NCBI GenBank assembly: GCA_016124195.1
Contig: WGOE01000012.1
Coordinates: 124,001 to 188,000, forward strand
Origin: a bacterium
GTDB taxonomy: Bacteria; Pseudomonadota; Alphaproteobacteria; Rhodobacterales; Rhodobacteraceae
DNA: 64,000 bases
Direction: 5' to 3'
Within the stretch, counting starts at the first letter, position 1. Every line of letters starts with the position of its first letter. Below the pieces are notes generated by a model. That model ran no database searches, had not been told where the DNA came from, and worked only from the letters and a program-made list of their open reading frames with translations. Below are positions 1 to 64,000 of this stretch, in pieces. Made by a program: the position numbers and the translations under genes.

Positions 1-95
1 AGATAGACCGGCCGCTCGGTCCGCCAGGTGCCGGTGTGATTGAGCCGGCTGGTGCCGGGGTCGAGCGTGATGGCGAAGGGCAGGGTGCCGGTCAT
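1..95 (-). CDS. 5' fragment of an NAD(P)/FAD-dependent oxidoreductase-like subunit (gene continues beyond window start)
   Basis: ATG at 95 (minus strand) overlaps the stop of the upstream gene (ATGA). Encodes MTGTLPFAITLDPGTSRLNHTGTWRTERPVY; position suggests an electron-transfer partner of the por genes. Confidence 0.5.
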   Translation of the reverse strand, partial: MTGTLPFAITLDPGTSRLNHTGTWRTERPVY

Positions 96-1144
96 AGCGG
101 GGCCTCCTCGGTCAGGCCGTAGCGGCGGATATTGGCATCGGCCATGGCCTGGATGGCGGCGAGGCGCTGGGTGTCTTCGTGGCCCGGGCGGAAGAGATGG
201 GCAAAGCGGCGCTGCGGGCGCAGGTAGTCTTCGACCGGAACCTTGCGGCGGATCTTCTTCACCGCCGTCACCTCGCCATGTTCGGCCTCGAACAGGGGGA
301 AAAGCCCGGATTCCACGGCCAGCCGGGCGAGCCGGATCGTGTCATGCGAAGCCGAGCCCCAGCCGAGCGGGCAGGGCACATGGACATGGATGTAGCGCGC
401 GCCGCAGATGGCCATGGCGCGGGTCACCTTGGCTTCGAGGTCGTGCAGATCGGCGACCGAGGCGGTGGCGACGTAAGGGATTTCATGCGCCATGGCGATG
501 CGGGGCAGGTTCTTGCCGGTGCCAAAGACATTGCCCGGCGCCGCCCCCAAGGCCGGGGTCGTGGCGGTGCGCGCGGCCGGCGGCGTGGCCGAGGAGCGCT
601 GCACCCCGGTGTTCATGTAGGCCTCGTTGTCGTAGCAGATGTAGAGCACGTCGTCGTTGCGTTCGAACATGCCCGACAGGCAGCCAAAGCCGATGTCGGT
701 GGTCGATCCGTCGCCGCCCTGCGCCACCACCCGCACATCCTTTTGCCCGCGCATCCTGAGGCCCGCGGCCACGCCGCTCGCCACCGCAGGCGCATTGCCA
801 AAGACGGAATGCAGCCAGGGGATCTGCCAGGAGGTTTCGGGATAGGGTGTGGTGAAGACCTCAAGGCATCCGGTGGCATTGACCGCCACCACCTTGCCGC
901 CCGCCGCCCGCATCGCGGCATCAAGCGCATAGCGCGCCCCCAGGGCCTCGCCGCAGCCCTGACAGGCGCGGTGGCCCGAGGTGATGGCATTGGCGCGGTC
1001 GGTCGAGGCCTGGACGGTGCGGCTTTCCGCATCCATCAGCCGGTTGCCCAAAGTATGGGTGCCGGTCTGGTAGAAGCGGACGCGCTGGGTGGCGGCGGCG
1101 GGACTGGCCGGCCCTGGTGTGGATCCTGTGGTCTCCTCGGTCAT
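92..1144 (-). CDS. 2-oxoacid:ferredoxin oxidoreductase, beta (TPP-binding) subunit
   Basis: HRACQGCGEALGARYALDAAM, NATGCLEVFTTPYP and GGDGSTTDIGFGCLSG motifs of PorB-type subunits. Confidence 0.9.
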   Translation of the reverse strand: MTEETTGSTPGPASPAAATQRVRFYQTGTHTLGNRLMDAESRTVQASTDRANAITSGHRACQGCGEALGARYALDAAMRAAGGKVVAVNATGCLEVFTTPYPETSWQIPWLHSVFGNAPAVASGVAAGLRMRGQKDVRVVAQGGDGSTTDIGFGCLSGMFERNDDVLYICYDNEAYMNTGVQRSSATPPAARTATTPALGAAPGNVFGTGKNLPRIAMAHEIPYVATASVADLHDLEAKVTRAMAICGARYIHVHVPCPLGWGSASHDTIRLARLAVESGLFPLFEAEHGEVTAVKKIRRKVPVEDYLRPQRRFAHLFRPGHEDTQRLAAIQAMADANIRRYGLTEEAPL

Positions 1145-2445
1145 GGCTTGGCCTCCTGTGGCGCTGTCTGGCCGGGTGCGGCGCGGTCTGGAACGCGGCG
1201 CGGGCCAGGGCCATGGTTGACCGCTTTCAGCAGGTTCTCCGCGATGGGGCCGGAATGGCGCTGGCGCCGGGCGGCGGCCAGTTGCGCCTCGACCACCGGC
1301 CGGTTGAGGTCGAGGAAGGTGACATCCTCCAGCCCGCCCGTGGCCGCGGCCTGCAGCATCCGGGTCAGCCCGTCGCGCGTGATGGGCCGCCCGCCCAGGC
1401 CCGCGATCACCGTATGGACCGGGGTGCCGCTGCCCTGCAGCGCCATCCGCACGTTGGAGGCGAGCATGCCGCCCAAACCGGGGGCAAGGCTTTTTTCAAG
1501 GCAGATCACCCGCCTGACCCCGGCCAGTGCGGCACCGAGCGCCTGCAGCGGAAAGGGTCGGAAGGCCGCGATCGTGACCGAGCCCACCCGCGCCCCGGCG
1601 GCGCGTTCGGCATCGACCACATCCTTGATCGTGCCATTGACCGAGCCGAGCGCCACCACCACCGTCTCGGCCCCCTCGATCCGGTAGGGCCGCACGAGGC
1701 CGCCGGCGGGCCGGCCAAAGACCGCCTCGAATTCGGCCGCAAGCGCGGGGATCACGTCCAGCGCGTCGATCTGCTTCTGATGGCCCAGATAGCGCACTTC
1801 GGTAAAGGCCTCGGGCCCGACCATGGCGCCGATCGAATAGGGGTTGGCCACATCCAGCATCTGCACCGGCGCGAAGGGCGGCAGGAAGCGGTCGACCTGC
1901 TCCTGGCTCGGCACGTCGATGCGTTCGAAGGCATGGGTCAGGATGAAGCCATCGACGCAGACCATCACCGGGCAGGACAATTCCTCGGCGATGCGGAAGG
2001 CGAGGATATGCAGGTCGGCCGCCTCCTGGTTGGTTTCGGCGTAAAGCTGGATCCAGCCGGCATCCTTCAGCGCCATCGCGTCGGAATGGTCGTTCCAGAT
2101 GTTGATGGGGGCGCCGATGGCGCGGTTGCCCACGGTCATCACGATGGGCAGGCCGAGGCCTGCGGCGTTATAGACCGCCTCGGCCATGAACAAGAGGCCC
2201 TGGCTCGCCGTGGCCGTATAGGCCCGCGCGCCGGCCGCCGAAGCGCCGATCGCCACCGACATCGCGGCGAATTCGCTTTCGACGTTGATGAACTCGCAGC
2301 CCTTCAGCGCGCCCGATTTGACCATGGCGCCGATGCCTTCGACGATATGGGTCTGCGGCGTGATCGGATAGGCGCAGACCACCTGCGGGCGGCAGAGGGC
2401 GATCGCCTCGGCCATGCCTTGCGACCCTTCGATCTGTTTCAGCAT
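1141..2445 (-). CDS. 2-oxoacid:ferredoxin oxidoreductase, alpha subunit
   Basis: YPITPQTHIVEGI, ESEFAAMSVAIGASAAGARAYTATASQGL; PorA-like; ATGA overlap with the beta subunit gene. Confidence 0.9.
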   Translation of the reverse strand: MLKQIEGSQGMAEAIALCRPQVVCAYPITPQTHIVEGIGAMVKSGALKGCEFINVESEFAAMSVAIGASAAGARAYTATASQGLLFMAEAVYNAAGLGLPIVMTVGNRAIGAPINIWNDHSDAMALKDAGWIQLYAETNQEAADLHILAFRIAEELSCPVMVCVDGFILTHAFERIDVPSQEQVDRFLPPFAPVQMLDVANPYSIGAMVGPEAFTEVRYLGHQKQIDALDVIPALAAEFEAVFGRPAGGLVRPYRIEGAETVVVALGSVNGTIKDVVDAERAAGARVGSVTIAAFRPFPLQALGAALAGVRRVICLEKSLAPGLGGMLASNVRMALQGSGTPVHTVIAGLGGRPITRDGLTRMLQAAATGGLEDVTFLDLNRPVVEAQLAAARRQRHSGPIAENLLKAVNHGPGPRRVPDRAAPGQTAPQEAKP

Positions 2446-3008
2446 GTGGCCTCCCTGGTCAAGGTGTCATGGGCTTCAAGGGATGCGGCGGCATTGGCCT
2501 CGCCCACGGGCCCGGCAAAGCGCGCGCGGATCGCCTTCAGGACCGGACCCAGCCCCACCGCGCCGGTCAGCGCGGCAAAGGCGCCCAACAGCGCCGCGTT
2601 GGGCAGGGGGCGCCCGATGTGCCTGAGAGCAATCTCTGTGGCGGCGAGGCTGTGCACGTGATGCACGGGCCGGGCGGCCGCGAAATCGGCAAGGCCCAGA
2701 TCGGCCAGACTGCGCGCCGAATTGATCAGGACAAATCCGTCGGGCTTCAGCCCGGCAAAGACATCCAGCGCATGAAGCAGCGTCGCATCCTGGATGATCA
2801 GCGCGTCGGGCGCGAGGATCGGTTCGCGCAGGCGGATCTCGCGGTCCGATATCCGGCAATAGGAGGCGACCGGCGCGCCCATCCGTTCGGAACCAAAGCT
2901 GGGGAAGGCCTGCGCGTGCCGCCCCTCGTCAAAGGCCGCGACCGACAGAAGCTCGGCCGCCGTCACGACACCCTGGCCACCGCGCCCGTGCAAGCGAATC
3001 TCGAACAT
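2439..3008 (-). CDS. 2-oxoacid:ferredoxin oxidoreductase, gamma subunit
   Basis: MFEIRLHGRGGQGVVTAAELLSVAAF; SFGSERMGAPV. Confidence 0.9.
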   Translation of the reverse strand: MFEIRLHGRGGQGVVTAAELLSVAAFDEGRHAQAFPSFGSERMGAPVASYCRISDREIRLREPILAPDALIIQDATLLHALDVFAGLKPDGFVLINSARSLADLGLADFAAARPVHHVHSLAATEIALRHIGRPLPNAALLGAFAALTGAVGLGPVLKAIRARFAGPVGEANAAASLEAHDTLTREATC

Positions 3009-3097
3009 GGGGTTTCCCTCCCGACCGGCACAGTCTGGGCGCGGGCGGGGCCGGGGTCTCTGATCTGCATCAATGCCCGAGGGCTTTGCGGCCGGCG

Positions 3098-3889
3098 CTA
3101 TCCGCCCGCCACCAGCGCGCCGATGAAGCGCGAGAACAGCTCGCCCTGCGACGAGATGCGCAGCTTGGTGTAGATGTTGCGCCGGTGGATGCGCACGGTT
3201 CCCGGCGAGATGCCGAGGAGCGCGCCCACCGCCTCGGCCGAATGGCCCTTGAGCGTGTGTTCGGCGACCTCGCGTTCGCGCGGGGTCAGGATGCCGTTGC
3301 CAAAGCTGCCGAAGGCCTGCGCCACCCGGCTTTGCAGACCGTCCGGCCCGCCCGGCGCCTTGGCGCGGAACTGCTGGCTCAGATCCGCCCAGTGGCGCCG
3401 CGCCACGGCCGAAACCAGCGGGACCATCGCGGCGAGGTCACGGAACTCGCGCTGCGAAAAGGGCCGCTCGGCCCGCATCAGCGACAGGACCGCCATGGCG
3501 CCCTGCGGCAGATCGACGAAATAGCCCAATTCTTCGGCAAGCCCGGTCTGCACGTAGTAATTGCGAAAGTATTCGCCCTGATAAAACCGGTCGGGCGCCA
3601 GATCGCGCAGCCGGTAGAGGCCCGGCGCCACCGGACGCTGCGCCGCCTGATAGAACGGGTCCAGAAGATAGGGCCCGGCCTGATAGTCGGTCACGAAGAC
3701 CTGCCGCTTGAGAGAGGGAAAATCGTCATGCAAATCAAGGGGCCGCGCTGTGCCGTGATAGCCGAACATCACCGTGTAGGTGAAGGGCGCCACCTGCCGC
3801 AACAGGCTGGCAAGCGCTGCCGGCAGGGCCGGCGTCTGCAGCGCCGCCACCACCTCGGCCGCGAGCCCGGTCCAGACCGGCACGGTCAA
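3098..3889 (-). CDS. LuxR-type helix-turn-helix transcriptional regulator
   Basis: C-terminal LTPREREVAEHTLKGHSAEAVGALLGISPGTVRIHRRNIYTKLRISSQGELF. Confidence 0.9.
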   Translation of the reverse strand: MTVPVWTGLAAEVVAALQTPALPAALASLLRQVAPFTYTVMFGYHGTARPLDLHDDFPSLKRQVFVTDYQAGPYLLDPFYQAAQRPVAPGLYRLRDLAPDRFYQGEYFRNYYVQTGLAEELGYFVDLPQGAMAVLSLMRAERPFSQREFRDLAAMVPLVSAVARRHWADLSQQFRAKAPGGPDGLQSRVAQAFGSFGNGILTPREREVAEHTLKGHSAEAVGALLGISPGTVRIHRRNIYTKLRISSQGELFSRFIGALVAGG

Positions 3890-3971
3890 GCGGGCCCTCC
3901 GTCGCCTGGGGATACCCTATTTGTGATATATACAGCCAATCGCCCGTTTCCTACGATTTAACCTCTTTCCC

Positions 3972-5084
3972 ATGATATACCAAGGTGCCATGCCAAGTTC
4001 CACCTCCTCCGCCATGAACCAGGCCCCGGCGATTGCCGAGTTTCGCGCCGCCTCCAAACGGTTCGGCCCGGTTCTGGCGGCGGACGAGGTCAGCCTGACC
4101 ATCCGGCGCGGCGAGTTTCTGACCTTTCTCGGGCCCTCGGGCTGCGGCAAGACCACGGCCCTGCGCATGCTGGCCGGGTTCGAGGCGCCGACTTCGGGTG
4201 CCGTGTATCTCGACGGCGAAAGGGTCAATGACATGCCCGCCTATCGCCGCCCGGTGAACATGGTGTTTCAGCATTACGCGCTGTTTCCGCATCTGACCGT
4301 GGCGCAGAACATCGCTTACGGCCTGTTGCAGCGCCGTCCGCGCCCCGACAAGGCCGAGGTGGCGGCCAAGGTGGCCCGCGCGCTTGACATGGTGCGCCTG
4401 CCCGGCTTCGGCCCGCGCCGGATCTGGGAGATGTCGGGCGGCCAGCAGCAGCGTGTGGCCCTGGCCCGCGCCATCGTGAACGAACCGAAGCTTCTGTTGC
4501 TGGACGAACCGCTTGCCGCACTGGACCGCAAGCTGCGACGCGAAATGCAGATCGAATTGCAGACCCTGCAGCGCCAGTTGGGCATCACCTTCGTTCTGGT
4601 CACCCATGACCAGGAAGAGGCGCTGTCGATGTCGGACCGCATCTGCATCATGCGCGGCGGCAAGATCGTGCAGACCGGCTCGCCGACGGTGCTTTATGAC
4701 GAGCCGATCAGCCGTTATGTCGCGGATTTCGTGGGCAAGTCGAACTTCGTCGATGGCATCTTCGCGGGCCACAACAAGGTGACGGCGCATGGCACCACCT
4801 TCACCGGCCGCATCCTGTGCACGCCGGCCATCGGGTCGAAGGTGACGCTGTCGATCCGGCCCGAACAGATCGAACTGACCCGCGACGGGCTGGAGCCCGT
4901 GCAAGTCGTCAACCGCATCTTTCTGGGCGAACATACCGAATACCTCGTCCGTCATGACAACATGGGCGAGCTTCTGGTCCGCGTCTCACGCCAGGCCGAG
5001 GCGGCCGAGGGCCCCTTTGACCCCGGCAGCGAAGCCTTTGTGCGTTGGGCGCCGGATGCCGCGCTGATCCTCGACCAAGACTGA
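3972..5084 (+). CDS. polyamine-type ABC transporter ATP-binding protein (PotA-like); start may be 3990 or later
   Basis: Walker A GPSGCGKTT, signature MSGGQQQRVALARA, LLLDEPLAALD; C-terminal TOBE-like region. Confidence 0.9.
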   Translation: MIYQGAMPSSTSSAMNQAPAIAEFRAASKRFGPVLAADEVSLTIRRGEFLTFLGPSGCGKTTALRMLAGFEAPTSGAVYLDGERVNDMPAYRRPVNMVFQHYALFPHLTVAQNIAYGLLQRRPRPDKAEVAAKVARALDMVRLPGFGPRRIWEMSGGQQQRVALARAIVNEPKLLLLDEPLAALDRKLRREMQIELQTLQRQLGITFVLVTHDQEEALSMSDRICIMRGGKIVQTGSPTVLYDEPISRYVADFVGKSNFVDGIFAGHNKVTAHGTTFTGRILCTPAIGSKVTLSIRPEQIELTRDGLEPVQVVNRIFLGEHTEYLVRHDNMGELLVRVSRQAEAAEGPFDPGSEAFVRWAPDAALILDQD

Positions 5085-5106
5085 CACCAACAGGGAGACC
5101 ACAACG

Positions 5107-6270
5107 ATGACCGACAAGATCGACCACATCTCGCGTCAGAAGTTCATGGAAGAACTGCGGCGCTATCAAAAGGGCTCTGTCACGCGCAGGCATTTTCTGG
5201 GCGTCACGGGGCTTGGCGCGGCCAGCGCGGTTCTGGCCGCGGCGGTGCCCGCCCTGCGCCCGCGCCCGGCCTTTGCCGAAGGCTCGATCGGCGACAAGGT
5301 CGTGCTGGCGACCTGGCCGAATTACCACGATCCGGCCGATTTCGACGCCTTCACCGCCAAGACGGGGGCCGCGGTGCAGGTCAATGTCTTTGGCTCGAAC
5401 GAAGAGATGCTGGCCAAGCTGCAGGCCGGCGGTTCGGGCTGGGATGTGTTCGTGCCGACCAATTACGCCATTTCGACTTATGTCGCCCAGGGCATCATCG
5501 ACCCCTTGGACATGACCAAGGTCCCGGCCTATGACGCGGCGAGTTTCGATGCGCGCTTTGCCGGGGCGGGCACGGTGGATGGCAAGCTTTACGCGCTGTC
5601 CAAGGACTGGGGCACCACGGGCATGGCCGTCAACACCAAGATGCTGAACGGATTGCCCACGCCGACGAGCTGGAAAGAATTCTGGGACATGACGATGGGC
5701 CCCTTCTCTGGCCGCACCATGGTGCATGACTACCAGCTCACCACCATCGGCAATGCCTTGAAATACTACGGCTATTCCTTCAACTCGCTTGACCCGAAGG
5801 AACTGGCCGACGCCGAAAAGCTGCTGATGGCCGCCAAGCCGCATCTCTTTGGCATCAACTCGGACTATCAGCCCTCGATGCGGTCGGGCGATGCCTGGAT
5901 GACGGTGTGCTGGACGGGCGACGCCAGCCAGATGCACCGCGACCTGCCGGAAATCGTCTATGTCGTGGGCAAGGAGGGTGGCGAGATCTGGTCCGATTTC
6001 TACGCCATCCCGAAATCGGCCCCGCATCCCGAGGCCGCCCATGCGCTGGTCAACTTCCTCCTGACGCCCGAGATCAATGCCAAGGAGGCGCTGTTCCACG
6101 GCTATCCGGTCGCCGATGCGCGGGTGAACAAGCTTCTGCCGCCCGAGATCATGAACGACCCGATCCTGCATCCGGCGGCGGAATTGCTTTCGACGCTGGA
6201 GTTTGGGGCCGCCGCCACCCTGACCGACCCGAACCGGGCCGAGTTGATGGCGCGCTTCAAGTCGGCCTGA
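5107..6270 (+). CDS. polyamine-type ABC transporter substrate-binding protein (PotD/PotF-like, Tat-like leader)
   Basis: RRHFLGVTGLGAASAV leader; LATWPNYHDPADFDAFTAKTGAAVQVNVFGSNEEMLAKLQAGGSGWDVFVPTNY. Confidence 0.9.
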   Translation: MTDKIDHISRQKFMEELRRYQKGSVTRRHFLGVTGLGAASAVLAAAVPALRPRPAFAEGSIGDKVVLATWPNYHDPADFDAFTAKTGAAVQVNVFGSNEEMLAKLQAGGSGWDVFVPTNYAISTYVAQGIIDPLDMTKVPAYDAASFDARFAGAGTVDGKLYALSKDWGTTGMAVNTKMLNGLPTPTSWKEFWDMTMGPFSGRTMVHDYQLTTIGNALKYYGYSFNSLDPKELADAEKLLMAAKPHLFGINSDYQPSMRSGDAWMTVCWTGDASQMHRDLPEIVYVVGKEGGEIWSDFYAIPKSAPHPEAAHALVNFLLTPEINAKEALFHGYPVADARVNKLLPPEIMNDPILHPAAELLSTLEFGAAATLTDPNRAELMARFKSA

Positions 6271-6273
6271 GCC

Positions 6274-7122
6274 ATGCAGGGGCGCACCACATGGCTGCTA
6301 CTGGCCCCGGCGGCCCTTTGGTTCGGCATCATGCTGGTGCTGCCCCTGTGTTTCATCGTGGTCTTCAGCTTCGGAGACCGCGGGCCTGCGGGCGGGTATG
6401 TGCCCGCCTTCACGCTGGCGCAATATGCCAATCTGCCCTCGCGGTTCGCGGTCTTTCGCAACACGCTGACGCTGGCGCCCCTGGGCACGCTGATGGCCCT
6501 GGTGATCGCCTATCCGCTGGCCTATTTCCTGGCGCTGCAGGCCAGTCCGCGCTGGCGCACGCTGCTGTTGATCCTGGTCATCGTGCCGTTCTGGACCTCG
6601 ATCCTGATCCGCAGCTATGCCTGGATCTTTCTCTTGGGCGGGCAGGGGATTCCGGCGCTGTTCGCCTGGGCCGGCATCCCGCTGCCGCGGCTGGTCAACA
6701 CGCCCTTCGCGGTGCTGACCGGTATCGTCTATGGCTATCTGCCGCTGATGGTTCTGCCGATCTATGTCAGCCTGGACCGGCTGGACAAAAGGCTGCTCGA
6801 AGCCTCGGCCGACCTTGGCGCGCCGCCGTTCCGGTCCTTCCTGCAGATCACGCTGCCCCTGTCGCTGCCCGGCGTCGCCACCGGCTGCATGCTGGTCTTC
6901 ATCCTCTTGATGGGCGAGTATCTGATCCCCTCGGTGCTGGGGGGCGGGCTAGTCTTCTTCATCGGCAACGCGCTGGTTGATCTGTTCCTGCAATCGCGCA
7001 ACTGGGCCTTTGGGGCTGCGGTCTCGGTCAGTCTGGTGGTGATCATGCTGATCACCGTCTCGGCCTATATGTGGTTGATGCGGCGCCTCGGTGGCGCGCG
7101 CGATGATGTTTCCCTGATGTAG
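6274..7122 (+). CDS. ABC transporter permease (PotB-like)
   Basis: Multi-TM protein with EASADLGAPPFRSFLQITLPLSLPG EAA motif. Confidence 0.9.
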   Translation: MQGRTTWLLLAPAALWFGIMLVLPLCFIVVFSFGDRGPAGGYVPAFTLAQYANLPSRFAVFRNTLTLAPLGTLMALVIAYPLAYFLALQASPRWRTLLLILVIVPFWTSILIRSYAWIFLLGGQGIPALFAWAGIPLPRLVNTPFAVLTGIVYGYLPLMVLPIYVSLDRLDKRLLEASADLGAPPFRSFLQITLPLSLPGVATGCMLVFILLMGEYLIPSVLGGGLVFFIGNALVDLFLQSRNWAFGAAVSVSLVVIMLITVSAYMWLMRRLGGARDDVSLM

Positions 7123-7129
7123 GCCCCCC

Positions 7130-7948
7130 ATGAGATTTTACGCGAGCCTCGTCTATCTGTTCCTTTATTTCCCGATCGCGGTGATCGTGTTCTTCAGCTT
7201 CAACGCGGGGAAAAGCGCCACCCAGATGATGGGGTTTTCGGTGGGCTGGTATGGCCATGCCCTGCACAACCCCTTCGTGACCGAGGCTTTGCGCACCTCT
7301 TTCATCGTGGCGCTGTCCTCGGCCAGCATCGCGAGCGTCTTCGGCACCATGGCGGCGCTGGCGCTGCAGGGCATGAAGGGGCGGGTGCGGATGCTGTTTG
7401 ACGCGCTGATCTATGTCGCGGTCATGGTGCCTGGCATCGTGATCGGCATTTCGACGCTGATCGCGCTGGTCACGCTGTTCGGCTGGATCAACCCGGTGCT
7501 GGCGGCGCTGTTCCCGGCCGGGCAGGCGCCGCAACTGGCGATGGGGCTTGTCTCGCTGATCGGCGCGCATGCGCTGTTTTCGATGGCGCTGGTCATCATC
7601 ATCCTGCGCGCCCGGCTCGCGGGGATGGACCGCAGCCTGATGGAGGCTTCGGCCGACCTTTACGCCGCGCCCTTCGCAACCTTCCGCCAGATCACCCTGC
7701 CGCTGATCTTTCCGGGGATTCTCGCGGGGTTCTTGTTGAGCTTCACCTTCAGCTTTGACGATTTCATCATCGCATTCTTCGTTGCCGGGTCCGAGACGAC
7801 CTTGCCGATCTATGTCTTCTCTTCGATCCGGCGCGGTGTGACGCCCGAAATCAACGCCATCGGCACCATGGTCCTGATGACCTCGCTGGTGCTGCTGGTC
7901 ATAGCGCAGGTCATCCTGCGGCGCGGACCCAGGCAGGAGGCCGCGTGA
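7130..7948 (+). CDS. ABC transporter permease (PotC-like)
   Basis: Multi-TM protein with EASADLYAAPFATFRQITLPLIFPG EAA motif; FSFDDFIIAFF. Confidence 0.9.
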   Translation: MRFYASLVYLFLYFPIAVIVFFSFNAGKSATQMMGFSVGWYGHALHNPFVTEALRTSFIVALSSASIASVFGTMAALALQGMKGRVRMLFDALIYVAVMVPGIVIGISTLIALVTLFGWINPVLAALFPAGQAPQLAMGLVSLIGAHALFSMALVIIILRARLAGMDRSLMEASADLYAAPFATFRQITLPLIFPGILAGFLLSFTFSFDDFIIAFFVAGSETTLPIYVFSSIRRGVTPEINAIGTMVLMTSLVLLVIAQVILRRGPRQEAA

Positions 7949-8700
7949 TGCTGCAGGGCAGGGTCGCCTTTCTGACCGGGGCAGGGGCGGGCATCGGGCG
8001 GGCCGGGGCGCTGGCCCTGGCGCAGGCCGGCGCGCATGTCGTGGTGAGCGACCTTGACGGCGCCCGCGCCGAGGGCGTGGCCGCCGAGATCGCCGCCCGC
8101 GGTGGCCGGGCCGAGGCGATGGCGCTCGATGCCACCGACGATGCCGCCGTGGCCGCCGCCATCGACGGGGTGGCCATGCGCGGGCGGCTTGACATCCTGC
8201 ATTCGCATGCGGGCCTGCAAACCTCGGGCGGGCTGGCAGAGGCGAGCGTGGCCGACATGGATGCCTCGTGGCGGCTGAACGTGCGGGCGCATTTCGTGGC
8301 GGCCAAGGCGGCAATGCCGCATATGCGCGGGCAGGGGGCGGGGTCGATCATCCTCACCGCCTCCAACTCGGGCGTGCAGATCGACCGGGGCATGATCGCC
8401 TATGCCACGACCAAACATGCCGTGATCGCGATGACCCGGCAGATCGCGGCCGATCACGCCCGCTACAACGTGCGCTGCAATGCGCTTTGCCCGGGGTTTG
8501 TCGACACTGCCTTCAATGCCGGTTTCGAACGCCAGATGGGCGGGCGCGCCGGGTTGGAGGCCTATGTCGCCAGCGCCATTCCGATGGGCCGCTGGGCCAC
8601 GGTCGAAGAGGTGGCGGCGGCGATCCTCTACCTCGCCTCGGACCAGTCGGCCTTCATGACAGGCCACGCGCTGGTGCTGGACGGCGGCGAAAGCCTGTGA
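7945..8700 (+). CDS. SDR family oxidoreductase
   Basis: TGAGAGIGRAGALALA nucleotide-binding motif; YATTKHAVIAMTR; overlaps the permease stop. Confidence 0.9.
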   Translation: MMLQGRVAFLTGAGAGIGRAGALALAQAGAHVVVSDLDGARAEGVAAEIAARGGRAEAMALDATDDAAVAAAIDGVAMRGRLDILHSHAGLQTSGGLAEASVADMDASWRLNVRAHFVAAKAAMPHMRGQGAGSIILTASNSGVQIDRGMIAYATTKHAVIAMTRQIAADHARYNVRCNALCPGFVDTAFNAGFERQMGGRAGLEAYVASAIPMGRWATVEEVAAAILYLASDQSAFMTGHALVLDGGESL

Positions 8701-8710
8701 ACCCTATCCC

Positions 8711-8740
8711 CGCACCGCACCGCACCGCACCGCACCGCAC
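8711..8740. repeat. Pentanucleotide tandem repeat (CGCAC)x6
   Basis: cgcaccgcaccgcaccgcaccgcaccgcac read directly. Confidence 0.9.
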
Positions 8741-9079
8741 TGCATCGCTGGCGGGCGAGGGGGCCGGGGGGCAGAACCTCGACAGCGACGCCCGGGTCGG
8801 CAAGGCGGACGTACCGATGCAAAAGGCGCGGCACCTTCACATCGCGGGTGGCGGTTTCGGGGGTGACCTCGCGCGCAGCGCCACCAAGGCCAGCACCAGC
8901 GGCAACCAGCCCTTGATCGGTCAGTGGCAAAAACTGTCGATCGCGTGCTGCACCCCCCCCCGGCGCTGCGGTCTCGTGCCAGTCCCCCCGCGCCGTGCGG
9001 ACAAGCGCTAAGCGCCTTGCGGCCCCGCCGGCTTTCAGGCAAGAGCAGACCACGACCCCCAAATCCAAAGGAGATCACG

Positions 9080-9247
9080 GTGGACTACAGCAAATCGGGA
9101 TATCCTGCGCAGGACAAGACCGCGCCGCGCCATGTCGATCACACCAAGGGCGCCAAGGCGGTGCCCGAGGCCGAAAAGGCCCGCAAGGCTGAACTCCTCG
9201 CCCGGATGAAAGCCGCGGCCCAGGCGCAAAAGGCCGCCAAGGCCTGA
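9080..9247 (+). CDS. small hypothetical protein (55 aa, GTG start)
   Basis: aaaggagatcacgGTG; MDYSKSGYPAQDKTAPRHVDHTKGAKAVPEAEKARKAELLARMKAAAQAQKAAKA; SD at good spacing. Confidence 0.65.
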   Translation: MDYSKSGYPAQDKTAPRHVDHTKGAKAVPEAEKARKAELLARMKAAAQAQKAAKA

Positions 9248-9334
9248 GGCCGATGCCCTTCCGCCCGATCAGGACTTGACGCAGGGGCCCGGCTGGATCA
9301 GACCCAAAGCGATTTGACCGGCACGGGGCAGCGC

Positions 9335-10783
9335 ATGGAACATCTGGACCAGTCCTTGAACGGGCTTTTCGTCGATCTGCACCGGTCGGGCCATTGGCAC
9401 GACCAGAAGGTCATCTCGGACGCCATCCTTCTGGCGCCGGCCGACCAGATCCTCGCGGCCTATCGCGCGGATCTGGCCAAGGGGCCGGTGGACCTCAAGG
9501 CCTTTTTCGCCCGCTGGTTTCGCCCGGTGGGCGGGGCCGAGGGCTACCGCACCAACCAGACCCACAGCCCGACGGACCATATCGCCGCGATCTGGCCGCA
9601 CCTGACGCGGCCCGCCGACGATCCGGCCGAACGCAGCAGCCGCGTCGCGCTGCCGCATCCCTACGTGGTGGTGGGTGGCCGCTTTCAGGAGGCCTATTAC
9701 TGGGACAGCTACTTCACCCAGCTGGGCCTGCTGCGGTCGGGGCAGTTCGACCTCGTCCGCAACATGCTGGACAATTTCGCCTATGCGATCAAGACGATAG
9801 GCCATATCCCGAACGGCTTTCGCAGCTATTTCCTGACCCGCTCGCAGCCGCCCTTCTTTGCCGCCATGGTGCAGGATTACGGCCGCGCGGTGGGCGATCT
9901 GCGCGGCGCCTATGCGACCTATCTGCCGATGATGCAGGCCGAATACCGCTATTTCATGACCTCGCAGCACAATGTCGGCGGTCTTGCCCGCTATTGGGAC
10001 ACCGAGAACACGCCCCGGGTCGAGATGTATGGCACCGATCTTGCCGCCGAGGGCGAGACGCGCCGCCATCCCGACTATTTCCGCGACCTGCGCGCCGCCT
10101 GTGAAAGCGGCTGGGATTTCTCCGCACGCTGGCTGACCGATCCGGCCGATCTGGGGACGATCCGCACGACGCAGCTTTGGGCCATCGACCTCAACTGCCT
10201 GTTGCTGCGCCATGAAGAGATCCTGGCCCAGGCCACCGGCAAGACCCGCTATGTAACGGCCGCCAACACGCGCCGCGCTGCCATCGGCAAGCGGTTCTTC
10301 GACCGCGAGCGCGGCTATTTCTTCGATGTGCAGATCGCCGATGGCGCGGTGGTGCCCGTGACCACCGCCGCAGGGCTTTATGCGCTTTATGCCGGGGCCG
10401 CCTCGCCCGAACAGGCGCGCCGGTCGGTGGAGTGGATGGAGGCGCATCTCTTGAAGCCGGGCGGGCTCCTGACCTCGGATGTGACCTCGGGGCAGCAATG
10501 GGACGCGCCGAACGGCTGGGCGCCCCTGCAATGGATCGCCATTCAGGGCCTGCGCCGTTACGGCTATGACGATCTGGCCGCGGAGTTGCGCCGCTGCTGG
10601 CTGGCCACCTGCGATGCGGTCTTCGCGGCCTCGGGCAAATTCGTCGAGAAGTACAATGTGCTGGACCCGCTGGCCGCTTCGGGCGGGGGGGAATATGCCC
10701 TGCAGGATGGCTTTGGCTGGACGAACGGTGTTTATCTCGATCTTCTGGCAGAGGAATCCGGGGGCGAAACAGGGCTTGGGTGA
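9335..10783 (+). CDS. alpha,alpha-trehalase (GH37 type)
   Basis: GGRFQEAYYWDSYFTQLGLL, QWDAPNGWAPLQWIAIQGLRRYG trehalase signatures. Confidence 0.9.
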   Translation: MEHLDQSLNGLFVDLHRSGHWHDQKVISDAILLAPADQILAAYRADLAKGPVDLKAFFARWFRPVGGAEGYRTNQTHSPTDHIAAIWPHLTRPADDPAERSSRVALPHPYVVVGGRFQEAYYWDSYFTQLGLLRSGQFDLVRNMLDNFAYAIKTIGHIPNGFRSYFLTRSQPPFFAAMVQDYGRAVGDLRGAYATYLPMMQAEYRYFMTSQHNVGGLARYWDTENTPRVEMYGTDLAAEGETRRHPDYFRDLRAACESGWDFSARWLTDPADLGTIRTTQLWAIDLNCLLLRHEEILAQATGKTRYVTAANTRRAAIGKRFFDRERGYFFDVQIADGAVVPVTTAAGLYALYAGAASPEQARRSVEWMEAHLLKPGGLLTSDVTSGQQWDAPNGWAPLQWIAIQGLRRYGYDDLAAELRRCWLATCDAVFAASGKFVEKYNVLDPLAASGGGEYALQDGFGWTNGVYLDLLAEESGGETGLG

Positions 10784-10822
10784 AGACGGAAGGAAGACGG
10801 AAGGAAGACAGAAGGAAGACGG
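10782..10822 (+). repeat. 11-bp tandem repeat GAAGACRGAAG, about 3.7 copies
   Basis: gaagacggaag gaagacggaag gaagacagaag gaagacgg. Confidence 0.9.
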
Positions 10823-10840
10823 TTTACGTTTGATTTACCG

Positions 10841-10858
10841 TTGGAATATTCGTTCCAA
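10841..10858. promoter_or_regulatory. Putative IolR/RpiR operator GGAA-N6-TTCC upstream of the regulator gene
   Basis: TTGGAATATTCGTTCCAA; core 10843..10856. Confidence 0.6.
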
Positions 10859-10893
10859 ACTGTTAGCTTTCCGCAAACCGGACCGGGAGTGCC

Positions 10894-11748
10894 ATGGACC
10901 AGACCAGCCCCACAGACCCAGCCGCGCCGGATCGGATGGCCGCCACGGCCCCCGCGTCGGTCGAGGAATTTCGCGCGCGCCTGGCGCTGGTGATGGACGA
11001 TCTGCCGCGCCGTCTGCGCCAATGCGCCGACTATATCGCGGCCAACACGGACCGGATCGCGGTTTCCACCGTGGCGGAACTGGCCGCCGGGGCCGACGTG
11101 CCGCCCTCGGCCCTGATGCGGTTTTGCCAGATCCTTGGCTTTTCAGGCTTTTCGGAAATGCAGCGCCTGTTCCGCGAGGCCTATGCCCCCGGCTGGCCCG
11201 ACTATGCAACACGGCTCAAGAACCTCAAGGAGGGCGGGGCCGGCAGCCCATCGGCCCTTTTGGGCGAATTCATCGAGGCCGGGCGCCTGTCGCTGGAGGC
11301 CCTGGCGAAATCGGCCGACGAGGCGGCGCTGGCGCAATGCGTGGCGGTGCTGGCTGCGGCGCAAACCGTCCATGTCATAGGCCTGCGCCGTGCCTTTCCA
11401 GTGGCATGCTATCTGGCTTATGTCTTTGAAAAGATGTCAGTTCCGGCAATGCTGCACGACAGTGTCGGCAAGCTCGATCACCGTTTTGCCCTGCGCCCGG
11501 GCGATGCGGTCCTGGCCATCACCTTCGCGCCTTACTCCGAAGAAACCATCGCGCTCGCCCAGGACGCAAGGACGCGGGGCCTGCCGGTTGTGGCGATGAC
11601 CGACCAGCTGACCTCGCCGCTCGCGCGGTTTTCCGATGCGGTGCTGACCGTGCCCGAGGTGGACTTCGGCGCCTTCCGGTCGCTGTCGGCCACCATCGCC
11701 ATGGCCATCGCCCTGGCGGTCGCCGTGGGCTCCGCGCGGGGCGAGTGA
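10894..11748 (+). CDS. MurR/RpiR family transcriptional regulator (IolR-like)
   Basis: HTH region STVAELAAGADVPPSALMRFCQILGFSGFSEMQRLFREAY plus SIS domain; next to iol genes. Confidence 0.88.
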   Translation: MDQTSPTDPAAPDRMAATAPASVEEFRARLALVMDDLPRRLRQCADYIAANTDRIAVSTVAELAAGADVPPSALMRFCQILGFSGFSEMQRLFREAYAPGWPDYATRLKNLKEGGAGSPSALLGEFIEAGRLSLEALAKSADEAALAQCVAVLAAAQTVHVIGLRRAFPVACYLAYVFEKMSVPAMLHDSVGKLDHRFALRPGDAVLAITFAPYSEETIALAQDARTRGLPVVAMTDQLTSPLARFSDAVLTVPEVDFGAFRSLSATIAMAIALAVAVGSARGE

Positions 11749-11772
11749 AGAATTCGCTTTGCCTTCGCGGAT

Positions 11773-11794
11773 TTTTGGAATAAATATTCCAAAA
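11773..11794. promoter_or_regulatory. Putative IolR/RpiR operator (palindrome) upstream of iolC
   Basis: TTTTGGAATAAATATTCCAAAA, containing GGAA-N6-TTCC at 11777..11790. Confidence 0.7.
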
Positions 11795-11867
11795 GAACGG
11801 GCTGAGTCTGTTGCCCCTTCTGGCCCTCGCCACAGCCCGTCCGGCAGGATTTTGGAGATTTTTGCGC

Positions 11868-13814
11868 ATGATGACCCCCGACAGAACCTCTGCCAAGCCG
11901 CTTGACGTCATCACGATCGGCCGCTCTTCGGTGGACCTTTACGGCGCGCAGGTCGGCGGGCGGCTGGAGGACATGGCCTCGTTCCAGAAATACATCGGCG
12001 GCTCGCCCACCAACATGGCGGCGGGCACGGCGCGTCTGGGGCTGAAATCGGCGCTGATCACGCGTGTCGGCGACGAACACATGGGCCGCTTCATCCGCGA
12101 GGAACTGGCCAAGGAAGGTGTGGACACCCGTGGCGTCAAAACCGACCCCGAACGGCTTACCGCATTGGTTCTGCTGGGAATTCGTGATGACAAGCAATTC
12201 CCGCTGATCTTTTACCGGGAAAACTGCGCCGACATGGCGCTGTGCGAGGACGACATCGACGAGGCTTTCATCGCCGAGGCCCGCGCGGTCGTGGCCACCG
12301 GCACGCACCTGTCGCACCCCAAGACCGAGGCCGCGGTTCTGAAGGCGCTGCGGCTGGCACGCAAGCATGGCGCGCGCACGGCGCTCGACATCGACTACCG
12401 GCCCAACCTCTGGGGTCTGGCCGGCCATGGCGATGGCGAAAGCCGTTTCATCGAAAGCGCAAAAGTCACGGCCAAGCTGCAGGCGACGCTCCATCTCTTT
12501 GACCTGATCGTCGGCACGGAAGAGGAATTCCATATCGCGGGCGGCACGACTGACACGATCGCCGCCCTGCGCGCGGTGCGGGCGGTGTCGAACGCCACTT
12601 TGGTATGCAAACGCGGGCCGATGGGGGCTGCCGCCTTCACCGGCGCCATTCCCGACAGTCTGGACGATGGCCAGACCGGGCCCGGCTTTCCGATCGAGGT
12701 TTTCAACGTGCTTGGCGCCGGGGATGGCTTCATGTCGGGGCTGCTCAAGGGCTGGCTTGATGACGAACCCTGGCCGGTGGCGCTGAAATACGCCAATGTC
12801 TGCGGGGCCTTCGCGGTCAGCCGGCATGGCTGCACCCCGGCCTATCCCTCCTGGCAGGAGATGCAGTTTTTCCTCAAGCGCGGCATCGTGACCAAGGCGC
12901 TGCGCAAGGATCTGGCTTTGGAGCAGGTTCACTGGGCCACCAACCGCCGCAAGCGCTGGACCGAGGTCAAGGCCTTCGCCTATGACCACCGCATCCAGCT
13001 GGAGGAGATGCCAGGGGCCACCCCGGAAAAGATTGCGGCTTTCAAGGAGTTGTGCCTTGATGCCACGCTGGACGTGGCCGAAGGTCGCCCGGGCTTTGGC
13101 CTTTTGTGCGACAGCCGGCTTGGGCGCAGTGCGCTGTACCGCGCGGCCGGGCAGGGGCTGTGGATCGGCCGTCCGGTCGAATGGCCCGCCTCGCGTCCCC
13201 TGACGCTCGAGCCCGAGATCGGCCCCGATTTCGGCGGCCTGTCGGAATGGCCCCTGGAGCATGTGGTCAAGGTGCTCTGCTTCTGCCACCCCGACGACAC
13301 CGAGGCGATGCGCACCGCCCAGGAGGACACCGTCTCGCGGCTTTTTGCCGCCTGCCGTCGCAACCGGCTGGAATTCCTGCTGGAAATCATCCCCTCCAAG
13401 GTCGGCCCTGTCGATGACCTGACCAACGCCAGGCTGATCCAGCGCTGGTATGACATTGGCGTCTTTCCCGACTGGTGGAAGCTCGAGCCGATGCAGACCG
13501 CCGCCGCCTGGGAGGCGACCTGTGCGGCCATCGAGGCGAACGATCCGAATGTGCAGGGCATCGTCATCCTGGGCCTTGGCCAGTCCGAGGCTGAACTGGC
13601 GGCCTCGTTCCGGCTGGCGGCGCCCTTCCCGCTGGTGAAGGGCTTTGCCGTCGGCCGCACGATCCACGCCGATGTGGGGCGCGACTGGATGGCCGGACGT
13701 CTGGACGATGCAACCGCGGTCGCCACGATGGCCGCGAATTTCCGCCGCTTGGTCGGCTATTGGGACGAGGCCCGCGCGTCTGTGCAAGACCCGGGCAAGG
13801 GAGAACTGGCATGA
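11868..13814 (+). CDS. iolC: 5-dehydro-2-deoxygluconokinase with C-terminal DUF2090 (aldolase-like) domain
   Basis: N-terminal PfkB kinase (DVITIGRSSVDLYGAQVGG, NVLGAGDGFMSGLL) followed by a long DUF2090-like domain. Confidence 0.9.
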   Translation: MMTPDRTSAKPLDVITIGRSSVDLYGAQVGGRLEDMASFQKYIGGSPTNMAAGTARLGLKSALITRVGDEHMGRFIREELAKEGVDTRGVKTDPERLTALVLLGIRDDKQFPLIFYRENCADMALCEDDIDEAFIAEARAVVATGTHLSHPKTEAAVLKALRLARKHGARTALDIDYRPNLWGLAGHGDGESRFIESAKVTAKLQATLHLFDLIVGTEEEFHIAGGTTDTIAALRAVRAVSNATLVCKRGPMGAAAFTGAIPDSLDDGQTGPGFPIEVFNVLGAGDGFMSGLLKGWLDDEPWPVALKYANVCGAFAVSRHGCTPAYPSWQEMQFFLKRGIVTKALRKDLALEQVHWATNRRKRWTEVKAFAYDHRIQLEEMPGATPEKIAAFKELCLDATLDVAEGRPGFGLLCDSRLGRSALYRAAGQGLWIGRPVEWPASRPLTLEPEIGPDFGGLSEWPLEHVVKVLCFCHPDDTEAMRTAQEDTVSRLFAACRRNRLEFLLEIIPSKVGPVDDLTNARLIQRWYDIGVFPDWWKLEPMQTAAAWEATCAAIEANDPNVQGIVILGLGQSEAELAASFRLAAPFPLVKGFAVGRTIHADVGRDWMAGRLDDATAVATMAANFRRLVGYWDEARASVQDPGKGELA

Positions 13815-15637
13815 GCACGATCAGACTGACGGCCGCGCAGGCGATGGTCAAATGGCTTTCGGTTCAGATGACCGAAGACGGAGAGCGGTTCATCGAGGGC
13901 GTCTGGGCCATCTTTGGCCACGGCAATGTGGCGGGTCTGGGCGAGGCTCTGCAGGGCATCGGGGCGGCCCTGCCGACCTGGCGCGGGCAGAACGAACAGA
14001 CCATGGCGCATACCGCGATCGCCTATGCCAAGACGATGAAGCGGCGCCGTGCGATGGCCGTGACCTCGTCGATCGGGCCGGGCGCCTTGAACATGGTCAC
14101 GGCGGCGGCACTGGCCCATGTCAACCGCATCCCGGTGCTCTTGATCCCCGGCGATGTCTTTGCCAACCGCGCCCCGGACCCGGTGCTGCAACAGGTCGAG
14201 GATTTCGACGACGGCACGGTCAGCGCCAATGACTGCTTCCGCCCGGTCAGCCGCTATTACGACCGGATCGCGCGGCCCGAACATATCCTGACCGCCCTGC
14301 CGCGCGCCCTGCGGGTGATGACCGACCCCGCCAACTGCGGCCCGGTGACGCTCGCCTTCTGCCAGGACGTTCAGGCCGAGGCCTATGACTACCCCGAAGC
14401 CTTTTTCGAGCCGCGCACCTGGTACGTCGCGCGCCCCGAACCCGATGCCCGCGAACTCGCCGCCGCCGTGGCCGCGATCCGGGCCGCGCAAAGGCCGCTG
14501 ATCGTGGCCGGCGGCGGAGTGATCTATTCCGGGGCCGAGGCGGCCTTGCTGAACTTTGCCCGCAGCCACAACATTCCGCTGGTCGAAACGCAGGCCGGCA
14601 AGGGCGCGGTGGACTGGGAGGAGGCGCTGCATTTCGGCACTCTGGGCGTTACCGGCACGGACTGCGGCAACAAGGCAGCCGCCGAGGCGGATCTGGTGAT
14701 CGGCGTCGGCACCCGCTATTCCGATTTCACCACGGGCTCGTGGAGCGTTTTTGCCGCGCCGGGCCGCAAGATGCTGTCGATCAACGTGCATGGCTATGAT
14801 GCGGCCAAGCGCGGGGCGATGGGGCTGGTCTCGGACGCCCGGGTGGCGCTGGAAAAGATCGGCGCGGCCCTGGGCGGCCATCGCTTCGCCGATCCAGATT
14901 TCGCGTCCCGCAGCGCCTGGTATGCCACCGTGGACGGCCTGATCGCCCCGCCGGCGGGCAATGACCTGCCAAGCGATGCCCAGGTGATCGGCGCCGTGCA
15001 GCGCAACATCGGCAAGGGCTCGGTCGTCATGAGTGCTGCCGGCTCCATGCCGGGTGCGCTGCACACGCTCTTGCGCAACGCCACCGGCGGCTATCACATG
15101 GAATACGGCTTTTCCTGCATGGGCTACGAGATTGCCGGCGCCATGGGGGTCAAGATGGCGCGCCCTGACGCGGATGTGGTCTGCATGGTGGGCGACGGGT
15201 CCTACATGATGGCCAACAGCGAGCTTGCGACGGCGGTGATGATGGCCTTGCCCTTCACGGTGGTCCTGACCGACAACCGCGGCTTTGGCTGCATCAACCG
15301 GCTGCAGAAGGCGACCGGCGGCGCGCCTTTCAACAACCTCCTGAAGGATGCCTACCACGTCAACGAGCCCGACATCGACTTTGTCGCCCATGCCGGCTCG
15401 ATGGGGGCGCATGTAGTCAAGGCGGGCTCGATTGCCGAACTGGAGGCCGCGATGCGGGCGGCCAAGGGTGCGAAGATCCCCACCGTGATCGTGATCGACA
15501 GCGACCCGATGCGAGGCACCGGGGCGGGCGGCTCATGGTGGGAGGTGGCGGTGCCTGAAGTCTCGGCCCGCAGCGAGGTGCAGGCGGCGCGCAAGAATTA
15601 TGAGGCCGGCAAGGTCCGGCAGCCTCTGGTGAACTGA
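13811..15637 (+). CDS. iolD: 3D-(3,5/4)-trihydroxycyclohexane-1,2-dione hydrolase
   Basis: TPP enzyme with VSLMVGDGSY-type motif (VCMVGDGSYMMANSELATA); STIRLTAAQAMVKWLSVQ N-terminus; ATGA overlap with iolC. Confidence 0.92.
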   Translation: MSTIRLTAAQAMVKWLSVQMTEDGERFIEGVWAIFGHGNVAGLGEALQGIGAALPTWRGQNEQTMAHTAIAYAKTMKRRRAMAVTSSIGPGALNMVTAAALAHVNRIPVLLIPGDVFANRAPDPVLQQVEDFDDGTVSANDCFRPVSRYYDRIARPEHILTALPRALRVMTDPANCGPVTLAFCQDVQAEAYDYPEAFFEPRTWYVARPEPDARELAAAVAAIRAAQRPLIVAGGGVIYSGAEAALLNFARSHNIPLVETQAGKGAVDWEEALHFGTLGVTGTDCGNKAAAEADLVIGVGTRYSDFTTGSWSVFAAPGRKMLSINVHGYDAAKRGAMGLVSDARVALEKIGAALGGHRFADPDFASRSAWYATVDGLIAPPAGNDLPSDAQVIGAVQRNIGKGSVVMSAAGSMPGALHTLLRNATGGYHMEYGFSCMGYEIAGAMGVKMARPDADVVCMVGDGSYMMANSELATAVMMALPFTVVLTDNRGFGCINRLQKATGGAPFNNLLKDAYHVNEPDIDFVAHAGSMGAHVVKAGSIAELEAAMRAAKGAKIPTVIVIDSDPMRGTGAGGSWWEVAVPEVSARSEVQAARKNYEAGKVRQPLVN

Positions 15638-15723
15638 CGGGGCGGGTCCTGCGGCACGGCTTCACCCCCCGACCGGGCGGCGGGCCGTGCTGGCGTATTT
15701 GAACCTGGATGAAAGGGAAAGAC

Positions 15724-16539
15724 ATGGCCGATCTGCTGCGCAAGCCCAAGGGCAGCCATGGCAAGGTGCATGACATCACGGCCGAGGATGCCGGCTGGGG
15801 CTATGTCGGTTTCGGCCTTTACCGGCTTGAGCCCGGCGCGCGCGCTGCCGAGGCGACCGGCGACCGCGAGGTGATTCTGGTTCTGGTCGAAGGCAAGGCG
15901 CGCATCACCGGCGCGGGGCAGGACTGGGGCGAGATGGGCGATCGGATGAATGTCTTTGAGAAGACGCCGCCGCATTGCCTCTACCTGCCCGGTGGCGTCA
16001 CCTGGGAGGCCCATGCCACCACCGCCTGCACCCTGGCCGTCTGCACGGCGCCCGCGGTCGGCGCCTATCCGGCGCGCCGGCTGGGGCCGGAGGGCATCTC
16101 GATGCTGCCGCGCGGCACCGGCGCCAACACGCGCTTTGTCAACAACATCGCGATGGAGGCGCGCGACGTGGCAGGCTCGCTTCTGGTGACAGAGGTCTTC
16201 ACGCCGCAGGGCAACTGGTCCTCCTATCCCAGCCACCGGCACGACGAGGATGATTTCCCCCGCATGACCTATCTGGAGGAAACCTATTACATGCGGCTCA
16301 ACCCGGCCCAGGGCTTCGGCATCCAGCGCGTCTATACCGAGGATGGCAGTCTGGACGAGACCATGACCGTCAAGAACCATGACGTGACGCTGGTGCCCCG
16401 CGGCCACCATCCCTGCGGCGCGCCCTATGGCTACGAGATGTACTACCTCAACGTCATGGCCGGCCCGATCCGCAAATGGCGCTTTGCCAATGACCCGGAT
16501 CACGACTGGATCTATCGGCGCGACAACCCGACGGCCTGA
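15724..16539 (+). CDS. iolB: 5-deoxy-glucuronate isomerase
   Basis: NWSSYPSHRHDEDDFPRMTYLEETYYMRLNPAQGFGIQRVY; DHDWIYRRDNPTA. Confidence 0.92.
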   Translation: MADLLRKPKGSHGKVHDITAEDAGWGYVGFGLYRLEPGARAAEATGDREVILVLVEGKARITGAGQDWGEMGDRMNVFEKTPPHCLYLPGGVTWEAHATTACTLAVCTAPAVGAYPARRLGPEGISMLPRGTGANTRFVNNIAMEARDVAGSLLVTEVFTPQGNWSSYPSHRHDEDDFPRMTYLEETYYMRLNPAQGFGIQRVYTEDGSLDETMTVKNHDVTLVPRGHHPCGAPYGYEMYYLNVMAGPIRKWRFANDPDHDWIYRRDNPTA

Positions 16540-16626
16540 TACCCCGCGCAACAAGGCCCCGCGCAACAAGGCGGCGGGCCGCCTGCGCCGTAATTCCTGC
16601 AAAAACACTAACAGGGGTGTGGGGTG

Positions 16627-16651
16627 GGCTGGGGGTGTGAAGCCCCCAGCC
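16627..16651. terminator. Perfect 9-bp stem hairpin between convergent iolB and kup
   Basis: GGCTGGGGG-TGTGAAG-CCCCCAGCC; no strong U tract. Confidence 0.5.
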
Positions 16652-16674
16652 GGGTCCGCCATGCGCCAGCGGCT

Positions 16675-18624
16675 TCAGATCGCCATCTGCTGGCCCATCT
16701 CGACCACGCGGTTCGACGGCAGGCAATAGAAGGCCGTCGCATCCGCCGCCGATTTCGACAGGCCGATGAAGAGCTTCTCCTGCCAGAACGGCAGCCCCTG
16801 ATGGCGGGCTGACCGGAAGGTGCGCCGGTTGAGAAAGAAGCTCGTCGTCATGATGTCGAACTTCTCGCCCCGCTTGCGTGCCAGGGACAGGGCGCGCGGC
16901 ACGTTCGGCGTCTCCATATAGCCGAAGGTCATGATGACGCGGAGGAAGTTCTCGGACAGCCGCTCCATCGTGATGCGCTTTTCGTCCGACACGGTGGGCG
17001 TGTTGGCCACCATCACCGTCACGATGAAGTTCTGGCTGTGCAGCACGCGGTTGTGCTTGAGGTTGTGCAGCAGGGCCGAGGGCGCGATGTTGGGATCCTG
17101 GGTCAGGAAGACCGCCGTCCCGGGCACGCAGATCGGCTGCGACTTGCCCAGCATGGCGATCAGCTTGACCAGCGAGATCGCCGAATCCGACACCTTGCGC
17201 TTGACATGGGCGGTGCCGCGCACCCAGGACCAGATCAGCATGCACATCGATGTCGCAATCATCACGGGCACATAGCCGCCCTCGATCAGCTTCATCATAT
17301 TGGCGGCGAGGAACATCAGCTCCACCGCCAGAATCGGTGCGATGATGCCGATCACCACCGGCAGCGGCCATTTCCACGCCCGGATGAACAGCACGAAGGA
17401 CAGGATCGAGGTGATCACCATGTCGCCGGTCACCGCAATCCCATAGGCCGAGGCCAGCCGGGTCGAGGATTCGAAGGCCAGCACCAGACAGATCACCGCG
17501 ATCAGCAGGATGATGTTGACCTTGGGCATGTAGATCTGGCCGTGCTGGGTTTCCGAGGTGTGGCGAATCTCCAGCCTGGGCAGCAGGCCCATCTGCACCG
17601 CCTGCTGCATCATCGAGAAGGCGCCCGAGATGACGGCCTGGCTTGCGATCACGGTGGCGGCGGTGGCCAGCACAACCAGCGGCAGCAACAGCGCCTTGGG
17701 AGCCATCAGGAAGAAGGGGTCGATGGCGGCCTCGGGATGGTTCAGCACGAAGGACCCCTGGCCAAGGTAGCTGATCGCCAAAGCCGGGAACACCAGCACC
17801 GCCCAGGCGATGCGGATCGGGCGGCGGCCGAAATGGCCCATGTCGGCATAAAGCGCCTCGCCCCCGGTGACGGCCAGAAAGACCGAACCCAGCACGAAGA
17901 ACGACCCCAGCCGGTGCCGGGCGAGGAAGGACAGCGCGTGCCAGGGGTTCAGCGCCACCAGAATCTCGGAATTGTCGCCCAGATGCATCAGGCCCATCGC
18001 GGCCATCGACAGGAACCACAAGACCATGATCGGCCCGAACAGGATCGCGACCCGTTCGGTCCCCTGGGCCTGAAACAGGAACAGCGCGATGATGATGCCC
18101 AGCGTGGCGGGCACGACATAGGGGCTGAAGCTCGGGGCCACCAGCGCCATGCCCTCGACCGCCGACAGCACCGACATGGCCGGCGTGATCATCGCATCGC
18201 CGAAGAAAAGCGAGATCCCCACGACCCCGATCGCAATCAGCCAGCCGGGCCGCTTTTTCAGCGCCTGCTGCACCAGCGCCACCAGCGACAGCGTGCCGCC
18301 TTCGCCCCGGTTGTCGGCGCGCATGACCAAGAGCACGTATTTGATCGTCACGATCAGGACCAGGGTCCACAGGAGAAGCGAGACGATTCCCACGACCTCT
18401 TCGGGCGCCTTGCCGTCCCAACCCGCGCTGTGCAGCGACTCGCGCAGGGCATAAAGCGGCGAGGTGCCGATATCGCCATAGACCACGCCGATGCAGCCCA
18501 GCACCAGTTTCCACAGCTTCTGCGGCTGGCCGTGGCCTTCATCGTGGACGGGGGCGGCGGTTGGTTTCGGCAGGGAATCGCTCGCAGCAGATTCCGGTAC
18601 GCCTGATGTGCTTTGTTCGCTCAT
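16675..18624 (-). CDS. kup: KUP family potassium transporter
   Basis: LVLGCIGVVYGDIGTSPLYALRESL; FFGDAMITPAMSVLSAVEG. Confidence 0.95.
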   Translation of the reverse strand: MSEQSTSGVPESAASDSLPKPTAAPVHDEGHGQPQKLWKLVLGCIGVVYGDIGTSPLYALRESLHSAGWDGKAPEEVVGIVSLLLWTLVLIVTIKYVLLVMRADNRGEGGTLSLVALVQQALKKRPGWLIAIGVVGISLFFGDAMITPAMSVLSAVEGMALVAPSFSPYVVPATLGIIIALFLFQAQGTERVAILFGPIMVLWFLSMAAMGLMHLGDNSEILVALNPWHALSFLARHRLGSFFVLGSVFLAVTGGEALYADMGHFGRRPIRIAWAVLVFPALAISYLGQGSFVLNHPEAAIDPFFLMAPKALLLPLVVLATAATVIASQAVISGAFSMMQQAVQMGLLPRLEIRHTSETQHGQIYMPKVNIILLIAVICLVLAFESSTRLASAYGIAVTGDMVITSILSFVLFIRAWKWPLPVVIGIIAPILAVELMFLAANMMKLIEGGYVPVMIATSMCMLIWSWVRGTAHVKRKVSDSAISLVKLIAMLGKSQPICVPGTAVFLTQDPNIAPSALLHNLKHNRVLHSQNFIVTVMVANTPTVSDEKRITMERLSENFLRVIMTFGYMETPNVPRALSLARKRGEKFDIMTTSFFLNRRTFRSARHQGLPFWQEKLFIGLSKSAADATAFYCLPSNRVVEMGQQMAI

Positions 18625-18784
18625 GACCTATGGCCGTGGACCCATTTGAGCCGGCTAGCTACACCCGTCCCGTGGCCACGTCCAGCGATGCCTTTCACCC
18701 TCGCGTGAAGCGGCAGTGATCTGCCGGGGTCTTGCACGATGCGATGGGGGATTGACACGAGGTTGTTCCGGGGCCGGCCGCGGC

Positions 18785-19393
18785 TCAGGCGGGGGTCAGG
18801 AGACGGCGGAACATGTGGTCCAAAAACGTGCCGGCCTCGGCGAAGGGGTCGTGGCCCGGGCCCAGGACCGCGCGGACCTGAACGTCGAAATCGGCATAGT
18901 GCTGGGTCAGCGACCAGACCGAAAAGATCAGGTGGACCGGATGCAGGCGGGCAATGCGGCCCTCGTCCATCCAGCGCAGAAGGAGGGCGGCCTTTTCATC
19001 GACAAGGGCCTTCAGCGGGCCCTCGATGTCGGGCATCAGATGCGGCGCGCCTTGCAGGATCTCATTGGCGAAGAGCCGGCTTTCGCGGGGAAAGTCGCGC
19101 GACAGTTCCAGCTTGCGGTGGACATAGGCCAGAACCTCCTCGATCGGGTCGCCGTCCGGGTTCATATGGGCCAGAGGGTCGAGCCAGGTCTGCAAAAGCT
19201 GTTCCAGGAGGCTCAGATAGACCGCGTCCTTGGATGGGAAATAATACAGCAGATTGGGCTTGGACAGGCCGGCGACCTCGGCGATCTGGTCCAGTGTGGC
19301 GCCGCGAAAGCCGTGCTGGGCAAAGACATCCAGCCCCGCTTCAAGAATGGCGCGCGAGTTGCGTTCCTGGATGCGTGTCCTGGGCTTGAGCAT
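18785..19393 (-). CDS. TetR family regulator, RutR-like (paralogue 1)
   Basis: RNSRAILEAGLDVFAQHGFRGATLDQIAEVAGLSKPNLLYYFPSKDAVY. Confidence 0.88.
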   Translation of the reverse strand: MLKPRTRIQERNSRAILEAGLDVFAQHGFRGATLDQIAEVAGLSKPNLLYYFPSKDAVYLSLLEQLLQTWLDPLAHMNPDGDPIEEVLAYVHRKLELSRDFPRESRLFANEILQGAPHLMPDIEGPLKALVDEKAALLLRWMDEGRIARLHPVHLIFSVWSLTQHYADFDVQVRAVLGPGHDPFAEAGTFLDHMFRRLLTPA

Positions 19394-19501
19394 CGGATGT
19401 CCTGATCTGTCTTGCCGTCGGCGCAGAGTTCCGCAAAACTCGGGCGGATGCAAATGTGAATGTGGCCGGGTGCTGGATGGTCCGCTCCGACCCTGCGGAG
19501 G

Positions 19502-19792
19502 ATGCCGATGCGCCCGACCTGTGTGGCCACCCAGATGGTGGAGGATGCCCGTGTCGTCGTGACCCGTTTCGATTTCAAACCGGGGGCGGAAACCGGCTGG
19601 CACCGGCATGATCACGACTATGTCATCACTGCGATCACCGATTGCCCGATGCTGATCGAAGAACCGGGCGGCGGGCAGCGCCGGGTCCTCGTCGCCGCCG
19701 GCACCGCCTATCGGCGCGACCGCGGTGTCGAGCACAATGTCGTAAACGACGGCGCTGTGGCGATGAGCTTTGTCGAGGTCGAACTGAAATAG
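19502..19792 (+). CDS. cupin-domain protein
   Basis: FDFKPGAETGWHRHDHDYVITAI ... VEHNVVNDGAVAMSFVEVELK; start 19502 or 19508. Confidence 0.75.
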   Translation: MPMRPTCVATQMVEDARVVVTRFDFKPGAETGWHRHDHDYVITAITDCPMLIEEPGGGQRRVLVAAGTAYRRDRGVEHNVVNDGAVAMSFVEVELK

Positions 19793-19813
19793 CCCGGCCG
19801 CCACGGCCCGGGT

Positions 19814-20272
19814 TCAGCCCAGAAGCGCCTCGATCCCGGCCACGACGAGCTTGTGATCCTCGATCTGCGGCAGGCCCGAGACGGTGGCCACGGCGACGAC
19901 GCCGGCCCCCTTGACGCGCAGGGGCACGGCGCCACCATGATCGGCATAGTCGGTTTCGGACAGGCCCTCGGTGGCCAGGCTGCGCCCGCTGGCCGCGTTC
20001 TTCATGCCGACCATCAGCGAGGCATGGCCGGTCAGCAGCGCCGTGTTCGACTTGCGCCGCGCCCAGTTGTCATTGTTGCCCGACGAGCCGGGCAGGGCCG
20101 CGTGAAAGAAGGTGCGGTTGGCGCTGCGGATGTTGATGACGACCGGCAGATTGCGCACCTGTGCGAGGTTGAGCAGGATCGAGCCCAGACGGCAGGCGAT
20201 GGTTTCGTCAAAGGCGGGCAGCAGCAGATGGGCCTCTTGCCCCTCGAGCTCGGACAGGGTGGGGGCGGTCAT
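19814..20272 (-). CDS. UPF0303 / HbpS-like domain protein
   Basis: RTFFHAALPGSSGNNDNWARRKSNTALLTGHASLMVGM; ADHGGAVPLRVKGAGVVAVATVSGLPQIEDH. Confidence 0.85.
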   Translation of the reverse strand: MTAPTLSELEGQEAHLLLPAFDETIACRLGSILLNLAQVRNLPVVINIRSANRTFFHAALPGSSGNNDNWARRKSNTALLTGHASLMVGMKNAASGRSLATEGLSETDYADHGGAVPLRVKGAGVVAVATVSGLPQIEDHKLVVAGIEALLG

Positions 20273-20489
20273 GCAGTCTTCCTTTCGGCGGGGCTTCGGA
20301 TGCGAGGGGCACCTTAGGGCAGGGGCGCGCGCGCTCCAAGGTGCAGGTTCGGCGGAGCAGGATTTTCGCATGCGGCTGTGGCGAAAAGCCCCGGTCAAGC
20401 GGCTCCCGCCCGCCCACCCCGCCGCTTGACGGGGGCTTGGGCGGAGTTGCGGCCGAAACCGTCGGGGGGCGCCGGCCTGCCGTGTGGCG

Positions 20490-21119
20490 TCAAAGGGCCC
20501 CGATGCCGCGCAGGATCATGGTCTTGACGCTGTCGGTCGCCCTTTGCCAATCGGCATCGGTCAGCGGGCCGCCGTTCAGCGTGGCAATCTGGTGGCCGAA
20601 GTCGGCGTAATGCTGGGTTGCGGCCCACAGCATGTAAAGCAGATGCTCGGGATCGACCGGCGCCATCTTGCCGGCGGCGATCCAGCCCTCGATCAGCCGG
20701 ACCCGGCCCGCCGTCCACTCGCGCAGGGTGGTTTCCAGATAATCCTGGATGACCGGGGCGCCGTGCATCACCTCATAGGCCCAGACCTTGGATCCGTCGG
20801 GATGGCGGCGCGAGATCTCCATCTTGGCCTCGATATAGGCGCCGATGCCTTCGACGGGGCCGGGCGCCTGATCCATGCTTTCCGCCGCCTGCAGCCAGAT
20901 TTCAAAAATGTCCTGCACGACGCGGCGATAAAGGTCCTCCTTGGTGGCGAAGTAGTAATGCAGGTTTGCCTTGGGCAGCCCGGCCATGTCGGCGATCAGT
21001 TGCATGGTGGCGCCGCCGAACCCCGCCTCGGCAAAGACCTTCTCGGCGGCCTGCAGGATCAGCGTTTCATTCTGCTGCCGGATTTCGGTGCGTCTGAGGG
21101 GGCGGGGGGCTTCGGTCAT
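20490..21119 (-). CDS. TetR family regulator, RutR-like (paralogue 2)
   Basis: NETLILQAAEKVFAEAGFGGATMQLIADMAGLPKANLHYYFATKEDLY; divergent to the carbamoylase gene. Confidence 0.9.
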   Translation of the reverse strand: MTEAPRPLRRTEIRQQNETLILQAAEKVFAEAGFGGATMQLIADMAGLPKANLHYYFATKEDLYRRVVQDIFEIWLQAAESMDQAPGPVEGIGAYIEAKMEISRRHPDGSKVWAYEVMHGAPVIQDYLETTLREWTAGRVRLIEGWIAAGKMAPVDPEHLLYMLWAATQHYADFGHQIATLNGGPLTDADWQRATDSVKTMILRGIGAL

Positions 21120-21151
21120 GGGGCGATTGGCGGCCTTGCTTCAGAATTTTC

Positions 21152-21167
21152 TTGACCGGTTGGTCAG
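21152..21167. promoter_or_regulatory. Putative RutR-like operator 1
   Basis: TTGACCGGTTGGTCAG compared with E. coli RutR consensus TTGACCAnnTGGTCAA. Confidence 0.6.
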
Positions 21168-21185
21168 CCTGTGATGCGCTTTGAC

Positions 21186-21201
21186 CTGACCATACGGTCA
21201 G
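21186..21201. promoter_or_regulatory. Putative RutR-like operator 2
   Basis: CTGACCATACGGTCAG, 6-bp inverted arms. Confidence 0.55.
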
Positions 21202-21256
21202 GAAAAGAGTCGCTGCAAGGGGCATCAAGACTCCGGCAGTTTTTGGGGAGACGATC

Positions 21257-22507
21257 ATGGCCGCACCCGGTGAGAACCTGCGCATCAATTCCGCACGCCT
21301 GTGGGACAGCCTGATGGAGATGGCCCGGATCGGCCCCGGCGTGGCGGGTGGCAACAACCGCCAGACCCTGACCGATGCCGACAGCCAGGGGCGCCACCTG
21401 TTCCAGGGCTGGTGCGAGGCGGCCGGAATGACGATGGGCGTCGACACCATGGGCAACATGTTCGCGACCCGTGCGGGCGAAGACCCTGAGGCTCTGCCGG
21501 TCTATATGGGCAGCCACCTCGACACCCAGCCAACCGGCGGCAAGTATGACGGCGTGCTTGGGGTCCTGGGCGCGCTGGAGGCGGTGCGCAGCATGAACGA
21601 TCTGGGCGTCCGGACGCGCCACCCCATCGTCGTGACCAACTGGACCAACGAAGAGGGCGCCCGCTTTGCGCCGGCGATGCTGGCCTCGGGCGTCTTTGCC
21701 GGCATCCATACCGAGGATTATGCCAAGGCGCGCAAGGATTTGGACGGCAAGGTCTTTGGCGAGGAACTGGCGCGGATCGGCTGGGTCGGCTCCGAACCGG
21801 TCGGCGCGCGCAGGATGAAGGCGATGTTCGAGTTGCATATCGAGCAGGGCCCGATCCTCGAGGCGGAGGGCAAGTCGATCGGGGTCGTCACCCACGGCCA
21901 GGGCCTGTGGTGGCTGGAAATCACGCTGACCGGCAAGGATGCCCATACCGGCTCGACGCCGATGAACATGCGCGTCAATGCAGGGCTTGGCATGGCGCGG
22001 ATCACCGAGCGCGTGCACCAGATCGCCATGAGCCATCAGCCGAATGCGGTGGGGGCGGTGGGGCAGGTCACGGTCTTTCCGAACTCGCGCAACGTGATCC
22101 CGGGCAAGGTGATTTTCACAGTCGACATCCGCAGCCCCGAACAGGCCAAGCTCGACCTGATGAAGGGCGAGGTGATCCGCGCCGCCCATGCCGTTGCCGC
22201 CGAACTGGGCCTGGGCTGTTCGATCGAGGAAGTCGGCCATTTCGACCCCGTGACCTTCGATCCGGGTCTCGTGAAGATCGTCCGGCAAAGTGCCGAAAAG
22301 CTTGGCTATTCCCACATGGACATCGTCTCTGGCGCCGGCCATGATGCCTGCTGGATCAACCGCGTGGCGCCCACGACGATGATCATGTGCCCCTGCGTCG
22401 GCGGCCTTTCGCACAACGAGGCCGAGGAGATCACGCCCGACTGGGCCGCCGCTGCGACCGACGTGTTGCTGCATGCGGTGCTTGAGGTGGCAGAGGTTGT
22501 CGGCTGA
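21257..22507 (+). CDS. Zn-dependent amidohydrolase (beta-ureidopropionase / N-carbamoyl amino acid hydrolase family)
   Basis: GSHLDTQPTGGKYDGVLGVLGALE, NWTNEEGARFAPAMLASGVF, ELHIEQGPILE, SGAGHDACW. Confidence 0.9.
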   Translation: MAAPGENLRINSARLWDSLMEMARIGPGVAGGNNRQTLTDADSQGRHLFQGWCEAAGMTMGVDTMGNMFATRAGEDPEALPVYMGSHLDTQPTGGKYDGVLGVLGALEAVRSMNDLGVRTRHPIVVTNWTNEEGARFAPAMLASGVFAGIHTEDYAKARKDLDGKVFGEELARIGWVGSEPVGARRMKAMFELHIEQGPILEAEGKSIGVVTHGQGLWWLEITLTGKDAHTGSTPMNMRVNAGLGMARITERVHQIAMSHQPNAVGAVGQVTVFPNSRNVIPGKVIFTVDIRSPEQAKLDLMKGEVIRAAHAVAAELGLGCSIEEVGHFDPVTFDPGLVKIVRQSAEKLGYSHMDIVSGAGHDACWINRVAPTTMIMCPCVGGLSHNEAEEITPDWAAAATDVLLHAVLEVAEVVG

Positions 22508-22578
22508 CGCCGGCCCCCGGGGCTCTGCCCCGGACCCCGGGGTATTTATGAACAAATGAAGATGCGAGGACTGCGATC

Positions 22579-24030
22579 ATGACCACCCTCATCAAGAACG
22601 GCACCATCGTCACCGCGGATCTGACCTACAAGGCCGATGTGCGCATCGAGGGCGGCGTGATCACCGAGATCGGGCCGAATCTCAAGGGCGGGACAGAACT
22701 GGACGCCACAGGCTGCTATGTCATGCCGGGCGGCATCGACCCGCATACCCATCTGGAGATGCCCTTCATGGGCACCTATTCCACCGACGACTTTGAAAGC
22801 GGCACGCGGGCGGCGCTGTCAGGCGGGACGACGATGGTGGTGGACTTCGTGCTGCCGGGGCAGGGACAGGGGCTGATGGATGCGGCAAGCATGTGGCACA
22901 ACAAATCGGGGCGGGCCTCTTGCGATTATTCCTACCACATGGCGGTGACATGGTGGGGGCAGAAGGTCTGGGAGGACATGGAGGCCAGCGTGAAGGCCGG
23001 CATGACCTCGTTCAAGCACTTCATGGCCTACAAGGGCGCCCTGATGGTCAACGACGATGAAATGTACCAATCTTTCAAACGGGTTGGCGATCTGGGCGGG
23101 CTGGCCATGGTCCATGCCGAGAACGGCGACGTGGTGGCGGAACTGACGGCGAAGCTCCTCGCCGAGGGGAATGTTGGCCCCGAGGCGCATGCCTATTCCC
23201 GCCCGCCGCAGGTCGAGGGCGAGGCCACCAACCGCGCCATCATGATCGCCGACATGGCGGGGGTGCCGCTATACGTCGTCCACACCTCGTGTGAGGAGGC
23301 GCATGAGGCGATCCGCCGGGCGCGGATGCAGGGCAAGCGCGTGTGGGGCGAGCCCTTGATCCAGCACCTGACGCTGGATGAGAGTGAGTATTTCCACCCC
23401 GATTGGGACCATGCCGCGCGCCGCGTGATGTCGCCGCCGTTCCGCGACAAGAAACATCAGGACAGTCTTTGGGCGGGGTTGCAGAGCGGGTCCCTGTCGG
23501 TGGTGGCGACCGACCACTGCGCCTTTACCACCGCGCAAAAGCGGTTCGGGATCGGCGATTTCTCCAAGATTCCCAATGGCACCGGGGGCTTGGAGGATCG
23601 GATGCCGATGCTGTGGACTCATGGGGTGGAGACCGGGCGGCTGACGCCGAACGAATTCGTGGCCGTGACCTCGACCAATATTGCCAAGATCCTGAACTGC
23701 TATCCCAGGAAGGGCGCGGTTCTGGTGGGGGCGGATGCCGATCTGGTGGTCTGGGACCCGGCGAAATCCAAGACGATCACGGCGAGCGCGCAGCAATCTT
23801 CCATTGATTACAACGTGTTCGAGGGCAAAGTTGTCAAGGGTCTGCCACGCTATACGCTGACGCGGGGGCATGTGGCGATCAATGATGGCAAGGTCGAGAC
23901 GCGGGAGGGGCATGGCCAGTTCGTGGCGCGCGAGGCGCGGCCGGCGGTCAACCGGGCGCTGAGCGCGTGGAAGGACCTGACCAACCCGCGCCCGGTGGTG
24001 CGGACCGGCGTTCCGGCGAGCGGGGTCTAG
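22579..24030 (+). CDS. dihydropyrimidinase
   Basis: GGIDPHTHLEMPFMGTYSTDDFESGTRAALSGGTTM; VVATDHCAF. Confidence 0.92.
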   Translation: MTTLIKNGTIVTADLTYKADVRIEGGVITEIGPNLKGGTELDATGCYVMPGGIDPHTHLEMPFMGTYSTDDFESGTRAALSGGTTMVVDFVLPGQGQGLMDAASMWHNKSGRASCDYSYHMAVTWWGQKVWEDMEASVKAGMTSFKHFMAYKGALMVNDDEMYQSFKRVGDLGGLAMVHAENGDVVAELTAKLLAEGNVGPEAHAYSRPPQVEGEATNRAIMIADMAGVPLYVVHTSCEEAHEAIRRARMQGKRVWGEPLIQHLTLDESEYFHPDWDHAARRVMSPPFRDKKHQDSLWAGLQSGSLSVVATDHCAFTTAQKRFGIGDFSKIPNGTGGLEDRMPMLWTHGVETGRLTPNEFVAVTSTNIAKILNCYPRKGAVLVGADADLVVWDPAKSKTITASAQQSSIDYNVFEGKVVKGLPRYTLTRGHVAINDGKVETREGHGQFVAREARPAVNRALSAWKDLTNPRPVVRTGVPASGV

Positions 24031-24434
24031 GGGGCGTCGTGCGGAATCGAATCCTCCAGCTCCGGCAGAAGGATCACGCTTTCCTGTTCGTGCGGGTCGG
24101 TGCGGGCGATGACGGCGACGGCATTGCCGGGGCCGGGGTTGAAGGGCAGGTGGGGCATGTCGGCGGGGATGTAAAGGATGTCTCCGGCCACGACTTCCAT
24201 CGTGTTTTCAAGAGCTTGTCCCCAGTGCATCACCGTGACGCCCTCCAGCATGTAGATCGCCGTCTCATGCGTTGCGTGCTTGTGCGCCTTGGCGCGGCCG
24301 CCGGGAGGAATGGTCAGAAGGTGCATGCAGATGGCATCGCTGCCCACGGTTTCCTTGGCGATGCCTTCGTTATAGGTGAAGCCCTGTTTGCCGGCATAAA
24401 GGCCGGTGGGGCGGAGTTTGCGGCATTCCTTCAT
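24027..24434 (-). CDS. cupin-domain protein
   Basis: IPPGGRAKAHKHATHETAIYMLEGVTVMHWG ... VAGDILYIPADMPHLPFN. Confidence 0.8.
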   Translation of the reverse strand: MKECRKLRPTGLYAGKQGFTYNEGIAKETVGSDAICMHLLTIPPGGRAKAHKHATHETAIYMLEGVTVMHWGQALENTMEVVAGDILYIPADMPHLPFNPGPGNAVAVIARTDPHEQESVILLPELEDSIPHDAP

Positions 24435-24481
24435 GGGATCTCTCCTTTGAGGCAGGGTTGCACGGAAATGGATAAGATTTG

Positions 24482-25273
24482 ATGAAAGACACGATGGCCC
24501 AAGCGGTGATCGAAGCCAAGGGCGTCAATCTGGTGTTCCAGACCGGCGACGGGCCGGTGCAGGCGTTGAAGGACGTGAACCTGAGGGTGGGCAAGGGCGA
24601 GTTCGTCAGCTTCATCGGGCCAAGTGGTTGCGGCAAAACGACTTTCCTGCGTGCCATCGCGGCCCTGGAACATCCGACCGGCGGCACGCTGACCGTCAAC
24701 GGCATGGCGCCGGACGAGGCGCGGCGGCAGCGCGCCTATGGCTATGTGTTTCAGGCGGCGGGGCTTTATCCCTGGCGGACGATTGCGAAAAACGTCTCGC
24801 TTCCGCTTGAAATCATGGGGTTTTCCAAGGACGAGCAGGCGGCGCGGGTCGAACGGGTGCTGGATCTGGTCGAGCTTTCGGGCTTTGGCCGCAAGTTTCC
24901 CTGGCAGTTGTCGGGCGGCATGCAGCAGCGCGCCTCGATCGCCCGCGCCTTGGCCTTTGACGCCGATATCCTTCTGATGGACGAACCCTTCGGCGCCCTG
25001 GACGAGATCGTGCGTGACCGGCTGAATGAAGAGGTTCTAAAGCTTTGGAATCGCACGGGAAAGACCATCGCTTTCGTCACGCATTCCATCCCCGAGGCGG
25101 TGTATCTTTCGACCAGGATCGTGGTGATGAGCCCGCGGCCGGGGCGGATCACCGATGTGATCGACAGCCCTCTGCCGCGCGAGCGGCCTCTGGACATACG
25201 CGACAGCCGGGAGTTCATCGAGATCGCGCATCGGGTGCGCGAGGGTCTGCGGGCGGGGCATTCCGATGAATAG
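24482..25273 (+). CDS. NitT/TauT-type ABC transporter ATP-binding protein
   Basis: GPSGCGKTTFLRA, LSGGMQQRASIARALAFDADILLMDEPFGALD. Confidence 0.92.
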   Translation: MKDTMAQAVIEAKGVNLVFQTGDGPVQALKDVNLRVGKGEFVSFIGPSGCGKTTFLRAIAALEHPTGGTLTVNGMAPDEARRQRAYGYVFQAAGLYPWRTIAKNVSLPLEIMGFSKDEQAARVERVLDLVELSGFGRKFPWQLSGGMQQRASIARALAFDADILLMDEPFGALDEIVRDRLNEEVLKLWNRTGKTIAFVTHSIPEAVYLSTRIVVMSPRPGRITDVIDSPLPRERPLDIRDSREFIEIAHRVREGLRAGHSDE

Positions 25274-25275
25274 GC

Positions 25276-25316
25276 CCGTCTTCTTTCCGTCTTCCTTCTG
25301 TCTTCCTTGCGTCTTT
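25276..25316 (-). repeat. 11-bp tandem repeat (YTTCYGTCTTC, reverse complement of GAAGACRGAAR)
   Basis: ccgtcttc tttccgtcttc cttctgtcttc cttgcgtcttt. Confidence 0.85.
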
Positions 25317-25378
25317 ACGCGCGTGAAGACAGATCGCGGATTTTGCAGCCAGCGCGGGCAGTTGGAAGGGGATCTTCA

Positions 25379-25714
25379 ATGAACCCGGTGGTGCTGGTCT
25401 ATCTGGTGGGCTCGACCCTGGTCTTCATGGCGGCCAATGCCACGCTCAAGACCTATGCGGCGAGCGGTGGCTTTGCGGTTCTGGCGGGCGCGCTGGCGCT
25501 GTTCTGTGTCGGCAATTTCCTGATGGTGCGGGTGATGCGCGAAAACGGGCTGGGTCTGGCCATCGCCCTGTCGCTGATCTTTCAGCTGATCGCCATCACG
25601 CTGATGGCTGTGGTGGTCTTTGGCGAAAGGCCCACGCCTTTGCAGATCGCCGGGCTGGTGCTGGGCGTGGTGGCGGTGTCGATGATCGTCTGGCCGCAGG
25701 GGGGTGCCACGTGA
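25379..25714 (+). CDS. small EamA/SMR-like membrane protein (111 aa)
   Basis: VLVYLVGSTLVFMAANATLKTYAASGG ... VVVFGERPTPLQIAGLVLGVVAVSMIVWP. Confidence 0.75.
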   Translation: MNPVVLVYLVGSTLVFMAANATLKTYAASGGFAVLAGALALFCVGNFLMVRVMRENGLGLAIALSLIFQLIAITLMAVVVFGERPTPLQIAGLVLGVVAVSMIVWPQGGAT

Positions 25715-26592
25715 GGGCGGGTCCGGTCCTGACGGTCCTGGCGCTGATTCTGGCGCTGTGGTACGCGGGCGCGGTCTGGCTCAACGCGACCTGGACCTAT
25801 GATCAGGCGGCGCGCAGTGGTGCCACGGTCAGCCTGGGCCAGCTTTTGACCGACACGATGCGGCAGGAGCGCCCGGTTCTGCCCGCGCCGCACCAGGTTG
25901 CGGCAGAGTTGTGGAAGGGGCTGACGGCCTATGCGGTCACCTCGAAGAAATCCTTGGTCTATCATGGCTATGTGACGCTGGTCTCGACCCTTTCGGGCTT
26001 TGTGCTGGGCACGGGTCTGGGCATTGTCATGGCGGTGGGGATCGTGCGCAGCCGCACGCTGGACCTTGGGCTGATGCCCTGGGCGGTGATCAGCCAGACG
26101 GTGCCGGTGGTGGCGATTGCGCCGATGATCGTGGTCTTGTCCAACTCGCTGGGTCTGGGCGATCATCTGGGCGTGTCCAATGCGCTGGTGTCCAAGACGG
26201 TGATCGCGGCTTACCTGAGCTATTTTCCGGTGCTGGTGGGCATGGTCAAGGGCCTGCGCAGCCCCGATCCGATGCAACTGGACCTGTTGAAGACCTGGAA
26301 CGCCTCGGAGTTGCAGGGCTTTGTCAAGCTGCGCCTGCCGTCGTCGGTGCCCTATCTTTTTACCTCGCTGAAGGTGGGGATCGCGGCGAGCCTTGTGGGC
26401 GCCATCGTGGGCGAATTGCCGACCGGGGCGATCGAGGGGCTGGGGGCGCGGATGCTGATCGGCAGCCAGTTCGGATCGCCGATCATCGTCTGGGCCGCGC
26501 TGTTTGCGGCGGCGATTCTGGCGGGGCTGCTGATCCTTCTGGTGCGCGGGGTGGAAAGCCTCGTGGTCGGGCGCATGGGGGTGCGGACGTGA
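25711..26592 (+). CDS. ABC transporter permease
   Basis: Multi-TM; LVSTLSGFVLGTGLGIVMAVGI; TWNASELQGFVKLRLPSSVPYLFTSLKVG. Confidence 0.88.
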   Translation: MRAGPVLTVLALILALWYAGAVWLNATWTYDQAARSGATVSLGQLLTDTMRQERPVLPAPHQVAAELWKGLTAYAVTSKKSLVYHGYVTLVSTLSGFVLGTGLGIVMAVGIVRSRTLDLGLMPWAVISQTVPVVAIAPMIVVLSNSLGLGDHLGVSNALVSKTVIAAYLSYFPVLVGMVKGLRSPDPMQLDLLKTWNASELQGFVKLRLPSSVPYLFTSLKVGIAASLVGAIVGELPTGAIEGLGARMLIGSQFGSPIIVWAALFAAAILAGLLILLVRGVESLVVGRMGVRT

Positions 26593-27434
26593 TCCTGGGG
26601 CTTGCCTTGGTTTTCTGGCTGCTGTGCTGGGGCGTCAATGCCAGCCTCGCACGGTCGAGCCGTGCCGGCTCCCGGGCGGTGCGGATGGTCATTCCGGCGC
26701 TGTTCGGGGTGGCGGTTCTGGTCCTGTGGCAGGGGCTGGTGACGCAGCTTGCGGTGCCCGAGGTCATCTTGCCGGCGCCGAGCCGCATCGCCGCGGCGAT
26801 TGGCGAGAATCCGGGGCTCCTTTGGGTCGATTTCGTCCAGACGATCCTGAAGGGCGCGCTGACGGGCTATGTGCTGGGCTGTGCCGCGGCGGTCGTGGTA
26901 GCGGTGCTGGTCGACCGGGTGCCGTTTCTGCGGGCGGGTCTTTTGCCGATCGGCAATTTCGTCGCGGCCCTGCCCATCGTGGGGATCGCACCCATCATGG
27001 TGATGTGGTTCGGGTTCGACTGGCAATCCAAGGCCGCGGTCGTCGTGGTGATGGTGTTCTTTCCGGTGCTGGTCAACATGGTGGCCGGGCTTTCGGCCTC
27101 GGACCGGATGCAGCGCGACCTGATGGCGACCTGGGGGGCAAGTTACTGGCAAAGCCTGTGGCGCCTGCGCCTGCCCGCCGCCATGCCGTTTTTGTTCAAC
27201 GGGCTGAAGATCGCCGCGACCCTGGCGCTGATTGGCGCTATCGTGGCGGAGAATTTCGGCTCGCCCACGCTCGGCATGGGGTTTCGGATCTCGACCGCGG
27301 TGGGCAAGCTCGCGCTGCCGCTGGTCTGGGCCGAGATTGCGGTGGCGGCGCTGGCGGGCTCGGTCTTTTATGGGTTGGTGGCGGCGGCAGAACGCGCCGT
27401 CACGTTCTGGCATCCCTCACAAAGGGGGAGGTAA
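26589..27434 (+). CDS. ABC transporter permease (GTG start)
   Basis: TWGASYWQSLWRLRLPAAMPFLFNGLKIAATLALIGAIVAE; overlaps the previous stop. Confidence 0.88.
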   Translation: MILGLALVFWLLCWGVNASLARSSRAGSRAVRMVIPALFGVAVLVLWQGLVTQLAVPEVILPAPSRIAAAIGENPGLLWVDFVQTILKGALTGYVLGCAAAVVVAVLVDRVPFLRAGLLPIGNFVAALPIVGIAPIMVMWFGFDWQSKAAVVVVMVFFPVLVNMVAGLSASDRMQRDLMATWGASYWQSLWRLRLPAAMPFLFNGLKIAATLALIGAIVAENFGSPTLGMGFRISTAVGKLALPLVWAEIAVAALAGSVFYGLVAAAERAVTFWHPSQRGR

Positions 27435-27441
27435 TATCAAC

Positions 27442-28434
27442 ATGGAGGTTCCTGTGAAGAAACTACTGATGACGGCGGCCGCGCTGGCCATGGCCACGGC
27501 GGCGCAGGCGAATGACACGGTCAAGCTGCAGCTGAAATGGGTCACGCAGGCCCAGTTCGCCGGCTATTACGTGGCCGCGGCCAAGGGCTATTACAAGGAC
27601 GAGGGGCTGGACGTCACGATCCTGCCCGGCGGCCCCGACATCGCGCCCGAGCAGGTCATCGCCGGCGGTGGCGCGGATGTGATCGTGGACTGGATGCCGG
27701 CCGCCCTGGCCGCGCGCGAAAAGGGCCTGCCGCTTGTCAACATCGCGCAGCCCTTCAAGCATTCGGGCCTGATGCTGACCTGCCTGAAGGAAAGCGGCGT
27801 GAAAACTCCGGCCGATTTCAAGGACAAGACGCTGGGCGTCTGGTTTTATGGCAACGAATATCCCTTCCTCGCCTGGATGAGCAAGCTTGGCCTCAAGACC
27901 GATGGCAGCCCGGGCGGGGTGACGGTGCTGAAGCAGGGCTTCAATGTCGATCCCCTGCTGCAAAAGCAGGCGGCCTGCATCTCGACCATGACTTACAACG
28001 AATATGGTCAGGTGCTGGAGGCCGGGGTCAAGCCAGAGGACCTGATCACCTTCAAATACGAGGACGAGGGTGTGGCGACGCTGGAGGACGGGCTTTACGT
28101 GCTGGAGCCCAACCTCAAGGACGCGGCTTTCGATGCCAAGATGGTGAAGTTCGTGCGCGCCTCGATGAAGGGCTGGAAGGACGCCGAGGCCCATCCCGAC
28201 GAGGCGGCCGGCATCGTGATGGAGGCCGACCAGACCGGCGCCCAGAACGAAGCGCATCAGAAGTTCATGATGGGCGAAGTGGCCAAGCTGACGGCGGGCT
28301 CGAACGGGGCGCTGGACGAGGCGGATTACACGCGCACCGTCAAGACCTTGCTGGCCGGCGGGTCCGATCCGGTGATCACCAAGGAGCCGCAGGGCGCCTG
28401 GACCCATCAGATCAGCGATCTGGCGCTGAAATGA
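27442..28434 (+). CDS. ABC transporter substrate-binding protein, NMT1/THI5-like
   Basis: LQLKWVTQAQFAGYYVAAAKGYYKDEGLDVTILPGG. Confidence 0.9.
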   Translation: MEVPVKKLLMTAAALAMATAAQANDTVKLQLKWVTQAQFAGYYVAAAKGYYKDEGLDVTILPGGPDIAPEQVIAGGGADVIVDWMPAALAAREKGLPLVNIAQPFKHSGLMLTCLKESGVKTPADFKDKTLGVWFYGNEYPFLAWMSKLGLKTDGSPGGVTVLKQGFNVDPLLQKQAACISTMTYNEYGQVLEAGVKPEDLITFKYEDEGVATLEDGLYVLEPNLKDAAFDAKMVKFVRASMKGWKDAEAHPDEAAGIVMEADQTGAQNEAHQKFMMGEVAKLTAGSNGALDEADYTRTVKTLLAGGSDPVITKEPQGAWTHQISDLALK

Positions 28435-28440
28435 GCTGCG

Positions 28441-28464
28441 GCCGGTGCGGCTGTCCGCACCGGC
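28441..28464. terminator. Perfect 10-bp stem hairpin after the substrate-binding protein gene
   Basis: GCCGGTGCGG-CTGT-CCGCACCGGC. Confidence 0.55.
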
Positions 28465-28497
28465 TTCATCTGCGCGAAACTTCCGGGTCCGGCTGCC

Positions 28498-28863
28498 GTG
28501 ATGGCGCCGGGCCCGTCCCCTTATGCAGAAACAGGAACGACCTTGTCCGAGACCAGTGCGCCGCTTGATGTGGCCCCCGTGACGGTGATTGCCCTCGTCA
28601 CGATTGCCGAAGATGCGCCGCGCGCGCTTGCCGCCTATCTGGAGGTGACCACGCCCTTGCTGGAACGTGCCGGGGCGCGGATCATCAAGCGCTTTGCCAT
28701 GCAGGAGCAGATCGTGGGCCGCGCGCCGGTCCAATCGGCGGTGATCGTGGAATATCCCAACAGGGCGGCGGTCGACATGGTGTTCAACAGCCCGGAATAT
28801 CGCAGGATCATCCCGATCCGCGACAAGGCTTTCCTGCGCTATCACGTCAGCATCTCGGCCTGA
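28498..28863 (+). CDS. DUF1330-like small protein (start uncertain, possibly TTG 28543)
   Basis: YLEVTTPLLERAGARIIKRF ... AVIVEYPNRAAVDMVFNSPEYRRIIPIRDKAFLRYHVSI. Confidence 0.7.
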   Translation: MMAPGPSPYAETGTTLSETSAPLDVAPVTVIALVTIAEDAPRALAAYLEVTTPLLERAGARIIKRFAMQEQIVGRAPVQSAVIVEYPNRAAVDMVFNSPEYRRIIPIRDKAFLRYHVSISA

Positions 28864-28965
28864 CCGGGCAGGCGCCGGGCGCAAAATCCTGCGCCTGAGG
28901 TGCGGCGGTCAACGCTTTGCTAACCGGTTTGCGCCAAGTTGGGCCGAGGCAAGGCAGGTATTTCA

Positions 28966-30042
28966 ATGGCAGAGGCTGGAATCATCCGTCGCAAGCTCGC
29001 GGCCGGGCGCGCGGTGAGCGCAGAGGGCGGGCCGGGGGCCGATCGGGGCTGGCGCATCGGTCTGGCGCGGGCGGCGCGCGATCTGCTCAAGGTGGCGCTG
29101 GATGTGCATGCGCTGACAGTGGAACGACGCTCGCTGGCCGAACTGGCCGAACTGGTGCCCGACCGGGCGCTGATCGCGGTGCTGGAAGGGCCCGCCGAAG
29201 GCTTGGGCGCCATCGTCTTGTCGCAACCCATCCTGTCGGGCTTCATCGAGGCGCAGACGATCGGGCGGGTCCGCAATCAGGAAACGCCGTCGCGCAAGCC
29301 CACCCGCACCGATGCCGCCATGGTGATCGGGGTGATCGACGCGGCCTTGGCCGGGCTTGAGGGCGCGCTGGCCGAAGAGGCGGATCTGGTCTGGGCCGGC
29401 GGCTTTCGCTATGCCTCGTTTCTGGATGATCCGCGACCCCTGACCCTGCTGCTGGAGGATGCGCCGCTGCGCGTGTTGCGGGCTCAGGTCTCGCTGGCCG
29501 GCGGTCTGCGCGAGGGGCAGATCCTGCTGGCCCTGCCGGCCGAGGGGCGCGGCGAAAGGCCCGAGACGGTGCCGGATGCGTCGCTTTCCCATGACCATGG
29601 CCCCATGTTCTCCGAGGCGCTGGCCGACCGGATCCATGGCGCGCAGACGCGGGTTGAGGCGGTTCTGGCACGTCTGACCATGCCCTTGGCGCAGGTCATG
29701 GGCCTGAGCGAGGGCATGATCCTGCCCCTGCCGCAGGCCGCGCTGGACCGGATCAGCCTTGAAGGTCTGGATGGGCGGCGGGTTGGCGAAGGCAAGCTGG
29801 GCCAGAACCGCGGCATGCGCGCGGTGCGTCTGACCGACAAATCCAGTCAGGACGGTGGCGCGGGCCCGGCCGTGGCGGGCAGCGGCTTTTCGGTGGCCGG
29901 GCTGGCGCCCTATGCGCGGCCCGTCGCCGCAGCTTCTGGCGATCCCGCGGGCGACTTTCCTGCGATGGATTTCCCCGCCATGGATTTCCCCGCGATGGAT
30001 CCGCAGGATCTGTCGAGCTTTCTGGCGACCGGAACCGACTGA
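28966..30042 (+). CDS. FliM/FliN-family flagellar motor switch C-terminal domain protein
   Basis: VEAVLARLTMPLAQVMGLSEGMILPLPQAALDRISLEGLDGRRVGEGKLGQNRGMRAVRL. Confidence 0.7.
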   Translation: MAEAGIIRRKLAAGRAVSAEGGPGADRGWRIGLARAARDLLKVALDVHALTVERRSLAELAELVPDRALIAVLEGPAEGLGAIVLSQPILSGFIEAQTIGRVRNQETPSRKPTRTDAAMVIGVIDAALAGLEGALAEEADLVWAGGFRYASFLDDPRPLTLLLEDAPLRVLRAQVSLAGGLREGQILLALPAEGRGERPETVPDASLSHDHGPMFSEALADRIHGAQTRVEAVLARLTMPLAQVMGLSEGMILPLPQAALDRISLEGLDGRRVGEGKLGQNRGMRAVRLTDKSSQDGGAGPAVAGSGFSVAGLAPYARPVAAASGDPAGDFPAMDFPAMDFPAMDPQDLSSFLATGTD

Positions 30043-30265
30043 CCGGCGCAGGACGGGGGCAGGACTCGGGGCAGAATCGGGGCAGAATCGGGCGCGCGGG
30101 GTTGCGCCCGCGGATTCTGGCGGCCGGTTCGGATGCGGGATAGAGGCCGGTTCGCGGGATCGCGCGACCCGGGCCAGCGGTCCTCGCCGCACGGCTGGGC
30201 AGACCGCGCGGGCCGCAGGAGGGTCCGGCAGACGCCGCCCCCCTGCAAATGCCCGTTGCCCGTGC

Positions 30266-31141
30266 CTATTTCGCCGAAGCGCGCGCCTCTATCAGGTCGC
30301 GCAGCGGTTCGAGGTTGTAGCCGAATTTCGCAGGCAGGCCGATCAGCTCGTCGGTCGGGCGGCTGCCCGCCTGCATCAGCGCCCAGGCGCAGGAGGACCG
30401 GTTGCCCGAGGCGCAATAGGCAAAGACCGGGCCCGCGCTGTCCGTCACGGCCTTCATCTGGGTCGCCAGCACCGTGTCGGAAAAATTGCCCGGCGTGATC
30501 GGGTTGATGAAGAAGGTCAGGCCAAGCGCCTCGGCCGCGGCCTTCATCGGCTCGGCGCGCAGGCCGGGGGGAATTTCGCCATCGGGACGGTTGTCGATCA
30601 CCGTGGTGAAGCCGGCCGCCTTGAGCGCCGCAAGGTCGGCGGGCTCGATCTGGGGCGAGACGGCAAAGGTCGGGGTCAGGGCGCGGATGTCCATGGCGTT
30701 CCTTTTGGCTGGTGCGCCCGCCGCATCGATGCGGGCGCGCAGAGAGGGTGCGCCGACCATACCCGCCGACATGGCCAGAAGAAAGACCAGACCGCCCCAG
30801 CCGCCAAAGCCCAGCGAGGCGAGCGACGGGCCGGGGCAGAGCCCGGCCAGCGCCCAGCCCATGCCGAAGATCACCGAGCCGATCACGAGGTTCGGGCCGA
30901 CCTCGCGCTTGGGTGGCGCGGGCAGGGCAAAGCCCAGGACCGAGGCCTGCCGCCTTGCCGCCACCCGCCACGCGACCGCCATCGGCAGGATCGCACCGGC
31001 CATCACAAAGGCCAGCGTCGCATCCCACTGGCCGAAGACATCCAGCCAGGCCTGCACTTTCAGCGTGTTCGTCATGCCCGACAGCAAGAGCCCCGCGCCG
31101 AAGACGCCGCCGCAGATCAGGCCGACCAGAAGGCGAGCCAT
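30266..31141 (-). CDS. YedE-like (DUF6691) membrane protein fused in frame to a TIGR01244-type sulfurtransferase/phosphatase domain
   Basis: GLICGGVFGAGLLLSGMTNTLKVQAWLDVFGQWD then TPTFAVSPQIEPADLAALKAAGFTTVIDNRPDGE ... VFAYCASGNRSSCAWAL. Confidence 0.85.
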   Translation of the reverse strand: MARLLVGLICGGVFGAGLLLSGMTNTLKVQAWLDVFGQWDATLAFVMAGAILPMAVAWRVAARRQASVLGFALPAPPKREVGPNLVIGSVIFGMGWALAGLCPGPSLASLGFGGWGGLVFLLAMSAGMVGAPSLRARIDAAGAPAKRNAMDIRALTPTFAVSPQIEPADLAALKAAGFTTVIDNRPDGEIPPGLRAEPMKAAAEALGLTFFINPITPGNFSDTVLATQMKAVTDSAGPVFAYCASGNRSSCAWALMQAGSRPTDELIGLPAKFGYNLEPLRDLIEARASAK

Positions 31142-31142
31142 G

Positions 31143-31568
31143 TCAGATCACCCCCAGGACATGGCGCATCAGGGCCATGGTCAGGCCTCCGGCCAGAACG
31201 TAAAACACGGTTGCGACGATGCCGCGCAGCGACAGGCGCGAAATGCCGCAGACCCCGTGACCCGAGGTGCAGCCGTTGGCGAGCCTTGTGCCCAACCCCA
31301 CCAGCAGCCCGCCCAGCACGATCACCGCCCAGTTGCCGGTCAGATGCGTGGTCGAGGGCACCAGCCGTGTCATGAGCCAGGGCACCGCGACCAGCCCCGC
31401 GATGAAGGCCAGCCGGTCGACCCAGTCGGACCAGCCGCTGCGATCCACCAGCCCGCCGTAAATGCCGGAAATCCCCATGATCCTGCCGTTCAACAGCAGG
31501 TAGCCCGAGGCGGCCAGCCCGATGAGCAAACCGCCGCCAAAGCCCCAGATCCAGTCCGTCTGCATCAT
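31143..31568 (-). CDS. YeeE/YedE family protein
   Basis: GFGGGLLIGLAASGYLLLNGRIMGISGIYGGLV; GTRLANGCTSGHGVCGISRLSLRG. Confidence 0.9.
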   Translation of the reverse strand: MMQTDWIWGFGGGLLIGLAASGYLLLNGRIMGISGIYGGLVDRSGWSDWVDRLAFIAGLVAVPWLMTRLVPSTTHLTGNWAVIVLGGLLVGLGTRLANGCTSGHGVCGISRLSLRGIVATVFYVLAGGLTMALMRHVLGVI

Positions 31569-31602
31569 AGCCTCGTCTTTCGCCCGGCCGGGGCCGGGGG
31601 GG

Positions 31603-32466
31603 TTAGAGCCCGTTGATCGGCACTTTCAGATAGGTCAGGCCGTTGTCTTCGGGTTCGGGCATTTGCCCCGCCCGCATGTTGACTTGCAAGGACGGAATGA
31701 TCAGGCGCGGCATGGCGAGCGTGGCATCGCGCGCCTCGCGCATCGCGACAAAGTCATCTTTCGGCTTGCCGGCGCCGACATGCTTGTTGAAGGCCTTCTG
31801 GGCGCCCACCGTCGTCTCCCAGGCATAGGCGTCGCGTCCAGGCGCCTTGTAATCGTGGCAGACGAAGATCCGCGTCTCGTCGGGCAGGGCCAGGATGCGC
31901 TGGATGCTGTCATACATCACCGCGGCCGACCCGCCGGGAAAATCGCAGCGCGCCGTGCCGTAGTCGGGCATGAAAAGCGTATCGCCCACGAAGGCCGCAT
32001 CGCCGATCACATAGGTCATGCAGGCCGGCGTGTGGCCCGGCGTGTGGAGCGCATCGCAGCGCATCTGGCCGATCATCAGGCTGTCGCCATCCCGCAGCAG
32101 CCGGTCGAACTGCGATCCGTCGCGGGCAAAGCGCGTGCCCTCGTTGAAGACCTTGCCGAAGGTCTGTTGCACCACGGTGATGCGGTCGCCGATCGCCAGC
32201 TTGCCGCCAAGCGCCTCTTGCAGATAGGGGGCGGCGGACAGATGGTCGGCGTGGACATGGGTTTCGAGGATCCATTCCAGCCGCAGACCCTGATCCCTGA
32301 TGAAGGCAATCACCGCATCGGCCGAGCGCGTGTCGGTCCGCCCGGAGGCATAGTCGAAATCCAGAACCGAATCGATCACCGCGCAGGCCGATCCTTCGGG
32401 CTCGGACACGACATAGGTCGCGGTATTGGTGGCTTCGTCAAAGAAAGCATGGACGCGGGGATGCAT
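31603..32466 (-). CDS. MBL-fold metallo-hydrolase (Blh/persulfide dioxygenase-like)
   Basis: LEWILETHVHADHLSAAPYLQ; ALHTPGHTPACMTY; VGDTLFMPDYGTARCDFPGG. Confidence 0.9.
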   Translation of the reverse strand: MHPRVHAFFDEATNTATYVVSEPEGSACAVIDSVLDFDYASGRTDTRSADAVIAFIRDQGLRLEWILETHVHADHLSAAPYLQEALGGKLAIGDRITVVQQTFGKVFNEGTRFARDGSQFDRLLRDGDSLMIGQMRCDALHTPGHTPACMTYVIGDAAFVGDTLFMPDYGTARCDFPGGSAAVMYDSIQRILALPDETRIFVCHDYKAPGRDAYAWETTVGAQKAFNKHVGAGKPKDDFVAMREARDATLAMPRLIIPSLQVNMRAGQMPEPEDNGLTYLKVPINGL

Positions 32467-32614
32467 GATGACCTCTCAAGCCGGGTGTCTGGCCGCAGTA
32501 TAAATTCCAGCGGGCGCATATGTAAGCCTCGTGTCGGATCTGGCGCCCGAATTGATGTGAATCAAGGCCGGGGGTGCGCGCAGGGCGTAGGTTTCCTCAA
32601 CGAGGGAGAGTGTC

Positions 32615-32932
32615 ATGACGTCGATTGCAGACCGCAAAATCCAGCTTGAAGCCCGCCGCGATGCCCTTTTGGGCCGGCTTGGCGGCATCAAGACCGAGCT
32701 TGAGACCGAGAATGAAAGGGACTGGGAAGAGCTTGCCACCCAGCACGAGGATGACGAAGTCCTCGAAGGTCTGGGTGTCGAGGCGCAGACCGAACTGCGC
32801 GCCATCAGCGCCGCCCTGGCCCGCGTCGAAGCCGGCACCTACGGGATTTGCGTGAAATGCGGCGACCAGATCGGCGCGGCGCGGCTTGACGTGCTGCCCT
32901 ATACCCCCTTTTGCAAGGAGTGCGCAGAATGA
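32615..32932 (+). CDS. DksA/TraR C4-type zinc finger protein
   Basis: GTYGICVKCGDQIGAARLDVLPYTPFCKECAE. Confidence 0.9.
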   Translation: MTSIADRKIQLEARRDALLGRLGGIKTELETENERDWEELATQHEDDEVLEGLGVEAQTELRAISAALARVEAGTYGICVKCGDQIGAARLDVLPYTPFCKECAE

Positions 32933-33150
32933 CCGAACCCGACAAGAAACCGCTGCCGACGCCGGCCGATGTGGTCGGCCAATGGGCCAAGGCCGTCGTG
33001 GCCACCGAAGACGCGGCGCTGGCCGTGCTCAAGGCCGAGATGGAGGGGCTGTCGGTGCTGTTTGGCGGCGAAAGTGCCGCCCGGACCCCCGAAGAGATCA
33101 AGGCGGATGAGGCGCGGACCGAAGCCGGTTTTGACAACATGCCGGTCTGA
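32929..33150 (+). CDS. hypothetical small protein (73 aa)
   Basis: ATGA overlap with the dksA-like gene; MTEPDKKPLPTPADVVGQWAKAVVATEDAALAVLKAEMEGLSVLF. Confidence 0.65.
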   Translation: MTEPDKKPLPTPADVVGQWAKAVVATEDAALAVLKAEMEGLSVLFGGESAARTPEEIKADEARTEAGFDNMPV

Positions 33151-33197
33151 GGCGCGTTTGCCGCGCTTGCCTGTGGACAAGTCCGCCCGTTTGCCCC

Positions 33198-35078
33198 TTG
33201 AATGGGCGCAAAAGGCCGGGGGATAAGGTGCAAGACAACAAGGGACCATCGGGGCAGGCGGCAGAAGGCGACAGGATGCAGGGCGCGGGTCCGGTCAGGC
33301 TGGACAGGATCGGCTCTGTCGCCGTGCTGGTTCTGGCCCATCCGCCGGTCAACACGTTGGTGGGCCCTTTGGTGCGCGCCCTTTCCGAGGCGCTGGACAC
33401 TGTGGCCTCTGACCCCGAGGTCGATGCCGTGATCCTGCGCGGCGAGGGGCGCTGCTTTTCGGCGGGCGCCGATATCCGCGAGGCCGGGCAGGTGGCGCGG
33501 ATGGCCGAACTGGGCGCGCTTTGCCGCAAGGTCGAAAACCTGTCCAAGCCGGTGATTGCCGCCCTGCATGGCTCGGCCCTGGGCGCGGGGCTGGAGCTTG
33601 CGATGGCGGCGCATTACCGGATTGCCAATGCGGCGGCGGTTCTGGGCCTGCCCGAGGTGGGGCTTGGCCTTTTGCCCGCGGCCGGGGCGACGCAGCGTCT
33701 GCCGCGGCTGGTGGGGGCGGAACCGGCGCTGCGGCTCCTGGTGGGGGGGCTGCCGCTGCGCGCCCCCGAGGCGCTGGCGCTGGGGCTTGTCGACCGCGTG
33801 GTAACCGAGGGTCTGGGCGAGGCCGCGCTTGCCATGGCGCAGGAACATCTGCCGACCCGCCCGACCGCGATGCTGGGTGTGGGCTTGCGCGATGCGGTGG
33901 CCTATCAGGCCGCGGTGGCGGCGGCGCGGGCGGCCGACCGCGGCAATCCCTTGCCCGCCCCGGCCCGCATCATCGAATGTGTCGAGGCGGCGGCGCTGTT
34001 GCCCTTCGAGATGGGGCTGGTGCTGGAAGAGACCGCCTTTGCCGATCTGGCCGCCACGCCGCAGGCGCATGGCCTGCATCACGCCTTCGTGGCCGAGCGT
34101 CTGGCCCTGATGCCTCCGGTCGAGATCGCCGGGCGCAGCCTGCCCGCCCTGACGTCGCTGGCGATCTGGGGCGCCGAGGACCCGGCCGCGGATCTGGCGC
34201 TGCAGGCCCTCACGGCCGGGCTGCGGGTGGCGCTGTGTGATCCGGACCGCGCGCGCCTGACCGCGGCGTTGAGCCGGATTGCCGCCATGCAGGAACAGGC
34301 CGTGGTGGCCGGTCAGATGACGGAGGACAGCCGCGATGCCGCCTGGGCGCGGCTCGCCTCGGATCTGTCCTTTGCTGCCCTGCACGAGGCGGGTCATGTG
34401 GCGGATCTGGTTTTGGTGAGCCCGGGCCAGTCGTCCCTGGGTCTGCCGGCCGGGGTGGTGGCGGCCACGATGGGCGCTGCCGCGCAGGGCGCCGGCATCA
34501 CCGTGCCCGAGGCGCCGGGCGGGCTGGCCGAACTGGCGATCGGCCCGGGCGCGACGCTGGATCAGATCGGCCTCCTGGCCGCGCTGGGCCGACGCCTCGG
34601 CTGGCGGGTGGTGACGGTGGGGCCGGGCGGCCCGGTCGAGTTGGGCCTGCGGCTGGCGCTTGACGCGGCCGAACGCCATCTGGCGCAGTCCGTGCCGCCC
34701 GAGGCGATTGCGGCGGCGCTTGCGGCCTTTGGGATGGGGCAGGGCGGCGGGCAGGGCGGCTTGCGGCCGCAAACGGCGATGCCGCGCGGCGGGCGGGTGC
34801 TGGTCCAGACCTGTCTGGCCGCTTTGGCCGCCGAGGGCGCGCGGATGCTGGCCGATGGCCGCGCACGCCGCCCCTGCGACATCGACGCGGTGGCGCTCGT
34901 CTCGGGCCTCATGCCGCGCTGGCAGGGCGGGCCGATGTTTCAGGCCGATCAGCGCGGGCTTCTGGTGCTGCGCGCCGATCTGCGCCGGATCGAGGGCGAC
35001 CCGGTCTTCGCCGTCTCGCCGCTTCTGGATGACATGATCGCCGAAAGCCGGCGTTTTGCCGATCTGAACGAGGGCTGA
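33198..35078 (+). CDS. enoyl-CoA hydratase / degenerate 3-hydroxyacyl-CoA dehydrogenase-like fusion protein (start uncertain)
   Basis: Crotonase GEGRCFSAGADIREAG, ALHGSALGAGLELAMAAHYRIA; FadB-like C-terminal region. Confidence 0.75.
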   Translation: MNGRKRPGDKVQDNKGPSGQAAEGDRMQGAGPVRLDRIGSVAVLVLAHPPVNTLVGPLVRALSEALDTVASDPEVDAVILRGEGRCFSAGADIREAGQVARMAELGALCRKVENLSKPVIAALHGSALGAGLELAMAAHYRIANAAAVLGLPEVGLGLLPAAGATQRLPRLVGAEPALRLLVGGLPLRAPEALALGLVDRVVTEGLGEAALAMAQEHLPTRPTAMLGVGLRDAVAYQAAVAAARAADRGNPLPAPARIIECVEAAALLPFEMGLVLEETAFADLAATPQAHGLHHAFVAERLALMPPVEIAGRSLPALTSLAIWGAEDPAADLALQALTAGLRVALCDPDRARLTAALSRIAAMQEQAVVAGQMTEDSRDAAWARLASDLSFAALHEAGHVADLVLVSPGQSSLGLPAGVVAATMGAAAQGAGITVPEAPGGLAELAIGPGATLDQIGLLAALGRRLGWRVVTVGPGGPVELGLRLALDAAERHLAQSVPPEAIAAALAAFGMGQGGGQGGLRPQTAMPRGGRVLVQTCLAALAAEGARMLADGRARRPCDIDAVALVSGLMPRWQGGPMFQADQRGLLVLRADLRRIEGDPVFAVSPLLDDMIAESRRFADLNEG

Positions 35079-35160
35079 AGCGGGGGCACCGGTAGGGCCG
35101 CGGGCTGTGGGCAGGTTGCGGGCAGGCTGCGGGATCGTCGATCTGCGCCGCGCGGGCCGG

Positions 35161-35370
35161 TCAGCGCAGGACGAGGCCTGCCACCACGCAGATCAGGCCC
35201 AGGATTGCCACCCCCATCGAGGCGAGGTTCAGCGTCACCACCCGCTGCATCAGCGCGCGGGCGGTGTCGGGGTCGGCGCGTTTGGCCGCCATCGACAGGC
35301 TGACGCAGCGCGCAAGACCCGCGACACCCAGCAGGGCCACCACCGCCCCGCCCCAGATCAAAGCTGCCAT
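35161..35370 (-). CDS. small two-TM membrane protein
   Basis: MAALIWGGAVVALLGVAGLARCVSLSMAAKRADPDTARALMQRVVTLNLASMGVAILGLICVVAGLVLR. Confidence 0.65.
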   Translation of the reverse strand: MAALIWGGAVVALLGVAGLARCVSLSMAAKRADPDTARALMQRVVTLNLASMGVAILGLICVVAGLVLR

Positions 35371-35487
35371 GGCGGCCTCCTCTTTTGCTGACCCGCGCCT
35401 AGCGGCTTGGCGGCGCCATGTCCAGTCTTGCACCCCTGTTGTCCGGCGGTATAGGGAAGAGGCCCAGTCCTTTTGCGGAGCCTTCAG

Positions 35488-35742
35488 ATGTCCAGCCCGA
35501 ACGATGCCTATGCCGTCACAGCCGACGAACTGCGCCAGTTCATCGAACGCTGCGAACAGCTGGAAGCCGAAAAGAAGGACCTGGCCGAACAGCTGAAAGA
35601 GGTGATGGCCGAAGCCAAGGGGCGCGGCTATGACACCAAGGTCCTGCGCAAGGTCATCGCCCTGCGCAAGCGCAAGCCCGACGAACTGGCCGAGGAGGAA
35701 GCCGTGCTCGAGGTCTACAAGGCCGCGCTCGGCATGGCCTGA
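35488..35742 (+). CDS. gapR: GapR family (DUF2312) DNA-binding protein
   Basis: YAVTADELRQFIERCEQLEAEKKDLAEQLKEVMAEAKGRGYDTKVLRKVIALRKRKPDELAEEEAVLEVYKAALGM. Confidence 0.9.
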   Translation: MSSPNDAYAVTADELRQFIERCEQLEAEKKDLAEQLKEVMAEAKGRGYDTKVLRKVIALRKRKPDELAEEEAVLEVYKAALGMA

Positions 35743-35792
35743 GCCTGGGCGGCCCTGCCCGCCGCACTGTAATCTTCCACCCGCCCACCGAC

Positions 35793-35950
35793 GATTTTTC
35801 TGCGAAAAATCTGGCCGCGGGAGATGAAAAATCCGGCCATGGTGGATGAAAAATCCGGCCGTGGGGGATGAAAAATCTGGCGGCGAGGGGATGAAAAACC
35901 GGCCATGGTGGATGAAAAACCCCGCAGTGGGGATTTTTCGCAGAAAAATC
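35793..35950. repeat. Array of six about 22-bp A-tract units bounded by a perfect 19-bp inverted repeat
   Basis: Left GATTTTTCTGCGAAAAATC (35793..35811), units GAAAAAtcyGGCCryGGKGGAT (35804..35934), right GATTTTTCGCAGAAAAATC (35932..35950). Confidence 0.9.
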
Positions 35951-35966
35951 GTGGCGCGGGCTGGTG

Positions 35967-36854
35967 TCAGGGTGCTATGAAGCGCACTCCCGGCGTTGCC
36001 GCGATCCGCGCCACATCCTGTTCATAGTGCAGGGTCAGCGTTTCGACCGTGGCCTCGGTCCAGCCGGGCATCTCGATCTCGGTACTGATCTTTTCCTTCA
36101 GCGCGAACTTGTCGAGGAAGGCCGAAACGATCCGCCGCCGCATCTCGACCGAGGTGACGGGGTGGCTGTCGATATAGGCCTGCATGCGCTTTGTGCCTTC
36201 GGCCGGCATCAACTGGGTCAAGAGCTCGTCCTCGTCCTCAAGCACCGTGCCCGGAGCCTGGCCGGCCACCGCTTGCAGGACTTCAGGCCAGATCAACGGC
36301 GTGTCCTCGTCGCACCAGACGGTCAGGGGCACGTCGGGGTTCGCGGCGCGGATGTCTTCGACCACCTGCGACCAGCGCATGCCGAACAGGTCCACGCCCT
36401 TCAGGAAGTCCTCCGTGCTGGCCTTGCCGCCCTTCATCTTTTTCTGCTTGGCATAGACGGCGGGGAGAAAGCCTGCGGGATTGCGGATCGCGAGGTGAAA
36501 TTCCGCGCCGATCTGGGGAAAGATCTGGGTAAAGGCGCGGGTGCGGTCGCCCGCCGCCGGGTAAAGCGCGCCGTCGACCACCCAGGGCGCCAGTGCCAGA
36601 AAGTTCTCCCAACTCAGGATCAGGCGTTCGGCGCGGCCCTCTTCCATGATCTGTTCCAGGACCAGCGCCTGCGTGTCCACCGACGCCGCCTGTCCATTGA
36701 GAGCGATGGCCGTGTCGCGCATCAGGTTGCGGTAGCGCGTGGGGCCCGGCACGACGATGCCCTGTGCGGCCAGCGTTCCGCGGTTCTTCAACAGACAGCG
36801 CAGCAGACGCTCGTCATCGGTGCAATGTGCGCCCAGGTGGTAAACGATCCGCAT
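35967..36854 (-). CDS. hypothetical protein (sulfotransferase-like, weak)
   Basis: MRIVYHLGAHCTDDERLLRCLLKNRGTLAAQGIVVPGPTRYRNLMRD; long ORF with coherent composition. Confidence 0.6.
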   Translation of the reverse strand: MRIVYHLGAHCTDDERLLRCLLKNRGTLAAQGIVVPGPTRYRNLMRDTAIALNGQAASVDTQALVLEQIMEEGRAERLILSWENFLALAPWVVDGALYPAAGDRTRAFTQIFPQIGAEFHLAIRNPAGFLPAVYAKQKKMKGGKASTEDFLKGVDLFGMRWSQVVEDIRAANPDVPLTVWCDEDTPLIWPEVLQAVAGQAPGTVLEDEDELLTQLMPAEGTKRMQAYIDSHPVTSVEMRRRIVSAFLDKFALKEKISTEIEMPGWTEATVETLTLHYEQDVARIAATPGVRFIAP

Positions 36855-36937
36855 GTCAGGTCCTGCCCGGTTCTTGTTCTTTGCAGCGGAATATACGGGG
36901 TTTTCCCGGCAGGGAAACTGCTTTCCGCGCGGGACGC

Positions 36938-37049
36938 CGTGCCTGCCGCCGTGCGTGCCGTCGTGCCTGCCGCCGTGCGTGCCGTCAGCCCGACCCGCCG
37001 TCAGCCCGACCCGCCCTCAGCCCGACCTGCCGTCAGCCCGGCGCGCAGG
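36938..37049. repeat. Two adjacent tandem repeats: 24 bp x2, then 16 bp x about 4
   Basis: cgtgcctgccgccgtgcgtgccgt x2 (36938..36985), then cagcccgacccgccgt-type units from 36986. Confidence 0.85.
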
Positions 37050-37398
37050 GGGCCAGCCGGATCGGCGGCCCCGGCTTGTCGCCGATCACCTGGCAGGTGC
37101 CATCGGCGCAAAGCGTCCAGCCGCCGACCGTGGCCCCCGAGGCGCCGAGCAGGATCTGGCCCTGTGGCGCAAGGCTGGGCTGCCAGACCCACCAGTCGCC
37201 CACCAGCCGCGCGCCATCGCCCGGCTCCATCCCGGCGCCCGAGCCCTGAACGCGCGCCTCGGTCAGGTGCAGGCCTTGGGGCGTCAACTCCCATGTCTCG
37301 GCCCAGCTGGTCTTTTCGACCGAATGGGTCCAGGACAGGGTGAAACTGGCGCCAGCCAGCATCAGTGCCCTGGCCCCGATCATCAGGCAGGCCGCCAT
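37033..37398 (-). CDS. DUF1850 protein (TAXI-TRAP associated)
   Basis: FTLSWTHSVEKTSWAETWELTPQGLHLTEARVQGSGAGMEPGDGA; position next to a TRAP permease. Confidence 0.85.
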   Translation of the reverse strand: MAACLMIGARALMLAGASFTLSWTHSVEKTSWAETWELTPQGLHLTEARVQGSGAGMEPGDGARLVGDWWVWQPSLAPQGQILLGASGATVGGWTLCADGTCQVIGDKPGPPIRLAPCAPG

Positions 37399-37405
37399 CG
37401 CGGGC

Positions 37406-39493
37406 TCAGGCCGTGGCGGCGCGGCTGCGGCGCCAGATCATGAGGGCAAAGCCCAGGGCCAAGGCAAAGCCCGCCTCGTCGGTCAGGGGCAGGGCCGCCA
37501 CCAGTGTGAAGGCCGCGGCCATGGCCAGCAGCCTTTCGGGCCAGCCCAGCCTCTGCCCCATCCAGCCGATCACCGCCACGCCCCAGAGCCCGATCGCCAG
37601 CACCGCCTTGACGCAGATATAGGCCACGGCCGGCCAATAGCCGATCTCGCTCGCCAAGGGCCCGCCGTCCTGCAGCATAAGGGCAGGGGTATAGACGGCC
37701 AGAAACGGGATGACAAAGCCCGCCGCGGCCACCTTGATCGCCTCGATCGAGATCTTGAGCCCGGATTCGCGCGCAATCGGTGCCGCGGCAAAGCAGGCAA
37801 GTGCGACCGGCGGGGTCAGGTCGGCGAGGATGCCGAAGTAAAAGACGAACATGTGCCCCACCATCAGCGGCACGCCCAGTTTCAACAGGGCGGGGGCCGC
37901 GATCGAGGCGGTGATGATGTAATTGGGGATGGTGGGAATTCCCATGCCCAGCACGATGCAGGTGATCATGGTCAGGATCAGCGACAGAAACAGGCTGTGC
38001 TGACCCACGCTGACGATGAACTGGCCGAAGGTCGTGGCGGCCCCGGTCAGGGTCATGGTGCCGATGATGACGCCGACCAGCGCGCAGGCGACCCCCACCG
38101 GCAGCGCGGTCTTGGCGCCCTCGGCCAGGCTGTCGCGGCACAGGGCCAGCGTGGCGCGCCCGCCCTTGGTGGCGAGGTTCCACAGGATCAGCGCCGCCAG
38201 CGCCACCAGAACCACCCGGATGCCCAGCCTGAAGAAACTCGCCGCGATGAGCCCAAGGGCGATCCAGAACACCACGCGCAGCGCGCCCGCAGGCAGGCTC
38301 GGCGCCGCGGCCTCGCCCAGGATCAAGAGGACCGTCAGCGCCAGCCCGATGGTGCCCGCATAAAGCGGCGTGTAGCCGGTGAACAGCAGATAGACCAGAA
38401 CCATCAGCGGCAGCAGCAGATGCCAGCCCGCCTTCAAGGCCGCCCGGGGCGAGGGCAGGTCGGCCTTTGCCATGCCGCGCAGGCCCCATTTGCCCGCCTC
38501 CAGATGCACCATCCAGAAGGCCGAGGCAAAGTAGAGGATGGCCGGGATCAGCGCGGCCTTGACCACCTCGTGATATTGCACGCCCAGCGTTTCGGCCATG
38601 ATGAAGGCCACGGCGCCCATCACCGGCGGCATGATCTGCCCGCCCATCGAGGCCGTCGCCTCGACCCCGCCGGCAAAGGCCGGCCGGTAGCCGAAGCTTT
38701 TCATCAGCGGAATGGTGAACTGGCCGGTGGTGACCACATTGGCCACGCCAGAGCCCGAGATCGTGCCCATCAGCCCCGAGGACACCACGGCGACCTTGGC
38801 CGCTCCGCCTTGCCGGTGGCCGACCAGCCCCAGCGAGACATCGGTGAAGAGCCGGATCATCCCGGCCTTTTCAAGGAACGACCCGAACAGGATGAACAGA
38901 AAGATATAGGAGGAGGAAACATAGGCCGGGATGCCGTAGATGCCTTCGGTGCCAAAGGACATCTGGTCGATGACCTGGGCAAAGTCATAACCGCGCGTGC
39001 CCAGGGGCGCGGGCAGGTACTGGCCGAAGAAATCATAGGCGAGGAACACCGCAGAGATGATCGGCAGGGCCGGGCCCATCATCCACCAGGCCGCGGCAAA
39101 GACCACGATCAGGGCCAGGATGCCGATGGCGGTATCCTGCGGCAGGGGGTCGCCGGCGCGCAGGATCAGAGGCGTGTATTCCAGCCATTGATAGCCCGCC
39201 ACGATCACGCCCAGAATGGCCAGGCCCCAGCCGAGCGCCTTTTGCCAGCCGGTCTGCCCGCGCACCAGTGCCAGCAGCGGAAAGCCCAGAAGCCCGAGGA
39301 ACCCCACATGCACCGCCCGCACCACCACGCTGGGCAGGTCGATCAGATGCGCGGCCGTGCCGATCTGGAACAGCGAAAACACAATCGCCACGCCGTAAAG
39401 CAGCAGGCCCTCGCGACCGGACGGAAAGCTTTCGGCCAGGGGATCATGCAGGCCCGAAGCCGGCGCCTGGTCCACAGATGTCGCGTGCTGCAC
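37406..39493 (-). CDS. TRAP transporter fused permease subunit
   Basis: Many TMs; GSGVANVVTTGQFTIPLMKSFGYRPAFAGGVEATASMGGQIMPPVMGAVAFIMAE. Confidence 0.93.
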   Translation of the reverse strand: MQHATSVDQAPASGLHDPLAESFPSGREGLLLYGVAIVFSLFQIGTAAHLIDLPSVVVRAVHVGFLGLLGFPLLALVRGQTGWQKALGWGLAILGVIVAGYQWLEYTPLILRAGDPLPQDTAIGILALIVVFAAAWWMMGPALPIISAVFLAYDFFGQYLPAPLGTRGYDFAQVIDQMSFGTEGIYGIPAYVSSSYIFLFILFGSFLEKAGMIRLFTDVSLGLVGHRQGGAAKVAVVSSGLMGTISGSGVANVVTTGQFTIPLMKSFGYRPAFAGGVEATASMGGQIMPPVMGAVAFIMAETLGVQYHEVVKAALIPAILYFASAFWMVHLEAGKWGLRGMAKADLPSPRAALKAGWHLLLPLMVLVYLLFTGYTPLYAGTIGLALTVLLILGEAAAPSLPAGALRVVFWIALGLIAASFFRLGIRVVLVALAALILWNLATKGGRATLALCRDSLAEGAKTALPVGVACALVGVIIGTMTLTGAATTFGQFIVSVGQHSLFLSLILTMITCIVLGMGIPTIPNYIITASIAAPALLKLGVPLMVGHMFVFYFGILADLTPPVALACFAAAPIARESGLKISIEAIKVAAAGFVIPFLAVYTPALMLQDGGPLASEIGYWPAVAYICVKAVLAIGLWGVAVIGWMGQRLGWPERLLAMAAAFTLVAALPLTDEAGFALALGFALMIWRRSRAATA

Positions 39494-39641
39494 GAAAGCC
39501 CCCTCGGTCAGGAAAGTGGGTCAGGCGGCACTGCGCCGCCCGCCTGGGACAGAATGCCGGGAGGCAGCGCGCCACCCGGTTGACAAGGACGGGAAGGGCC
39601 AAGCGCCGCCCGGTTGGCAAAGACGCGGGCGACCCGGGGCC

Positions 39642-40613
39642 TTACTTGATCAGGCCTTTTTCCTTGTAGAACTTCTCGGCGCCCGGATGCAGCGGGATCG
39701 GCATGCCGTCCAGCGCATGTTCCAGCGAGATGGCCCCCGCCGCCTTGTGCGCGGCCACGAGGTCGGGCAGGTGGTCGTAAAGCAGTTTGGTCATCTGATA
39801 GGCCGCATCGTCCGAAACGCCTTCACGCGTCACAAGGAAGTTGCCCACGGCCACGGTCGCCACATCCTCGGTCTGGCCGGTATAGGTGCCGGCCGGGATC
39901 GTGCCCGCGATATAGGGCGCGCCAAGTTTGGTGGCGATGTCGGCGGGCACCGAGACGATGGTCACCTCCATCGACGAGGACAGGTCTTTCAGCGAGGCCA
40001 CCCCGAGCCCGGCCGATTGCAGCGTGGCGTCAAGCTGGCGGTTCTTCATCAGTTCCACCGATTCCGCGAAGGGAAGGTATTCGACCTTGCCGAGGTCAGT
40101 ATAGCTCAGCCCCGCCGCGGCGAGGATGGCGCGGGCGTTCAGTTCGGTGCCGGATTTGGCCGCCCCGACCGAGACGCTCTTGCCCTTGAGGTCCGCCAGC
40201 GAATGGATGCCGCTGTCCTTGGTGGCCACGATCTGGATGTAGTTGGGATAGATCGCGGCAATCCCGCGCAGCTTGTCGAGCGGCGCCTTGAAGCCCGCAT
40301 CGGCATTGCCCTCGGCCGCCATCTTGACGCTGTCGCCCAGCGCGAAGGCGATCTCGCCCTTGCCCTGCTGCAGGAGGTTGAGGTTTTCGACCGAGGCCTT
40401 GGTCGATTGCACCTGCACCTTGGTGCCGGGCATGGCATCGCCATAGATCTTGGACAGGGCGACCCCCAGCGGATAATAGACCCCCGAGGTTCCGCCGGTC
40501 AGCACGTTGATGAAATCGTCCGCCCGCGCCAGGGTCGGGGCCAGTGTCGGCGCCAGGGCAAGGGCCAGCGCCGCGGCGGCGGCCCAACTGGATTTGATCG
40601 TGAAGATGCGCAT
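39642..40613 (-). CDS. TAXI family TRAP transporter solute-binding subunit
   Basis: FINVLTGGTSGVYYPLGVALSKIYGDAMPGTKVQVQSTKASVENLNLLQQGKGEIAF. Confidence 0.93.
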   Translation of the reverse strand: MRIFTIKSSWAAAAALALALAPTLAPTLARADDFINVLTGGTSGVYYPLGVALSKIYGDAMPGTKVQVQSTKASVENLNLLQQGKGEIAFALGDSVKMAAEGNADAGFKAPLDKLRGIAAIYPNYIQIVATKDSGIHSLADLKGKSVSVGAAKSGTELNARAILAAAGLSYTDLGKVEYLPFAESVELMKNRQLDATLQSAGLGVASLKDLSSSMEVTIVSVPADIATKLGAPYIAGTIPAGTYTGQTEDVATVAVGNFLVTREGVSDDAAYQMTKLLYDHLPDLVAAHKAAGAISLEHALDGMPIPLHPGAEKFYKEKGLIK

Positions 40614-40791
40614 AGGGGTCTCCTCTGTTGCTGGGAATTCCTGCCGTTCTCGTTGGATTTTCGCGGCCTGGGGAAAACGATGGCAAATCCGGATCGGATT
40701 TTCAAACATTTTCTTGCGAGGCTTGAGATTTAAATGTTTGTTTTGCTTGGATAAAAGAAAATCGGGCTGGCCTGATGCAGCCCTTGCCGCC

Positions 40792-41727
40792 TCAGGGGCG
40801 CAGGAACGGGTCCTCGGCGGCGGCGCGAAGGGCTGCCTTGTATTCCGCGATCAGCCGCGCGCAAAGTTCGGCCGCCGGGGGGCGGTCGTCGATGCCGCCG
40901 ACACCGTGGCCCGCCGACCAGAGCGATTTCCAGGCCTTGGCCTCGTTCTTCATGTCCATCTGGGCATGGGGCGGCAGGTGGTCCGGGTCGAGCCCTGCCG
41001 CACGCAGCGAGGGGATCAGGAAGTTCGCGTTCACGCCCGAGATGTTCTTCGTGTAAAGGATGTCGGCCATCCGCGCCTTCAGGATCATCTCCTTGTAATC
41101 CTCTGGCACCATCGCCTCGCGCGTGGCGATGAAGCGGGTGCCCAGATAGGCAAGGTCCGCCCCCATCATCCGCGCCGCCGCGATCTGGGCGCCGGTGTTC
41201 ATCGCACCCGACAGGACGACACAGCCGTCAAAGACCTGACGGATCTCGGCGATCAGGGCAAAGGGGCTCATCGTGCCGGCATGACCGCCCGCGCCCGCCG
41301 CCACCCCGATGATGCCATCCACCCCCGCCTCGGCCGCCTTTTCGGCGTGCCGGCGGTTGATCACGTCATGAAAGACCAGCCCGCCATAGGACTGCACCGC
41401 CCCCACCACATCCGGCACGGCACCGAGCGAGGTGATGACCAAGGGCACCTTGTGGCGCACCACTTCCGCCAGATCGGCGTCAAGCCGCGGGTTCGATTTG
41501 TGGACGATCAGGTTCACGCCGTAAGGGGCCGCCCCGGGGGCAAGCCGTCCGGTGATCTCGTCCAGCCAGTCGCCCAGACCCGCGGTAGAGCGCGGGTTGA
41601 GTGCCGGAAAACTGCCTACGACACCGGCATTGCAGGTCTCGACCACCAGATCCGGCCCCGAGGTCAAAAACATCGGCGCGGCGATGGCAGGCAATTTCAA
41701 GGGGCTCAGACGGTCGGGTATGGGCAT
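40792..41727 (-). CDS. nitronate monooxygenase
   Basis: KLPAIAAPMFLTSGPDLVVETCNAGVVGSFPALN; GAGGHAGTMSPFALIAEIR; MGADLAYLGTRFIATREA. Confidence 0.9.
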   Translation of the reverse strand: MPIPDRLSPLKLPAIAAPMFLTSGPDLVVETCNAGVVGSFPALNPRSTAGLGDWLDEITGRLAPGAAPYGVNLIVHKSNPRLDADLAEVVRHKVPLVITSLGAVPDVVGAVQSYGGLVFHDVINRRHAEKAAEAGVDGIIGVAAGAGGHAGTMSPFALIAEIRQVFDGCVVLSGAMNTGAQIAAARMMGADLAYLGTRFIATREAMVPEDYKEMILKARMADILYTKNISGVNANFLIPSLRAAGLDPDHLPPHAQMDMKNEAKAWKSLWSAGHGVGGIDDRPPAAELCARLIAEYKAALRAAAEDPFLRP

Positions 41728-42106
41728 GGCTCACTCCGGTTGCGGGCGGGGCGGGGGCGGCGTCAGGGTCAGGCCGGCCCGCCAGCGCCGATGTGTCGCG
41801 CCCTGCCGACGGTCTTCACGCCCCGGGCCTCAAGGCGCGCGCCACTGGTATCGAAACGCAAGGCAGAAAGGCGCGCAGGATCGGGCTGCGACATCATCCG
41901 GTGGAACCTCGCGGCAAAACTCCTCACGCCTAGGGCTATACTGGCGGGCCTTGCGTCGTCAACCAACCATGTCCGCGCGTCGCAGGCTGGCCCGGGCCAC
42001 TTGCGCCCTCCACCGCCCCCGCCTTCCGGCCGCAGGGGCGCCGTCAGGTTCGTGCCGCGCAAAGGATTGTGGGATTGCAGAACGTGGCGCCCAGGCTGGC
42101 CTGCGA

Positions 42107-42161
42107 CCCATGGCTTGCGGCCCATGGCTGCGGCCCACGACTGCGGCCCATGGCTGCGGCC
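42107..42161. repeat. 13-bp tandem repeat (CCCATGGCTGCGG x about 4)
   Basis: cccatggcttgcgg cccatggctgcgg cccacgactgcgg cccatggctgcgg cc. Confidence 0.85.
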
Positions 42162-42259
42162 TTTTGGCGGGACCGGTCGGTCGGCGGGCTTTGGACCGGG
42201 CTGGCGCTTCGGGACGGAAAGCGGGTTTACATTTCGGGCTCAGGCGGCAGACTGGGCGC

Positions 42260-43801
42260 ATGTATGCATCACATGGCTTCCTGCGCTCCGACATCGGCGA
42301 TGTCGACGTGATCTGGCATGAGGGAACCTACCACCTCTTCCATCTCGTCCTGCCGAACCACGACTTCATCGCGCATGCGGTTTCGACCGACGGTCTGGCC
42401 TGGCGCAGGGTGAAGAACGCCCTTTTCGTGGGCGAGCCCGGCGAATGGGATGACGACATGCTCTGGACCATGCATGTCACGCCCGACCCCGACCGCAGGG
42501 GCCAGTGGCGGATGTTCTACACCGGGTTGACGCGGGCGGAATATGGCCGGGTGCAAAGGGTCGGGCTGGCGCGGTCGGCCGATCTGTTCACCTGGCGCAA
42601 ATCCGGCGCCCCCTATCCGCTGCAATCGCCCGGCGCGCCCTATGAATCCGGCGTGGACGAGGGGCGGCACTGGGTCAGCTTCCGCGACCCCTTCTTTTAC
42701 CACGAGCCGGAGACGGGCACGCGTCTGCTGCTGGCCTCTTTGCGCGTAAAGGACGGGCCGGTGATCCGGCGCGGCTGTGTCGGCCTTGCGCGCGAGACCG
42801 CGCCCGACCGGTTCGATTTTGGCCCGCCGCTGCACTGGCCCCGGCTTTACGATGATATCGAGGTGCCCAACCTCTTCAGGCTGGGCGGGCGCTATTACCT
42901 GATGGGCTCGATCCGCGAGGATACCAAGATCCACTACTGGTATGCCGACAAGATCGAGGGACCTTTCGAGAATTTCCATGACAACGTGCTGTTGCCGCAG
43001 GGCAATTATGCCGGCCGGATCTGCCGGGCGGAGGGGCGCATCCTGCTGTTCAGCTTCTTCAGCGCGACCGAGGTGGTCGATGGCCGGCCCTATGCCAAGA
43101 AACTGCTGCCGCCGCCGAAAGAGATTGTCCTGGGTCCCGGCGGCCGGCTGCGACTGAAATCCTTCCATGTCTTTGACGATCTGGTGACCGACCGGGCCGA
43201 ACTCGATGCCACATCCGCCCTGCGCCCGCTGACCGGCAATCCCGAGGCCCGGGCCGAGCTGCGCGACGCCATGATCTACCTGGCCTGCAAGAGCGGCTTT
43301 GAAGCCTTTCTTCTGCCCGGCCGGCACGAGGAGTTTCGCCTGCGCGCCGAGGTCGTGCTGGAAGGGTCGGGCAAGACCGGCCTTCTGCTGCGTACGACGG
43401 ATGCGGGCGACGGCTATTACCTCGCGCTCGACCTTGTGAACGGGTTTGCGCAGATCCGGGCCTGGGGCGCCAATCCCTCGCCCGAATTCGAACATGCCTT
43501 CCGCTTCGCGCCCCTGCAGGAGGCGCAGTTCCGCGGCGCAGCCCATGGGCCCTGGCGGATCGAGGTGGTGGCCCATGGCACCTATCTGGAAGTGTCGATC
43601 GACGGCTATGTCGTCCTCAGCCTCGTCGATGACAGTTTCATGGCCGGCGCGGTGGGGTTCTATGTCGAATCCGCCACGCTCGGCCTCAAGAACCTTGCGA
43701 TCGAGACGCTGAGCCGCCCGGTCATCGAGCAGGCCCCCGAGATGGTCTATACCGCCACCCACGCGCCGGACCTTGTGACCGGCGGCGGGATCGACGCATG
43801 A
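42260..43801 (+). CDS. glycoside hydrolase, five-bladed beta-propeller type (GH32/GH43-like) with C-terminal beta-sandwich
   Basis: DIGDVDVIWHEGTYHLFHLVLPN, WVSFRDPFFYHEPETGTRLLLAS, EVPNLFRLGGRYYLMGS; C-terminal GSGKTGLLLRTTDAGDGYYLALDL. Confidence 0.75.
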   Translation: MYASHGFLRSDIGDVDVIWHEGTYHLFHLVLPNHDFIAHAVSTDGLAWRRVKNALFVGEPGEWDDDMLWTMHVTPDPDRRGQWRMFYTGLTRAEYGRVQRVGLARSADLFTWRKSGAPYPLQSPGAPYESGVDEGRHWVSFRDPFFYHEPETGTRLLLASLRVKDGPVIRRGCVGLARETAPDRFDFGPPLHWPRLYDDIEVPNLFRLGGRYYLMGSIREDTKIHYWYADKIEGPFENFHDNVLLPQGNYAGRICRAEGRILLFSFFSATEVVDGRPYAKKLLPPPKEIVLGPGGRLRLKSFHVFDDLVTDRAELDATSALRPLTGNPEARAELRDAMIYLACKSGFEAFLLPGRHEEFRLRAEVVLEGSGKTGLLLRTTDAGDGYYLALDLVNGFAQIRAWGANPSPEFEHAFRFAPLQEAQFRGAAHGPWRIEVVAHGTYLEVSIDGYVVLSLVDDSFMAGAVGFYVESATLGLKNLAIETLSRPVIEQAPEMVYTATHAPDLVTGGGIDA

Positions 43802-44526
43802 GCGGGGCCGCGGGGCGCTGGCTTCTGGTCAGCGATATCGACGACACGCTGACGGGCGACCCCGCGGGCCTGAATCGCCTCTGGCAGGCGGTGCAGGCGC
43901 GGCGCGGCGGGCTTTTGCTGGCGCTCAATTCCTCGCGGCCGGCGGCCAGCGTCGATGCCACGCTTGCGCGGGACTTTCCGCCCGGTTTCGCGCCGGATGC
44001 CGTCATCACCGGCATGGGCACCCAGATCCGCATCGGCGGCCAGTGGGACGCGGATTGGGCCGCGCGCTTTGCGGATTGGCCGCGCAACCGGGTGGTGGCC
44101 CTGGTCGCGGGCCTGGGCTTTGCCCCGCATCCGCAGGCCTACCAGACCCCGGCCAAGGCCAGTTTCGCCGTGCCACTGGCCGCCCGCGATGGAGTTCTGG
44201 CGGCACTTGCGGCGCAGGATCTGCCCGTGCGGGCGATCTTTTCGGGCACAAGCGACCTCGATCTGCTGGCGCCGGGGGCCGGAAAGGATGAAAGCCTGCG
44301 GTTTCTTGCCGAAAAGCTGGCCATCGACCCGAGCCGGGTGGTGGCGGCGGGGGACTCGGGCAATGATCGGGCCATGTTCGAGGCTGCGGCCTGCGCCATC
44401 GCCGTCGGCAATGCCAGGCCAGAGCTTCTCGATACCATGCCCGCGGCCAAGACTTACCGCGCGCGGGCGCACCATGCGGCTGGGGTCCTTGAGGGACTGA
44501 TCGCGCTGGGCATCCTGCCCGGCTAG
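43798..44526 (+). CDS. HAD hydrolase, sucrose-phosphate-phosphatase-like
   Basis: LLVSDIDDTLTG, ALNSSRPAAS, GMGTQI, KDESLRFLAEKLAIDPSRVVAAGDSGNDRAMF. Confidence 0.85.
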   Translation: MSGAAGRWLLVSDIDDTLTGDPAGLNRLWQAVQARRGGLLLALNSSRPAASVDATLARDFPPGFAPDAVITGMGTQIRIGGQWDADWAARFADWPRNRVVALVAGLGFAPHPQAYQTPAKASFAVPLAARDGVLAALAAQDLPVRAIFSGTSDLDLLAPGAGKDESLRFLAEKLAIDPSRVVAAGDSGNDRAMFEAAACAIAVGNARPELLDTMPAAKTYRARAHHAAGVLEGLIALGILPG

Positions 44527-44565
44527 CGGGTGCCGCGAACAGACAGGAGGAACGTCATGCCCGCG

Positions 44566-45843
44566 CCAATCGGCTCGCTCTTGATGATTTCATTGCACGG
44601 CTATGTGGCCGGCTCGCCCGAACTGGGCAAGCCCGACACCGGCGGCCAGGTGGTCTTTGTCCTCGAACTGGCCAAGCGTTTTGCGCGGCTGGGCTACAAG
44701 GTCGATGTGATGACCCGCAGGTTCGAGGACCAGCCCGCCGAGGATGTGATCAACGACAACCTGCGCATTTTGCGTATTCCCTTCGGCGGCAGGGATTTCA
44801 TCCGCAAGGAGGACATGCACGACTGGTACGGCGATTTCATCAGCAATGCGCTGGCGATGATCCGTGCCCGCAAGCTTGGCTATGACGTGGTCAACAGCCA
44901 TTACTGGGATGCCGGTGTGGCAGGCCAGAAGATCGCCGAGGAACTGCAGATCCCCCATATCCACACGCCCCATTCGCTGGGCTGGTGGAAACGGGCCGAC
45001 ATGGCGGGCAGCCCGCCCGAAGAGATGGCCGGCTACCGCTTTGAAGAACGCATCCGCAAGGAATTCGTGCTTTATCGCACCTGCGACCATGTGATCGCCA
45101 CCTCCGAACAGCAGGTCGATCTGATCGCCAGGGAATATGTCCTGCCGCGCGACCATATCACCATGATCCCGCCCGGCATCGACGAGAACCGCTTCACACC
45201 CGCAACACCCGAGCGGGTGGCGGAGGCGCGTGCGCGGTTGGGCATCGGGCCGCGGGATGTCTATGTCGTGGGCCGCGCGGCCGAGAACAAGGGCTACGAT
45301 CTGATCATCCAGGCACTGCCCGCGCTGCGTATCCTGCAACCAGAGGCGCGGCTGGTTCTCGCCGCCGGCGCCAATTCCGACAGCGACCTGGCGCTGCTGG
45401 CCCAGTGGAAGGCCATCGCCGCCGAGACGGGTGTCGCCGATGCGGTCGATTGGCGCGGCTATGTCGCCGATGCCGATCTGGCCGACCATTACCGCGCGCC
45501 CGGCGTCTTTGCCTTGCCCTCGCGCTATGAACCCTTCGGCATGACGGCCGTCGAGGCCATGGCCTGCGGCACGCCCACGGTGATGACGATCCATGGCGGC
45601 CTGCATGAACTGGTGGAATTCGGCCGTCATGCGCTGGTGGCCGATCCCAAGCGCCCCGAGGAATTTGCCGCCATGATCAACATGCCGCTGCAATATCCCC
45701 GCCTGCGCGAGGCCCTGACGGTCGAGGGCGCCCGCTTTGCCCGCAGGGTCTTTGGCTGGACCGGCATCGCCCGGCGCACGCTGGCCGTCTTTGAACAGTT
45801 CCGCGGCCGCTATGACGCCTATGCGCCAGAGGCGGCGGAATAG
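44566..45843 (+). CDS. GT4 glycosyltransferase, sucrose-phosphate-synthase-like
   Basis: MISLHGYVAGSPELGKPDTGGQVVFVLELAKRFARLGYKVDVMTRRF; HTPHSLGWWKR; PSRYEPFGMTAVEAMACGTPTVMT. Confidence 0.88.
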   Translation, partial: PIGSLLMISLHGYVAGSPELGKPDTGGQVVFVLELAKRFARLGYKVDVMTRRFEDQPAEDVINDNLRILRIPFGGRDFIRKEDMHDWYGDFISNALAMIRARKLGYDVVNSHYWDAGVAGQKIAEELQIPHIHTPHSLGWWKRADMAGSPPEEMAGYRFEERIRKEFVLYRTCDHVIATSEQQVDLIAREYVLPRDHITMIPPGIDENRFTPATPERVAEARARLGIGPRDVYVVGRAAENKGYDLIIQALPALRILQPEARLVLAAGANSDSDLALLAQWKAIAAETGVADAVDWRGYVADADLADHYRAPGVFALPSRYEPFGMTAVEAMACGTPTVMTIHGGLHELVEFGRHALVADPKRPEEFAAMINMPLQYPRLREALTVEGARFARRVFGWTGIARRTLAVFEQFRGRYDAYAPEAAE

Positions 45844-46070
45844 GGCACCGACGCAGGCCTTGATGCGATGGCCGGGCCGCTGCCGGTTCCGCCAAGCCGC
45901 AGCATCCGCTCTGCCCGTCGCGACAGCCCGTTCCGACCGCGCCAAGGCCCGGCCCTGCCGGCAAGGCGCGCGGGGTAGGGCCCCCGACCCTGGGGCCCTG
46001 GCCTGCGGGTTTGCGCAACCGTGATGGCGCCTCGATGGACAAGGGGGCCCGGCCCTGCCAGACAGGTGTC

Positions 46071-46586
46071 ATGTTCCCTTGGCCTGCAGGTCCGATCTTG
46101 GCCGTCTCCCCTGGCGAAAAGCGCATTCATCAGATCTTTCGGATCAGCGTCATCCTCAAGGGGCTGCACGCGCTGATCGAGATCGGGGGCGGGCTTATCT
46201 TTTACCTCGTCAGCGCGCGCACGGTGCTGGACTGGGTCAACCTGATGACGCGCGACGAACTGGTCGAGGACCCGCGCGATTTCATCGCCACCCATCTTCT
46301 GGACGCGGCCCAGCATCTGACCGGCGCGACCCAGAGTTCTTACGCCTGGTATCTCGTCAGCCATGGCGTCATCAAGCTGGTGCTGGTGGCCGGGCTCTTG
46401 CGCGAAAGGCTGATCGCCTATCCGCTGTCGCTGGTCGCGCTGGGGGGCTTCATCCTCTATCAGCTCTACCGCTACAGCTATACCCATTCCATCGGCCTGA
46501 TCCTGCTGACGCTGTTCGATCTGGTCGTGATCGCCCTGGTCTGGCACGAATGGCGCCTCTTGCGCCGGCATCTTCCGGTGCAGTGA
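46071..46586 (+). CDS. DUF2127 membrane protein (start uncertain)
   Basis: EKRIHQIFRISVILKGLHALIEIGGGLIFYLVS ... SYAWYLVSHGVIKLVLVAGLLRERLIAYP. Confidence 0.8.
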   Translation: MFPWPAGPILAVSPGEKRIHQIFRISVILKGLHALIEIGGGLIFYLVSARTVLDWVNLMTRDELVEDPRDFIATHLLDAAQHLTGATQSSYAWYLVSHGVIKLVLVAGLLRERLIAYPLSLVALGGFILYQLYRYSYTHSIGLILLTLFDLVVIALVWHEWRLLRRHLPVQ

Positions 46587-46743
46587 CCTGCAGCCCCGGC
46601 CCGTGGGGGCTTTGCAAAACCGTTGCAATGCTCGCGGCTTCGTGCTGCATATTGTGGACAGGGGGCCCATGGTGGTATCCAGAGGGCAAGGAATTATCGC
46701 GCGACCGGTGTTCAGGACCAACGCTCAGAGGAGATGTGGCAAG

Positions 46744-47328
46744 ATGCCGAAAGCGACCGGCAGGGCAAGGCCCGCTCAGCCAAAAGAGGCCCCGGATCCA
46801 GGGATCCGGGTGCTGGATGGCGACATCGAAAGCCTGAAGTCCGAGATTGCCATGCTGCGCGAGACGCTGCGCGACATCTTGCCGGTGCCGCAACACCCCG
46901 CGACGGATGTGCAAGGCCTTGAGGTGCAGTTGCTGCGCGACCAGCTGGCCGATCTGGCCGCGCGGGAGGCCGAAACCTCCGGCAGCCTCGATGCGCTCAG
47001 CCAGCGCACCGCCCGGCAAGAGACCGAAATCGTGACCCTGCGCAGCTTGCTGGGCCAGGCCCATGCCGACCGCGCCGCGGCAACCCGGGGCGAGGGGCGG
47101 TGGCCGCAGGGGCCCTTCGCGGTTCAGCCCGCAGGCACCGCGCCCGCGGCGCAGAACCTCGCGCAGGTCGAGACGGTGATGGCGCTGCTGCTCAAGGAAC
47201 TTGCCGCCGAAAGGGCACGCCGCGTCCAGGCGGAAGAACGGCTGCGCAGGTTGCGGGACAGGGCGGTCCGCCTGCCGCTGATGACCCAAGGCCGCGCGAC
47301 CGGGGCACAGAGCCAGGCGCGCGACTGA
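46744..47328 (+). CDS. hypothetical coiled-coil protein
   Basis: Heptad-rich IESLKSEIAMLRETLRDIL ... LLRDQLADLAAREAETSGSLDALSQRTARQETEIVTLRSLL. Confidence 0.55.
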   Translation: MPKATGRARPAQPKEAPDPGIRVLDGDIESLKSEIAMLRETLRDILPVPQHPATDVQGLEVQLLRDQLADLAAREAETSGSLDALSQRTARQETEIVTLRSLLGQAHADRAAATRGEGRWPQGPFAVQPAGTAPAAQNLAQVETVMALLLKELAAERARRVQAEERLRRLRDRAVRLPLMTQGRATGAQSQARD

Positions 47329-47374
47329 ACGCGGCCCGGCGCGCAGGTCCCCTGACCTTGCCAAGGGCCAAGGC

Positions 47375-47803
47375 TTACCAGTGACCGGTGTTGCCCATGC
47401 TGGCCCAGGGCTCTTGCGGCGGCAGGGCGTCGCCCATCTGCAGGATCTCGATCGAGACATTGTCAGGGCTGCGCACGAAGGCCATGTGCCCGTCGCGTGG
47501 CGGCCGGTTGATCGTCACGCCGGCGGCCTGCAGCTTGGCGCAGATCTCGTAGATATTGTCGAACGCATAGGCCAGATGGCCGAAATGCCGGCTGTCCGAG
47601 GGCAGGCCGCTGTCGCCATCCCAGTTGTAGGTCAATTCCACCGGCGCCTCGGGCTGCCCGGGCGGGGCCATGAAGACCAGCGTGAAACGGCCCTTTTCAT
47701 TGACATAGCGCCGGGTCTCTTCCAGCCCCAGAAGCTTGTAGAAGGCGATGGATTTATCGAGGTCCAGCACCCGGACCATGGTGTGCAGATAGCGAACTTG
47801 CAT
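47375..47803 (-). CDS. gloA: lactoylglutathione lyase (glyoxalase I)
   Basis: YLHTMVRVLDLDKSIAFYKLLGLEETRRY; HFGHLAYAFDNIYEICAKLQAAGVTINRPPRDGHMAFVRSPDNVSIEILQ. Confidence 0.92.
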   Translation of the reverse strand: MQVRYLHTMVRVLDLDKSIAFYKLLGLEETRRYVNEKGRFTLVFMAPPGQPEAPVELTYNWDGDSGLPSDSRHFGHLAYAFDNIYEICAKLQAAGVTINRPPRDGHMAFVRSPDNVSIEILQMGDALPPQEPWASMGNTGHW

Positions 47804-47858
47804 GGGCTTTCTCCTGAATTCCGCGGTCAACCTAGCATGCCGGTCCGCAAAGGCCAGA

Positions 47859-49235
47859 TCAGAACCGCGACTTCACCGAAAGGCTGATCCCGGCGGTCTG
47901 CGTGTCATAAAGTGCCACATTGCTGCGATTGCGCGAGAAATCCAGCGACAGAACGGGGGCAAAGCCCAGATAGGTCATCTTGTCGATCTCTGCCGTCAGG
48001 CTCGCCGCCCAGCGGACATCGTGCCGCCCGATGGCGGTGAAGGGCGAGGCGGCGTAATCCGCGCCGCGCAGCGACAGGCTGGCGCCAAAGCCCAGGCCCG
48101 CCACCGGCTGGCGCGCTTGCCAGCCCAGGCCCAGGCTCGCCTCGGCATGGTCGATGCCGATGTCCTGCGAGGCGACGCGCGCCAGCGTCAGCCCGGCCTG
48201 CCATTGATCGCCGCGCGGTCCGGCCAGATCATAGGTCGCCCCCACATCGGTCTCGGTCGAGGACGAGACCGGTCGGTCGAGCCGGATCTGCCGCGTGACG
48301 GAGGTCGACCAGGTCGCAAGCCCCGGACCCACAGGTTGCGCCAGATCGAAGGACAGTTCCACGCTGTTGGACAGATCGCTGCCGCCATACCAGCTGTGCC
48401 CGCCGGTCAGCCCGGTGGTCAAAAGGCCCAGCGGCGATGCGGTCTTGTACTCCAGCCCGGCCTCGACATGACCCAGCGCGTAATCGCCGTTGCGCGCATT
48501 GGGCGCCTGCGCCCGCGCGCTGTCGGACAGGATCACGCCCTGCTGGCTGGCGGCAAAGGTCAGGGCGGTCTGGCTGGTCGCCGTCTCGCCCAGTTTCAGG
48601 CGGCCCTGCACGCCCAGACCCCAGGCGAGGCCCGACAGCGCCAGCGCATCGCCCGACAGGATGAACGGGATGCCCTGATATTCAAACAGCGGATCACGCG
48701 CCCCGCCGTTCACATTGTCGGACGGCCGGAGCGAGGCATCGACCTGCAGGCTCAGCGGATTTTGCGAGCGCACATAGGCGAAATCCTGCAGCGCCTGACC
48801 CTGGGCCGCCGCATTGGGTGCGTTCTGCACGGCGCGGCGCAGCCAGAACTGCGCGCGGGTCCGGTGGTCCTGCAGGCTCAATGCCTGCGCCACGGCAGAG
48901 GCCGCCGCAAAGCGCAGCGCCGGCGTATCGGCCGCGGCCCAACCGGCCCGTGCGGCCGCCTCGCTGTCGGGCAGGTGCTGGAGGATGCGCAAGGCCTGCG
49001 CCTTCAGGATCAGGGCCTGCGCGTCCTGCGGATCGCGCGTCAAAAGCGTCTCGGCGATCTGCAGCGCCTGTTCGGCATAGCCGTTCAGCAGCGCCTGAGC
49101 GCCGAAGGCCCGCATCTGATCGACGTTCAGAACCGCGGGTTTGGTCCATGCCACGCCGCTGCCAGGGATGCTCAACAGGCTTGCCGCCCCGGCCAGCAGC
49201 GCTGCCCGGACGGCGCGCCGCAAGGGCCCGGTCAT
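47859..49235 (-). CDS. TPR plus outer-membrane beta-barrel protein, Slam-like (surface lipoprotein assembly modifier / T11SS translocon candidate)
   Basis: Signal peptide; TPR-like helical N-domain (ALLNGYAEQALQIAETLLTRDPQDAQALILKAQALRIL); beta-rich C-terminal half ending ...SLSVKSRF; ATGA overlap with the upstream lipoprotein gene. Confidence 0.7.
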   Translation of the reverse strand: MTGPLRRAVRAALLAGAASLLSIPGSGVAWTKPAVLNVDQMRAFGAQALLNGYAEQALQIAETLLTRDPQDAQALILKAQALRILQHLPDSEAAARAGWAAADTPALRFAAASAVAQALSLQDHRTRAQFWLRRAVQNAPNAAAQGQALQDFAYVRSQNPLSLQVDASLRPSDNVNGGARDPLFEYQGIPFILSGDALALSGLAWGLGVQGRLKLGETATSQTALTFAASQQGVILSDSARAQAPNARNGDYALGHVEAGLEYKTASPLGLLTTGLTGGHSWYGGSDLSNSVELSFDLAQPVGPGLATWSTSVTRQIRLDRPVSSSTETDVGATYDLAGPRGDQWQAGLTLARVASQDIGIDHAEASLGLGWQARQPVAGLGFGASLSLRGADYAASPFTAIGRHDVRWAASLTAEIDKMTYLGFAPVLSLDFSRNRSNVALYDTQTAGISLSVKSRF

Positions 49236-50293
49236 TTCCGGTAAAGGATGAAGCCGCCGGTCTCCCGCGCCGTGTAGCCGGTGAACTGTGAGGTCACCAC
49301 GATGACGCCCGCCACCTCGTCCTTGCCGCCCGCGGTGGCATCGCCCGACAGGACGGCATAGTATTTGCCGGCTTCGAACACCGTGGGCGTGCCGTTGATG
49401 GTGATCGTGTTGTCCAACTGGCCCTGCATTTCGCCATTGTTGTCCAGATTGCCCGGTCCCACCTTGAAAACCATGGTCGGCAGCGCCACAAGCGGCGTGT
49501 CGGGCTTCTTGTCGGCATTGATGCCGGCAATGACGTCAGCGGTGATATCCTTGCCGTTCAGATCAAAGATCTTGCGGTTGTCAACATAGCCGGTGATCCC
49601 TGCGCCATTCCCGGTGGCCGAGGTGTCCGGGTTGAAGTCATTGAAGTCGATCGCCATATGCGCCGTGCCAGAGGTGATCTGCAACCCACTCGCGCCGCTG
49701 AAATCGCGCAGGCCCGCATAGGTGCCCTCGTAATTGGCCTGTCCCGTCGTGGGCAGGGTGACCCCGCCGATCCGGTTGTAGATGAAACCGCCAAAGCCAT
49801 AGTCGCGATAGGCGCCGGTCCGCACGATGGCGAAATTCGTGTTGCCCGAGGTTGAGACGCCGTAAAGCGCACGGTACGAGAACTGGTCGATCAGCGTATG
49901 CGTCACCGTGTCCGGATAGGTGCCCGACCCGGCATAGACCTTGGCGCCGCTGATCGTCATCTTGGCCCCACCCGGCCTTGTGGCGCGCTGGTAGACATTG
50001 CCGCCGTCGAACGCCAGATTGTCCACCGTGAAGGTGTCGGCGGTTTGATCATAGCTGTAACCCTTGGCAAATCCATTGCCGGTGGTCGCGTCAAACGCTT
50101 CCGCCCGCGAGATGTCACCCACCGCCGTTGGTGACGCCGTGCCCGGCAGGTTGTTGCCGCTGGTCTCATTCACCGAGGCGTTGCCTGACGCGCCGCCTGT
50201 GCCACTACCGCTGCCGCCCGATTTCGCCAGAGGGTTGCCGTCACAGGACGCCAAAAGCAAAAGCGCCATAACGGAGATACGAACTGCCGACAT
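49232..50293 (-). CDS. lipoprotein, candidate Slam cargo with TbpB-like C-terminal beta-barrel
   Basis: MSAVRISVMALLLLASC lipobox; Gly/Ser linker; beta-rich body ending TGYTARETGGFILYRK; start 50293 or 50305. Confidence 0.7.
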   Translation of the reverse strand: MSAVRISVMALLLLASCDGNPLAKSGGSGSGTGGASGNASVNETSGNNLPGTASPTAVGDISRAEAFDATTGNGFAKGYSYDQTADTFTVDNLAFDGGNVYQRATRPGGAKMTISGAKVYAGSGTYPDTVTHTLIDQFSYRALYGVSTSGNTNFAIVRTGAYRDYGFGGFIYNRIGGVTLPTTGQANYEGTYAGLRDFSGASGLQITSGTAHMAIDFNDFNPDTSATGNGAGITGYVDNRKIFDLNGKDITADVIAGINADKKPDTPLVALPTMVFKVGPGNLDNNGEMQGQLDNTITINGTPTVFEAGKYYAVLSGDATAGGKDEVAGVIVVTSQFTGYTARETGGFILYRK

Positions 50294-50470
50294 AATGCCC
50301 CACATGTTTCTTTTCGTTTTGCCCCAACCTTGCCGCAACCGGGGGCAAAGGTCAAAACTCGGCTGAAGTTTGCCGAATTTCCCCGTACCCTGATGCAGAG
50401 CCGCACCACTGGCCTTTCCCCGGCCTGACCCGCTATTCTGAGGCCGACTCAATCGCGAAAGGCCTTGCCC

Positions 50471-51394
50471 ATGCCGCTCTCTCCCGAACAACTGGCCGAA
50501 ATCGAGGCCGCACGGGCCACCCCGCACCTGACCCTGCGCGCCGTCTCGGAGGGCATGGAGGCGCATCTTTACAAGGCCAACCCGGTGCTGGACCACGGCC
50601 TCGTGCGCGTCATCGACTATATGGGCGACGACGGCGCCATCGTTCAGGCCGCCCGCGTCAGCTATGGCGCCGGCACCAGGCATGTCTCGAATGACGAAGG
50701 GCTGATCCGCTACCTGATGCGGCACTGGCACTCGACCCCGTTCGAGATGTGCGAGATCAAACTGCACGTCAAACTGCCGGTTTTCGTCGCGCGCCAGTGG
50801 ATCCGCCACCGGACCGCCAATGTGAACGAATACTCGGCCCGCTATTCGATCCTGGACCGCGAGTTCTATATCCCCGAACCGGCCCATTTGGCCGCGCAAT
50901 CCACCGTGAACAACCAGGGCCGCGGCGCCGTGCTTGAAGGCGCCGAGGCGGCCCGCGTTCTCGACCTTCTCAAACGCGATGCGGCCACCGCCTACGACCA
51001 TTACGAGGCGATGCTGAGCGAGACCCAGCCTGACGGCACACCGCAGCAGGGCCTCGCCCGCGAATTGGCGCGGATGAACCTGCCCATGAACATCTATACC
51101 CAATGGTATTGGAAGGTGGATCTGCACAACCTCTTCCACTTCCTGCGCCTGCGGGCCGATGCCCATGCCCAATACGAAATCCGCGTCTATGCCGAAGAGA
51201 TTTGCCGTCTTGTGAAAGACTGGGTGCCCCTGGCCTATGCCGCCTTCGAGGATTACCGGATGGGCGGCGTCACGCTGAGCGGCAAGGCGGTGGCGGTTCT
51301 GAAACGGCGGCTGAAGGGCGAGGCCGTCAGCCAGGAGACGAGCGGCATGAGCAAGGGAGAGTGGCGCGAGTTCGAGGCGGTTTGGGGGCAGTGA
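50471..51394 (+). CDS. thyX: FAD-dependent thymidylate synthase
   Basis: [22 protein letters not shown] ThyX signature. Confidence 0.95.
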
Positions 51395-51455
51395 CAGCCC
51401 TGTGTCACGGGCCTGAACAGGGGCAGCGTGGGCGAAAAGTCTTTGCCATCAAATC

Positions 51456-51538
51456 GTGGGTCCGGGGCAACCCCGACGTTTTATCCCCGCGATTGCGCAT
51501 TTGCGATATCGGCGGGGTCGGGGTGGCCCCCGACCTAC
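51456..51538. repeat. Inverted pair of REP-like palindromes (BIME-like) at the RAYT 3' end
   Basis: GTGGGTCCGGGGCAACCCCGAC (51456..51477) and GGGTCGGGGTGGCCCCCGACCTAC (51515..51538). Confidence 0.75.
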
Positions 51539-52071
51539 GGGTTATCCCGGTGAAATGAGGAATATGGCCAATCCTTGGGGTCCTCCACCAACCCGTGTTT
51601 CACCGGATTGAGCCAGCAATACCGGACATGCGCGGCATAGTCTTCCTCGCCCCGGATGTGATGCTCCCAGAACCGTTTCTGCCAATAGCCGGATTCGGTG
51701 CGTAGGTCGGGGGATACCCCGACTCTCCTCCCCTCATCCGCACGCACGCGCCCGGCAATCGCGCCATAATCGTTCGCGGCGGGAGTCGGGGTAACCCCCG
51801 ACCTACCCAATTCCCGCGAGAACCGCGCCTTCAGCATCCCCATCCGGTTGGAGTAATCCGCATCGCCCTCTGGCAGGGTCCAGACGCAATGCATGTGATC
51901 GGGCAAGACCACCCAGGCGTCGATCCGGAACGGCTTGTCGCTCCTCGTGCGGCGCGCGGCATCGCGCAGGACATCGATGTGGCGGATCAGAAAGTCCGAA
52001 CCGCGCGCAGCCAGATTGACCGTGAAGAACACGGTCGCGCCGGGCATCCTGGGGCGAAGATAGCGGGACAT
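51535..52071 (-). mobile_element. REP-associated tyrosine transposase (RAYT, Y1/HUH type)
   Basis: DAWVVLPDHMHCVWTLPEGDADYSNRM (HxH motif), YWQKRFWEHHIRGEEDYAAHVRYCWLNPVKHGLVEDPKDWPYSSFHR. Confidence 0.92.
51702..51806. repeat. Inverted REP pair inside the RAYT coding sequence
   Basis: GTAGGTCGGGGGATACCCCGACTC (51702..51725) and GAGTCGGGGTAACCCCCGACCTAC (51783..51806); reverse complements with one mismatch. Confidence 0.9.
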
Positions 52072-52454
52072 CGACCCAGTCTGGACTGCGATGCTTAAGA
52101 AATCGCTACCGCTCGCGGCGTTCCTTTGGCCCGGCACGCGACATCCGAGGTCGGGCTGCCGCCGCGGGCGCCAATGGCCAAGGTTGTGCGGCACCTCGCG
52201 CCTTCGAGATCCGGTTTCGTTGCCAAGGTTCGGGGAATTCCTGACCCATGTTCAGGCACGGCTTCGCTGGACCGGGGCGTGCCGGTTCCGCGACAAGGGC
52301 AAAGGCCCGGCCTTTCCTGACGGCCTTTCCCGCGGCTCTTCACGGCCGCAAAGAATCGGCTCTGGCGCCAATTCTTGCGAAAAAACCACATGCGCCCGCC
52401 CGTGGCTCACACTTCTGTAACATGCCTTCGTCTGGACCTCGGGCACGTCCGCGT

Positions 52455-52483
52455 GTAGACGGAAAGAAGACGGAAAGAAGATG
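52455..52483 (+). repeat. 11-bp tandem repeat GAAGACGGAAA, about 2.5 copies
   Basis: gtagacggaaa gaagacggaaa gaagatg. Confidence 0.75.
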
Positions 52484-52509
52484 TCGATGTCGGCGGAAAG
52501 GCGGTTGCA

Positions 52510-52836
52510 ATGATCCTCTACGGACTGTCCACCTGTGACACCAGCAAGAAAGCGCTCAAGGCCTTGCAGCGGGCCGGCAAGGAGGTCACCTTTCGCGACG
52601 TCCGCGCCGAACCCTTGAGCGAGGCCGAGATCGACGCCATCGTCACCCAGTTCGGCGACCGGGCGGTCAACAAGCAATCCACGACCTACCGCAGCTTTTC
52701 GGATTTCTTGCGCGAAAGCGAACCCGAGGCACAAATCAAGGCTCAGCCCACTGTGATGAAGCGCCCCATCATTCAGGACGGGGCGGCTTGGTATCTTGGG
52801 TGGGATGCCGAAACAGAAGCTAAAACAACAGCTTAA
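52510..52836 (+). CDS. ArsC/Spx-family (arsenate reductase-like) protein
   Basis: MILYGLSTCDTSKKALKALQRAGKEVTFRDVRAEPLSEAEI. Confidence 0.9.
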   Translation: MILYGLSTCDTSKKALKALQRAGKEVTFRDVRAEPLSEAEIDAIVTQFGDRAVNKQSTTYRSFSDFLRESEPEAQIKAQPTVMKRPIIQDGAAWYLGWDAETEAKTTA

Positions 52837-53039
52837 AGAAGCCTGAGATCGCCCGCAGACTGTTTGCCGTCACGGCCGGACTGCAGTTCGAAGCCGATCT
52901 TCTGGTTCTCGTTCAGCCCCTTCATCCCGGCGCGTTCCACGGCCGAGATATGAACGAACACATCCTTGCCGCCATCATCCGGTGCAATAAACCCATAGCC
53001 CTTGGTCGCGTTAAACCACTTCACGGTGCCCGTCGGCAT
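52833..53039 (-). CDS. cold-shock protein
   Basis: MPTGTVKWFNATKGYGFIAPDDGGKDVFVHISAVERAGM. Confidence 0.95.
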   Translation of the reverse strand: MPTGTVKWFNATKGYGFIAPDDGGKDVFVHISAVERAGMKGLNENQKIGFELQSGRDGKQSAGDLRLL

Positions 53040-53354
53040 GCCGCTTCTCCCATCCTAACCCTCCCGAGGCGATATTGCCCCGGGCCGTGCGCCCCGATTT
53101 TTCCGGCCTTTGCAGCAAAGTCCGCCAAGATCTGGTTTACACAGCAGCGATGATGCCAAAGGTGAAACGAAAATCAAGCCTGATCCTTAAAAACAAGGCG
53201 AATTGCAACAATCCGCGCCGCAAGGGTCGGGCTTTGCGGGTATCACAGGCTTTGGAACGATCCCCCAATACGGTGCGACGGGGGGAGATTTGCCCAAATC
53301 GGCGGCAAGGCGCCCGGCCGTCAGGTCGGGCGCATCAGGACAGCGGCCAAGACC

Positions 53355-55307
53355 TCAGTCCGACGGCGGCAGGGCGGCAAAGCCGAATTCGGCCAGGGCT
53401 GCATCAAAGCTCATCGTTTCGGTACGCGCATCGCCAAGCCTGCGGACCGAGACGCTGCGGTCTTCGACCTCTTTCATGCCGATGGCCAGAAGGACCGGGA
53501 CCTTGCCCAGCGAATGTTCGCGCACCTTGTAATTGATCTTTTCGTTGCGCACATCGGCTTCGGCCCGCACGCCGGCCTTGCGCAGGGCCCCCACGATCTC
53601 GTGCACGAAAGGATCGGCGTCCGAGACGATCGAGGCCACCACGACCTGACGCGGCGCAAGCCAGAAGGGCAGCTTGCCGGCGTAGTTTTCGATCAGAATG
53701 CCGATAAAGCGCTCGAAAGACCCCAGGATGGCGCGGTGCAGCATATAGGGCCGGTGCTTGGCGCCGTCCTCGGCCACATATTCCGCGCCGAGCCGGGTCG
53801 GCAGGTTGGGGTCGACCTGGAAGGTGCCGCATTGCCATTTGCGGCCAATGGCGTCGGTCAGCTTGAAATCGAGCTTGGGGCCATAGAAGGCGCCTTCGCC
53901 GGGATCGACCTCATAGGGCACGCCCGCGGCCTTGACTGCGGCTTCCAGCATGCCTTCGACCTTGTCCCAGGTTTCGTCCGAGCCGATGCGCACATCGGGG
54001 CGGGTCGAGAACTTGATCTCGAATCCGTCAAAGCCGAGGTGCTTGTAGACCGAAGCCAGCAGCCGGATGAAGCTTTCGCATTCCGAACCGATCTGGTCTT
54101 CGGTGCAGAAGATATGCGCGTCGTCCTGCGTGAAGCCGCGCACCCGCATCAGGCCATGCATGGAGCCCGAGCTTTCGTAGCGGTGGCACGAGCCGAATTC
54201 CGCCAGCCGCAGGGGCAGGTCGCGGTAAGACTTCAGGCCCTGGTTGAAGACCTGCACATGACAGGGACAGTTCATCGGTTTGAGCGCGTTGATGCGCTTT
54301 TCCTTGGCGCCTTCCTCGTCGACCTCGACGATGAACATGTTCTCGCGGTAGGCCTCCCAATGGCCGGACTTCTCCCAGAGGATGCGGTCAACCACTTGCG
54401 GGGTGCGGATTTCCTTGTAGCCGGCCGTGCGCAGGCGGCCGCGCATGTAATCTTCGAGCGTGCGCCAGATCTGCCAGCCGTTCGGGTGCCAGAAGACCAT
54501 GCCGGGGGCTTCGTCCTGCAAATGGAACAGGTCCATCTCGCGGCCAAGCTTGCGGTGGTCGCGCTTGGCGGCCTCTTCGAGCATGGTCAGATGGGCCTTC
54601 AGATCCTCACGGTTCTTGAAGGCCAGACCATAGATGCGCTGGAGCATGGGCCGGGTCGCATCGCCGAGCCAATAGGCGCCGGCGACATGGGTCAGCTTGA
54701 AGGCATCGGCGGGCACCTGGCCCGTGTGCTGCAGATGCGGGCCACGGCAGAGGTCCTGCCAGGCCCCATGCCAATACATCCGCAGATCCTCGCCCTCGGG
54801 GATGCGGTTGATCAGCTCGATCTTGAAGGGCTCGCCGCGCTCTTCATAATAGGCCAGCGCGCGGGCGCGGTCCCAGACCTCGGTGCGGACCGGGTCGCGG
54901 GCGTTGATGATCTGCTTCATGCGCGCCTCGATCGCGCCAAGGTCTTCGGGCGTGAAGGGTTCGGCCCGGTCGAAGTCATAGAACCAGCCCTGATCGCGCA
55001 CCGGGCCGATGGTGACCTTGACCTCTGGCCAGATCTCTTGCACGGCGCGCGCCATGATGTGGGCGAGGTCGTGGCGGATCAGTTCCAGCGCCTGGGTGTC
55101 GTCGGCCATGGTATGGATGGCGATGGAGGCGTCGGCCGTGATCGGCCATTGCAGATCGTAATGCGCGCCGTTGACGGTGGCGCTGATCGCCCGCTTGGCA
55201 AGGCCCGGGGCGATGGAGGCGGCAACCTCGGCCGCCGTGACGCCGGCGGTGTAGTCGCGGCGCGCGCCATCTGGGAATGTCAGGGAGATCTGTGACGCGT
55301 GGGACAT
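53355..55307 (-). CDS. thrS: threonyl-tRNA synthetase
   Basis: TGS domain; [59 protein letters not shown]. Confidence 0.96.
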
Positions 55308-55412
55308 GGCCCTCTCCTCGTCTGTTTGGCGCCTACCGAGCGCCCGGTTGCGGGTTTGTCCCGGGGTTCTGACCGCAAGGCCGGCGGTTGTCAATCTGGA
55401 TGGACGGCCTTA

Positions 55413-55435
55413 GATGGGCAAATTGCCCATCCTAC
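55413..55435 (-). repeat. Solo REP-like palindrome with GTAG head
   Basis: Reverse complement GTAGGATGGGCAATTTGCCCATC. Confidence 0.7.
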
Positions 55436-55448
55436 CCAAGGGACGCCG

Positions 55449-56192
55449 ATGACCCCGTGCCAGCGTTTGACCACAGCCCAGGGCCGCAGCCTGGCCTATC
55501 ACCAAAGCGCCGGGGCCGGGCCGGGGATCGTGTTTCTGGGCGGCTACCGGTCCGACATGGGCGGCACCAAGGCCTTGGCGCTGGAGGCCTGGGCCCTTGC
55601 GCAGGGGCGGGCCTTCCTGCGGTTCGACTATGCCGGGCATGGCCAATCCTCGGGCCGGTTCGAGGATCTGGGCATTGCGGATTGGATCGAGGATGCCCGG
55701 GCCGCCCTGTCCCTGACCGAGGGGCGCCAGGTGCTGGTCGGCTCGTCGATGGGCGGCTGGATCGCGCTGGCGCTGGCGCGCGCCCTGCCGGAGCGGATTG
55801 CGGGGCTCATAGGCATCGCAGCCGCACCGGATTTCACCGAGGACAGCCTGCTGCCCAGCCTGACGGCTGACGAACGCGCCGTCATGGACCTGCAGGGCCG
55901 GATCGAGCGGCCCTCGGCCTATGCGGCGGAACCCTATGTCTTTACGCGGAAATTGATCGAGCAGGGCCGGCAGCATCTGATCCTGCGCAGCCCCTTGCGC
56001 CTGCCGTTTCCGACGCGGTTCCTGCAAGGCACGGCGGATGAGGATGTCCTGCCATCGGTCGCACTGCGTCTTCTGGATCATGCCGAGGGGCCGGACATCC
56101 GGCTGACTTTGGTGCAAGGGGCGGATCATCGCTTTTCCACCCCTGCCTGTTTGCGGCTGATCGAAACCAGCGTGGCCGAGGTTTCGGCCTAG
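55449..56192 (+). CDS. alpha/beta hydrolase
   Basis: FLRFDYAGHGQSSGRFEDLGIADWIEDARAAL; VLVGSSMGGWIALALA. Confidence 0.9.
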   Translation: MTPCQRLTTAQGRSLAYHQSAGAGPGIVFLGGYRSDMGGTKALALEAWALAQGRAFLRFDYAGHGQSSGRFEDLGIADWIEDARAALSLTEGRQVLVGSSMGGWIALALARALPERIAGLIGIAAAPDFTEDSLLPSLTADERAVMDLQGRIERPSAYAAEPYVFTRKLIEQGRQHLILRSPLRLPFPTRFLQGTADEDVLPSVALRLLDHAEGPDIRLTLVQGADHRFSTPACLRLIETSVAEVSA

Positions 56193-57991
56193 GGTTGCGT
56201 GCGGCGGAGCGGCGTTACCACGTTGTCGGCGGGTTTGGCCTCGGCCGGTTTGGCGTCTGAGGCTTTGGTGTCGACCGGTTGCGCGGCAGCCGGTTTGACC
56301 TCGGCCAGCGGAGCCGGCGGAGCCGCGGCCGGAATGCGGGCCGAAGCGGGCGCTTCGGCCGGGCGGGCGACTGGGGCGGCGGAGGGCACGGGTTGCGCGG
56401 CCTCCGACTTTGTTGCCGGCTGAGCGACTGCAGGGGCAGGGGGCTGAACGGCGGGGGCAAGGGTCTCGGCCGGTTTGGCGGGGGCGGTCGGCTGGGCCGA
56501 AGTTGCGGGCGCGGACGCCACGGGAGTTTCGACAACGGTCGCAGCCTTGACAGGTGCTGCGAGCGGCGTGGTCTTGGCCGGAGCGGCCTTGGCAGGTTCA
56601 GACTTGGCAACCGCGGTTTTGATGGCTTCAATTTTCGCCGGGGCCGCCTTGGCAGGTTCAGGCTTGGCTGCCGCGGCTTTGACGGCTTCGGTTTTGGCAG
56701 GCGCTGCCTGCACCGGAACCGATTTTGCCGGGGCCGCCTGCGCCGGGGCCGCCTGAGCCGGGGTCGAATGGGCGTCGATGAAGCCCAGCACCAGCGGGCG
56801 GATGTTCAGGCGCCAGCTTTTTCCCGCGAAGATGCCGTAATGGCCGGCGTCCGGTTCAAGGTGTTGGCTTTTCATGCGCTCGGGCAGGCTGGACAGCAGG
56901 TTGAGGGCCGCGACACATTGTCCCGGGGCCGAGATGTCGTCCTTCTCGCCCTCGACCGTCATCACCGCGACCCGCTTGATCGCGCCCAGATCGACCTTCT
57001 TGCCGGCCACGAGGAATTCGTTCCGGGCGATCTCGCGGTTCTTGAAGATCCGCTGGACGGTGGAGAGGTAGAATTCCGCCGTCATGTCCATCACGGCCAG
57101 ATATTCGTCGTAAAAGCGGTTGTGCGCGTCGTGATCGGTCGCCTCGCCGCGCATCACGCGCATGATCTGTTCGCTGAAGGCCTTGGTATGACGCTCGCCA
57201 TTCATCGAGATGAAGCCGGCCAGCTGCAACAGGCCCGGATAGACCAGCCGCCCCGCACCCTTGTATTTGAAGCCGACGCGCTGAATGGCCATCTGTTCCA
57301 GCTGGCCCATCGTCACGCGGCTGCCAAAGTCGGTGACATCAGTCGCGGCGGCGTCCGGGTCGACCGGCCCGCCGATCAGCGTCAGGCTGCGCGGTTGGGC
57401 GTCGGGGTCCTCGCCGGCCAGATAGGCCGTGGCGGCCAGCGTCAGGGGAGCGGGCTGGCAGACGGCGATCACATGGGCGTCGGGCCCAAGATGGCGCATG
57501 AAATCAACGAGATAAAGCGTGTAATCCTCGATGTCGAACTTGCCCGCGCTGACCGGAATGTCACGCGCATTGTGCCAGTCGGTCACATAGACATCGGCAT
57601 CGGGCAGAAGGCTCGTGACGGTGGAGCGCAGCAGGGTCGCGTAATGGCCCGACATCGGCGCCACGACCAGAAGCTTGCGCTTCATCGGCGCGCGGCGGCG
57701 CACGGAAAAGCGGATCAGGTTGCCGAAGCTCTTTTCGACCACCGTGACGACATCGACCAGATGATCCTGCCCCGTCGGCCCCACGATCGAGCGGATGCCC
57801 CAGTCCGGCTTGGCCACCATCCGGCCAAAGCTGCGTTCGGCCACCTCGCCCCAGGCCGCGGCCAGGGTGATCATCGGGTTCATCGACATCGCGAACATCG
57901 GATAGGAAGCCATGGCCCGCGCGGTGGCGCCTGTCCACTCAGTGGTATTGCGAAAGCTTTCCATCCAGTCGTATGTGGCCATATACTTCAT
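56189..57991 (-). CDS. phaZ: polyhydroxyalkanoate depolymerase with a long Ala/Pro/Lys-rich C-terminal tail
   Basis: PhaZ core (LLVVAPMSGHYATLLRSTVTSLLPDADVYVTDWHNARDIPVSAGKFDIEDY; HLEPDAGHYGIFAGKSWR) followed by an AAPAKxEAxKAA tail. Confidence 0.92.
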   Translation of the reverse strand: MKYMATYDWMESFRNTTEWTGATARAMASYPMFAMSMNPMITLAAAWGEVAERSFGRMVAKPDWGIRSIVGPTGQDHLVDVVTVVEKSFGNLIRFSVRRRAPMKRKLLVVAPMSGHYATLLRSTVTSLLPDADVYVTDWHNARDIPVSAGKFDIEDYTLYLVDFMRHLGPDAHVIAVCQPAPLTLAATAYLAGEDPDAQPRSLTLIGGPVDPDAAATDVTDFGSRVTMGQLEQMAIQRVGFKYKGAGRLVYPGLLQLAGFISMNGERHTKAFSEQIMRVMRGEATDHDAHNRFYDEYLAVMDMTAEFYLSTVQRIFKNREIARNEFLVAGKKVDLGAIKRVAVMTVEGEKDDISAPGQCVAALNLLSSLPERMKSQHLEPDAGHYGIFAGKSWRLNIRPLVLGFIDAHSTPAQAAPAQAAPAKSVPVQAAPAKTEAVKAAAAKPEPAKAAPAKIEAIKTAVAKSEPAKAAPAKTTPLAAPVKAATVVETPVASAPATSAQPTAPAKPAETLAPAVQPPAPAVAQPATKSEAAQPVPSAAPVARPAEAPASARIPAAAPPAPLAEVKPAAAQPVDTKASDAKPAEAKPADNVVTPLRRTQP

Positions 57992-58054
57992 CTGACGTCC
58001 TTGCGATGGTTTGCGTCCGGTCCTTTGGCCGCAAACTGCGGTGGGCCGGAAATG

Positions 58055-58065
58055 CTGCATAGCAG
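58055..58065. promoter_or_regulatory. Putative PhaR operator between phaZ and phaC
   Basis: CTGC-ATA-GCAG matches CTGCN3GCAG. Confidence 0.65.
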
Positions 58066-58089
58066 CGAGAATAGAGGCGAAAGTTCAAC

Positions 58090-59880
58090 ATGACAACCGA
58101 AGACAATGACGCAGCCGCCAAGTTGACCCGGTTGACCGACAATCTTTCGCGGATCGAGGCGCTTTCGGCGCGCCTTGTCCAGGCGATTGCCTCGCGCAAG
58201 CCCCATGACGCCGCTCTGGATGGGCCAAGCCAGGAAGTCTACATGAAGGCCGCCAGCGCCTATCTGGCCGGCATGATGCAGAACCCGGCCAAGATCGTGG
58301 AAAGCCAGGTCAGTTACTGGAGCAAGACGCTCAAGTATTACGTCGAGGCCCAGCAGGCCATGCTCAAGGGCGAGCCGCCGCCCGCGGCCCCCGCGCCCAA
58401 GGACCGCCGCTTTGCCAACCCGATCTGGGACACCAACCCGGCATTCAACTACCTCAAGCAGCAATATCTGCTGAACGCGGAACTGGTGCAGAACGCGCTG
58501 GGGGACATGGACTCGCTGGAGTCCGACGACCGCAAGCGGGTGGAGTTCTTCACCCGCCAGATCGTGGACATGCTCTCGCCCACCAATTTTCTGGGCACCA
58601 ACCCCGATGCGCTGGAAAAGGCCGTGGCGACCGATGGCGAAAGCCTGGTGCAGGGGCTGGAAAACCTGGTGCGCGACATCGAGATGAACAACGGCAATCC
58701 TGGCGTCACGCTGGCCGACCCCCAGGCCTTCACGGTCGGCGTCAACATCGCCACCACGCCCGGATCGGTGGTCTTTCGCAACCATTTGTTCGAACTGATC
58801 CAGTACACGCCGGTGACGGCGACCACCTACAAGACTCCGCTGCTGATCTTTCCGCCCTGGATCAACAAGTTCTACGTCATGGACATGAAGCCCACCAACA
58901 GCCTGATCCGCTGGATCGTCGAACAGGGGTTCACGCTGTTCGTGGTGTCCTGGGTCAACCCGGATGGCTCTTACGCCGACACGACGATGGACGATTACAT
59001 CCGCGAGGGCTTTCTGACCGCCATGGCCGAAACCCGGCGCGCGACGGGCGAGGACAAGATCAACTGCGTGGGATACTGCATCGCGGGCACCACGCTGGGC
59101 CTGACGCTTGCCCATCTGAAGAAGGCCGGCGATCCGACCGTCAACTGCGCCACCTTCTTCACCACGCTGACCGATTTCAGTGATTCGGGCGAGGTGGGCG
59201 TCTTCCTTGCCAATGACTTCGTCGACGGGATCGAGCGGCAGTCGAAATCCGATGGCATCCTGTCCAAGGCCTTCATGAGCCGCACCTTCAGCTTCCTGCG
59301 CTCGAACGACCTGATCTATCAGCCGGCGATCAAGAGCTACATGATGGGCGAGCCGCCGCCGGCCTTCGATCTTCTGTTCTGGAATGGCGACGGCACCAAT
59401 CTGCCGGCCAAGATGGCGATGGAGTATCTGCGCGGCCTTTGTCAGGACGATGGTTTTGCCCAGGGCACCTTCAAGGTCTTTGGCAATCCGGTGCGGCTGT
59501 CGGATGTGTCGGTGCCGCTCTGCGCCATCGCCTGCGAGACTGACCACATCGCCCATTGGAAGGGCAGCTTCAACGGCATCAAGCATATGGGAAGCAAGGA
59601 CAAAACCTTCATCCTTTCGCAATCGGGCCATATCGCGGGCATCATCAACCCGCCGTCCAAGGGCAAATACGGCCACTATACCAACGACGCTCCAATGGCC
59701 ACGCCAGAGGAATGGCTGGAGGGTGCAACCTTCAACGCCGGCAGCTGGTGGCCGCGCTGGGGCGCCTGGCTGGCCAAGCGCTCCGGCCCGCAGGTCCCCG
59801 CGCGCGAGCCGGGCAGTGGCCCTCTGCCCGTGCTGTGCCCGGCACCCGGAACCTATGTCACGGCCGTCCCCGCGACCTGA
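58090..59880 (+). CDS. phaC: class I polyhydroxyalkanoate synthase
   Basis: NCVGYCIAGTTLGLTLAHLKKAGD lipase-like box; PPWINKFYVMDMKPTNSLIRWIVEQGFTLFVVSWVNPD. Confidence 0.95.
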   Translation: MTTEDNDAAAKLTRLTDNLSRIEALSARLVQAIASRKPHDAALDGPSQEVYMKAASAYLAGMMQNPAKIVESQVSYWSKTLKYYVEAQQAMLKGEPPPAAPAPKDRRFANPIWDTNPAFNYLKQQYLLNAELVQNALGDMDSLESDDRKRVEFFTRQIVDMLSPTNFLGTNPDALEKAVATDGESLVQGLENLVRDIEMNNGNPGVTLADPQAFTVGVNIATTPGSVVFRNHLFELIQYTPVTATTYKTPLLIFPPWINKFYVMDMKPTNSLIRWIVEQGFTLFVVSWVNPDGSYADTTMDDYIREGFLTAMAETRRATGEDKINCVGYCIAGTTLGLTLAHLKKAGDPTVNCATFFTTLTDFSDSGEVGVFLANDFVDGIERQSKSDGILSKAFMSRTFSFLRSNDLIYQPAIKSYMMGEPPPAFDLLFWNGDGTNLPAKMAMEYLRGLCQDDGFAQGTFKVFGNPVRLSDVSVPLCAIACETDHIAHWKGSFNGIKHMGSKDKTFILSQSGHIAGIINPPSKGKYGHYTNDAPMATPEEWLEGATFNAGSWWPRWGAWLAKRSGPQVPAREPGSGPLPVLCPAPGTYVTAVPAT

Positions 59881-59933
59881 CCGGCGGGGCGGATCGCCCC
59901 CGCGGTTCTACCGGATATGCGCGACTGTCGTTG

Positions 59934-59972
59934 CTGCGTCGCAGAAATTTCACTTGAAATGCTGCGATGCAG
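59934..59972. promoter_or_regulatory. Two putative PhaR operators upstream of phaP
   Basis: CTGC-GTC-GCAG (59934..59944) and CTGC-GAT-GCAG (59962..59972). Confidence 0.75.
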
Positions 59973-60031
59973 CATGTATATATCTCTCATCGAATACGGG
60001 ACACGGACCCGCTCGCTCAGGAGAGTATGAC

Positions 60032-60481
60032 ATGACCAAGACCCCCGACTTCACCAAAGTTGTGACCGACATGATGGCGTCCTTCCCGGTTGACGCCACG
60101 GCGTTCCAGAATGCCTTCAAGACCCAGGCTGCCTTCGGCGAAAAGCTGACCAAGGTCGCGCTGGAAGCCGCTGAAAAGTCCACCGAGATCTCGTCCAAGT
60201 GGGCCAAGGAATCGCTGGCCAAGCTGGCCACCGCCTCGAAGGCCAAGGCCGAGCCGGCCGACTATTCCAAAGCCGCCGCCGACTTCGCTTCGGCCGCTGC
60301 CGAGATCGCTGCCGAACACATGGCCGCCTTCGCCGAAGTGGCCAAGAAGGTCCAGATGGACACCGTCGAACTGATGCTGGCTGCCGGCAAGGACGCTTCG
60401 ACCGAAGCCACCGCCGCGGTCAAGAAGGCCACCGAAGAAGTCACCAACGTCGCCAAGAAGGCCGCTGCTGCCGCGAAGTGA
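60032..60481 (+). CDS. phaP: phasin
   Basis: Alanine-rich amphipathic helices, TKTPDFTKVVTDMMASFPVDATAFQNAFKTQAAFGEKLTKVALEAAEKS; between phaC and phaR. Confidence 0.9.
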   Translation: MTKTPDFTKVVTDMMASFPVDATAFQNAFKTQAAFGEKLTKVALEAAEKSTEISSKWAKESLAKLATASKAKAEPADYSKAAADFASAAAEIAAEHMAAFAEVAKKVQMDTVELMLAAGKDASTEATAAVKKATEEVTNVAKKAAAAAK

Positions 60482-60505
60482 TCGCTGCACTTGCATGATT
60501 TCCGG

Positions 60506-60536
60506 GGGCGGGCCGCAAAGCCCGCCCTTTCTTTTA
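60506..60536 (+). terminator. Rho-independent terminator after phaP
   Basis: GGGCGGGC-CGCAAA-GCCCGCCC-TTTCTTTTA. Confidence 0.85.
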
Positions 60537-60588
60537 TTATGCACCTCGCCTAGACTTCTCTGCAGCGCAAAACTTCGGGGAGGATCCT

Positions 60589-61137
60589 ATGGCTGAACCT
60601 GCTAAGACGCTGCTGATCAAGCGCTATGCCAGCCGCAGGCTGTATAATACCGAGACCTCGGATTACGTGACGCTTGAGGATATCGCGGGCTTCATCCGTG
60701 CTGGCCGCGAAGTGCAGATCATCGATCTCAAGTCCGGCGACGACCTGACGCGGCAATATTTGCTGCAGATCGTGGCCGAACATGAATCCAAGGGCGACAC
60801 GGTGCTGCCAACCAATGTGCTGACCGATCTGGTGCGCGCCTATACCACCAACATCCAGTCCGTCGTGCCGCAGTTTCTGGCCGCGAGCTTCGAGATGCTG
60901 CGCGATGGCCAGTCCAAGGTGCTGGAAAACATGGCGGTCATCCCGAACCCCTTGAGTTCGATGCCGGGCTTTGATGCGATGCGCAAGCAGCAAGAGGCCT
61001 TCATGAAAACCATGATGGGCGGATTGCCCTGGACCGGATCGACTGCGCCCGGCGCCGAAACTTCGGACGGGCCGGAAGATATTGCCGAGATCAAGCGTCA
61101 GTTTGCCGAATTGCAGAAAAAGCTGTCCAAACTTTAA
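60589..61137 (+). CDS. phaR: polyhydroxyalkanoate synthesis repressor
   Basis: LLIKRYASRRLYNTETSDYVTLEDIAGFIRAGREVQIIDLKSGDDLTRQYLLQIVAEHESKG. Confidence 0.95.
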   Translation: MAEPAKTLLIKRYASRRLYNTETSDYVTLEDIAGFIRAGREVQIIDLKSGDDLTRQYLLQIVAEHESKGDTVLPTNVLTDLVRAYTTNIQSVVPQFLAASFEMLRDGQSKVLENMAVIPNPLSSMPGFDAMRKQQEAFMKTMMGGLPWTGSTAPGAETSDGPEDIAEIKRQFAELQKKLSKL

Positions 61138-61162
61138 ACGTTTTGCCTGCCGGAGGCGTTGA

Positions 61163-62110
61163 TTGTCCGATCCACAGGGACGTGTGACCCTTTGGGGCAT
61201 CGAAAGCTTCCTCGCCGTGGCCGAAGAGGGCGCCATTTCGGCGGCCGCGCGACGGCTGGGCGTCAGCCCTTCGGCGATCAGCCAGCAGTTGACCGGGCTT
61301 GAAGCGGCACTGGGCGCCATCCTTCTGGACCGCTCGGCGCGGCCGATGGGCCTTACGCCGGCCGGGGCGCGGTTTCGCATCCATGCCCAGACCATCCTGA
61401 ACGCCGAGGCCGAGGCGCGCGCAGATCTTGCGGTGGCGGGCCTTTCGGGGCTCAGCACGCTGCGCCTTGGCATGATCGAGGATTTTGACGCCGAGGTGAC
61501 GCCCGCCCTGCTGACGGCCTTGGCGCAGGACCTGCCCGGCTGCCGCTTTCTGCTGGAAACCGGGGCCAGCCACCGCCTGCTTGACCAGCTCGAGGCGCGT
61601 GCGCTCGATGTGATCGTGGCCGCCGATCAGGGCAGCGCAGGCACGACCGAGGGCTGGCGCGAGGTCTTTCCGATCCTGTCCGAACCCTTCGTCGCCATAG
61701 CCCCGCGGGGGCGGCAGATCGCGGCACTGCCGCTGATCCAGTACACCGCACGCCATCTGATGGGCCGCCAGATCGCAGCACATCTCGCGCAACAGAACCT
61801 GCGGCCGGCGCATCGATTCGAGCTGGACAGCTATCACGCAATTCTGGCCATGGTGGCCCAGGGCGAAGGGTGGACGATCCTGACCCCGCTTGCGCTGCAC
61901 CATGCCGCCCGCTTTCGCGAGGCGGTCAGCGTGACGCCGCTGCCCTTCGCCCCGCTCGACCGCCGCATGTCGCTTTCGGTGCGCGAGGGGGTTCTGCGCG
62001 ACATCCCCGGCCAGATCGCCACCCGCCTGCGCGGGCTGGTTGATGAGATGGTGCTGCAACCGGCGCTGGCGGCCTGGCCGTGGATGCAGGGCAGCCTGCG
62101 CCTGTTATAG
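61163..62110 (+). CDS. LysR family transcriptional regulator (TTG start)
   Basis: WGIESFLAVAEEGAISAAARRLGVSPSAISQQLTGLEAALGAILLDRSARPMGLTPAG. Confidence 0.9.
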   Translation: MSDPQGRVTLWGIESFLAVAEEGAISAAARRLGVSPSAISQQLTGLEAALGAILLDRSARPMGLTPAGARFRIHAQTILNAEAEARADLAVAGLSGLSTLRLGMIEDFDAEVTPALLTALAQDLPGCRFLLETGASHRLLDQLEARALDVIVAADQGSAGTTEGWREVFPILSEPFVAIAPRGRQIAALPLIQYTARHLMGRQIAAHLAQQNLRPAHRFELDSYHAILAMVAQGEGWTILTPLALHHAARFREAVSVTPLPFAPLDRRMSLSVREGVLRDIPGQIATRLRGLVDEMVLQPALAAWPWMQGSLRLL

Positions 62111-62132
62111 GTAGGATGGGCAATCTGCCCAT
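62111..62132 (+). repeat. Solo REP-like palindrome with GTAG head
   Basis: GTAGGATGGGCAATCTGCCCAT. Confidence 0.65.
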
Positions 62133-62154
62133 ACTGGCCGAACGGCAGGCAGGC

Positions 62155-63366
62155 TCAGCCCATGACATCAACCGCCGCATCGACCAGCGCCGATGCGATG
62201 AAATCCAGTTCAGCCTCGGTCAGGCGCGTGGGCAGCCGCACGTCGCAGGCGCGCATCAGCATGGCGCGGGTCTTGGGCAGATCGGGGATATCGCCCAGGA
62301 ATTGCCAATTCCAGAAGGCGCGGGCATTGTCTTGCGACAGGCCAAAGACCTGAACAGCCACGCCGCGCTGCTTGGCCTCGGCCTGAAACAGCAGGGCTTC
62401 GGCGTCGCTCCAGCGGCCTTTGAGGTTGAACTGGATCGAATCCGGCGCGCGCTCTTCGGGGGGCAGGGCCTCGGGCACGCAGAGCCAGGGGCTCTGGTTC
62501 AGCCGCGCCGCCACGCGGTCGTGCCCCGCCCGGCCCTTGGCCACCCGGCCTGCCACTTCGGGCAATTGCGGGCGGATCACCGCCGCCGACAGGTTCTGCA
62601 TCCGCATGTTGTAAAGCGGCAGGGCGTTCTGCCACCGCATATAGCTGTTCTGCAGGCCGGGGTGCTTCTTCCAGTTGTGTTCATAGGCCCCCGACATGAT
62701 CACCGCGCGCGCCGCGAGTTCAGGATCGTCGGTCACCAGAATCCCGCCTTCGCCCGCATTGACCAGCTTGTAGCTTTGAAAGCTGAAACAGCCGATCTTG
62801 CCGATCGTGCCGATCTTGCGGCCATGCCATTCAGTGCCCAGCGAATGCGCCGCATCCTCGACCACCGGCACGCCGGCCGCATCGCAAAGCGCCATGATCG
62901 CATCCATGTCCGAGGTATGGCCCCGCATGTGGCTGATCAGCACCGCCGCCGCACCCGGCAGCTTGGCCGCGAAATCCGCCATGTCGACCCGGTAGTTCGC
63001 CCCGACCTCGACCAGCACCGGCACGCAATTGGCATGCACCACCGCCGAGGGCACGGCGGCAAAGGTGAAGGCCGGGATCAGCACCTTGGCCCCGCGCGGC
63101 AGGTCAAGCGCCTTGAGCGACAAGAACAGCGCCGCCGAACAGGACGACACCGCCAGCGCATAGCGCGCGCCCATCAGCTCTGCGAACTCTGCTTCCAGCA
63201 GCGCCACCGGCGCATCCTTGGCGGCCGTGTAGCGAAACAGATCGCCCGAGGCCAAAAGCTGGTCGATCGCCTCCCGCGCGGCAGGGGGGATCGGTTCGGC
63301 ATCATAGACATTGGGGGCAAGGATCTGTCCGTCGGGGGCCATGTTTGCAGCTTTCCTGAAACTCAT
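62155..63366 (-). CDS. DegT/DnrJ/EryC1/StrS family aminotransferase
   Basis: ALAVSSCSAALFLSLKALDLPRGAKVLIPAFTFAAVPSAVVHANCVPVLVEV; VVEDAAHSLGTEWHG; GCFSFQSYKLVNAGEGGILVTDD. Confidence 0.92.
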   Translation of the reverse strand: MSFRKAANMAPDGQILAPNVYDAEPIPPAAREAIDQLLASGDLFRYTAAKDAPVALLEAEFAELMGARYALAVSSCSAALFLSLKALDLPRGAKVLIPAFTFAAVPSAVVHANCVPVLVEVGANYRVDMADFAAKLPGAAAVLISHMRGHTSDMDAIMALCDAAGVPVVEDAAHSLGTEWHGRKIGTIGKIGCFSFQSYKLVNAGEGGILVTDDPELAARAVIMSGAYEHNWKKHPGLQNSYMRWQNALPLYNMRMQNLSAAVIRPQLPEVAGRVAKGRAGHDRVAARLNQSPWLCVPEALPPEERAPDSIQFNLKGRWSDAEALLFQAEAKQRGVAVQVFGLSQDNARAFWNWQFLGDIPDLPKTRAMLMRACDVRLPTRLTEAELDFIASALVDAAVDVMG

Positions 63367-63458
63367 CTTCAGGAAAACTTTAAACCCCGCCCAGATGACA
63401 CGCCAGTGACAATCTGGCAGCCCAGATGAATTCCGCCGAGCCGGGTGGGGATTTTCGC

Positions 63459-64000
63459 CTAAAGCCCCAGCCGGTCGCGCAGCGCATACCAGGTCATGGC
63501 CAGCACCAGCATCGGCCAGCGCAGCGCCGCACCGCCCGGAAAGGCGCCTTGCGGCACGCCGGCCATCAGATCGAAGCCGGCTGCCTCGCCCGCCACGGCC
63601 TCGGCCAGCACCTTGCCCGCCATGGTCGCCATCGCCACCCCATGCCCGGAATAGCCCGAGGCCGACAGCACGTTCTCGGCAGGCCGGGCAAAGCAGGGCA
63701 TGCGGTTCATCGTGATGGCCAGCGTGCCGCCCCAGGCAAAGTCGATGCGGGCGTCGGCCAGTTGCGGATAGATCGCAAGCATCGGCTTGCGCACTGTGCG
63801 CAGGATGTCGGGAAAGCGGTAGCCATAGGATTCGCCGCCGCCGAAAAGCAGCCGGTTGTCCTCGGACAGGCGCCAGTAGTTCACCACAAAGCGGGTGTCG
63901 GCCACGGCGACGGGTTCGGACAGGATCTGCGCGGCACGCGCGCCCAAGGGTTCGGTGGCAATGATGAAATTGTTGATCGGCATGACCCGGCCTGCCACCT
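63459..64000 (-). CDS. FAD-dependent oxidoreductase, C-terminal part (PuuB/OrdL-like); 5' end beyond window
   Basis: NYWRLSEDNRLLFGGGESYGYRFPDI ... FAWGGTLAITMNRMPCFARPAENVLSASGYSGHGVAMATMAGKVLAEAV. Confidence 0.85.
   Translation of the reverse strand, partial: VAGRVMPINNFIIATEPLGARAAQILSEPVAVADTRFVVNYWRLSEDNRLLFGGGESYGYRFPDILRTVRKPMLAIYPQLADARIDFAWGGTLAITMNRMPCFARPAENVLSASGYSGHGVAMATMAGKVLAEAVAGEAAGFDLMAGVPQGAFPGGAALRWPMLVLAMTWYALRDRLGL

Follow-up and report, generated by a model that had tools for sequence, protein, structure and literature searches.

A predicted Slam exporter (type XI secretion) of the cluster 3 kind, with its probable cargo lipoprotein, in a Rhodobacteraceae bacterium

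The window analysed here is a stretch of 64,000 nt from a Rhodobacteraceae bacterium (GCA_016124195.1, contig WGOE01000012.1, positions 124,001-188,000). It carries two adjoining genes, both on the minus strand. The upstream gene encodes P0001, a predicted cargo lipoprotein of a type XI secretion system (T11SS; 49232-50293, 353 aa from ATG 50293, or 357 aa from ATG 50305), and the downstream gene encodes P0002, a SlipAM/T11SS outer-membrane protein (47859-49235, 458 aa). As a previous reading of the letters alone had claimed, the two ORFs overlap by an ATGA at 49232-49235, which combines the stop codon of the cargo gene with the start codon of the SlipAM gene, and a spacing of −4 nt or similar is also seen in relatives. 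Two neighbours are conserved among the 80 related loci described below. A glyoxalase/lactoylglutathione-lyase-like gene (47375-47803, minus strand, PF00903) lies downstream of the pair in 74 of them, with no evident role in export, and the divergent thyX gene (50471-51394, plus strand, PF02511, E 3e-57) is found in 60. The neighbours scanned at 43.8-52.8 kb belong to other families than TonB receptors, haem genes or iron genes, in agreement with the absence noted earlier. The partner TonB receptor or nearby iron and haem genes expected of a TbpB/HpuA-like iron or haem receptor are therefore not seen in this region. Within the same region, a sucrose-phosphatase-like gene and a sucrose-phosphate-synthase-like gene adjoin each other (43798-45843), both scoring below the NCBIfam equivalog cut-offs, and a REP-associated tyrosine transposase (NF047646, E 6e-51) occupies 51535-52077 on the minus strand. 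A palindromic GTCGGGG..CCCCGAC element is present in three copies within 51514-51809, one at the transposase stop codon and two inside its frame.

P0001 has the lipobox, the Gly/Ser linker and the GGFILYRK C-terminus that had been ascribed to it. The lipobox LASC (50243-50254, minus strand, Cys codon 50243-50245) closes a type II signal peptide, and its Cys is invariant in 60 aligned cargoes. The Gly/Ser-rich linker that follows (50147-50242) is mostly disordered in the structural model, with a pLDDT below 50 over residues 26-50. The gene is thus present as described, except that its start is probably ATG 50293 (MSAVRIS...) and not ATG 50305. Indeed, the cargoes of the nearest relatives start with MSAVR, and the close relative L047, which starts with MSAVRIY, has the sequence AAGTGAGGCATT directly before this ATG. 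In L047, the TGG of the window is thereby replaced by an in-frame TGA, between ATG 50305 and ATG 50293, and we prefer the start at 50293 because of this stop downstream of the 50305 equivalent and because of the shared MSAVR beginning. Upstream of the pair lies a weak candidate promoter (50327-50355, minus strand), with TTGACC as −35 (50355-50350), a spacer of 17 nt and CAAGGT. Its position matches that of a TTGACTT element found in about 30 relatives, which in most cases lies 57-80 nt ahead of the cargo start and probably provides the −35 for the operon of cargo and SlipAM; a generic promoter scan did not find the candidate at 50327-50355. Another element, (C)ACTATATCT, occurs near thyX in the thyX-cargo intergenic region of 29 of 56 relatives (for example L055, L102 and L109) and is absent from the window. 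It could be the thyX −10 (TATAGT on the thyX strand) or an NrdR-like box.

P0002 likewise shows the predicted features, namely an N-terminal hydrophobic signal peptide, a TPR-like helical domain, a second half rich in beta structure and the C-terminal end SVKSRF. In its AlphaFold model (pLDDT 94.7), the signal peptide precedes seven TPR-like helices (residues 38-158), and 14 long strands span residues 161-456. The putative N-terminal periplasmic TPR domain (residues 38-158, 48762-49124, minus strand) is recognised by TPR_19 in 29 of 59 orthologues, and P0002 alone matches TPR_14 with an E-value of 0.039, below the cut-off of that model. The modelled 14-strand outer-membrane barrel (residues 161-458, 47862-48755, minus strand) ends with a Phe as outer-membrane C-terminal signal; a terminal S-x-F is found in 59 of 59 aligned orthologues, and a C-terminal Phe in all 75 complete barrels of relatives. 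Slam proteins have been described as tetratricopeptide repeats followed by a predicted 14-stranded barrel (PMC5449769). PF04575 (SlipAM, formerly DUF560) matches residues 345-458 of P0002 (E 1.5e-7, 31.7 bits against a cut-off of 22), and it does so at E <= 0.01 in 48 of the 59 orthologues. This is the only Pfam barrel match above its cut-off, so that the barrel belongs with SlipAM/DUF560, as anticipated, and not with an unrelated porin or TPR family. P0002 is the only SlipAM protein of the source genome. Elsewhere in the family, a second and more distant SlipAM lineage lies near Pfam-recognisable TbpB_B_D genes (G016:C12, G030:C8, G174:C1, G228:C12 and G283:C659), so that the family seems to hold T11SS of two kinds.

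The AlphaFold model of P0001 (pLDDT 87.1, pTM 0.83) places two domains after the disordered linker. The N-terminal beta domain (residues 54-188, 49742-50146, minus strand), delimited from the model and the alignment, is the presumed ligand-binding part, and the C-terminal beta barrel of the TbpB type (residues 189-357, 49235-49741, minus strand) is the presumed exporter-recognition part. Eight strands, one of them short, are counted in this barrel, plus a helix in one loop, a helix likewise described for published cluster 3 relatives (PMC12282271). A fold search of 350,542 PDB chains returned fHbp, TbpB or HphA as 20 of the 21 best matches (ranks 1-18 and 20-21, E 2.9e-5 to 1.5e-3), rank 19 being an unrelated DUF3598 protein. 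Generic eight-strand outer-membrane proteins match only at E-values of about 0.015-0.06. The TbpB-like barrel fold that had been expected of the lipoprotein is thus borne out by its closest solved folds; fHbp, TbpB and HphA represent the class of surface lipoproteins exported by Slam. Whole-chain TM-scores against fHbp and TbpB are low (0.2-0.6), and we therefore claim kinship for the barrel, as a local match, and not for the full architecture. According to the model, the eight-strand C-terminal barrel of P0001 is akin to the TbpB/fHbp-type barrel. Pfam gives no match for P0001 itself, neither TbpB_B_D nor FHBP_C exceeding its cut-off, and for this reason we keep the protein at the rank of predicted cargo. 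Among its relatives, weak FHBP_C matches occur in 26 of 60 cargoes, sub-threshold and within the C-terminal barrel in those examined individually, and the TbpB_B_D cut-off is passed only by certain shorter ones, among them L039 at the same locus, where the match again falls in the C-terminal barrel. The lack of a Pfam match in P0001 bears on the sensitivity of the models more than on the fold of the barrel. Sequence searches of the PDB with P0001, P0002 or the cargo profile gave chance matches only.

We then asked how constantly the two genes are paired in the family. A search of GTDB genomes with the cargo profile yielded 80 loci, and SlipAM was directly downstream of the cargo in 80 of 80, mostly with a gap of −4 to +13 nt. 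Conversely, among 249 family genomes at least 90% complete, 126 strong SlipAM orthologues (E <= 1e-60) were found in 123 genomes. As in the window, a cargo gene lies directly upstream of 114 of these 126, and 116 of the 123 genomes contain a cargo, although both counts are inflated because the loci behind the barrel profile (A4) had been selected by their cargo. The genome-level association has a Fisher p of about 2e-59, a value that overstates the case since related genomes are not independent. In a small barrel-only search, free of cargo selection, 19 of 20 loci had an ORF that stops a short distance before the barrel gene, and a lipobox was recognised in 16 loci; of the remaining four, three are at contig ends. 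Of the 12 SlipAM orthologues that have no recognised cargo alongside, one is preceded by a shorter lipoprotein, two lie close to a contig end, and in at least three thyX adjoins the barrel, as read from antisense ORFs. The co-occurrence in related genomes on which the sequence-only reading depended is therefore found across the family. Cargo and barrel distances are also correlated (r 0.59), with a partial r of 0.49 once glyoxalase and thyX distances are removed, a value reached by 0 of 500 permutations. These distances indicate that cargo and barrel diverge together beyond what is seen for two merely linked genes.

A syntenic cluster 3 T11SS locus was reported in 2025 in Rhodobacteraceae/Roseobacteraceae, with thyX, a lactoylglutathione lyase, DUF1194 and a predicted cargo lipoprotein (PMC12282271, Fig. 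8). The window locus has the same genes as the loci of Ruegeria pomeroyi and others shown there, namely thyX, glyoxalase, SlipAM and lipoprotein, and the cluster 3 cargo shares with P0001 the C-terminal barrel, the N-terminal beta domain and the barrel loop helix. It differs in DUF1194, which is found neither in the window locus nor in the source genome. Homologues from R. pomeroyi and Aliiroseovarius crassostreae were recovered in our searches (L085, L095), and on the basis of this shared synteny and species we assume that our barrel set overlaps with the published one. The window locus is a further member of the published cluster 3 T11SS kind and not a new kind of system. Accordingly, the description of the pair as a divergent alphaproteobacterial T11SS with an uncharacterised cargo was fair in its wording, but this type of locus had already been predicted to be a T11SS with cargo. 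With Neisseria Slam1/Slam2 and their TbpB, HpuA and fHbp substrates (T11SS cluster 1), the pair has in common the SlipAM family, the TPR domain with a 14-strand barrel, and an adjoining lipoprotein with a TbpB/fHbp-type barrel. It differs in that its sequences are distant, no TonB-dependent receptor, haem or iron gene was found alongside, and P0001, unlike the Neisseria cargoes, is not recognised by the Pfam TbpB model.

The same study found TbpBBD in only 8 of 145 cluster 3 loci and inferred that cargo is scarce or that its targeting domains are novel; DUF1194, present in 102 of the 145, was raised as a possible new cargo type (PMC12282271). In the 249 genomes, the Pfam model TbpB_B_D recognises only about 6 of the 114 adjacent cargoes (coordinates compared by eye), so that a good part of the reported cargo rarity comes down to model sensitivity, and the rarity of known cargo domains in cluster 3 looks like being largely a detection limit. 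It could nevertheless be argued from the published count, and from the presence in many relatives of DUF1194 genes not far downstream of the barrel, that DUF1194/vWA proteins are the true cluster 3 substrates and that the lipoprotein is a partner or a remnant, a suggestion left open in PMC12282271. We consider this very unlikely. DUF1194 is absent from 18 of the 123 genomes with a strong SlipAM, the source genome included, and 17 of these 18 carry the cargo; moreover, it is present in 92 genomes without a strong SlipAM orthologue, and its odds ratio with SlipAM is 2.2, against about 1000 for the cargo. DUF1194 might still be an additional substrate in some species.

The nearest PDB folds of P0002 raise another question, as they are the TPR-barrel exporters PelB (PelBC) and BcsC, followed by porins such as CymA, with no Slam structure among the 50 best matches listed. 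Since glycosyltransferase genes lie about 2 kb from the pair, P0002 could be a different TPR-barrel exporter or porin, for example a PelB-, BcsC- or PgaA-like polysaccharide exporter, with the lipoprotein as an accessory. However, no Pfam barrel model other than SlipAM scores above its cut-off, the partner folds in the manner of TbpB/fHbp, a fold for which we know of no use in polysaccharide systems, and the nearby glycosyltransferase resembles a sucrose-phosphate synthase beside a sucrose-phosphatase-like gene and does not form a synthase/exporter operon. The SlipAM match, the partner and the sucrose-phosphate-type neighbours together make a polysaccharide exporter highly improbable. It could also be supposed that the lipoprotein reaches its location independently of P0002 and that the two genes are linked by co-transcription only; we found in the literature no export assay for cluster 3, nor any experiment on surface display of a cluster 3 member. 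The tight translational spacing, the near-perfect co-occurrence and the co-divergence in excess of two linked genes all speak against this idea, to which we give very little weight. Altogether, P0001 and P0002 are very probably the cargo and the exporter of a Rhodobacteraceae type XI secretion (Slam) system of the cluster 3 kind, which upholds the initial proposal of a Slam system encoded with its own lipoprotein cargo; barrel family, lipoprotein fold and co-occurrence each turned out as that proposal expected.

What the cargo may bind is best approached through its conservation. The most conserved stretch of P0001 is residues 119-188 (0.71, against 0.58 for the barrel), with D132, R162, the YGFGG of 169-173 (including Y169) and R178 invariant. 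No His is invariant among 60 cargoes, the best His column reaching 70% with a Tyr in the window, and 10 of the 60 have no His at all; nor is any Cys or Met conserved in these cargoes apart from the lipobox Cys and the start Met. P0001 matches the fold of the haemophilin HphA, itself a T11SS cargo (8gm3, 8glo), but the cluster 3-type cargoes differ from HphA in having no invariant His and thus give no indication of haem ligation by His. Nor is there support for nickel or haem as the ligand, which the glyoxalase neighbour or the fold of HphA might bring to mind, given the lack of an invariant His and the ten His-free cargoes. In 74 loci, the sequence upstream of the cargo showed no box for Irr, Zur, FNR or Mur, a loose iron-box pattern occurring in 4 sequences only, and nothing in the regulation therefore points to a metal ligand. 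As judged from the alignment, the residue conservation of the cargoes favours weakly a ligand that is itself conserved, and speaks as weakly against a metal or haem bound by His; the argument is weak because the well-conserved acidic residues and tyrosines could bind Ca2+ or other ligands, and because the shorter cargoes at the same locus (such as L037-L043) differ in the 119-188 part.

By analogy with characterised Slams, P0001 would be made with a type II signal peptide and lipidated, and Lol would carry it to the outer membrane. There, the SlipAM protein would recognise it through its C-terminal barrel, and the lipoprotein would pass through or along the SlipAM barrel to the outer surface, where it would fold and stay lipid-anchored. 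With less confidence, we suggest that the exposed N-terminal beta domain may bind a ligand shared across much of the family, because the long cargoes show strong conservation here, whereas TbpB and fHbp have variable host-binding faces.

The 2025 study left three options for cluster 3, that is, mostly no cargo, unrecognised targeting domains, or export of DUF1194 (PMC12282271). Our results point to a cognate cargo of the TbpB type beside about nine in ten barrels, below the detection limit of Pfam, and the modest new result is the consistency with which cluster 3 barrels carry such a cargo. More tentatively, and with rather less than even confidence, we speculate that most of these barrels have a single cargo family dedicated to them, which co-evolves with the barrel, escapes standard domain models and binds, through its conserved N-terminal domain, a ligand that is neither haem nor of host origin. 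If so, this T11SS would have an environmental, housekeeping role and would not serve interaction with a host. The two genes come from a largely free-living group and are suited to direct tests of T11SS export and of a non-host cargo function.
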